Shown here piece by piece: positions 1 to 42,551 of a DNA stretch of 42,551 nucleotides. Position 1 is the stretch's first letter. Every line of letters starts with the position of its first letter. Under the pieces are notes generated by a model. It made no database searches. It was given only the letters and a program-made list of their open reading frames with translations, and had not been told where the DNA came from. The position numbers and the translations under genes were made by a program. Origin of the DNA: Thermoplasmata archaeon (lineage in GTDB: Archaea > Thermoplasmatota > Thermoplasmata > Lutacidiplasmatales > UBA184); contig JAKAYL010000013.1 of NCBI GenBank assembly GCA_021809545.1, forward strand, positions 1-42,551. Direction: 5' to 3'.

Positions 1-2
1 TC

Positions 3-1523
3 ACCATTTCCACCACCGACGGCTGGACCTCTCAGCTCAGCTTCTCGGTGAGCGGTGTTCCCTCCAACCCCAACATCGAGTCCTGCATTGGGTGCGCTGC
101 GCCCTCGGTCCAGACCGTGGTCACCCTGAACCTCACCTCCTACTCCAACCTCACTTACCTCCTCGCGGGGCTCCTCGACAACAACACCACCCTGTCCAAC
201 GGGGAGCTCGGGGTCAACGGATACTTCGTCGATGTGACCAACCAGATCCCCACCTTGGGACTGAACCCGGTGGTCCTCTCGGTCCTGGCCAACTCCTCCC
301 AGCCCGACTCCGGTGTTTTCGGTGCATCCTGCTCGGTATGCGTTCCCACGCTCCCGGGGGCTGCGGCCTTCCTCGCCCTTCGCCTGCATCCCCACGACCT
401 CTTCGCCTTCTTTGCGGGTCTTTGGAACTCCTTCAGTGGGGTGATCGCCGCGCTCGTCACCCACCTCGCGGCGTTGGTCCACGCCCTGGTCGGGCTGGCC
501 TGGGACGCTTTCCTCGCCGCTGCGGCCTACTTCAACCACATCCGGGAGGGCCTCGCCCACGTCGCCATGGTCTTCGTGCAGGCTTCTGTCCACTTCCTCG
601 GCGAGGTGGGGCACGCGCTGGAGGCGGCGCTGCAGGCGCTGCTCGCGTTCGTTTTGAATGCCATTGAGACCCTCCTAAAACCTATCGTAAGTGCGATTAC
701 CAATTCAATGGGAACCTACATATCCAGTCTCTGGACCGATTTCGGGCCACTCTGGTCAGATCAGAACAAGTCGAAGACACCCTCCCCATCCCAAGTGTTC
801 CCGCTCATCGATAACCTCTTAGGTCAGACGCCAATTTTCGTTGCGCTTGGTTTGGGAGTTCTTGTCGAAATCGCCTTTGGTGTGGCAAGCGTTCTGGTGC
901 CTGGAACTTCATTCGTAGAGGATGCGTTAGAGACGGTCGTCATCGGAACCATCCTCTCAAGCTTCATCGGTTTCTTGTCAAGTCTGATACCATCCATTTT
1001 CATGTCCCCCGGGGTGATTAGTGCGGCTTGGCACTACTACAATGTTACAGGAGGTGGCTCCCACCCAAGTATGGTCTTTCAGGGTAGCAGTCCAGTCTGC
1101 GGAAGTATCATTGCGACACTTCTGACCGCTTTCGGGGTAACCCTCGCTAGTTATCAGTTCTACGGAGACATGACGGGAGCCAGGTACATGCTGGACCTCT
1201 TGGTCACTGCACGAACAACACCTGGAGCCGAGATTGCCATGTTGCCCACGTTATCTTTCGTCATGGATGCCATCTCACTTCTGATTGCTCTACACACTCT
1301 TCCTCCTCCTATCGGCATCATCCAGGGTGGAATGGCCCACGTCATGAACATCATTGGACTCTTACTAGGAACGGCAGGGCTGGTGATAGGCGGATACGCA
1401 CTTCTCTTCAAACGACCAGCTCTTGCGGAACCCCCCGGCCTTCTTGACACCACCATCACTGGGGAGGCCCTGGGAGCAATTGGAACAACTGCGAACTTGA
1501 TCCAAGTGGCGGCCGGATGTTAA
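3..1523 (+). CDS. Large secreted/membrane protein, 5'-truncated by window edge
   Basis: Frame of the 48-1523 ORF stays open to position 3 with no stop, so the start is probably outside the window; several hydrophobic segments; many Asn-X-Ser/Thr sites at the N-terminal side. Confidence 0.7.
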   Translation, partial: TISTTDGWTSQLSFSVSGVPSNPNIESCIGCAAPSVQTVVTLNLTSYSNLTYLLAGLLDNNTTLSNGELGVNGYFVDVTNQIPTLGLNPVVLSVLANSSQPDSGVFGASCSVCVPTLPGAAAFLALRLHPHDLFAFFAGLWNSFSGVIAALVTHLAALVHALVGLAWDAFLAAAAYFNHIREGLAHVAMVFVQASVHFLGEVGHALEAALQALLAFVLNAIETLLKPIVSAITNSMGTYISSLWTDFGPLWSDQNKSKTPSPSQVFPLIDNLLGQTPIFVALGLGVLVEIAFGVASVLVPGTSFVEDALETVVIGTILSSFIGFLSSLIPSIFMSPGVISAAWHYYNVTGGGSHPSMVFQGSSPVCGSIIATLLTAFGVTLASYQFYGDMTGARYMLDLLVTARTTPGAEIAMLPTLSFVMDAISLLIALHTLPPPIGIIQGGMAHVMNIIGLLLGTAGLVIGGYALLFKRPALAEPPGLLDTTITGEALGAIGTTANLIQVAAGC

Positions 1524-2095
1524 TGAACGCAACCGTCGGAACCGAACCAGCGTCAAAAAAGCCTGAAGACGCAAAATCGCGCTTGCCGTATGCCATCGCG
1601 GGTGACGCCAAGGTTGTAGACAAGAACTCCGTTACGGAACCCAACATCTTCAGACCAAAATTGGGGAGAGTGGTTCTTGCATCAGGTTTGTTTCTCTGGT
1701 CGGTGTTCTTGCCCATAGTCTACTATTCAACATATCAAATACTTTCATGGGGAGAACCCGGGTGGGTTGTTGTTGCGATAGTCATATTCGAGTTTCTTCT
1801 TGGGAACGTGGTGTGGCGTGTGTTGGTCTACAGCAGCCTCAATTATGGAGTCGTCCTTGGCGAAAAAGGAATCATTTACTATCAGCGAAGCACTAGCCGC
1901 AAGAAACTGATAAAGAGGTTCTTTGAGTGGAATGATCTTCATGACCCTGTCATCGGTGTCACTCAAGTCATTCTCCGCGCCAATCATTTTCCGATGGAAC
2001 TCTCCTACGACCAGGCAAGGGAGTTGTTCATCGATGAAAGGTGCCCCCTGAAGGCGCGTCCTTCAATTGAAATGGCCCGAAAGCTCGGTGTGTAA
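1517..2095 (+). CDS. Hypothetical membrane protein with two hydrophobic segments and a C-terminal soluble region
   Basis: 192 aa ORF overlapping the end of the previous gene by 7 nt; hydrophobic stretches VVLASGLFLWSVFLPIVYY and GWVVVAIVIFEFLLGNVVW. Confidence 0.65.
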   Translation: MLMNATVGTEPASKKPEDAKSRLPYAIAGDAKVVDKNSVTEPNIFRPKLGRVVLASGLFLWSVFLPIVYYSTYQILSWGEPGWVVVAIVIFEFLLGNVVWRVLVYSSLNYGVVLGEKGIIYYQRSTSRKKLIKRFFEWNDLHDPVIGVTQVILRANHFPMELSYDQARELFIDERCPLKARPSIEMARKLGV

Positions 2096-2271
2096 CGAAC
2101 TCACAGTCATCGATTGATGGCTGACCCCTATGGGTCGCAACCCACCCCTTCTAGTGCCCGGAATCTCGGGTCGCGAGGCAGTCGTCCCCAAGCGTCCAAT
2201 CAGTCCTATTCAGATGAATTCATACCCTCCGAGGGTAGAATATTCGAGAGAGGTGGATGTCAGGATGGACA

Positions 2272-2346
2272 TAGCGGGGCATGGATTTGAACCATGGATC
2301 TACGGGTTATGAGCCCGTCGGGATGACCTGACTACCCTACCCCGCT
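2272..2346 (-). tRNA. Initiator tRNA-Met (CAT)
   Basis: Reverse complement AGCGGGGTAGGGTAGTCAGGTCATCCCGACGGGCTCATAACCCGTAGATCCATGGTTCAAATCCATGCCCCGCTA: 7-bp acceptor with A1-U72, GGG/CCC pairs flanking the anticodon loop (initiator hallmark), T-arm CATGG-TTCAAAT-CCATG. CCA not encoded. Confidence 0.95.
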
Positions 2347-2370
2347 ACGTCCGCAGCCGACTCCGTGGAG

Positions 2371-2380
2371 ATATTTAAAG
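2371..2380 (-). promoter_or_regulatory. TATA box for initiator tRNA-Met
   Basis: CTTTAAATAT on minus strand 25-34 nt upstream of the tRNA 5' end. Confidence 0.6.
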
Positions 2381-2532
2381 GTATGAGACGCGACCCGGTC
2401 CCGCTGGAGCCTTCCCTAGGCCCTGAGAGAACAAAGCGAACCAACGGGGAGCACTCAGGCGGTCCCCAACAAGACCTTTACGAGATGCGAGGGCTTTTAC
2501 ATTTCTAGGGTTTCGAAACCGCGGAAGAATCG

Positions 2533-5454
2533 ATGGATCCTGTCCCCGAGGCCCCCTTCATCGGCCGCAAGACGGAGCTTTCCCGCTTGCGGGAGGGGCT
2601 GCGGAGAAGTTCCGCGGGAGAGGGATCATTCTGGGTGGTCTCCGGCCCTGTAGGGATAGGGAAGAGCCGTCTGCTAAGGGCCTTCGCGAACGAGGCGATC
2701 GAGACAGGGTTCCAGAGGTTCTGGGGAAGCTCCACCCGCACTCCCCTGTCCTCTTTCCAAGTTTTCGAGGAGGCATTTCCCCGGATTCCGACCGACACGC
2801 AGAAGGAAACCTCGCGCATCGGGCGATCGGCCATCCAGATGGTGGAGGAGGAGCGCCCGAAGAAGATATGGGAGGTGTTGCGCGAACTCTCTGTGACGAG
2901 GAACACCCTCGTCATCTCACGGGACCGTCCCTCGACCATCAAGGAGAAGGCCCCCCAGGGAGATTGTTCTCTGCAGGTGCTTCACCTGAGCCGTGGAGAG
3001 GGTAAGGACGCGCTCTCTCCCACCGCTCTGGATGCTCTGGGAGAACGCATTGAGGCCTTCCTTCGCAGTTCGCCAGGGAGCCTCGTCTTGGTGGCGAATC
3101 TGGAATTTCTTGTGGTGCAGAACAGCTTCCTTTCCGTACTGCGCCTGCTTCAGTTCCTCCGGGAATCGGCGGAAAGCAACGGAGGTCAGATCATGTTCTC
3201 GTTCAACCCCAACGGCCTTGAGCCCCGGGAACGTGCGCTCATCGAGGGGGAGGGTGAGTTGATCCCATCCCAGGAATCCTCCTTTTTGCAGAAGGCTGCG
3301 CCGACCCCTTCGTTCCTCTCGCCGCAAGTGCGCATGCTCGCCTACCTCGAACGGTTGGAGGGACTGTGCAGGAAAGGGCCCGTGCTGCTCGTCCTCGAGG
3401 ACCTGGGATGGGCCGATCCTGCCTCCGCAGCGACCCTTTCGTTCCTCGTGCGCAACACCCGCCACCTTCCCGTCCTCATCCTCGGAGCAACGCGCACCTC
3501 CGAGTGGGGGGGAGATGTGACCGGCAACGCCCGACTGAACGAATCCCTCGACACCCTTGCAAAGGAAGGATATCTCTCCCGACTTTCCCTCGCCCCCCTT
3601 CCCCCCAGTGACATCCGGGAGCTTGTGCGGGGGGAGCTCGGGTCGTATCGCGCAGGGATGGCGGTCCAGGAGCGAGTCCTCACCGAACTCGCGGAGAAAT
3701 CCTCCGGGAATCCGTTGATGACGCTGGAGATGGTACGCAGCCTCCGGAGAAACAAGGTGATTCGTCCGGAGGACGGAAGCTGGGCCCTCAAGGATGAATC
3801 GCGGGCCGGGCCCGGGAGCCCTCCCGCCCTCAAATCCTTCTTCCGCCAGGGACTGCGCCATCTGATCCTTTCCCTGCTGAACGACTTGGAGACCGACGTG
3901 CGAGAAGTGCTGGAGGCGAGCGCGATCATCGGTCCCTCATTCGAGCGCGACGCGGTCGCCGCAGCCCTGGGCCAACCTCCTGCCCAGGCCCAGCCAGCCC
4001 TTCTGGCTCTGGAAAGCGAGCACCGCATCCTCCGGGCCCTCGAAGGACGGGACGGTGCTTGGACCTTTACCCACCCCTACTTGCAGGAGGTCCTCCTGGA
4101 CAACCTCGTTTTCGAGCGGATGTCCTCCCTCGCGAACGAACTCGCAGATTGGTGGAAATGGTCCCACCCGCTGGATGCCGGCACCATAGGGCGGCTTTAC
4201 TTCGAAGCCCGAGAAGGGACCAAAGGCATCCCATGGCTCCTAAAGGCCGCCGAGCAGGCCCTTTCCGAGGGGGACGGAGAAGCCGTGCGGCGGTTCGCCA
4301 TGTGGGCCCTCGAGCTCGTGGGACCGAGGTCCCACGGGAGGGAGCGCGTCTTCGAGAACCTGCTGGCACTCGCAGAGACCGTCGACTCTCAGGGGGATCA
4401 CGAGAATGCCGGACACTTGCTGAGGGAACTTCTGAAGACCGCCTCGCCGGGACTGTTTGCCCTCCGGATCAAGCGCGCCCTGGCCGATATCTACCTGTCC
4501 GAACGCAGGCTCAGCGAGGCCAAGCTGCTCCTGGATTCCCTGGCAAAGGAATTCGAGGAAGGTGACGAGACGGAACTTCGTCCCCTCCGCCTGTCGACCG
4601 AGATCCTCCGGGCGGAGCTCGAGATGCTTTCCGGAGATCCCGAGACGGCGGCCACCACCACTAGGACAGTGCTGGAGCAATTGGGCTCCGACGAGAAGCT
4701 GCAAGCCTGGAGGGTGCGCGCCCTGGAGCACCTCGGATGGTCCCTCCTCGGGAAAGGGGAGGTCGAGGAAGCTCGAAAGGCGTTCGCTGAAGGACGAAAA
4801 CTCGCCCAGAAGCTTCACTTGCTGCAATACCTTCCCTTCCATTGTGAGGGGATGGGAAGGGTGGAGCAGCGACTCGGGGAGTTGGAGAAGGCACGGGCCT
4901 ACTTCCAGGAGGCCGTGGCAGCGGCCTTCGAGCAGGGGGACCTGCTGGGAGCGGCCGGTCACATGCACTCCATCGCCCAGGTCGATCTCACCGCCGGCCG
5001 GTTGCCCGAGGCCGAAGAGATGGCGCTCCGTTCCCTGCAGTACAGCGAGCGGTTCGACTCGCTCGGAACCGCGGGGCGGGCCCTTCTCACGCTGGGCCGT
5101 ATCAACGTGGAACGCAAGCGCTGGGAGGATGCGAAAGTGAACCTTTCGCTCGCCGTCAACCGGTTCCTCCTCTCCGGGGAGAGCACGATGCTCGACGAGG
5201 CGCGGCTCATCCTAGCACTGGTCCATGGCGAGATCGGCAACCCGAAGGGTGCACTGGAGGAGGTACGGTCGATCCCCTCCGGGGGTCCGCTGCACCACCT
5301 GGTCCTCTCCCGCCTGAACGAACTGGTAGGCAACTTGGAGGATGCCTGGAAGGAGATGGAGGCGGCCCAGGAAGAGGCGAGCTCCCTCCCCACGAAAGAA
5401 CGCGAGCGGCTCTCCAAGGCCCTCAAGCTCCTGGCCCAACGGATCGCAAAGTAG
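2533..5454 (+). CDS. STAND/AAA-type ATPase with TPR repeats and a DUF835-like insertion
   Basis: Walker A GPVGIGKS (aa 38-45), Walker B VLLVLEDLGWAD (about aa 274-285), long C-terminal helical TPR-like repeats; aa ~110-233 resemble DUF835. Confidence 0.85.
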   Translation: MDPVPEAPFIGRKTELSRLREGLRRSSAGEGSFWVVSGPVGIGKSRLLRAFANEAIETGFQRFWGSSTRTPLSSFQVFEEAFPRIPTDTQKETSRIGRSAIQMVEEERPKKIWEVLRELSVTRNTLVISRDRPSTIKEKAPQGDCSLQVLHLSRGEGKDALSPTALDALGERIEAFLRSSPGSLVLVANLEFLVVQNSFLSVLRLLQFLRESAESNGGQIMFSFNPNGLEPRERALIEGEGELIPSQESSFLQKAAPTPSFLSPQVRMLAYLERLEGLCRKGPVLLVLEDLGWADPASAATLSFLVRNTRHLPVLILGATRTSEWGGDVTGNARLNESLDTLAKEGYLSRLSLAPLPPSDIRELVRGELGSYRAGMAVQERVLTELAEKSSGNPLMTLEMVRSLRRNKVIRPEDGSWALKDESRAGPGSPPALKSFFRQGLRHLILSLLNDLETDVREVLEASAIIGPSFERDAVAAALGQPPAQAQPALLALESEHRILRALEGRDGAWTFTHPYLQEVLLDNLVFERMSSLANELADWWKWSHPLDAGTIGRLYFEAREGTKGIPWLLKAAEQALSEGDGEAVRRFAMWALELVGPRSHGRERVFENLLALAETVDSQGDHENAGHLLRELLKTASPGLFALRIKRALADIYLSERRLSEAKLLLDSLAKEFEEGDETELRPLRLSTEILRAELEMLSGDPETAATTTRTVLEQLGSDEKLQAWRVRALEHLGWSLLGKGEVEEARKAFAEGRKLAQKLHLLQYLPFHCEGMGRVEQRLGELEKARAYFQEAVAAAFEQGDLLGAAGHMHSIAQVDLTAGRLPEAEEMALRSLQYSERFDSLGTAGRALLTLGRINVERKRWEDAKVNLSLAVNRFLLSGESTMLDEARLILALVHGEIGNPKGALEEVRSIPSGGPLHHLVLSRLNELVGNLEDAWKEMEAAQEEASSLPTKERERLSKALKLLAQRIAK

Positions 5455-5539
5455 GCAGGTACGGTTCCGCCGATGGCCCTCGGCGGTGGGGCAGCGAAGA
5501 GTTTAAGCAGTGCCAGAACTTCCCCCCTTCCGCACGTCC

Positions 5540-6268
5540 ATGAAGGGAAAGGAGACTCCTGGCGGCCCAAGGATCAAGACCTACATCGAAGGACTCGACG
5601 AAAAGATGGAGGGCGGGATCCCGACGGGAAATCTTGTGCTGATGGCCGGTGAGGCCGGGACGATGAAGAGTTCCGTCACCTACCACATGGCGTACAACAA
5701 CGCCATCAAGGAGAACAAGAAGACCCTCTACATCACCATGGAACAGTCCCGCCAGAGCCTCATCCGCAACATGGAAGGCCTCGGGATGCGGATCGAGAAC
5801 GTCGGGGATAAGGTCTCCATCGTGGACATCGGCCTCCTGAGAAAGAACCTCGGGAAGGAACTGCAGACCAATTCCTGGCTCGAGATCGTGAAGATGTACG
5901 CCCAGAACATGAAGGACTCGAACGGCTACGAGATCCTCATCCTGGACTCGCTCCCGGTGCTCGAGACCCTCTCCGAATTCAAGAACCCGAGGGCCGACCT
6001 CTTTCAGTTCTACGAATGGCTCCGCGAGCTCGGCGTCACCTCCCTTCTCGTGACCGAGGTTAAGGGCGGCGAGACCGGCTTCGGGTCCAAGGGCGAGGAC
6101 TACCTTGCCGACGGCATCATTCACCTTATGATGGCCAAGGTGAACGAGGAAACGGTCCAACGCCGGCTCCGGATCGTGAAGATGCGGTCGACCAACCACT
6201 CGACCAATCTCTTCTCTCTCATCGTGGACAAGGGCAACTTCCGGGTGGCCCGCGTCATCAGCACGTAA
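5540..6268 (+). CDS. KaiC/RadA-like RecA-superfamily ATPase
   Basis: MKGKETPGGPRIKTYIEGLDEKMEGGIPTGNLVLMAGEAGTMKSS (KaiC-like N-term and P-loop), EILILDSLPVL Walker B. Internal ATG at 5540 preferred. Confidence 0.85.
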   Translation: MKGKETPGGPRIKTYIEGLDEKMEGGIPTGNLVLMAGEAGTMKSSVTYHMAYNNAIKENKKTLYITMEQSRQSLIRNMEGLGMRIENVGDKVSIVDIGLLRKNLGKELQTNSWLEIVKMYAQNMKDSNGYEILILDSLPVLETLSEFKNPRADLFQFYEWLRELGVTSLLVTEVKGGETGFGSKGEDYLADGIIHLMMAKVNEETVQRRLRIVKMRSTNHSTNLFSLIVDKGNFRVARVIST

Positions 6269-6409
6269 AGGTCGTCAGATTCCTGGCATCTGAGCTCCTC
6301 CCCAATCCAGCGGAGCGGGTACTGTGCACGATTGGGACTCTCAGCCCGTGCAGGCGCGAAAGGAACGACCTGCAGAGCCCCGCCCAACGAATGGGATCGG
6401 GTCGAGGGA

Positions 6410-7123
6410 CTACAACGTACGAGAACTGTCCTGGATGGCGGTGAAAAGCTTCTTCTCAATGGTCGCGAGGGTTTCCCACAGGGAGGACTTCGAGATACCG
6501 ATCATCTCCGCCAGCTCCTTCAGCGAAGCCCGCCGGGGAACTTCGTAATAGCCTTCCCTCACGGCGCGTTTCAACACTTCGTACTGATGGGCCGTGAGGA
6601 GCGCCGATCCCGCCTCCTCTTCCCGCCGCACCGAGAGAAGCTCCGTCCCCGGGATCGACCGGCGGAGCCGGGCATGGAGTTGCCGGACCCTCGACTCGGG
6701 CCCTGCGATGACGACGTGGCAGCTTCCGTCGAGGATGGGAAAAGGATAGCGCGGAAGCAAGCGAAGTTCCCGCAGCAACCCGATGGAAGGGCAGAGGGGC
6801 TCTACGATCCGATAGCTGGCCTTTCCCGGCTGGCACGTCAAGGGGCTCACCTGGATGGTCCCCTGGTGCTCCCGCATCTCGTCGATCAGGTGCTCGTCCA
6901 CGCCCTCCCCGATGAACTCGGCGTCCGAGGTCAACTCGTCCTTCCCAGTGATCATCGCGCTGAGGTAGTGGATGGTGACCGCGGGATATTTCCGCGAGAT
7001 GTACTCGAAGACGCAGGAATCCCTGGGAAGAGGGATACTGAACTTGCAGACAACGGTGGGCTCGGAAGGGTCGCTCGTCATCGGGGACTCGAGAGACATC
7101 TCAGGAAGCTTCTCCTTCGTCAT
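6410..7123 (-). CDS. Bacterio-opsin activator (Bat)-type HTH transcriptional regulator
   Basis: C-terminal LLTAHQYEVLKRAVREGYYEVPRRASLKELAEMIGISKSSLWETLATIEKKL matches the HTH_10 pattern. Confidence 0.8.
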   Translation of the reverse strand: MTKEKLPEMSLESPMTSDPSEPTVVCKFSIPLPRDSCVFEYISRKYPAVTIHYLSAMITGKDELTSDAEFIGEGVDEHLIDEMREHQGTIQVSPLTCQPGKASYRIVEPLCPSIGLLRELRLLPRYPFPILDGSCHVVIAGPESRVRQLHARLRRSIPGTELLSVRREEEAGSALLTAHQYEVLKRAVREGYYEVPRRASLKELAEMIGISKSSLWETLATIEKKLFTAIQDSSRTL

Positions 7124-7379
7124 ACTTCGAGCCTGGAGGAGAGGGGTCGATACTGGCTCACAGTAAAGTCTCCCCCTCGCGCTCCATCTCCTCCCCCGTC
7201 TGTTCGTCGGCCCCAGGGATATCCACCATCACGGTCGGAAGCTAGGGTCGATATCCTTTTGATGGTCAGGACCCATATAAACCAATGTCCAAAGGGGTTC
7301 GGGCCCCCTTTTGCTGCTCCACCCTTCCTCTTCATCGCACAAAAGGCGTGGGACAGCAGAACAAGACCCGAACAGGTAC

Positions 7380-8030
7380 TCAGAACCCGAGGTGCTCCCG
7401 CACGAGGACGACCGTTGTCCGCCCGGGGATGGCCTCGCGGTGGATGACGAGCAGCTTGTTGACGGAGCTCGGGCGCCCGTAGGCCTTACGCGCCCGGGCG
7501 TCCTCGAACGGGTACGAGTACTCGTGCACCCGGTGGAACGCGGAATCGAGGTCAGGAACGATCTTCTGGGTCCCGATGACCCAGATGGCCTTGCCCGCAG
7601 TGTACGCGTAGAGGCCCAACTGGCTCCCCGTGGCCGAGGCGATGACCAGGTCCCCCTTCTGCGTGACGGCGTGGACGCTTCCGACCACATAGTCGGGAGC
7701 GGCGAGGAGCTTGTGGATGGCATGTCCTTCCTTCGCCCGGTCCATCTTGGCGACCTGGGCGCGCAGGGAATGGTACTTGCCCTCGGCCGCGAGCTCCTCC
7801 GAGATCCCGATCTCGTCGAGCGTCCGGGAGGTGGCATTGAAGACCTCGGCTCCCTCCGGCAAGAGCCCGCGAACCGCCTGGGCGGCTTCCTCGCGGGTCT
7901 TCACGACGATCACGGTGTGACCGCGCTCCCGAAGGTTCCGAACCGTCTCCTCGACAACTTCCTCCGAGGGATTCTGACCAAAGCGTTCGTTCCAGGGCAG
8001 CACGGGGACGTCCTTCTGCGGCAAGCTCAT
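7380..8030 (-). CDS. LUD-domain (LutC/YkgG-like) protein
   Basis: EVFNATSRTLDEIG, ADYVVGSVHAVTQKGDLVIASATGSQLG; start MSLPQKDV at 8030 preferred over 8078 because a TATA-like TTATAAC lies between them. Confidence 0.8.
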   Translation of the reverse strand: MSLPQKDVPVLPWNERFGQNPSEEVVEETVRNLRERGHTVIVVKTREEAAQAVRGLLPEGAEVFNATSRTLDEIGISEELAAEGKYHSLRAQVAKMDRAKEGHAIHKLLAAPDYVVGSVHAVTQKGDLVIASATGSQLGLYAYTAGKAIWVIGTQKIVPDLDSAFHRVHEYSYPFEDARARKAYGRPSSVNKLLVIHREAIPGRTTVVLVREHLGF

Positions 8031-8083
8031 GGCCTCACTATGGAAGCCATAGTTATAACGCTTTTGTTGTCGTATCATTGAGG

Positions 8084-8089
8084 AAAAAA
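8084..8089 (-). terminator. T-run terminator downstream of nusA (end of RNAP operon)
   Basis: CCCTTTTTTCC on the minus strand shortly after the nusA stop. Confidence 0.5.
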
Positions 8090-8111
8090 GGGTACGGGGC
8101 GGTCGTCAGGA

Positions 8112-8540
8112 CTAAGCTACGCTGACCGAGACGACGTCGCTGTGGCGCACCAGGACGGCCCGGGCGATCTTGAGCTGCTTTCCTTCCTTGCCGATAGCAC
8201 GAGCCTTCCACCCTTCGGAGACCTGGACGGTGGCGTGTCGCCCGCCTCCCGGGTGCGCGGTGAGCGTCACTCCGACGGGGGAGTAGGGGAAGAAGATGTT
8301 CAGAATGAGCTCCTCCGCGTCCTCGGAGAAGGCAATCACCTGGATCTCGCGCTTCATCGCGCTTTTGAGCTGCTGGGCCCGCTCACCCTTGGCCCCGATG
8401 GCGCGGCGCAGGTCCTTCGAGGGGACCAGGAATACGATCTTTCCCTCGGCCACGAGACAGTCCACCGGGCGTACGCCCGTGGTGTCCTCGAGGACACGCA
8501 TGTAACCCAGGGTGTCCGTGTCGAAGGTGAGGCTCGTCAC
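8112..8540 (-). CDS. nusA: Archaeal NusA-like transcription factor (KH domains)
   Basis: KH-like GAKGERAQQLKSAMKREI and GKEGKQLKIARAV; located after rpl30e in the RNAP operon. Confidence 0.9.
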   Translation of the reverse strand: MTSLTFDTDTLGYMRVLEDTTGVRPVDCLVAEGKIVFLVPSKDLRRAIGAKGERAQQLKSAMKREIQVIAFSEDAEELILNIFFPYSPVGVTLTAHPGGGRHATVQVSEGWKARAIGKEGKQLKIARAVLVRHSDVVSVSVA

Positions 8541-8546
8541 CGAACC

Positions 8547-8837
8547 TTAGCGGGGTTCGACGCTCAGTATGGCGGAGGACCCCGCGTCCAGAATGGCCAG
8601 CGAGGAGATCGGGAAGGGTTTCCCGCAGGCGGCTCCGAGCTCGGAGGCCGATCCCTCGTAGTGGTAGATCTGGACGGCGCCGAACTTCGGCTGTTTGAGG
8701 AGCTTCTCGTCCGGGCACGTCGAAGCGACTACCAGCAGCTTCGCCTCTCCCGCGGTCGCGCTCTGGAGCGACTCCGAGAGCCCGATCTTGACCTTTCCCG
8801 TCGTGAGCGCCAGTTTCAATGCGTGTGCTACATCCAT
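8547..8837 (-). CDS. rpl30e: Ribosomal protein L30e
   Basis: DVAHALKLALTTGKVKIGLSESLQSATAGEAKLLVVASTCPDE; operon context. Confidence 0.9.
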   Translation of the reverse strand: MDVAHALKLALTTGKVKIGLSESLQSATAGEAKLLVVASTCPDEKLLKQPKFGAVQIYHYEGSASELGAACGKPFPISSLAILDAGSSAILSVEPR

Positions 8838-8843
8838 GTCCGC

Positions 8844-12870
<4,027 letters not shown>

Positions 12871-12878
12871 GGTCCACC

Positions 12879-15800
12879 TTACCGGATATCCTCCATATTG
12901 ATCCGCATCACGACGCCCATGCTGATGAGCTCGTTCAAGAGCAGCTTGAACGAGTAGCTGATCTCGACCGGGTAGATGGCGGACGTGTTGCCGCACACCG
13001 GGCACCGGAGGGCGCGGGCGCGCGAGTCCATGATGGCGATGTGTCCGCAGGACGGGTTCCCGCAGACGTACTGCACGGTCCGGTCGGATTCGTCCAGCAG
13101 GCGGTCCTTGATGACCATGGCGGCCCCGTGGCCGATGAGCGTGTCGCGCTCCATCTCTCCGAACCGGAGACCTCCCTGGCGGCTGCGTCCCTCGGTCGGC
13201 TGCCGCGTGAGGATCTGGACCGGTCCGCGCGAGCGCATGTGGAGCTTGTTGGCCACCATGTGGTGGAGCTTCTGGTAGAAGATGACCCCCATGAAGACCT
13301 CGCCCCGCAGGCGGCGTCCGGTGAGCCCGTCCCACATGACCTCCCGGCCGTTCGAGTGGAATCCCATCTCGCGCAGGGAGTCACGGATCGCGTCCTCGCG
13401 GTCTCCAGAGAAGGGCGTCCCATCGATAAAGCGGCCCATCTTGGCCCCCATCTTGCCCCCGATCATCTCGAGGATGTGGGCGACCGTCATCCGGGAAGGG
13501 ATGGCGTGCGGGTTGATGATGACATCCGGCTGGATGCCGTCCCGGGTGAAGGGCATGTTCTCCTGGGGCACGATGAGTCCCACGACCCCCTTCTGTCCGT
13601 GCCGGGAAGCGAACTTGTCGCCGAGCTCAGGGATCCGCTCATTGCGGACCTTGACCTTGACGAGCTTGGAGAAGTTCTCCCCGTCGGTCAGCGTCACGGA
13701 GTCCACGAAACCGCCCTCGCCGGCCCGTACGGTCACGGAGCTCTCCCGCCGCTTCTGCGGGGTCAGGAGGTCCGTCTTTTCCTCGAGGAAACGGGGCGGG
13801 GAGGTCTTGCCGATGAGGACATCCCCCTCGGTCACCGCGAGCTCGGGGAAGATCAGCCCGTCCTCGGCCAGGTGACGGTAGGCGGTGTCGACCCGGGCAC
13901 CGGCCACGTCGGGCCGGGGGATCTCGAAGCGGTCATCGTGGTTGCCGGGGTACTTGCGCTCTTCGGCGCGGTACGTCCGGAAGAAGGAGGACCGTCCGAG
14001 CCCGCGCTCGATCGCCCCCTTGCTGATCACGATGGCATCTTGCATGTTGTAGCCCTCGAAGGAGAGCACGGCGACCACGAAGTTCTGTCCGGCGGGCCGT
14101 TCCATGAAGTGCGTGTACCGCTGCGTCTCGGTCGCGACGAGGGGAGCCTGAGGGTAGTGGAGGACGTGCCCGCGGGTGTCGGGGCGGTACCGGTAGTTCA
14201 CCGACTCGAGCCCGAGCGACTGCTTGGCCATCGCGGCGCCCATGGTGTTCCTCGGGGCAGAGTTGTGCTCCGCGTAGGGGATGAGACCGGCGGCGACGCC
14301 CGTGATGAGGTAGGGGTCGACCTCGAGGTGGGTCGTGTCCTTGGAGATCTTGAGGGAGGACTTGAAGGTCCCGCCACAGAAGGCGCACTTGAGGAGCGCC
14401 TGAGGGTCCTTGGATCCGGCGTTCTGCCACTGGACATCCTTCTTGGAGAGGGTGTGCGAGCACTCGGGGCACCGTTCGGGGGTCTCGTAGGCTTGGATCG
14501 CCACGAGGGCATCCTCCTCCTCCTCGGCGTCGAGCCACTCGATCTTCCCGTTGCGGACGAGCTCCGAGTAGGTCATGCTGCCCTGGGCGAGCAGGTCCAT
14601 ATCCTGGCGGGTGACGCGGGGGACACCGCCCGAGACCACGATGAGGGAGCGTCGGAGCCGCCCACTGTCGCAGTTCACGATGACCTCGTTCATGGACTCA
14701 TCGTAGCGGACGTTGATCTCGCTACCCCGGTGCATCAGGGCCGGGGAGAGGTTGCCGGAGCGCCGGCGGTTCCGGATCTCTGCGACGAGCGTCACAGGGT
14801 CCGGGTGAAGACCGATGAGGTTCCCGTTAACGAAGACACGGGCCGCCCGCTTGCCTCCCCGGGCGCTGCCCTTCTCGGAGGCCATCTGGGAGCCGAGGTC
14901 CCGGGTATCTAGGTCCCGGAGCACGAGGGCGACCTCCTCGTCGTCCGCGCCCTCGGAAACGTCGACCATGAGGGCGTAGTTCTTGACGAGTCCGCAGTTC
15001 TGTCCTTCCGGGGTCTCGTTCGGGCAGAGCCGGCCCCACTGCGTGGGGTGAAGATCGCGCGCCTCGAAGTGCGGCTGGCTGTGGGTGAGCTGGCTGGTCA
15101 CGCGGCGCAGGTGAGAGAACGTGGAGACGTAGCTGGTGCGGTCCAGCATCTGGGAGACGCCGGCCCGTCCACCGACCCAGTTCCCCGTTCCCAGGGCATG
15201 GACCATGCGCTGGGTGAGGAGGTCCGGACGGATCGCCGAGGAGACCCGAAGGTCCCGCTTCCGGGCGAAGGAGCGCTCGAGCTGGTACTTGAGGTCCTTG
15301 AGGAGCATGGTGAAGGCCACCCGGAAGAGGTCTTCCATGAGGTCCCCCGCCAGCTTGAGCCGCTTGTTGGCGTAGTGGTCCTTGTCGTCCTCCTTTCTCA
15401 TGTCGAGGTTGAGTTCGAGGACCGTACGCGCGATGCGGCCGAGATAGAGGGCCTTCTTGAGACGGTCCTGGGGCATGTCCCCCAGGTGGGGCAGGACGAG
15501 GTGGTCGAGGATCCCGGCGACCTTCTTGGTCCGGTACTCCTTGGCCTGGCCGGTGGCGAACTTCTTCTCGAGGAAGAGGAGGGCGTCCTCCGGGGTGGAG
15601 ATCCCCTCGGGCGGGTACGCCTTCGGGCTCGCCGCGTCTTCCAGGTTCACGTTGAGGATGTGCTTCATGGTCTGGACGAAGGGTTCGTCCAGGGGCAGGA
15701 GTTCGGCGAGGACCGCCTGCTCGATCTCCTCATCGTTCGCCATCCCGAGGGCCTTCATCAGGATGACCAAGGGGATCTGGCCAGCGGTGGAGGGGATCGA

Positions 15801-16568
15801 GACCTGCAGTACGCCGTCCTTCTTCTTCTCGACGGTGAGGGGGCTGCGGTATCCGCCGCGCTGGGAGAAGATACGGGCGCTCTCGATGGGCACGGTGCCG
15901 TACCGGTCGCTGAGCTCGGCGAAGATCCGGTTGCTCGCCCGGTCCTCGAGGGAGATGATGACCCGCTCGGTGCCGGAGATGATGAAGTAGCCGCCGGGGT
16001 CGTAGGGATCCTCGTTGTATTCCATGAGGCGGGCGCGGTACTCCTCGTCGGTGAGGGGCATCCCGCAGGTGCGTTCCATGTTCGCCTTGCTGAGGCTGCA
16101 GAGCCGGCTACGGACCATGATCGGCATGTCGCCGATGTGGACCATCTCGGACTCGCGCTCGACGCCGTTCTCGACGACGGTGACCTTGAGGTAGACGGGG
16201 GCCTGGTACGTGAGGTTCCTCAGGCGGGCCTCCATGGGGGTCGGAGGGGAGATCGCGGGCTTGGTGTCCACGGGCTGCTTGCCCTGGAGCGGCCCGACGA
16301 AGATGGTGGGCTCCGCGGTGGGGTCGATCGCACCGGTCCGCTGGTCCCGCCGGCGGCCGACACGCACGTAGATGGAACTCTTCGTCTTCTCCACATCGAG
16401 CTTGATGACCCCCCGTTCGGAGGAATCCTCGCTCAGACGGGCCTCGTCGACGACCATCTGCATCCGGGAGAAGGGGTTCTCCGGGGACGGGATGAAATCG
16501 TTGAAGCTGGCCAGGTGGTGGTTGACGGCCGATCGCTCACGGAAGAACGCACTGATGATCTCTCTCAT
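12879..16568 (-). CDS. rpoB: DNA-directed RNA polymerase subunit B (unsplit)
   Basis: [30 protein letters not shown]; start MREIISAFF at 16568 preceded by GGAGGT. Confidence 0.97.
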
Positions 16569-16581
16569 GTTCTGAACCTCC

Positions 16582-16914
16582 TTATTCGAGTTTACCTTCA
16601 ACGATGATGCGGTACGTCACGGCCTCGCCGGACGTGGGGGACACCCGCTTGATGCGAACGACCCGTCCCACGAGGTTCTCGTTCGCCTGCATGGCCGCCC
16701 GGTAGACGGGGTCCGTCGCGAGACCGGGATCGTAGAGCGTGATCTTCGGGAGCTTGTCGGCGGTGGTGGAGAACCGCTGGAGCACCTGGCTCCCCTCGTC
16801 CACCGAAAGCAGGATGTGGACGGGCACCATGTTGTGCCGGACGAAATCCCCTTCCTGAAGGGCCTCTTTCCCGCGTTGCTGCTTGCTCTTCTTTTTGGAA
16901 GTACGTGCTGGCAT
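16582..16914 (-). CDS. rpoH: DNA-directed RNA polymerase subunit H
   Basis: [24 protein letters not shown]...[13 protein letters not shown]...[25 protein letters not shown]. Confidence 0.93.
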
Positions 16915-16949
16915 CGAATTATCCCTCCGAGTGGCAGAGTGAAGCGGAG

Positions 16950-17088
16950 CGGGCCCGCGGGGAATGCCGGGCGATCTCGCACGGATGCGCCTCGCCTTTC
17001 GAACCCCGGACCAACCGGTTAAAAGCCGGATGCTCTTTCCCGGACCCCAGGTAGTTCCCTGAGATCAGCCGGGCTGAGCTACGGACCC
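16950..17088 (-). tRNA. tRNA-Lys (TTT) with two introns (D-loop 20a/21 and T-loop 59/60)
   Basis: Minus-strand exons 17088-17067 (GGGTCCGTAGCTCAGCCCGGCT), 17036-16998 (AGAGCATCCGGCTTTTAACCGGTTGGTCCGGGGTTCGAA), 16963-16950 (TCCCCGCGGGCCCG). Acceptor GGGTCCG/CGGGCCC (one G-U), D stem GCTC/GAGC, anticodon loop CTTTTAA, T stem CGGGG/CCCCG. Introns 17037-17066 (30 nt) and 16964-16997 (34 nt). No CCA encoded. Confidence 0.88.
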
Positions 17089-17097
17089 ACCCCCACT

Positions 17098-17424
17098 TCA
17101 CGGCAAACTCTCCAGACGGCTTATCACTGACCAGAGAGACGTTCGACCATGGACCGGGAGGTTGGAGTCGTTGGCGAGGTCGTCCAGGATGCTTACCGCA
17201 GTGGCGACCCGCACATCGACGTCAACCCCGTCCTTACGGAGTTCCTCAAGCGCGGTCTGAGCTCCCTTTCGGAAGTTCTTTGGAAGTGTCAGGTCCTGGG
17301 CCAGGTCGGCGAGCGTCTCGGCGACCCCGCGGATCTCCGGGGACTGGGGTGCGATGACCGGGGAGTTGGCCGCTCCGAAGGGAGGAGCGGCGACAGGTTT
17401 GTCGGACCGGGAGGCAAACGTCAT
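17098..17424 (-). CDS. UPF0147 family protein
   Basis: LADLAQDLTLPKNFRKGAQTALEELRK...DLANDSNLPVHGRTSLWSVISRLE. Confidence 0.85.
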   Translation of the reverse strand: MTFASRSDKPVAAPPFGAANSPVIAPQSPEIRGVAETLADLAQDLTLPKNFRKGAQTALEELRKDGVDVDVRVATAVSILDDLANDSNLPVHGRTSLWSVISRLESLP

Positions 17425-17783
17425 GCGCTGGCCCTCCGTTCCCCGCTCTCCTTGTAGGAGGTCACGACGAGCAGCGTCTTGGATTCCCGGATCCCGCGCA
17501 CGTCGGGCAGCCGGTGGAGAACGAACTCCTTGAGGTCCCCGTAGTGGGGAAAGCGGACCTTGAGAAAGATGTCGATGTCGCCGGTGACGAGGTAGACGTC
17601 CTCCACCTCGCTGAACTTGGAGACTTCGGTGGCCACATGGTCGGCCTCGGTGGTCTCGACCTTCAGCCCGATGATGGCGACCACAGTGTCCTCGCCCCAG
17701 ACCTTCGTGAAGGCGCCTTCGACGACCGTCCCTACCGGAGAGCGTTCCCTATCGTTTGTCATCTTCTTTGGGCCAGGCATCAC
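17421..17783 (-). CDS. Lrp/AsnC ligand-binding (RAM) domain protein
   Basis: VVAIIGLKVETTEADHVATEVSKFSEVEDVYLVTGDIDIFLKVRFPHYGDLKEFVLHRLPDVRGIRESKTLLVVTSYKE. Confidence 0.8.
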   Translation of the reverse strand: MMPGPKKMTNDRERSPVGTVVEGAFTKVWGEDTVVAIIGLKVETTEADHVATEVSKFSEVEDVYLVTGDIDIFLKVRFPHYGDLKEFVLHRLPDVRGIRESKTLLVVTSYKESGERRASA

Positions 17784-17968
17784 CTGGGGGGGAGGGATTC
17801 CACTTCTTCTCGGAGGTCGTCGATCACCATGTCGATGAGAGAGTTGGCGTTAAGGGAGCGGTACTCCCGCTTGCCGTTCGCGTCCGACGCCACCCGGGCC
17901 ACAAGGCCCGCGCTCGTTCGGAGGAACTCGACGTTGACTATCAACTCGTCCACCAAAAGGAACCCCAC
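17780..17968 (-). CDS. Small conserved-looking protein, 62 aa
   Basis: GTG start, 4-nt ATGA-type overlap with the downstream RAM gene, TATA-like CTTAATAG about 30 nt upstream. Confidence 0.6.
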   Translation of the reverse strand: MGFLLVDELIVNVEFLRTSAGLVARVASDANGKREYRSLNANSLIDMVIDDLREEVESLPPR

Positions 17969-18142
17969 TCGCCGCTCTCTGGGCCACGCAACCCCCCTAT
18001 TAAGCCTTTTGGTTCCGCTCGCTTCCGAGACCCGCGGCCCCTGGCTGCGCGGAGGTCCCAGGAAGCGCAGAAACCGGAGCGCTCCGGTCCGTGCTGTTCG
18101 GAACGGCCTCGTTCCGGACCGGCCGGGCGCCGCTTCCCCTCC

Positions 18143-18841
18143 TCAAAGGAGGGGGGCGAGCATGTGCTGGTCGCGGACCTCGTAGAGGAGCTTCTTCTCG
18201 ACCTGGGCGAGGGACTCGGCCAACGTGGACTTGGCCACGTTCTTAAGCTCTGCGAGCTGGGTCAGAGTGACCCGTCTCGGCGTGTCCCAGTAGCCGGAGT
18301 CCATGGCGAGCTTGAAGAGCTCCTGCTGGCGCGGCGTGAGAAGGCTTTCGGCCCCTTCCACTACGCTTTGCCGTATCGCCACGATGGTGGTGCGCGGCGC
18401 CACTTTGAGGAACGATTCGTAGAAGTCGCGCACCTTCTGGTTGGTCGCTACGATGAGCATGTGGGCCACCCCGCCATCGATCGAGATGGGATAGCGCAGG
18501 GGGATCGAGAGGCCGGTGTAGATCTTCGTACCGGGAGTCATCTCCATCGTGATGCGGTACGTGGCGGCATGGGGGGAGCGCTGCAAGACGTCCGCGCTTC
18601 GGACGCCCTTGGCCCTGCGAAACTCCTTCTCCAGCCCCTCAGGGAACGGCGTCCCGCTCACATGGATGTCCTCCATCACCTCTTTCCCGGAGACCATCCG
18701 GCTCATGATGTCGAAGTGCAGGTCCGGATGCGAGGCGGGGATGGCGCGATGGTACGTCGGATAATCCGAAGGCAAAGGGACGACCAGCCGGCAGACCACA
18801 ATGCGGTTTTCGTCCTCGGGAGTCATCGGCAGTACTATCAC
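18143..18841 (-). CDS. Bat-type HTH transcriptional regulator (paralogue of 6410-7123)
   Basis: C-term LLTPRQQELFKLAMDSGYWDTPRRVTLTQLAELKNVAKSTLAESLAQVEKKLL (HTH_10). Confidence 0.82.
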   Translation of the reverse strand: MIVLPMTPEDENRIVVCRLVVPLPSDYPTYHRAIPASHPDLHFDIMSRMVSGKEVMEDIHVSGTPFPEGLEKEFRRAKGVRSADVLQRSPHAATYRITMEMTPGTKIYTGLSIPLRYPISIDGGVAHMLIVATNQKVRDFYESFLKVAPRTTIVAIRQSVVEGAESLLTPRQQELFKLAMDSGYWDTPRRVTLTQLAELKNVAKSTLAESLAQVEKKLLYEVRDQHMLAPLL

Positions 18842-19011
18842 TCATTGGAAGATATTTAAATTCTCGTTTGCGAACGCCTTTCCGAGAACTATCCTCGATT
18901 CTGCCCCACCAATTCGACGCTCCGGCTCACTTTCGTGGTAGATTTGCCGCTCTTGTTCTTATCATGGCGCCCCCTCCGCGGGAACGGAGATGAGCGGTGC
19001 CGGCGGCGAAC

Positions 19012-19683
19012 CTAGGACTCCAACGTCGAGTACGTATGAACCGCCCAAGCGAGGGAGACCCCCCACACTGCGAGCAGCACGAGCGGGAAGGCCAGGGTGA
19101 GCTCGTGCAGGAGCGCAAGATAGAGGCCGGCCGAGGCGACGACCACCCCGGCAAGGACCCCCGCGACCAGGGCCCCAGAGGCGGTGCGCACGAGCACGGA
19201 AGAGAGCAGCGTGACGCCCCCCAGGAAGAGGAGGAGACAGGAGATCCCAAGGAAGAGGTGGAAAGGGTCGAGGAGGGTGGGCCCGGGTACGGCCGAGACC
19301 GGGACGAGGAGGTCCACGGTACCCCAGGTGAGGGCGGCGCCCAGCGCGAACGCCCCAAGGCTACCGAGCAGCACGACGGCGACCCGTCCTAACAGGATCT
19401 CGTGGCGATGCTGGGGCAGGGGGAAGAGCGCCAGGTGGGCGCGCACCGCCAACTCCTCGCCGAGCGTGAGCGCGCAGAGGTCGACGGTCACGAGAGCCCC
19501 GAGCCCTCCGAGAACGAAAAGGCCCAGCATGAGAGCGATCGGATGCGAGGACACATGGAAGTAGAGCAGGGCAAGGGCACTACCGACCGGACCGGCCACG
19601 GGGGGGATGAGAAGGAGGAAGACCCGCTGGGAGCGAAGGAGGCGGCGGGCCTCCCACCGGGCGTTCGCCAGGAGAGCGTTCAA
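19012..19683 (-). CDS. ABC transporter permease
   Basis: Six hydrophobic segments; overlaps the ATPase gene by 4 nt. Confidence 0.7.
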   Translation of the reverse strand: MNALLANARWEARRLLRSQRVFLLLIPPVAGPVGSALALLYFHVSSHPIALMLGLFVLGGLGALVTVDLCALTLGEELAVRAHLALFPLPQHRHEILLGRVAVVLLGSLGAFALGAALTWGTVDLLVPVSAVPGPTLLDPFHLFLGISCLLLFLGGVTLLSSVLVRTASGALVAGVLAGVVVASAGLYLALLHELTLAFPLVLLAVWGVSLAWAVHTYSTLES

Positions 19684-20627
19684 GGATCCTCCTCCCGACC
19701 GACCGTGGCCAGGTACCGCTCCTCCAGGCCCGAGCCGCCCGGCCCCACCTGTACAAGAGAGATCCCGTTCTGGACCAGGACCGCAATGATCTGGGCCAGC
19801 TTCTCCTCACCCCCCTCGTACAGGACCAGGAGGTGACGGGGGGCCTGTTCCTTCAGGGATCCCAGATCCCTCACAAGGGCTTGGAGCTGGCCCTCGGGAA
19901 CGGGACGTAGCAGTCTGAGGTGAGCACGTCCGGAACCTTTCCCGTCGGCTCCCTCGCCCGACGGAAGGGACTGGTCCCCGAGGAGCTTGCCGTTCCGCAG
20001 GAAGAGGACCCGGGAACAGACGGCCTCCACGTCCTCGAGCAGGTGCGTGGACATGAGCAGAGTCCGTCCCTCCCGGAGCTTCCCCCGGAGGAGGGCTCGG
20101 AGCTCGGTACGCGCCGCCGGGTCGAGACCCAGCGTGGGCTCGTCCAGCACCAGGAGCTCCGGGTCGCCCATCAATGCGGATGCGATCAGCATCCGGCGCA
20201 GGTTTCCGGTGCTGAGCCCCCCCAACGGACGGGAGAGCACGCCTTCGACTCCCAATTCCCGGGCGACCCGGGCTTGCTGGACCCCGATCTCCCGCAGGGG
20301 CACCCGCTTGACTCGGGCCGAATACTCCAAGAGGTCGTCTCCGGTCATGTACGGAAGGACCCCGGGGCTCTCGATGAGGATCCCCGCGTGGGCGAGCGCG
20401 CTTCTCCGGTCCCGGGAGGGATCCTGGCCCGCCACGCGCACCTCTCCCTCCCCGGGACGGGAAAGGCCGGCAATGAGCTTGAGCGTGGTGGTCTTCCCGG
20501 CGCCGTTCGGCCCGAGGTAACCTACGGCCTCCCCGGATCGAAGAGAGAAAGAAACCTGGTCGAGGGCTCGGACCGGGCCGTAGGCCTTGCAGACCCCCCG
20601 GAGCTCCAGCGGTGGACCGTCTCCCAC
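19680..20627 (-). CDS. ABC transporter ATP-binding protein
   Basis: GYLGPNGAGKTTTLKLIAGL, GLSTGNLRRMLIASALMGDPELLVLDEPTLGLDP. Confidence 0.95.
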   Translation of the reverse strand: MGDGPPLELRGVCKAYGPVRALDQVSFSLRSGEAVGYLGPNGAGKTTTLKLIAGLSRPGEGEVRVAGQDPSRDRRSALAHAGILIESPGVLPYMTGDDLLEYSARVKRVPLREIGVQQARVARELGVEGVLSRPLGGLSTGNLRRMLIASALMGDPELLVLDEPTLGLDPAARTELRALLRGKLREGRTLLMSTHLLEDVEAVCSRVLFLRNGKLLGDQSLPSGEGADGKGSGRAHLRLLRPVPEGQLQALVRDLGSLKEQAPRHLLVLYEGGEEKLAQIIAVLVQNGISLVQVGPGGSGLEERYLATVGREEDP

Positions 20628-20688
20628 GCCCGGAAGGAGAGCGGCTTCGAGATATTACGCAACGCCCCACGGGGCACGGGCCCCGGGT

Positions 20689-21534
20689 TCAGATCTGAGG
20701 AGTCACCGATTGGTGAACGGCCCGGTTGGTCCGCGCCCAGTGCTGGGGCGGGGAGAAGGCGCGGCGAACATGGGCCCGCAGCGGGGCAAGGTGGCAGGGG
20801 ATCCCTGCCTTGCGCAATGTGATGCCGAACCAGAGGTCTTCCAAGAGCGCCTTCGAATCGAACTTGTGCTGCTCGAAGACCCACCGCCGGACCACGATGC
20901 AGGGACCGATACTGGCGGGCCACAGGCGCAGAAGGTTGATCCCGTTGATGAAGAGCATGCCGAGGTTCGAGTAGAGGTCCGGGGTTTGGATGGCGTAACG
21001 GGGCAACCAGAACGCCTCCGAAGTGGGGCGCGTTCGGAACCAGGAGAGGTCTCCCTCCAGATGAGTGTCGTTGTCGACGAAGAGCACGATGTCGTCCGGG
21101 CTACCCTTGGGCAGCGTCTGGAAGCCCTGGTTCTTGGCCTTGCTCAATCCTATCTCCGTCGAGATGCGGCAGTCATCGACCCCGCCCCGACGCAGCGAGT
21201 CGGCGGTTTCCTGCGCCCAGCTCAGTTCCTGCTTCCGGCTGGGGATGACCGCGTAGACACAGGGCCCTTCGGGCTTGCGGGGAAATTCCAATTCGGGCAG
21301 CCGCGGGAAGGAAGTGATGTAATCCGGGCTCTCCGCGGGAGACCGGGGCATGGGTCCGGACGGGGCCCGGGAGATCCGCTGCGAGCGCGTCCTGGGCGAG
21401 TAGGGGACCTCGAAGTCCACCAGCGGAAACGTATCGGACGAGAGGTCCGCTTCCGGGGTCACCGCCATGCAGTCCTCGCCGAGAAGGCCCAGAGCGAGAG
21501 GTCCCTCTTCCGCCGTTCGAGCAGGGAGGGGCAC
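20689..21534 (-). CDS. Glycosyltransferase-like protein (GT2/GT-A fold likely)
   Basis: CVYAVIPSRKQELSWAQETADSLRRGG...GLSKAKNQGFQTLPKGSPDDIVLFVDNDTHLEGD; true start may be MAVTPEADL further downstream. Confidence 0.6.
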   Translation of the reverse strand: MPLPARTAEEGPLALGLLGEDCMAVTPEADLSSDTFPLVDFEVPYSPRTRSQRISRAPSGPMPRSPAESPDYITSFPRLPELEFPRKPEGPCVYAVIPSRKQELSWAQETADSLRRGGVDDCRISTEIGLSKAKNQGFQTLPKGSPDDIVLFVDNDTHLEGDLSWFRTRPTSEAFWLPRYAIQTPDLYSNLGMLFINGINLLRLWPASIGPCIVVRRWVFEQHKFDSKALLEDLWFGITLRKAGIPCHLAPLRAHVRRAFSPPQHWARTNRAVHQSVTPQI

Positions 21535-21696
21535 CTGGGGCCCAGACCGAGAGTCGCAGGATGTTCTCTCATCGCAATGTGGGTGGGGAGCCGAAGAGCG
21601 AAACTGACAGACCGCATATAAACATGACTAGGGCATTGGAAACAAGCCAACTTTCCATCTTCAGCCGTCAGAAGGGGGTCCCCAGACGCAGGGAGT

Positions 21697-21867
21697 TCAC
21701 TCGTGCTCCGTGTAGGTGAGGAGGTAGAGGGCGCCGGCGCTGAGGGCGGTCAAGGCTCCCACCATGGTTAGCGGATTGGAACTGAAGAACGCGATGTCTG
21801 CGCCGATGACGCCTAGGGGAATGATGGTCCCCACTATGGCAGCAACGATCTTTCCCTGAGTGCTCAC
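21697..21867 (-). CDS. Small two-helix membrane protein, 56 aa (below ORF-track cutoff)
   Basis: GTG-start ORF VSTQGKIVAAIVGTIIPLGVIGADIAFFSSNPLTMVGALTALSAGALYLLTYTEHE with two hydrophobic helices. Confidence 0.5.
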   Translation of the reverse strand: MSTQGKIVAAIVGTIIPLGVIGADIAFFSSNPLTMVGALTALSAGALYLLTYTEHE

Positions 21868-22008
21868 GGACCTTTCCTCAACTGCCGCCGCTTAAAAGAA
21901 TTGTGTTAAGGTTCTCCGGACGCGGTGGAGGTGTCCGGAGAACCGAGAGTGGCCCCGATGCTTATTCTGCAATCGCTCTTCGAACCATAGGGATCACCTT
22001 CTTTGCGT

Positions 22009-22959
22009 TCAATCCTTCTCCGTAGGAGGGACGGGTCCGCCGGGTCCGGGCAGAGGCTTGGGCTTCGCCGCGAGAGCCCCGTCCTCCTCGGATTCGATCA
22101 AGATCTCCACGTCCCCGGGAGTGGTGTAGCCGGCCGGCATGCCGAGGGGCTTCTGGGAGAGCCGGGCGGTGGCCGCCTCGGCCAGGGAGGGCTGTTCTGT
22201 CGAAAGGAAGGAGGGAGAGACCCCGCCCGCCGCCTTGGGGATCCCCACCGAAGAGCCGAGGACCTGGCCCTCGCGGAGCCAGCTGACCATGGTCTCGACC
22301 CCGCTGATGGAGACGTACTTGCGGATGTGCTCCGCCACGTCGGCCGCGTAGCCGTGGACGAGGGAGGCGAAGCTCTGGTTGGGGTTCTGGCGGAGGGTCT
22401 CCTCGTTGTCCAGCACGAAGACGTGGGCGCGGCCCGCCTCGATGAGTTCGGTCAACCCTTCCTGGAAGTAGAGGTTGGCCATCGTCTGGTCGGCGATGCG
22501 CCGGCGCCGCTCCTCCGCGTGGAAGGGACGAATGAGGTAGAGTGTGAGATGAGCGAGGTCGTCGGGGTTGCGCGTCGCAGCGTCCAGCAGGATGGGAAGG
22601 ACACCGGAGCCCGACCCCCCTCCGAGACTGGCCACGATCGTGACGCACGAGGCACCCTCGAAAAGGCCCTCGAGCTTCTCCCGGGCAGCCAGCGCACGGA
22701 GCGTACCGTCGTGCACCGTGGTGTCCCCGTCATCGTCTTCCGCTCCCGGAAGACCCTTGACGAACACCTGCCGGTCGAACAGTTTCTCCTCCAAGACACG
22801 CCGGTCGCAGTTCACGGCCGCCGTCTCCAGGTATTGGATCTTTTTCTGGGCGACCTCTCGGCCGACCCTGATCCCACCGCCGCCTACAGATACGAGCAGG
22901 AACCTCACGTCCCTACCCAATGCCAGTCTCCGCCGCTCTCCCTCGTTCTTGGCCCCCAT
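22009..22959 (-). CDS. Divergent FtsZ/tubulin-superfamily GTPase-like protein
   Basis: N-term LLVSVGGGGIRVGREVA, AAVNCDRRVLEE (cf. NTDxxxL), tubulin signature-like ASLGGGSGSGVLPILLDAA; SD GGGAGGT before ATG. Confidence 0.8.
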   Translation of the reverse strand: MGAKNEGERRRLALGRDVRFLLVSVGGGGIRVGREVAQKKIQYLETAAVNCDRRVLEEKLFDRQVFVKGLPGAEDDDGDTTVHDGTLRALAAREKLEGLFEGASCVTIVASLGGGSGSGVLPILLDAATRNPDDLAHLTLYLIRPFHAEERRRRIADQTMANLYFQEGLTELIEAGRAHVFVLDNEETLRQNPNQSFASLVHGYAADVAEHIRKYVSISGVETMVSWLREGQVLGSSVGIPKAAGGVSPSFLSTEQPSLAEAATARLSQKPLGMPAGYTTPGDVEILIESEEDGALAAKPKPLPGPGGPVPPTEKD

Positions 22960-22964
22960 GTTGA

Positions 22965-23420
22965 TTACCTCCCTCTTGCCGGATGCCTTCCTGCGTCCCT
23001 GGAAGACTTGTCGTCGAAGGAGCGCTCAAGGGAGTTCCCGGTGGGCACAGACCCTGTGAGCACCGGGGCGTTCCTCAATCGATCCTCGGCCTCCTTGACC
23101 CGTTGGTCGACACCGAGCTGGGCTAGCCCGTAGCGGACGCACATGGCGATCGCGTCCTCCAGGCTGCCCCCGTGCACCCGCTGAGCAAAGCGCGTGAGGA
23201 GCTCTACCTCCTCGGGTGCAAGTCGTGCCATCGGTCCCTCCACGGGTCGAGGCTGGCCAGACATCTCCCGTAGTCGTGCCTCAAGGAATTGCTCGATCGC
23301 GGATCGGACAAGGGCAGAGCGGTTGCGGAAGTCGCCCGCAAGAACGTAGGAGTCCATGGCTTTGAGCTCCTGCGGTGAGCACCGAACCGCCAGCTTTTCT
23401 TCCCCGACCCTCTCTCGCAT
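22965..23420 (-). CDS. Ribbon-helix-helix (RHH/CopG-like) transcriptional regulator
   Basis: KLAVRCSPQELKAMDSYVLAGDFRNRSALVRSAIEQFLEARLRE typical RHH; start MRERVGEEK at 23420 preferred because 23421-23462 contains operator-like palindromes. Confidence 0.75.
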   Translation of the reverse strand: MRERVGEEKLAVRCSPQELKAMDSYVLAGDFRNRSALVRSAIEQFLEARLREMSGQPRPVEGPMARLAPEEVELLTRFAQRVHGGSLEDAIAMCVRYGLAQLGVDQRVKEAEDRLRNAPVLTGSVPTGNSLERSFDDKSSRDAGRHPARGR

Positions 23421-23428
23421 ATTCCTTT

Positions 23429-23461
23429 TGTCAGACAATACCACTTGGATTTTGTCGGACA
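23429..23461. promoter_or_regulatory. Tandem palindromic sites TGTCAGACA and TGTCGGACA
   Basis: TGTCNGACA at 23429-23437 and 23453-23461, both between the TATA box and the RHH start codon. Confidence 0.5.
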
Positions 23462-23484
23462 CCCGAGCAGTAAAAAGATTTTAG

Positions 23485-23494
23485 ATTATATAAA
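23485..23494 (-). promoter_or_regulatory. TATA box of RHH-ftsZ-like operon
   Basis: Minus-strand GTTTATATAATC, with an expected TSS near 23462. Confidence 0.55.
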
Positions 23495-23524
23495 CCATTC
23501 GTTGGAGTGGAAGCGCCGGGGTCG

Positions 23525-24409
23525 TCACGGTGCCATTGTCAGACGTTCCGCGCCGCTCGCCGTGAGCAAAAAGGTGGCCTCCGCTTGGGAGACCCAGCCT
23601 CCTGCCTCCTCGAGAAACACGGGATACGTCTGAATGATCGGACGCTTCCGAAGGGGAAACTTCCGGAGGTCGAGGTCCTTCACCCAACGGAGACAGAAGG
23701 GCAGCGTGCTGAACTGCCGGTGCAGCTCTTTGAGCTCCGGCTCGCTGTCGGCGGGAGGTGCCTCTCGGAAGCGCAAGATGTTCCCGAAAGGACCGTTGCG
23801 GATGTGCCCCACCCCGTTCGTGGCGAACGGCTCGACGGCCACGACCTCACCGACCTCGAGGAATGAGGGACGGACCTCCGTAGAGTTCGGCACCGACTTT
23901 CCGGCGTGCAGCCTGTAGCGCTCCACCGTGTGGCCCATGAGGTCCTTGATCGGTGTGAACCCCCGTCGCTGGATGGCTCCCTCGATAGCGCGGGTGACTT
24001 GGTCCGTGGTCATGTCCCCGTGCAGCACACGCTCGGCGGCATCGAGGGCCTCGCGTGCGGCGGAAACGAGCGAACTGTACTTCTGGGCCCCGACCTCCAC
24101 GGTCGTCGCGTTGTCGGAGACATACCCGTCGAACTGGGCCCCCACGTCCAGCTTCACCACCTGGCCCTTCTCGAACCTGCGGTCGAAGTCCGGGGGCGGC
24201 GTGAAATGGGCCGCCTCGTTGTCGAGCGAGATGTTCACCGGGAAGGAGGGCAGGCACCCCTCCTTCCGGATCAGTCCCTCGATCTCCTCGGCGACATCGA
24301 GGAGGGAAGTGCCCGGACGGATCAGCGAGGCCCCAAGGTGGAGAGCCCTCGCTCCCACGAGTCCCGCCTTCCTCCAAGCCTCGACGTTCTCGGTCAAAGT
24401 AGCTCGCAC
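23525..24409 (-). CDS. map: Methionine aminopeptidase, type II
   Basis: FPVNISLDNEAAHFTPPPDFDRRFEKGQVVKLDVGAQFDGYVSDNATTVEVG...LMGHTVERYRLHAG. Confidence 0.93.
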   Translation of the reverse strand: MRATLTENVEAWRKAGLVGARALHLGASLIRPGTSLLDVAEEIEGLIRKEGCLPSFPVNISLDNEAAHFTPPPDFDRRFEKGQVVKLDVGAQFDGYVSDNATTVEVGAQKYSSLVSAAREALDAAERVLHGDMTTDQVTRAIEGAIQRRGFTPIKDLMGHTVERYRLHAGKSVPNSTEVRPSFLEVGEVVAVEPFATNGVGHIRNGPFGNILRFREAPPADSEPELKELHRQFSTLPFCLRWVKDLDLRKFPLRKRPIIQTYPVFLEEAGGWVSQAEATFLLTASGAERLTMAP

Positions 24410-24478
24410 CTCCGAGACTTCGGGCCCTAATAATCCTCGCTCCTCGAGTGGAAGCCTTGTCGGACCTTTGCCCAGGAC

Positions 24479-25054
24479 CTAGCGGGGTACGACCCTGGGC
24501 CGCTCACCGGTCAGGTCGATCAAGGTGGAAGGTTGTCCCGAAGGAGCCGGGGGAAGGTCCAGGCAGACCTCCACTCCGTCCCCCAGGACCCGGCGGATCT
24601 CCGCGAAGGTCCGACAGTTCGGCGCACCGTGCCGGTTGGCGGAGGTCGAGGTCACCGGGCCGGCCCGGTGAGCCAGCGCTCGGGCAACGACGTGGTCCGG
24701 GATCCGGACTCCGAGCGTTTCCCCCTTCAAGAGGACCCCGGGGGCGAAGTGCTTGCGGGCCCGGGGGCTGGCCGGAACGAGGAACGTGTAGGGCCCGGGA
24801 AGGGAGGTACGAAGGAGGGCCCGGGTTCGGGGCGTGAGCCGCGCCCAGGGCTCGATCTCTTCTACGGAAGAGAAGAGGACGGAGACCGGACTTCCCTCCG
24901 GGCGGCCCTTGACCTCGAAGAGGTGGCGGAGCGCCGGGGCGGAGTCCGCCCGGACCGCCAGTCCGAGAAGGGTATCGGTGGGATGCGCTACGATCTTCCC
25001 GGCAGAGAGGGCCCTGAGGGCCTTCGCAAGGAGCGGCTCAGAGGTAATCCTCAT
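24479..25054 (-). CDS. L-threonylcarbamoyladenylate synthase (Sua5/YciO/YrdC)
   Basis: GKIVAHPTDTLLGLAVRADS...VKGRPEGSPVSVLFSS...PGPYTFLVPAS...GVRIPDH...VTSTSANRHG; start MRITSEPLL at 25054, overlapping ndk. Confidence 0.88.
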   Translation of the reverse strand: MRITSEPLLAKALRALSAGKIVAHPTDTLLGLAVRADSAPALRHLFEVKGRPEGSPVSVLFSSVEEIEPWARLTPRTRALLRTSLPGPYTFLVPASPRARKHFAPGVLLKGETLGVRIPDHVVARALAHRAGPVTSTSANRHGAPNCRTFAEIRRVLGDGVEVCLDLPPAPSGQPSTLIDLTGERPRVVPR

Positions 25055-25514
25055 CCGTTCGTTCGTAGGGATGGTAGTCCTTCTCGGTGAAGTAGAGGGC
25101 AAGCTCCCGCTGTGCCGTCGCCACCGAGTCGGAGGCGTGGACGACGTTCGGGGTGAGGGAGAGCGCAAGGTCCCCGCGGATCGTGCCCGGACCCGCCTCC
25201 CAGGGCTTCGTCGCCCCGTTGAGGGAGCGGATGACCTGGACGGCATTCCTTCCTTCGATCGCCATGACGAGCACCGGGGAGGAGGTGATGAACCGGACGA
25301 GTTCCCCGAAGAAGGGTTTGGCCTTGTGCTCCTCGTAATGCTTCTCCGCCAGTTCCTTCGGGATGAGCATGAGGCGGGCGGCGACGATCTTGAGCCCCTT
25401 CTGCTCGTACCGGGAGAGGACCGCTCCCACGAGCCCCCGCCGGACACCGTCCGGTTTGACCATCACAAACGAGCGTTCCAACTTGGCGGGGTCCTTCTTC
25501 GCTGCCTCGACCAT
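25038..25514 (-). CDS. ndk: Nucleoside diphosphate kinase
   Basis: ERSFVMVKPDGVRRGLVGAVLSRYEQKGLKIVAARLM...ALSLTPNVVHASDSVATAQRELALYF. Confidence 0.95.
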   Translation of the reverse strand: MVEAAKKDPAKLERSFVMVKPDGVRRGLVGAVLSRYEQKGLKIVAARLMLIPKELAEKHYEEHKAKPFFGELVRFITSSPVLVMAIEGRNAVQVIRSLNGATKPWEAGPGTIRGDLALSLTPNVVHASDSVATAQRELALYFTEKDYHPYERTDEDYL

Positions 25515-25681
25515 GCTGGGGGGAGGAGGAGGGCCTTTTTAAGCTTCCAGTGACAGAAATCCTGCCCCCGTGAGGAGGTTCTGCAGCGGCGAAACCTTCC
25601 GGGGAAAGAAGGCTCCATTCTTCCGGCAAGCTTCTGAGGAGTTATAAACAGCCCAAGCTTGCTCAATTTTGGTGAACTGAA

Positions 25682-26284
25682 ATGCTGTCCCAAAAGCTAC
25701 CGGAGTATACACTCGAGGCATACGACCCCAAGACCGAGGCCTCCAAGAAGATCAACCTCCCGAAGGACATCGCCGGTCACTTCACACTGATCTTCTTCTA
25801 TCCCGCGGATTTCACCTTCGTCTGCCCGACCGAGCTCGCCGACCTCCAGAACCGTAAGGCAGAGTTCGAGAAGCTGGGTCTCGAGGTCATCGTGGCCAGC
25901 ACCGACACGGTCTTCACCCACAAGGCGTGGGTCGAGTCCGAGGAGCTCCTCCATGGGTTCGGCTACCTCATGGCCGCCGACCACAACGGCAGCTTCTCCC
26001 GCGCCCTCGGTATCTACAACGAGGCCTCGGGTCTGGCCCAGCGGGCCAGCTTCCTCGTCGACCCGGACGGGATCGTGCGGGCCGAGTACCGCGTGGAATC
26101 GAACATCGGACGGAGCGCCGGGGAGATCCTCCGCCTGGCGAAGTCGTTGAAGTTCGTCCGGGAGAACCCCGGTGCCGCCTGCCCCGCCAGCTGGGACGAG
26201 GGGGCTGCGACCCTGACCCCGGGCCTGAAGATCGTCGGACACGTGGGCGAGGCCCTGAAGAAGGCCCAGCACGCCAAGGCCTGA
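25682..26284 (+). CDS. ahpC: Peroxiredoxin (AhpC/Prx1-type)
   Basis: FTLIFFYPADFTFVCPTELADL, second Cys in ENPGAACPASW; TATA-like GTTATAAAC upstream. Confidence 0.93.
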   Translation: MLSQKLPEYTLEAYDPKTEASKKINLPKDIAGHFTLIFFYPADFTFVCPTELADLQNRKAEFEKLGLEVIVASTDTVFTHKAWVESEELLHGFGYLMAADHNGSFSRALGIYNEASGLAQRASFLVDPDGIVRAEYRVESNIGRSAGEILRLAKSLKFVRENPGAACPASWDEGAATLTPGLKIVGHVGEALKKAQHAKA

Positions 26285-26317
26285 ACTCCCGGTCGTTCCG
26301 GACCGCCCCCGCAGGAC

Positions 26318-27247
26318 TCAGTCCGAAGGGGGCGGGAGCTTGGAGATCCTTCGAGCGAGCTCGAGCGCCGCCTCCATGTTGTGACGGGAGACCTCCTCGA
26401 CGTTGACCCCGAGGGGGACCCGTAGCCGCTTGCGCCGAGCAAAGGCGAGGATCTCCTTGTAGAGGTTCATGGAGAGGTTGATGGAGGATTCCACCACGTC
26501 TTCCGAATCCGAGAGCACCGAGGACTCGACGTGCTCCGGTATCTCGATCCCGAGCCATCGCACGAACTCGAGGTCCCCATCGTCGTGGATGGGGGCGAAG
26601 CTGAGGAGGACGGTGGCCGGCTGCACCCGGTAGTTCTTGCAGAGGGCGTCGTACTGGAGCAACAGGTCCTTGACCCCCGCCGTGTCGTAGAGGATCTGGG
26701 TCGTGGCGAAGAAGGCGCCCGCCACGGTCTTGGCGAAGAGCCGCTCCGGTTCGGCCGGCCGGGACGGAAGCGTGACGGCCCCGGAAAGTCCCGCTTCGAT
26801 CCCCTCCGCGTGGAACAGGTGGGAAATGATCCCCTCCGCTTCGAGCACGTTCGGACCCGGATACTTGCGCAGGTGGCTCGTTCCCCCCACCAAGATGATG
26901 TTGTGCAGATCGAATTCTTCGATCGTCTCCTTGGCCCACCGAAGGAAGTCCCCGTGGGAGGCGAGGTGGACGACGACCTTGTTGACGACCACCTCGATAT
27001 CCGTCTTCTTCCGGAGCATCTGGGAGAAGACGCGGGGATCGTAGGTCCGGTAGAACGGGAGCCCCAGGTGGTTCTCATCCACCACCTCGGGAAGATTCAC
27101 CGCGCAGACCCGGGGGAGCGAGGCAAGCCCCTCGGCGAGCGCCGCAAGGTTCTCCCGGATATAGTTCTCGCTCGCGCGACGGGGGGGTGGGAGCGCCTCA
27201 AAGAAGATCGGACCTTTGCGAATGACCTCCTTGAGAATTGTGCTCAC
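26318..27247 (-). CDS. Methylenetetrahydrofolate reductase-like protein
   Basis: GPIFFEALPPPRRASENYIRENLAALAEG...NIILVGGTSHLRKYPGPNVLEAEGII; MetF-like TIM barrel pattern and position next to metE. Confidence 0.7.
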   Translation of the reverse strand: MSTILKEVIRKGPIFFEALPPPRRASENYIRENLAALAEGLASLPRVCAVNLPEVVDENHLGLPFYRTYDPRVFSQMLRKKTDIEVVVNKVVVHLASHGDFLRWAKETIEEFDLHNIILVGGTSHLRKYPGPNVLEAEGIISHLFHAEGIEAGLSGAVTLPSRPAEPERLFAKTVAGAFFATTQILYDTAGVKDLLLQYDALCKNYRVQPATVLLSFAPIHDDGDLEFVRWLGIEIPEHVESSVLSDSEDVVESSINLSMNLYKEILAFARRKRLRVPLGVNVEEVSRHNMEAALELARRISKLPPPSD

Positions 27248-27338
27248 CTCTCTCGAACCCGACGCCGGAAATGTGGTCCCGTTGTTATTACCTTTTTGTA
27301 GTGTAACTTATTTATTAATTAAGTTTCCACCCACCGAG

Positions 27339-28283
27339 ATGCAGACCGAAGCGGGTACTACCACGTTCCTTCCGCGCCCGGAAGAGCTTGTCACTGCGAC
27401 GCGGGAATTGGACCGGGGCCGGAGGTCCAGGGAAGAGGTCGACAAGCTGGTGACCAAGTGGACGGGCGAAGTGTATCGGGTCGAGGATCGCCTGCACTTC
27501 GCGTGGAAGACCGGGGGCCACCTCTCCTGGCAGGACCTGTTCCGCCCCATCATCGATTCCTCCGACGGCATGGTCGCCGGTGCCCTTACCCGCTGGTTCG
27601 AGACCAACACGTTCTTCCGGCGACCGGTCATCGAGGACCTGCCTCGGCTGCGCGCCGGAGCCTTTGCACAGCACCTTCCCCCTCCCGAACAGCGTCTGGC
27701 CCTCATCCTCCCGGGCCCCTGGACCTTCGCGGGGCTCGCGGAGAACCGCACGGGGAAGGATCTGACGGAAGTGGCCTCCGCCCTCACGACCCTCCTCCAT
27801 GACCTAACGCTGGAACTCCTCCAGAAAGGGGTCCAGCACATCTTGCTCCACGAGCCGCTCCTCGCATACGCGGACGAGGTCCCTGAGGCGGAGCTCACCC
27901 AGCTCTATCACTCGCTGACCGAGGGGATCGCCCCGGAGCGGTTCCTCATCTGGACCTACTTCGGGGACGGTTCCTGGCTCCTTCCCCAGGCTTCCAAGCT
28001 CCGGGTCTCCGGTGTCGGTGTCGACCTCGCGGAGACCCCGCTGTCGAACCTGACCCGGCAACCAGTTCCCAAGGGTGTGACCCTGGGTCTCGGGTGCATC
28101 GATTCCCGGACCTCGCTCCCGGAAGACCCGAAGGACATCCAGGATGTCCTGCAGAAGATCGGGGAGGGAGCCCGGCCCGAACGCGTCCTCCTGGGACCGA
28201 GCTCCCCACTGGACCTCCTTCCCTGGGAGACCGCGGTCACGAAGCTCTCGGTACTAGGCGAAGTCCTGGGGAGGTCGGGGTAA
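27339..28283 (+). CDS. MetE N-terminal-like / UroD-fold methionine synthase component
   Basis: Barrel-type protein (RLALILPGPWTFAGLAENR, LLHEPLLAYADEVPEAELTQLYHSL) directly upstream of the MetE catalytic domain gene; 2-nt gap. Confidence 0.7.
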   Translation: MQTEAGTTTFLPRPEELVTATRELDRGRRSREEVDKLVTKWTGEVYRVEDRLHFAWKTGGHLSWQDLFRPIIDSSDGMVAGALTRWFETNTFFRRPVIEDLPRLRAGAFAQHLPPPEQRLALILPGPWTFAGLAENRTGKDLTEVASALTTLLHDLTLELLQKGVQHILLHEPLLAYADEVPEAELTQLYHSLTEGIAPERFLIWTYFGDGSWLLPQASKLRVSGVGVDLAETPLSNLTRQPVPKGVTLGLGCIDSRTSLPEDPKDIQDVLQKIGEGARPERVLLGPSSPLDLLPWETAVTKLSVLGEVLGRSG

Positions 28284-28285
28284 CC

Positions 28286-29419
28286 ATGTCCGAGGTCCCC
28301 TTGCTGCCCACCCAGGAGGTGGGATCCCTCCGGAAGCCGTTCTGGCTCGTGGAAGGCGCCCGGCGCGGGAAGCTCTCGGATGTTGCCGTGGACGAGCTGG
28401 AGGGTCTCCTCCGGCGGGTCCCCTTCGCCGATGCGAACGATCCCCGCTTGAAGAGCCTCTTGGAAGGGAACGCCTCCTCGATCCCCGTGGAGTCCCTCCG
28501 CGAGCTCGGTTCGCTCTTCGGGCTCCGTTTCCTCGAGTCGGCCGGCCTCGACATCGTCTACGACGGCGAGATGCGCCGGGTGGAGATGTACGAGTACCCC
28601 ATCCGCCAAGCGACGGGCTTCCAGTTCCTCGGACACGTCCGCTCCTTCGACAACAAGTACTACCTGAAGGCCGCCGGCGTCGATGCCGTGGGACTCAGGG
28701 CCCCCTACCACCTCGAGGAACTCTCGTTCGTCGAGCAGCAGACGCAGCGGGTCTCGAAGATCCCCGTCACAGGGGCCTACACCCTCGCCGACTGGTCCTG
28801 GAACGAGTACTACCTCCGGAAGCAGAAGGGCTGGAAGGGACCTGAGCAACGGCGGGCGGCCCAGCGGGAGTTCACGATCGAGATCGCCCGGAAGGTCATC
28901 CGGCCCACCCTCAAGGCCCTGGTCGAAAAGGGGGCCAAGGTCATCCAGATCGACGAGCCGGCCGCGGGAACCCATCCGGAAGAGACCGATCTCGTGGTCG
29001 AGTCCTTCAACGAATCGACCGTGGGGATCGATGCCAAGCTGGTCATGCACATCTGCTTCTCGGACTACAATTGCCTCTTCCCGGGAATGCTGGAGGCCAA
29101 GAGATGCCGGCAGTTCCTCCTGGAGTTCGCGAACCGGGACGTGGAGGGCCGGGACGGCTACGCCGACCTGGCGCTCTTCTCCGACGTGAACGACGGGAGA
29201 GAGGTCGGTCTCGGGGTCCTCGACATCCACCGGGACAACATCGAGACCCCCGAGAAGGTCGAGGAACGGATCCTCAAGGCGGCCCGGTACCTCAAGGACC
29301 CCTCCCAGATCTATGTCAATCCCGACTGCGGACTCCGGACGAGGACGCTGGACGTGGCGTGGCAGAAGCTTGTCAACATGGTCCGAGGGACCGAGCTCGC
29401 ACGGAAGAAGCTCGGGTAA
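28286..29419 (+). CDS. metE: Cobalamin-independent methionine synthase MetE, catalytic (C-terminal) domain protein
   Basis: PTQEVGSLRKPFW, AYTLADWSWNEYY, IQIDEPA, LVMHICFSDYNCLF, NPDCGLRTR. Confidence 0.85.
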   Translation: MSEVPLLPTQEVGSLRKPFWLVEGARRGKLSDVAVDELEGLLRRVPFADANDPRLKSLLEGNASSIPVESLRELGSLFGLRFLESAGLDIVYDGEMRRVEMYEYPIRQATGFQFLGHVRSFDNKYYLKAAGVDAVGLRAPYHLEELSFVEQQTQRVSKIPVTGAYTLADWSWNEYYLRKQKGWKGPEQRRAAQREFTIEIARKVIRPTLKALVEKGAKVIQIDEPAAGTHPEETDLVVESFNESTVGIDAKLVMHICFSDYNCLFPGMLEAKRCRQFLLEFANRDVEGRDGYADLALFSDVNDGREVGLGVLDIHRDNIETPEKVEERILKAARYLKDPSQIYVNPDCGLRTRTLDVAWQKLVNMVRGTELARKKLG

Positions 29420-29500
29420 GGGGTTCGGCAGGCCCCCTTACCGGACAGGGTTCCCCGTGATCGCTCGTCTTGGTGAGACCCCAACGGAGGACCCTCTCTC

Positions 29501-31543
29501 GTGAACCTCGCCGTCCTTGTCCTCGAGCTGATCCTCTACGTCGTGATCTTCCTCCCGGTCGGAGACCTGATCCTCGAAGGGGCCGCACGGGTCCTCAAGC
29601 ACCCCCTGAGGCTCTCGGTCCCCGAGCGAGCCCTGGCCGCCTTCTACACGGGGGGCGGGGGCCTCTATCTCCTGGCCTACGTGCCCGGGGGCCTCTTCCG
29701 TCCCCTGGTGGTAGGAGCGATCCTCGGGGTCGCTGGGCTCCTCTGGTGCGTTCTCCGCGCACGGACCGCGGCCGCTTGGGGCCAGGGGTTCCTCCGGAAC
29801 CCGGCGAACCACCTGCGGAGGCGCTGGGCCCTGACGACCGTGCTCTTGGTGAGCTTCGGCCTTCTCGTCTTCGAGGCGATCGTGCTGGGAGGACGGGTCG
29901 CCCCGAACACCTTCGACGGAGGAATGCAAACCCTGTTCGTCGCACTGCTCTTGCACAACCACGTCGCTGCCACCACCCTGCAACCGTTCGCCGCGATGGG
30001 AGTGACATACCCGCAGGGCACCACGGTGGCCCTCGCCGCCTCCTCGATCCTCTTCGGGTGGTCCCCGATGACGACCCCCGTCTACCTGACCCCGCTCTAC
30101 GCCCCGCTCTTCCTCCTCGCCGCCTACCTCTGGACCCTTCGAACCGGGAAGGATTCCCCCGCCCAGGCGGAGCGCTTGGGGGTGCTCGTGGTCCTCTTCC
30201 TCGCACTTGTGGAGACCTGGCCCCGGTTCCTCGTGGGCGGTTCCTACGATTTCCTCTTCGCTCTGCCGCTCATGTTCCTGCTTCTCGGCATCTCGGAAAC
30301 GGCCCTCCCGGCCCGCCGGTGGCAGGACGCGGTGCTCCTGGGCGTGGGCCTCGGGCTCACCGCCTCCTATTCGGTGGTCGCCGCCCAGGTCCTCTTCGGA
30401 CTGATGCTCGTTCTCTCCCTCCGCGGACCGTGGAAGGCAGCTGGGAACCTGCTGGGGAGGATCCGCACCCTAGGGATCCTGGGGGGGCTTGGGCTCCTCT
30501 TCGTGCTGCCGAGCCTGGAGGGCATGGTCGAGTGGTGGAGCTACCCGGGACACGTCCTCACGCCCCTGGGGGGAAGCCAGGTCCCCACCACCGCGACCCA
30601 TTCTTCGCTGCCCAGTCTTCTCCCGACTCTCCTGGACCCGTTCCTCTTCCGGTCCACCGACGTGTGGCTTTCCCCATTCCCCGTTCTAAAGATCGTGCTG
30701 GCGGTACTGCTGGTGGCGGGGGCGCTGTGCCTTGTCTTCGTGGCCCTCGACCTCTGGCCCACACTCCGCAGGGAATTGCCCCGGCGGTTCGTAGTTCAGA
30801 CGTTGGCAGGGGTCTTGGTCACGGTCCTGCTCATCCTGAGCCTGGCGGGGATTGCGGCCGCCTTGTCCCTTGACTTCCTCCCCACGAACGTGAGCGAGGT
30901 CTCGATCCTCTTGTTCCTCTTCTATGGGATGGTGATCGTGATCTTACCCCTCCTCGCCTTGGAACATCTCCCCAGAGAGCGGAAGAAGAAGCTGACCAAG
31001 GGGGCCCTTGGGATCGGCATCGCCGTGCTGATCTTGGCCGTGCCGCTGGGAGCGGGAGTAGTGATCACAGGGGTCTCGGCGCCCACCTACATCGGTGCGC
31101 TCACCAGCAACCTCTCGAACGTCTCTCCAGGGGATTTGAATGCCCTGGAGTGGTCCGCCACCCACCTTCGCTCCTGCTCGACCGTCTTCGCGGCGCCCGG
31201 CTCCGCAGCCGAGTTCTTGCCGTCGTACGTCGAGGTGCATCTCGACTTTCCCATGATCCCTGCGCCACGGAATGCCTCGTACTCCACGGCGATGGCGCTC
31301 CTCGTCAACGGGTCGCTTACTCCCACCGTGGTGAACGACCTGAGGGCACTGAACGTGACGGAGGTCTTCGTGACCGGGCAGACCAACGTCTTGTGGAAGC
31401 CCCTCCTGCCCGCCCCGCTTCTCGCGGATACCGGCAATTTCACGCTGCTCTTCCACCAGGAAGATGCCTATATCTTCCAGTTCGAGCCCGTGGTCTCATC
31501 TCAGGGATGTCCCGCACTCCCGAACGCCCAGCCAGGGGTGTGA
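29501..31543 (+). CDS. Large polytopic membrane protein
   Basis: 680 aa with more than ten hydrophobic segments and a soluble C-terminal domain with several N-X-S/T sequons. Confidence 0.75.
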   Translation: MNLAVLVLELILYVVIFLPVGDLILEGAARVLKHPLRLSVPERALAAFYTGGGGLYLLAYVPGGLFRPLVVGAILGVAGLLWCVLRARTAAAWGQGFLRNPANHLRRRWALTTVLLVSFGLLVFEAIVLGGRVAPNTFDGGMQTLFVALLLHNHVAATTLQPFAAMGVTYPQGTTVALAASSILFGWSPMTTPVYLTPLYAPLFLLAAYLWTLRTGKDSPAQAERLGVLVVLFLALVETWPRFLVGGSYDFLFALPLMFLLLGISETALPARRWQDAVLLGVGLGLTASYSVVAAQVLFGLMLVLSLRGPWKAAGNLLGRIRTLGILGGLGLLFVLPSLEGMVEWWSYPGHVLTPLGGSQVPTTATHSSLPSLLPTLLDPFLFRSTDVWLSPFPVLKIVLAVLLVAGALCLVFVALDLWPTLRRELPRRFVVQTLAGVLVTVLLILSLAGIAAALSLDFLPTNVSEVSILLFLFYGMVIVILPLLALEHLPRERKKKLTKGALGIGIAVLILAVPLGAGVVITGVSAPTYIGALTSNLSNVSPGDLNALEWSATHLRSCSTVFAAPGSAAEFLPSYVEVHLDFPMIPAPRNASYSTAMALLVNGSLTPTVVNDLRALNVTEVFVTGQTNVLWKPLLPAPLLADTGNFTLLFHQEDAYIFQFEPVVSSQGCPALPNAQPGV

Positions 31544-31626
31544 GAAGCGGCGACCCGGCCATAATGGGTTGGGTCCCAAGAGAACGAGAATATCCTCTCG
31601 GGTTGAAACGCGACCGGCCGCGGACA

Positions 31627-31646
31627 CCCTCGGTTCCTACCGAGGG
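31627..31646. terminator. Hairpin between convergent genes (possible bidirectional terminator)
   Basis: CCCTCGG-TTCCTA-CCGAGGG, perfect 7-bp stem between stop codons of convergent genes; no T-run seen. Confidence 0.4.
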
Positions 31647-31681
31647 GAATTGTCTAAGGGACGGGAAGACCGAAGGGACGT

Positions 31682-32062
31682 CTAGTCCTTCGAGCTGTCT
31701 TCCGCGTCGTCTTCCTTGTAGTCGGACGAGCTCGAGGAGGAGTCCTCTTCCTCGCTCTCTTCGCCATCCTTGTCCGCGCCCTCTTCGGATTCCTCCTCAG
31801 GGGTCACGGCGGCGCCGCCCTTCCGTCCGAAGACGAGGAAGTAGAGCAGACCCGCGACGATGATTGCGATGACCACGCCGATGATAGCGTAGTCCGCCAC
31901 GGGAAGACCACTCTGGTTCTGCCCGGGGGTGGTGTACTGCGATTGTGGGGGCATGGAGGCGGCGTTGATCGTCAATCCCTGGAAGGCGGCCACGAGTACG
32001 AAGAGAGTCATGATGGCGCCCAGACCCAGTCCTATGCCCTTTCGAGCTTTCGTAGAAAGCAT
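31682..32062 (-). CDS. Small membrane protein with Ser/Glu/Asp-rich C-terminal tail
   Basis: MLSTKARKGIGLGLGAIMTLFVLVAAF... second TM ADYAIIGVVIAIIVAGLLYFLVFG, tail EEESEEGADKDGEESEEEDSSSSSSDYKEDDAEDSSKD; start at 32062 with TATATA about 25 nt upstream (probably leaderless). Confidence 0.65.
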   Translation of the reverse strand: MLSTKARKGIGLGLGAIMTLFVLVAAFQGLTINAASMPPQSQYTTPGQNQSGLPVADYAIIGVVIAIIVAGLLYFLVFGRKGGAAVTPEEESEEGADKDGEESEEEDSSSSSSDYKEDDAEDSSKD

Positions 32063-32421
32063 GATTATATAGCAGGAAACGGCATATATAAGGTTTGGTT
32101 CCAGAACTCCTCGGTGAGCGGAGGAACCCGCGAAGTGCCGAACTGTGGAGATGGTCGGGTATATTGGGTCTTCCACGCTTCGCGTTCTAGGCAAAGAGGG
32201 AAGAGGTTCCCGTCAGCAGAGGTGCCAAAATTGAGCACCAAAGGCAATGTTAAATAGGGGTGACCGCTCCTTCCACTGTCGTCTATAACTTTCTGCGGAG
32301 AACACATGGCTCAAGGTCTTTCCACAGCGTCCCCAGCCCACTGCACCGACCCGTTCGGGGCGTGGGAGACGGGCAATAGCACCTCGAAAGAGGGTAAGCG
32401 CCTACCTTAGAGGTAAGGAAC

Positions 32422-32763
32422 ATGAGAGAATCAGGGGGTCAGCCCTCGGGGCAACAGGAAGCGACGGTGTACATTGGCACGAAACCGGTCATGACCTATG
32501 TCTTTGAGGTGATCAGTCAGCTCAGCAGCGGGCTTTCGGACGTCAAGATCAAAGCCCGGGGGAACTCCATCTCGCACGCCGTCGATGTGGCCGAAGTGGC
32601 CCGGCGGCACAAGATCCTGGAAGGCAAGGTCCAGCTGAAGAGCGTCAGCATCGGAACCGAGCGGCTCACCAACCGGGCGGGGCGGGACACCAACGTGTCC
32701 ACTATTGAAATAGTCCTTTCCAAGACCGGGGAGATGGCACCCCCGGCATCGCCATCAGCTTAG
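32422..32763 (+). CDS. albA: DNA/RNA-binding protein Alba
   Basis: VYIGTKPVMTYVFEVISQL...IKARGNSISHAVDVAEVARRHKILEGKVQLKSVSIGTE. Confidence 0.93.
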   Translation: MRESGGQPSGQQEATVYIGTKPVMTYVFEVISQLSSGLSDVKIKARGNSISHAVDVAEVARRHKILEGKVQLKSVSIGTERLTNRAGRDTNVSTIEIVLSKTGEMAPPASPSA

Positions 32764-34471
32764 GACCGCTCTTTCTCACGACCTGCGTGCCCACCATCAG
32801 GTCACCGACCCGGCGGCGGCCCGGATCGCTGGCGAGAACGGCAAGTGAGATCCCCCCGGAGATCGCGCTGGCAAGGATCCCGCTGGAGACCACCGCCACC
32901 CATTCGACGCTCTCCCACCCGAACTGCAGGACCAAGGGGACTGCGACGGCCACGGTGATCCCAAGGAAGGCGATGGGAAGGATCTTCGTGAGGTTGCGCC
33001 CGAACGATTCCAGGAGCGTCGGGGGTTCGAATCCGCGGCCGACCACCCGGAGGCCGAGCAGCCACTTCCCCGGGGTCACCCCGCCATTCCACTCAAAGAG
33101 CACCAGGGCGACGAACGGATAGGCGCCCATTCCGAAGTAGGCCGCTACGAAGGGGATGCTGTTGACGGCCACGTCCACGTTCGTGAGACCCCAGTACGAG
33201 CACAGTGCGGCGAGCACCACGGCCTCCGGCAGGATCGTCACCGCTAGATCGATGGCGAACGCGACGACGCGCTGGAGCGCGCTCGCCAGCCGCTGGCTGA
33301 ACAGGAGGTTGAGAGCACTGAGCAGGAAGAAGCCCGTGACGAGCGACTTGTGGGCCTCATCCCGTCCGACATTGGGATGCTGGGCCACCGTCGTGAGATT
33401 GGTGTAATCTCCCAGCACCAGGGGATGCAATGGGAGGCCCGCAAGTTCGGACATTCCCTGGGGGGGCGAGGGGAATCCAAGGGCTTCGCGCACCCGGTGG
33501 GCCCGGGATTCGAGGTGACGGACCACGGCGGGAGCGACCTCCGGGTACCGAGCGGCTTCGAAGGTCCGGACCACGTCCCGAAGGCTGGAGGAGCGAGGAG
33601 CCGCTCCCACGGGCTCGGGCTCGGATCTCCACCGGAAGCCGAGGAGCACGGCCAAGGCGATCGTGAATGCGAAGGGACCCGCGAAGAAGACCAGATCCTC
33701 GATCCCCGCTCCCCCGATCGAGCCGAGGATGGGGGTCGCTCCGGGGACATAGAAGGAGGGTTGGTGGATGAAATCCGCCCCCACCATCTCTCCCAGGGTG
33801 GCCGTTGCGTAGGCGGTCGGCAAAATGGCCGAGGTGCGGCCGCTCCATCGAAGGAAGATCACGGAGAGGATCGCGGCGAACATCGGGGGAAGGAGGAATT
33901 CCGGAAAGGTCGACAGGACTCCCGCGGAGAGGACCACGGTCGTGGAGAGGAACGTCCCGATGGTGACGGTGGAAAGGGTGGCATACAGAGGAAGGGACCC
34001 CCGAAGTCCCCAGCCCGCACCAAAGCCCGTGGTCACGAGGAAGAGGAGGTAGGGGACAGGCACCAGGAAGGCCAGGACCACGAAGTACCAGGGCAACGAG
34101 AGCGACACGAAGTACGTGGCGAGCCCCGCTCCGGCCCCCCAAACGCCCAAGGTCACGATCTCCGCCTGGGCCGCAGGGGGAGTGCCGCTCCTCCAGAGAA
34201 GGTAGAGCGAGAGGACGACGGGCACCACCCCTCCACCGACGTTGATGGCCATGATGGACTGATGGAAGTAGAGGAAGGGGATGTTCGCAAGGGAGCCGAC
34301 GTAGCCTCCGATCAGCAAGATCCAGAAGAGCTGGGGAGTGATGAGCGGGTGGGAGGCCCCCTCGCTGTCCCGCCAGGCGACCAGGTAGAAGACCGCCAGC
34401 ACGAGCGGGAGGAGCACATAGAACGAGACCACGGTGGACACGTCGAAGAGCACGGCTTCCCAGCCCACCAT
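32702..34471 (-). CDS. Polytopic membrane protein with C-terminal RDD domain
   Basis: Many TM segments; C-term FEWNGGVTPGKWLLGLRVVG...GRRRVGDLMVGTQVVRK is RDD-like. Confidence 0.75.
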   Translation of the reverse strand: MVGWEAVLFDVSTVVSFYVLLPLVLAVFYLVAWRDSEGASHPLITPQLFWILLIGGYVGSLANIPFLYFHQSIMAINVGGGVVPVVLSLYLLWRSGTPPAAQAEIVTLGVWGAGAGLATYFVSLSLPWYFVVLAFLVPVPYLLFLVTTGFGAGWGLRGSLPLYATLSTVTIGTFLSTTVVLSAGVLSTFPEFLLPPMFAAILSVIFLRWSGRTSAILPTAYATATLGEMVGADFIHQPSFYVPGATPILGSIGGAGIEDLVFFAGPFAFTIALAVLLGFRWRSEPEPVGAAPRSSSLRDVVRTFEAARYPEVAPAVVRHLESRAHRVREALGFPSPPQGMSELAGLPLHPLVLGDYTNLTTVAQHPNVGRDEAHKSLVTGFFLLSALNLLFSQRLASALQRVVAFAIDLAVTILPEAVVLAALCSYWGLTNVDVAVNSIPFVAAYFGMGAYPFVALVLFEWNGGVTPGKWLLGLRVVGRGFEPPTLLESFGRNLTKILPIAFLGITVAVAVPLVLQFGWESVEWVAVVSSGILASAISGGISLAVLASDPGRRRVGDLMVGTQVVRKSGPKLMAMPGVPSPRSWKGLFQ

Positions 34472-34607
34472 GGCTTCCCGAGGGCGACCCCCCTAATCAG
34501 GGTTGCTCCCGAGGAGGAATCGGACCGGCTCCCCCGAGCCTGCCCTGGGAATGGGGGCAACGTTCAAAGTCTTGGTGCCTTGGGATACCCCAGGAGGAGT
34601 GAGTAAG

Positions 34608-36008
34608 ATGGCGAAGGCACGGAAGGAGCGGGACTCGCTGGGAGAAAGGGAGATTCCATTCGAAGCCTATTACGGGGTGAACTCGCTGCGGGCACAGGAG
34701 AACTTCCCCGTCAGCGGGCTGAGGATCCCCCGACACCTCATCCGGGCCTATGGGCTTGTGAAGCTCGCGTCGGCCCAGGCCAACCAGGAGCTCGGAGGGC
34801 TGAAGGGTCCCCAGGCCAAGGCGATCCTCCGGGCCGCCCAGGAGCTCATCGACGGGAAGTTCGACGGGGACGTCATCGTGGACGTGTTCCAAGCGGGGGC
34901 GGGGACCTCCACGAACATGAACATCAACGAGATCATCGCCAACCGGGCCCTCGAGTTCCTCAAGGAGCCCAAGGGGACGTACTCGGTCATCTCCCCGAAC
35001 GATCACGTGAACATGGGGCAGTCGACCAACGACACCTACCCGACCGCGATGAACCTCGCCATCCTCCTGGCCCTCAAGGAGCTGGAGGGAAGCGTCCGCA
35101 CCTTTGTCCAGAGCCTGCGGCGGAAGGAGAAGGAGTTCGCCGGGATCCCCAAGTCCGGACGCACGCATCTCAAGGACGCCATGCCGGTCACGCTGGGAGA
35201 GGAGTTCGGGGCCTACGCCTCGGCCGTGGAACGCGTCCTGGAGGGGCTCCCGCGGGTCGTCGTGGGCCTGGAAGAGATCCCTCTCGGAGGGAACGCCGTG
35301 GGGACCGGCATCAACACCCGGCGGGGCTACCGGACCTCCGCGGTCCGCCACCTTGCCCGGGTCTCAGGGTTCAAGTTCCGGCCGTCCCGGGACCCCTTCG
35401 AGGGAATGCAGAGCCGGTGGGCGGCCCTTTCCGCCTCCGCCCTCTTGCGCAGCCTGGCGGTGGAACTTTCCCGGATCTCGAACGACCTCCGGCTCCTGTC
35501 GTCGGGACCGGCCACGGGACTCGATGAGATCCGGTTGCCCGAGGTGCAGGCGGGATCCTCCATCATGCCCGCCAAGGTCAATCCCTCGCTGGCCGAGTGC
35601 CTGAACCAGATCTGCTTCCACGTCATCGGCTCCGACACCGCCGCCACGTTGGCGTCCGAGGCCGGGCAGCTCGAGATCAACGTGATGATGCCGGTCCTCT
35701 GCTTCGAGGTCGTCTTCTCCGCGGGGCTCCTCGCTCGCTTCCTGCCCGTCGTGGCCTCCAAGGGGATCGACGGCATCACGGCCAACCCTGAAAAGTGCGA
35801 TGCCTACCTTCTCGCCTCGTCCTCGCTCGCCACGATCCTGACGCCAAAGTTAGGGTACCTCAAGGTGGCCGAGGCCATCAAGAAGTCCGCCGCCCGCGGA
35901 GAGAGCGTGAAGAACTACCTAGTCCGGGAGAAGCTCCTGACCCAGGAAGAGGCCGAAACGCTCCTCGGCAGGAAAGCGCTGCTCGCCATCACCCGTCCGG
36001 TGGGCTGA
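34608..36008 (+). CDS. Fumarase class II / aspartate ammonia-lyase family
   Basis: QAGAGTSTNMNINEIIANRA, DHVNMGQSTNDTYPTAMN, GSSIMPAKVNPSLAECLNQ; start at 34608 after AGGAGGAGTG. Confidence 0.92.
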   Translation: MAKARKERDSLGEREIPFEAYYGVNSLRAQENFPVSGLRIPRHLIRAYGLVKLASAQANQELGGLKGPQAKAILRAAQELIDGKFDGDVIVDVFQAGAGTSTNMNINEIIANRALEFLKEPKGTYSVISPNDHVNMGQSTNDTYPTAMNLAILLALKELEGSVRTFVQSLRRKEKEFAGIPKSGRTHLKDAMPVTLGEEFGAYASAVERVLEGLPRVVVGLEEIPLGGNAVGTGINTRRGYRTSAVRHLARVSGFKFRPSRDPFEGMQSRWAALSASALLRSLAVELSRISNDLRLLSSGPATGLDEIRLPEVQAGSSIMPAKVNPSLAECLNQICFHVIGSDTAATLASEAGQLEINVMMPVLCFEVVFSAGLLARFLPVVASKGIDGITANPEKCDAYLLASSSLATILTPKLGYLKVAEAIKKSAARGESVKNYLVREKLLTQEEAETLLGRKALLAITRPVG

Positions 36009-36026
36009 AGAGGATCGACCGATCTT

Positions 36027-36872
36027 TCAACCGAGCGAGACGACCGCATCCCGCAGGTCGTCGATCTCGGCGACCAGGTTCTCGAAAGCGAGGCGGAGCG
36101 CTTCCCGGGCGGTCATCGAGCCGTCGGTCTCGAAGGTGAAGAGGTAGGTGGTCGGGTCCGAGTCGATCTTGATGCTCCCGTGGGAGCAGGCCTTCTCGCA
36201 ATCCTTGCAAAGGATGCAGGCATCCTCCTTGACGACCTCGAGAGGTCCGTCCCCGGCCTTGAAGACCTTGGTGGGGCAGATCGAGCCGGCCTTCTTCAGG
36301 CAGGCATCGGAGCATCCGGCGGCCTTGTTGATCGTGACCTTCGGTTGCGCGGTGAATCCCACCGCGTGAACCACTTGCCATTTGGCGTGCTGGCGTCCCG
36401 TGCCCATGACCGCGGTGGCGTAGGTCAGGATGGCCTGGCGGGCCCCCAGCGTGACAATGGGAACATCCGGATCTGCGATGGCCAGCTCGGGGTCTCCCAG
36501 CGGCACGAGGTCCCGGGAGTACACGGTGCAGGGGCCCTTCTTGTCCAGGGTGTAGATGACCTGGCAGTGCTCGCAGCCCTCGCCTTTGCAGGTGCACTTG
36601 TCCTTGAAACGGAAGCTCTTCGGCTTGGTGGGGACCGGAAGGAGCCCCATGCGCAGTGCGATCGCCTCGTCGAAGATGCTCGTGGAGAGGTCATAGTCCC
36701 GTCCGGACTCGTCGTCGTGGACGGTGCCCAGGTGGAACTCCACGTCGTCGATCGCCATCTTGGGGATGTTGCTCACGAGGGAGCGGCGGATGGCGTTCAC
36801 TTCGGTGGCCGTGGTGTCGCTGAACTTGAGCAGCGCCTTCTTAGGGGAAAGCTCCTGTATCTGGATCTCCAT
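36027..36872 (-). CDS. rpoD: DNA-directed RNA polymerase subunit D with ferredoxin-like cysteine insert
   Basis: KFSDTTATEVNAIRRSLVSNIPKMAIDDVEFHLG; cysteine motifs CSDACLKKAGSICP and CILCKDCEKAC. Confidence 0.95.
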   Translation of the reverse strand: MEIQIQELSPKKALLKFSDTTATEVNAIRRSLVSNIPKMAIDDVEFHLGTVHDDESGRDYDLSTSIFDEAIALRMGLLPVPTKPKSFRFKDKCTCKGEGCEHCQVIYTLDKKGPCTVYSRDLVPLGDPELAIADPDVPIVTLGARQAILTYATAVMGTGRQHAKWQVVHAVGFTAQPKVTINKAAGCSDACLKKAGSICPTKVFKAGDGPLEVVKEDACILCKDCEKACSHGSIKIDSDPTTYLFTFETDGSMTAREALRLAFENLVAEIDDLRDAVVSLG

Positions 36873-36902
36873 CTTTCTGACCTCTTGGTTAAGGATCGGG
36901 AA

Positions 36903-37286
36903 TCACACGCGCCGGCCGCGGCGGCCACCTTTCGGCTTGGTTCCGTCGTGGGGGAGCGGGGTGACATCCTCGATGCGGCCGATCTTCATCCCGGCCCGGG
37001 CAAGGGCGCGGATGGCAGCCTGTGCACCAGGTCCTGGGGACCGGGGACCGTTGCCGCCGGGGGCACGGACCATGATGTGGAGCGTGTCGTATCCCTTCTC
37101 CCGCAGCATCGCGGCCACCGCATCGGCGGCCTTCATGGCGGCGTAGGGGCTCGACTCGTCGCGGGCGTTCTTGACGACCATCCCGCCGCTCGTGTTGGCG
37201 AGGGTCTCGGCGCCCGTGATGTCGGTCACGGTGATGTGGATGTTGTTGTAGGAGGCGAAGATATGCGCGATTCCAACTTTTCCCAT
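36903..37286 (-). CDS. rps11: Ribosomal protein S11
   Basis: [47 protein letters not shown]...[15 protein letters not shown]. Confidence 0.96.
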
Positions 37287-37301
37287 GTTCTTGAACCTCG
37301 C

Positions 37302-37892
37302 TTACCCTGCCGCCACGGGGGGTGCGGAAACGGCCCGGGCCCCTTCGCCCTTCTCGATCTTCTGCTTGATGGCCACTCGCACGGGATGCGCGTCGTCGAG
37401 CAGTGGACTGAAGGCGTTGTAGCTGACCTGGGCTTCCTCCTCGCGGCTGACGAGGTACCCGGGAGACCGGACCTTGCGGTTCCGGATCGAGACATGCCCG
37501 TGGACGATGAGTTGCCGGGAACCCGAGAGGGAACTGGAGAGCCCCTTGACGTAGGCGATCCACTGAAGCCGGCGCTCCAGGAGAGATTCGAGCGTCAGTG
37601 AGAGCACATCGTCCAAGGAGTTGGCCCCGATCGGCAGGACACCCATGCGTGCGAGGGAGTCCAGCAGCCACTTCGTTTCCTTCTCGGCCTGAGCCTCCTT
37701 GGCCCGGACCCGAGCCTGGAGCTCACGTGCCTGCCGCCGGAAATTCCGGAGACGGAACTGAGCCTTCCACAGCTCGCGCTTGTTCTTGAGACCGTACTTG
37801 GCGGTGATCTTGTTCTCATCGGCCATCCGCACGGCCTCCCAGGGGTGTTTCGGCCGCTCGTAGGTCCTTCGCAGGAATTTTGGATCGCCCAT
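37302..37892 (-). CDS. rps4: Ribosomal protein S4
   Basis: MGDPKFLRRTYERPKHPWEAVRMADENKITAKYGLKNKRELWKAQ; LIVHGHVSIRNRKVRSPGYLV. Confidence 0.96.
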   Translation of the reverse strand: MGDPKFLRRTYERPKHPWEAVRMADENKITAKYGLKNKRELWKAQFRLRNFRRQARELQARVRAKEAQAEKETKWLLDSLARMGVLPIGANSLDDVLSLTLESLLERRLQWIAYVKGLSSSLSGSRQLIVHGHVSIRNRKVRSPGYLVSREEEAQVSYNAFSPLLDDAHPVRVAIKQKIEKGEGARAVSAPPVAAG

Positions 37893-37902
37893 GGAGTTTC
37901 CC

Positions 37903-38532
37903 TTACTTCTTCTCGGGGGCAGCCTTGGCAGCCTTGGCGGCCTCTTGCATTGTCTTCTTCATGACACCCGCAGCCATTCCCGTGCGGCCGTTGGAGCGGG
38001 TCCTCTGACCCCGAACCTTCTGCCCGCGTTCGTGGCGGATGCCCCGGTAACACCGGATCATTTTCATCATGTTGATGTCGTCCCGGACGGCCGTGTCCAG
38101 CTCGGCGGAAACGTAATGCCGGTTCTCCCCGGTGGACCGGTCCAGCCGGTGATTGATTAGCCAGCTGGGTGCCTTCGCACGGAAGCTCAGGAGGAGTTCC
38201 TCGAGGCCCTCCGTCTCGGCTTCGGAGTAATCCCCGAGCCGCTTGCGGGGGTCCAGTCCCGAGAGGTGAGCTACCGTCTCGGCGACCCGTCGGCCCACGC
38301 CCTTGACATCGGAGAGCGCCATGAGCATCGGGCGCTTTCCACTAAGGTCAGTGTTTGCGAAACGGACGATGTGTCGGAAGTTGGGGTTCTCCACCACGGG
38401 AGCGGGTGCCTTGCCCTCGGCTCCGACCTTCGGCTTCTTCTCACCTGACTTCTTGCCCTTCTTCTCCGAGGTGGGCTTGTCCGCGGCCGGCGCTGTCGGT
38501 GCGGCATCCTCAGTACCCTTCTTACCTGGCAA
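37903..38532 (-). CDS. rps13: Ribosomal protein S13 with Lys/Ala-rich N-terminal extension
   Basis: FRHIVRFANTDLSGKRPMLMALSDVKGVGRRVAETVAHLSGLD...GIRHERGQKVRGQRTRSNGRTG. Confidence 0.95.
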   Translation of the reverse strand: MPGKKGTEDAAPTAPAADKPTSEKKGKKSGEKKPKVGAEGKAPAPVVENPNFRHIVRFANTDLSGKRPMLMALSDVKGVGRRVAETVAHLSGLDPRKRLGDYSEAETEGLEELLLSFRAKAPSWLINHRLDRSTGENRHYVSAELDTAVRDDINMMKMIRCYRGIRHERGQKVRGQRTRSNGRTGMAAGVMKKTMQEAAKAAKAAPEKK

Positions 38533-38582
38533 CCTTGATCCTCCGTTAAGGCGAGTGTCCGAATATCAACTTGCTTTTAAAC

Positions 38583-40109
38583 TTACCTGTTCCCGGTTGC
38601 GGGCGCAGAACCGGCAAAGTCGGTTCCCGGGGGCCGATCGCGGGGCCCGAGGCGGACGGAAACGAGCTTCTCCTCCGTCATCTCCCGGAGTGCGCGGTCC
38701 ACGCCCTCCCGGCCCAGCCCGCTGGCCCGGACTCCCCCGAACGGCAGCGCATCCCAACGGAGCGTCGTCGGATCGTTGACGTGCACGCTTCCCACCGAGA
38801 GGGCCCGCACGACCCGGAGCGCTTGCCCGAGGTCCCGGGTGAAGATCGATGCCTGGAGACCGTAGCGCGTGGAGTTGGCGAGCTCGATCGCCTCGGACTC
38901 CTCGGAGAAGGTCTGCACGGGGAGCACGGGGCCGAAGGGTTCCTCCTGTACGACCCGGGCATCGGCAGGAACATCGGAGAGCACCGTCGGGGCGTAATAG
39001 AGCGGGCCTGGGGCCTCCGCCACCCGCCGACCTCCGGTTACGAGGTGCGCCCCCTTCTCGAGCGCTTCGCCGACCATGGCTTCCACACGCTCGAGAGAGG
39101 GGAGGTCGATCAAGGGCCCCATCTCGGTGGATTCCTCGAGGGGGGAACCGATCCGGAGCTTCTCGGCGCGCACCGTGAGGGCCCGGAGAAACTCGGGAGC
39201 CAGCTTCTCGGCGACCAGGACCCGCTTGGTGGCCGTGCAGACCTGGCCGGAGAAAGCGAACCCTCCCCGGACAGCCGCGTCGACGGCCTCCGACAGCTGG
39301 GCGTCGTCGAAGACAAGGAGGGCATCCATTCCTCCCAGCTCGAGGAGGACCCTCTTCCCACCGGCTCCCGCCCGTTCGGCCACCTTGCGGCCGACGTCCA
39401 CGGACCCTGTGAATGTGACCAGGCGCACGCCGGGATGGCTCACGAGGGACATTCCGACCTCGGGGCCGCTCCCGAGAACCACGTTGAAGACCCCGGGGGG
39501 AAGCCCACATTCGAGCGCAAGCTGGGCGAGGCGGAGGGCCGTTCCGGAGCCTGGGGAAGCGGGCTTCGCGACCACCGTGTTGCCCACAGCGAGCGCCGGA
39601 GCCACCTTGTGGGAAAGCAGGTTGAGGGGGAAGTTGAACGGGGAGATGGCCACGACCACTCCGAGGGGTTCCCGGAGCGTGAAGAGCATCCGTTCCTCGT
39701 TCCCCTCCGGCAGAGGGTAGGCATCGGCGGGGTACGTTTCGCCTACGAGGTGACGCAGGGCATCGGCCGAGAGCGAGAAGACCGAGGCGGCCCGCTCCAC
39801 TTCCCGGCGGGCTTCCGTGAGAGGCTTTCCTATCTCCTGTGCGATCCTCCGGGCCATCTCCTCCCGCTTTTCCTCGAGGGCATGGGAGATCTTGCGGAGG
39901 ATCTCGGCACGGACGTGTCCGGGTACCTTGCGCCATGCCTCTCCGGCGGTGCGAGCGCTCTTCACGGAGAGGTTCGCTTCCACGGGACCTCCGCGGGCGA
40001 TCTCCCGGTCCGCCGCTCCGGACAGCGGACTGGGCACCGGCAGCGTCTTGCGGGTCTCGGAATCCCGAGAGACGCCGTCGATCAGGTGCTGGAGCGTTTC
40101 GAGTGCCAT
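38583..40109 (-). CDS. NAD(P)-dependent aldehyde dehydrogenase
   Basis: VAISPFNFPLNLLSHKVAPALAVGNTVVAKPAS, VTFTGSVDVGRKVAERAGAGGKRVLLELGGMDALLVFDDA, FSGQVCTATKRVLV, EEPFGPVLPV. Confidence 0.93.
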   Translation of the reverse strand: MALETLQHLIDGVSRDSETRKTLPVPSPLSGAADREIARGGPVEANLSVKSARTAGEAWRKVPGHVRAEILRKISHALEEKREEMARRIAQEIGKPLTEARREVERAASVFSLSADALRHLVGETYPADAYPLPEGNEERMLFTLREPLGVVVAISPFNFPLNLLSHKVAPALAVGNTVVAKPASPGSGTALRLAQLALECGLPPGVFNVVLGSGPEVGMSLVSHPGVRLVTFTGSVDVGRKVAERAGAGGKRVLLELGGMDALLVFDDAQLSEAVDAAVRGGFAFSGQVCTATKRVLVAEKLAPEFLRALTVRAEKLRIGSPLEESTEMGPLIDLPSLERVEAMVGEALEKGAHLVTGGRRVAEAPGPLYYAPTVLSDVPADARVVQEEPFGPVLPVQTFSEESEAIELANSTRYGLQASIFTRDLGQALRVVRALSVGSVHVNDPTTLRWDALPFGGVRASGLGREGVDRALREMTEEKLVSVRLGPRDRPPGTDFAGSAPATGNR

Positions 40110-40133
40110 GGTCGTTCGGTGTGTGGGGTTATG

Positions 40134-40254
40134 CGGGCCCGCCGGGAGTTTCGAACTCTCCCTCCCACCTCAAGCAGGTTGGGAAGAACAGCCTTTCGAA
40201 CCCGGGTTCAAGGCTCCGGAGGCCTTTGTGATATCCAAGCTATACTACGGGCCC
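40134..40254 (-). tRNA. tRNA-Arg (CCG) with T-loop intron (59/60)
   Basis: Minus-strand exon 1 40254-40195 GGGCCCGTAGTATAGCTTGGATATCACAAAGGCCTCCGGAGCCTTGAACCCGGGTTCGAA; intron 40194-40148 (47 nt); exon 2 40147-40134 TCCCGGCGGGCCCG. Acceptor GGGCCCG/CGGGCCC 7 bp, anticodon arm AAGGC-CTCCGGA-GCCTT, T stem CCGGG/CCCGG. D stem is weak. No CCA encoded. Confidence 0.85.
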
Positions 40255-40271
40255 ACACGTCAGAGGGATGG

Positions 40272-40433
40272 CTACTTGCCTTTCTTCGCTTCGGAGTATC
40301 CGCAGCGGCCGCACGAAAGGCGGGTCTTGTGGATGGCGAGGAACGTTCCCGGTCCGCAGGTCGGGCACTGGGAATGCGTGCGCTTGAGCGCGCCCCCCTT
40401 CGTGTCGTAGAAGCCTACGCGTGCCTTCGGCAT
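40272..40433 (-). CDS. rps27ae: Ribosomal protein S27ae (53 aa, below ORF-track cutoff)
   Basis: MPKARVGFYDTKGGALKRTHSQCPTCGPGTFLAIHKTRLSCGRCGYSEAKKGK, C4 zinc finger. Confidence 0.93.
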   Translation of the reverse strand: MPKARVGFYDTKGGALKRTHSQCPTCGPGTFLAIHKTRLSCGRCGYSEAKKGK

Positions 40434-40435
40434 GC

Positions 40436-40777
40436 TCAGGCCCCCTTCGTCTCGGCGGGGGCGGAGGCCGGCTTCTGACCGGCGGCGCCATCCTTGGAGG
40501 CGAGTCCGTTGCGAACTTGGATATGCCGGCGCACCGTGGTCTTCAGGACCTCGGGCTTGTCGTAGGCATGGATGACCCCGCGGGAAGCTGGAACGCCGTA
40601 GAGCGCTTCCATGTACTCCACCACGATGCGTTCGACGGGGATGGAGGCGGTCTTCGAGAATTCCTTGCGGACCTCGTTGCGCTTCGGAGAGGATTCCCTC
40701 GGATGAGCGATCTCCACGATGTACTCCTTCCGCAGGAGCAGGGGGTTCACTTTCTCTTCGATGACGCGTATCTCCAC
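40436..40777 (-). CDS. rps24e: Ribosomal protein S24e
   Basis: MEIRVIEEKVNPLLLRKEYIVEIAHPRESSPKRNEVRKEFSK. Confidence 0.94.
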   Translation of the reverse strand: MEIRVIEEKVNPLLLRKEYIVEIAHPRESSPKRNEVRKEFSKTASIPVERIVVEYMEALYGVPASRGVIHAYDKPEVLKTTVRRHIQVRNGLASKDGAAGQKPASAPAETKGA

Positions 40778-40778
40778 T

Positions 40779-41309
40779 TCAGTCCACCTCCATTTGTTCC
40801 ATGATGCTCTTCGCTGATCTCCTGTGTTCGTCGTTCACTGTGACCATGCAGAGACCTCTACGTGGCTGTCCATATATAACTGTCGTGCCCTCCCGCATCT
40901 CCAAGAGGAGCGGAAGGACCGCAAGGTCCTCTTCCCCGTCCACCCAGAGCAAACCGCCTCCCCCGGAAACGAGCCGATGGATCGCCTCCTGGAGCTCCGC
41001 GGAGATCGTCGCCGCAGGATTGCGCACGCGTTCCGTCCTTCCGTGAAGGAGGGTCTGGAACGAGGAGCTGGGGATCTCCTCCTTCCGTTCGGTCTTCCCG
41101 TCCACGATGGCCAAAAAGGGATGAAGGCCCCATTCCAGAGCATTCTTGGTCACCACATCCCCGCACGCGGCGAACTCGCCCACACGGGAGAGGGCCTCCC
41201 GGGCCTCCTCTCCGGGAAAGATCGGCCCCATGGGCGAGGCCAGCGAGGCACGGAGGGAATCGGGGAGCCGGAGGTTCCGAAAGGGACCTTTACTTGACCC
41301 GGAGGGCAT
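40779..41309 (-). CDS. GTP-dependent dephospho-CoA kinase (DUF359)
   Basis: VVTKNALEWGLHPFLAIVDGKTER...WVDGEEDLAVLPLLLEMREGTTVIYGQPRRGLCMVTV; start codon uncertain. Confidence 0.85.
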   Translation of the reverse strand: MPSGSSKGPFRNLRLPDSLRASLASPMGPIFPGEEAREALSRVGEFAACGDVVTKNALEWGLHPFLAIVDGKTERKEEIPSSSFQTLLHGRTERVRNPAATISAELQEAIHRLVSGGGGLLWVDGEEDLAVLPLLLEMREGTTVIYGQPRRGLCMVTVNDEHRRSAKSIMEQMEVD

Positions 41310-41475
41310 AGCGGCCCGCGGTCTTGATCCCGAGCTTCGTCGCGATCTGGGATTTCTCCGTATCGAGGAGGACCACGTACCCTTGCCATTCCCGGCTCGT
41401 CTCCCCAGAGCACTGGGGGCACTTCGCCTGGTCGGAGATGAAGTGACACTGACGGCACGCCTTGAGGGAGATCAT
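41290..41475 (-). CDS. spt4: Transcription elongation factor Spt4 / RNAP subunit E''
   Basis: MISLKACRQCHFISDQAKCPQCSGETSREWQGYVVLLDTEKSQIATKLGI. Confidence 0.92.
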   Translation of the reverse strand: MISLKACRQCHFISDQAKCPQCSGETSREWQGYVVLLDTEKSQIATKLGIKTAGRYALRVK

Positions 41476-41477
41476 GT

Positions 41478-42110
41478 TCAGGCCTTCCCCTTGGCGGGAG
41501 CAGGATGGGAGGTGGCGCCGACAGCGGAGCCTCCGCCGCGGGAACGGGACTCGCCCTTCTCCTTCTTCTTGCGGGCCTCGGCGATCCATTCCAACCGGCC
41601 CAGTCCGGGCTGGCGCATGGTCAGGCCGATGCGACTGTCGCGGGGAGAGATCTCCGAAAGGGAGAGGGAGACGATCCGGACCCGGACCTTGTGTCCGACC
41701 TTGATGTCCTTCTTGGATTCGACACCGATGAGCCGCTGGTTGCGCTCGTCGACGTTCACGCGCTCATCCATGACCTGGCTCACGTGGAGCAGACCGTCCA
41801 GGGGACCGATACGGACGAAGGCACCGAACTTGCAGACCTCAACGACCTGGCCCTCCACGACCTCGTGGAGCTCGGGTCGGAACAGGAGGGCACGGTAATC
41901 CACATCCTGATAGACACCGCCATCTCCGTGGATGATCCGTCCACTTCCCACGGGGTTGACATCCATGACCGTCACCGTGAGACTGGAACCACCGACGAAC
42001 TTTCCCTCGAATTGCTCCCGGGCGAGTTCGGTGATGACCCCGTCCATGCTCGGGCCGAGTCGGGAAGGCGGAATGCGCACCACATCGTGACGATCATCTA
42101 TGTAATACAT
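41478..42110 (-). CDS. rpoE1: DNA-directed RNA polymerase subunit E' (Rpo7)
   Basis: MYYIDDRHDVVRIPPSRLG...EVVEGQVVEVCKFGAFVRIGPLDGLLHVSQVMDERVNVD (S1 domain); TATA CTTTTATAGC upstream. Confidence 0.95.
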   Translation of the reverse strand: MYYIDDRHDVVRIPPSRLGPSMDGVITELAREQFEGKFVGGSSLTVTVMDVNPVGSGRIIHGDGGVYQDVDYRALLFRPELHEVVEGQVVEVCKFGAFVRIGPLDGLLHVSQVMDERVNVDERNQRLIGVESKKDIKVGHKVRVRIVSLSLSEISPRDSRIGLTMRQPGLGRLEWIAEARKKKEKGESRSRGGGSAVGATSHPAPAKGKA

Positions 42111-42190
42111 TTCTAGCCCCTGTGGGACATAGCGATAGCTATAAAAGCTCAGCTTGGAGCCGGTGCCCCGGTCGTTCTTCGCCTATTTGC

Positions 42191-42541
42191 CTATGCCCGG
42201 GGAGGGGGAGGCGGGGGGTTCCCCGGGTATTGAGGGGCTGGGGTGTAGGCAGGGGGCTGGGCGGGCGGGGTGGGGCCCGGCTGGTAGGGGACGTTCTGGG
42301 GAGAGGGAGCTCCCGCGAACTGAGCCACTCCTGCCGCCTTGGCCTTCCGGCGCCGGCCGGTCCAGAGGACCGCACCGAGGATCACAACGACTGCGACCAC
42401 GGCGATCACCAGGACAAGCACGATGGGGAAGGTCTTGGCCGCCGGGGAGCTCGTGCCCTGCGCTGCGGCGAGGTTCGTCTGGGCCGCTTGCGTGGCCACC
42501 GACGCGTCCTGTGGCTGCGACTGGAGGGTCTGACCGCCCAT
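42191..42541 (-). CDS. Membrane protein with Pro-rich cytoplasmic tail, possibly 5'-truncated by window edge
   Basis: One TM (IVLVLVIAVVAVVVILGAVLW) followed by PQNVPYQPGPTPPAQPPAYTPAPQYPGNPPPPPP. Confidence 0.55.
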   Translation of the reverse strand: MGGQTLQSQPQDASVATQAAQTNLAAAQGTSSPAAKTFPIVLVLVIAVVAVVVILGAVLWTGRRRKAKAAGVAQFAGAPSPQNVPYQPGPTPPAQPPAYTPAPQYPGNPPPPPPRA

Positions 42542-42551
42542 GGAACCGCCG

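Follow-up and report, generated by a model that had tools for sequence, protein, structure and literature searches.

A tRNA-Arg(CCG) gene with a candidate T-loop intron in a Thermoplasmata archaeon, and introns at the same site across its lineage

A split tRNA-Arg(CCG) gene downstream of rps27ae

Towards the end of the window, by which we mean the whole 42,551-nucleotide stretch of DNA analysed here, an arginine tRNA gene with a CCG anticodon lies in two pieces on the minus strand, flanked by a ribosomal protein gene and a gene for an aldehyde dehydrogenase (ALDH). The features of this region are as follows.

40254-40134, minus strand: tRNA-Arg(CCG), whole split gene, read directly from the sequence
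40195..40254, minus strand: exon 1 (60 nt), with the acceptor 5' strand, D-arm, anticodon arm (CCG), T-stem 5' strand and the T-loop to A59; defined by ARAGORN on the spliced form and by exon identity with congeners (73-74/74)
40148..40194, minus strand: intron (47 nt) at position 59/60, with ends 5' AGGCTG... and 3' ...CGAAAC, containing the hairpin h' and the 3' half of the 4-bp central helix of a bulge-helix-bulge (BHB); defined by empty sites, comparison with congeners and folds
40134..40147, minus strand: exon 2 (14 nt), with T60, the T-stem 3' strand, the acceptor 3' strand and discriminator G73, CCA not being encoded; defined by ARAGORN on the spliced form and read directly from the sequence
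40272..40433, minus strand: rps27ae (30S ribosomal protein S27ae), directly upstream (Pfam PF01599, 55.5 bits)
40436..40777, minus strand: rps24e, upstream of rps27ae (Pfam PF01282, 73.7 bits)
38583..40109, minus strand: ALDH, downstream neighbour (Pfam PF00171, 525.9 bits)

The stop codon of rps27ae lies 17 nt before the tRNA, an adjacency kept in the intron-bearing congeners, and the predicted start of the ALDH gene lies 24 nt past it. An earlier note on this DNA had the sequence, strand and coordinates of the tRNA gene right, and its placement of the gene between rps27ae and an aldehyde dehydrogenase holds, with both neighbours now identified by Pfam. Its assignments of the isotype, the intron borders and position 59/60 are likewise borne out by ARAGORN and by comparative genomics.

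Removal of the intron restores an intact cloverleaf, and ARAGORN calls the spliced 74-mer tRNA-Arg(ccg). The unspliced gene draws no ARAGORN call, either alone or in a scan of the whole window, and the Rfam tRNA model recognises only its 5' part, at 18.5 bits, under the 29-bit cut-off. ARAGORN does not fix the splice site, since a tRNA is often called even when the boundaries of the excised stretch are moved by 2-4 nt; the site is fixed instead by the T-loop consensus and the BHB. Many tested Arg, Asn, Gly, Gln, Lys and Glu tRNA genes are recognised by ARAGORN only after splicing, and ordinary tRNA finders can miss genes split in the T-loop.

The genome assembly that contains the window is 1.96 Mb long and 99% complete. 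A DNA search of it finds this one tRNA-Arg(CCG) gene and no second; the earlier note had named another intact copy as a finding that would count against its reading. The remaining arginine tRNAs of the genome are CCT, TCG and an intron-split TCT. In seven neighbouring genes, CGG is used for 54 of 122 arginines, more often than any other arginine codon. We propose, with a probability of about 95%, that the locus is a functional, single-copy tRNA-Arg(CCG) gene interrupted by a protein-spliced archaeal intron at position 59/60. Observed directly are the anatomy of the gene, its pattern of conservation, the empty sites in relatives, the presence and architecture of EndA and the presence of RtcB; transcription, cleavage and ligation are inferred.

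The T-arm fold and its conservation in relatives

By sequence, the exon-intron borders comprise a 3-nt bulge, a 4-bp helix and a second 3-nt bulge, together with flanking h and h' helices, and the central helix pairs TTCG of the exon with CGAA of the intron. In the precursor, T54-T55-C56-G57 would pair with this CGAA as the last helix of the intron, and the bulges A58-A59^A and A-C^T60 would flank the central helix, so that the resulting 3-4-3 BHB would sit between the T-stem and the intron hairpin. The single two-repeat EndA of the genome would then cut both bulges, and RtcB would join the exons to restore the T-loop TTCGAAT.

Folded without constraint, the T-arm and intron form a nested helix with two 3-nt bulges, at -34.0 kcal/mol compared with -19.9 +/- 3.6 for mononucleotide shuffles. 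The BHB-enforced fold reaches -29.3 against an MFE of -30.7 kcal/mol, which puts the exact 3-4-3 register 1.4 kcal/mol above the MFE; the two differ by a fifth central pair, and thermodynamics slightly favours a 5-bp central helix. In two congeners, G002 and G003, the MFE fold already contains the BHB. The 3-4-3 BHB described in the earlier note is thus upheld by both the folds and the comparative checks.

The earlier note had also suggested looking for the intron in related genomes. Introns with a BHB interrupt the gene at the same base in three congeners (G001-G003), and a fourth (G004) is intronless. Among the carriers, exons are identical at 73-74 of 74 positions, introns at 22-33 of 47-49 (about 45-67%), and the downstream 60 bases at 34-40 of 60-61. 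The first intronic helix reads GGCU/AGUU in the window genome and GGUC/GACC in G001-G003: pairs 3 and 4 have changed on both sides and still pair, and these compensatory changes keep the flanking helix. Such a pattern of divergence is to be expected if selection maintains both the mature tRNA and a fold that can be spliced. We also searched GTDB genomes for the exact exon-1 pattern and read 80 loci. Matches fall almost only in Thermoplasmata MAGs, Candidatus Lutacidiplasma silvani among them, which would place the host in or near the Lutacidiplasmatales. At 76 of the loci the tRNA gene is intact and the site is precisely empty (GGGTTCGAATCCC), an intron is present in two (those of congeners G002 and G003), and the remaining two are truncated at the end of a contig. 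The clade offers a comparison of intron-present and intron-absent genes within one genus.

These comparisons bear on whether the locus might be a pseudogene, a tRNA gene disrupted by a small insertion, with another tRNA such as UCG reading CGG codons. The failure of ARAGORN to recognise the unspliced gene would fit such decay, as would the D-stem, in which only G10-C25 and U11-A24 are clean pairs. The earlier note was right about this weakness, but the doubt it cast on function on that account does not stand, because every intronless ortholog has the same or almost the same D-stem; a weak D-stem conserved in all orthologs does not weaken the case, and we rejected D-stem decay for the same reason. 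A pseudogene would also have to account for exons that are almost invariant among carriers next to diverged introns and downstream flanks, and for the fact that all carriers have the insertion at one and the same base, with a BHB. We consider this explanation most unlikely.

A further possibility accepts splicing and adds that the excised intron then serves as a small functional RNA. The 47-nt hairpin is stable, and some archaeal tRNA introns do contain guide RNAs (the box C/D RNA of tRNA-Trp; PMC4090602). However, no C/D boxes are visible by eye in the window intron, its identity with the congener introns is only 45-49% apart from the helix ends, and most relatives have no intron at all, which makes a second function very unlikely.

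EndA and RtcB in the window genome and its class

The favoured reading, a spliced intron in a working tRNA gene, calls for an endonuclease and a ligase, and the genome encodes EndA and RtcB. EndA is a single 365-aa ORF in which PF02778 and PF01974 each occur twice, in the order N-C-N-C, the PF01974 domains spanning residues 90-175 and 279-356, and it is collinear with the alpha'2 EndA of A. fulgidus. Repeat 2 contains complete catalytic Tyr/His/Lys motifs (FKYGAHF, THAKYLV and VKKSFLL), and repeat 1 has TPSLYWV, which lacks the His. From these features, the enzyme is predicted to be a single two-repeat EndA of the alpha'2 type. Alignment of repeat 2 to M. jannaschii EndA reveals, ahead of the first N-domain strands, no insertion of the size of a specificity loop of the CSL/ASL type, the element whose role has been described for crenarchaeal and ARMAN EndA (PMC6379350, PMC12397907). 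The protein thus probably has no recognisable specificity loop and would fall outside the broad-specificity (alpha-beta)2 and epsilon2 classes. RtcB is encoded as well (PF01139, 554.8 bits).

We queried 30 genomes across the class. EndA has two PF01974 domains in 26 of them, on a single ORF in every case where the two are listed; in three it has one such domain, within an ORF of 289-318 aa, and one genome, a 64%-complete MAG, has none. The single-domain ORFs belong to G127, G144 and G190, genomes of the same class without matches to the 59/60 intron pattern described below. A full two-domain EndA accompanies T-loop introns in the sampled genomes.

The same architecture, one ORF with two N-C repeats and Tyr/His/Lys in the second, characterises the alpha'2 enzymes of Archaeoglobus, Thermoplasma and Ferroplasma (PDB 1R0V/2GJW, 2OHC; PMC8707768), although their best-studied natural substrates are introns at 37/38 and the intron here lies at 59/60. 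The alpha'2 EndA of Ferroplasma, a thermoplasmatan, is homodimeric and cleaves minimal BHB substrates, and in the view of the authors of that work homodimeric forms can cut BHL motifs too (PMC8707768). Both points make T-loop processing by an enzyme of this type plausible.

Introns at position 59/60 in the genome, the family and the phylum

The intron that the earlier note described by itself has many counterparts in this archaeal group. The window genome contains at least four further 59/60 introns, in tRNA-Arg(TCT), tRNA-Asn(GTT), tRNA-Ala(GGC) and tRNA-Gly(TCC). Those of Asn and Ala have a poor central helix, and the BHB motif rule is therefore not strict genome-wide. The tRNA-Asn(GTT) intron occurs in all 8 Lutacidiplasmatales genomes where the gene was found, often with an imperfect central helix despite an EndA of the alpha'2 type.

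A strict-BHB search pattern for 59/60 introns, GGTTCRAAN{15,45}YGAANNTCC, with the reversed pattern as control, matches 88 of 103 genomes of the family, with no match to the control. It matches 235 of 300 genomes of the class, where reversed controls are sometimes positive, and it recurs elsewhere in the phylum. We rejected phylum-wide counts as a census, since AT-rich genomes have a non-zero reversed control and many matches look like chance, and we accepted only sites that splice to a tRNA. After splicing, a tRNA spanning the junction is called at 59 of 64 sites, Gln, Gly, Asp, Glu, Asn, Lys, Arg and Ala among them; this is not an unbiased rate, the sites having been partly picked for visible hairpins, and at sites with a second intron some isotype calls are ARAGORN guesses. 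At the sites read in detail, 4.64 of the first 6 positions are paired between the two ends of the intron, compared with 2.57 +/- 0.14 for shuffles (maximum 2.98 of 1000).

This recurrence speaks to the idea that the interruption is a chance hairpin, or a scar left by a mobile element at a tRNA attachment site, and is not spliced. tRNA genes are common integration sites, and a search of the genome for copies related to the window intron finds none at E<=10, both of which would suit an unrelated insertion. Against this, the exact site and motif are common to dozens of isotypes and genomes, with zero reversed-pattern matches in the family, and without splicing the genome would have no intact Arg(CCG), Arg(TCT), Asn(GTT), Ala(GGC) or Gly(TCC) among the genes found. 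Among the explanations considered, we regard this one as the least probable.

Evidence that such introns may move comes from two families of the same phylum (f35 and f49), in which 59/60 introns of Ser, Glu, Gly, Ala and Arg tRNAs have long stretches of sequence in common (TGCAACTTGC...AAGTTGCNYGAAAA or TGCATG...AAGCATGCYTGAAAA). Near-identical introns occupy this site in different isotypes within single genomes (G370, G403, G342, G400, G374 and G372), and 8 of 9 genomes of these families have a two-domain EndA. The sharing suggests transposition to a single site; tRNA intron transposition has been reported for Thermoproteales, according to the citation of Fujishima 2010 in PMC4033280.

Because the BHB uses the T-loop TTCRA, which is common to nearly all tRNAs, the same intron design can work in any tRNA, and the lineage carries this TTCRA-based design in many isotypes. 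With odds that we put slightly better than even, we propose that 59/60 is a preferred site for portable introns across much of the Thermoplasmatota, at which TTCRA supplies half of the BHB, so that an intron can move from any tRNA to any other, and a loopless alpha'2 EndA removes it. If so, the rule that ties introns outside the anticodon loop to (alpha-beta)2 or epsilon2 enzymes would be overturned.

The window gene itself belongs to a known class of introns. In Crenarchaeota, and in Thermoproteales in particular, non-canonical introns are likewise flanked by a BHB, lie outside 37/38 at sites including the T-loop, are processed by EndA and a ligase, interrupt some tRNAs more than once, and include similar introns transposed between tRNAs (Marck and Grosjean 2003; Sugahara 2008; Fujishima 2010; PMC4090602, PMC4033280, PMC6379350). 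Their EndA, however, is an (alpha-beta)2 enzyme with a specificity loop, whereas the Thermoplasmata described here have a loopless two-repeat EndA and non-canonical introns at 59/60 (the sole site surveyed), mostly with a strict BHB. The permuted tRNA genes of Thermofilum pendens and Cyanidioschyzon (PMC3978253) also have a BHB junction at T-loop position 59/60, but these genes are circularly permuted and tRNA-Arg(CCG) is in normal order. Wetland Asgard archaea (Atabeyarchaeia and Freyarchaeia) resemble the present case in carrying non-canonical introns in uncultivated soil archaea; they belong to another phylum, and introns occur in 92-95% of their tRNA genes (PMC11291895).

What is notable is that a lineage with an alpha'2 EndA is rich in T-loop introns. 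One review states that tRNA introns in Euryarchaeota with alpha4 or alpha'2 (alpha2) EndA are single and confined to the canonical position (PMC4090602), and another that, among archaea with an alpha2 enzyme, Korarchaeum alone has non-canonical introns (PMC4033280); the clade contradicts both statements. Isolated euryarchaeal cases were already known, since non-canonical introns have been described in three thermophilic euryarchaeal methanogens (PMC3218864) and the training of tRNAscan-SE 2.0 included some euryarchaeal examples (PMC8450103). The paper describing Lutacidiplasmatales genomes says nothing of introns (PMC9287336), and our searches of the open-access literature turned up no account of introns in the T-loop of thermoplasmatotal tRNAs.

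Two other loci drew our attention. The fragment G342:C4:38696-39036 has the same intron, 3' exon and 3' side of the anticodon arm as one of the tRNA-Arg(CCT) genes examined and lacks the 5' half; it may be a partial duplicate or possibly a piece of a split tRNA. In the window genome, tRNA-Trp(CCA) has a 94-nt intron of the long type in its anticodon loop, and tRNA-Trp introns house a box C/D guide RNA in some archaea (PMC4090602).
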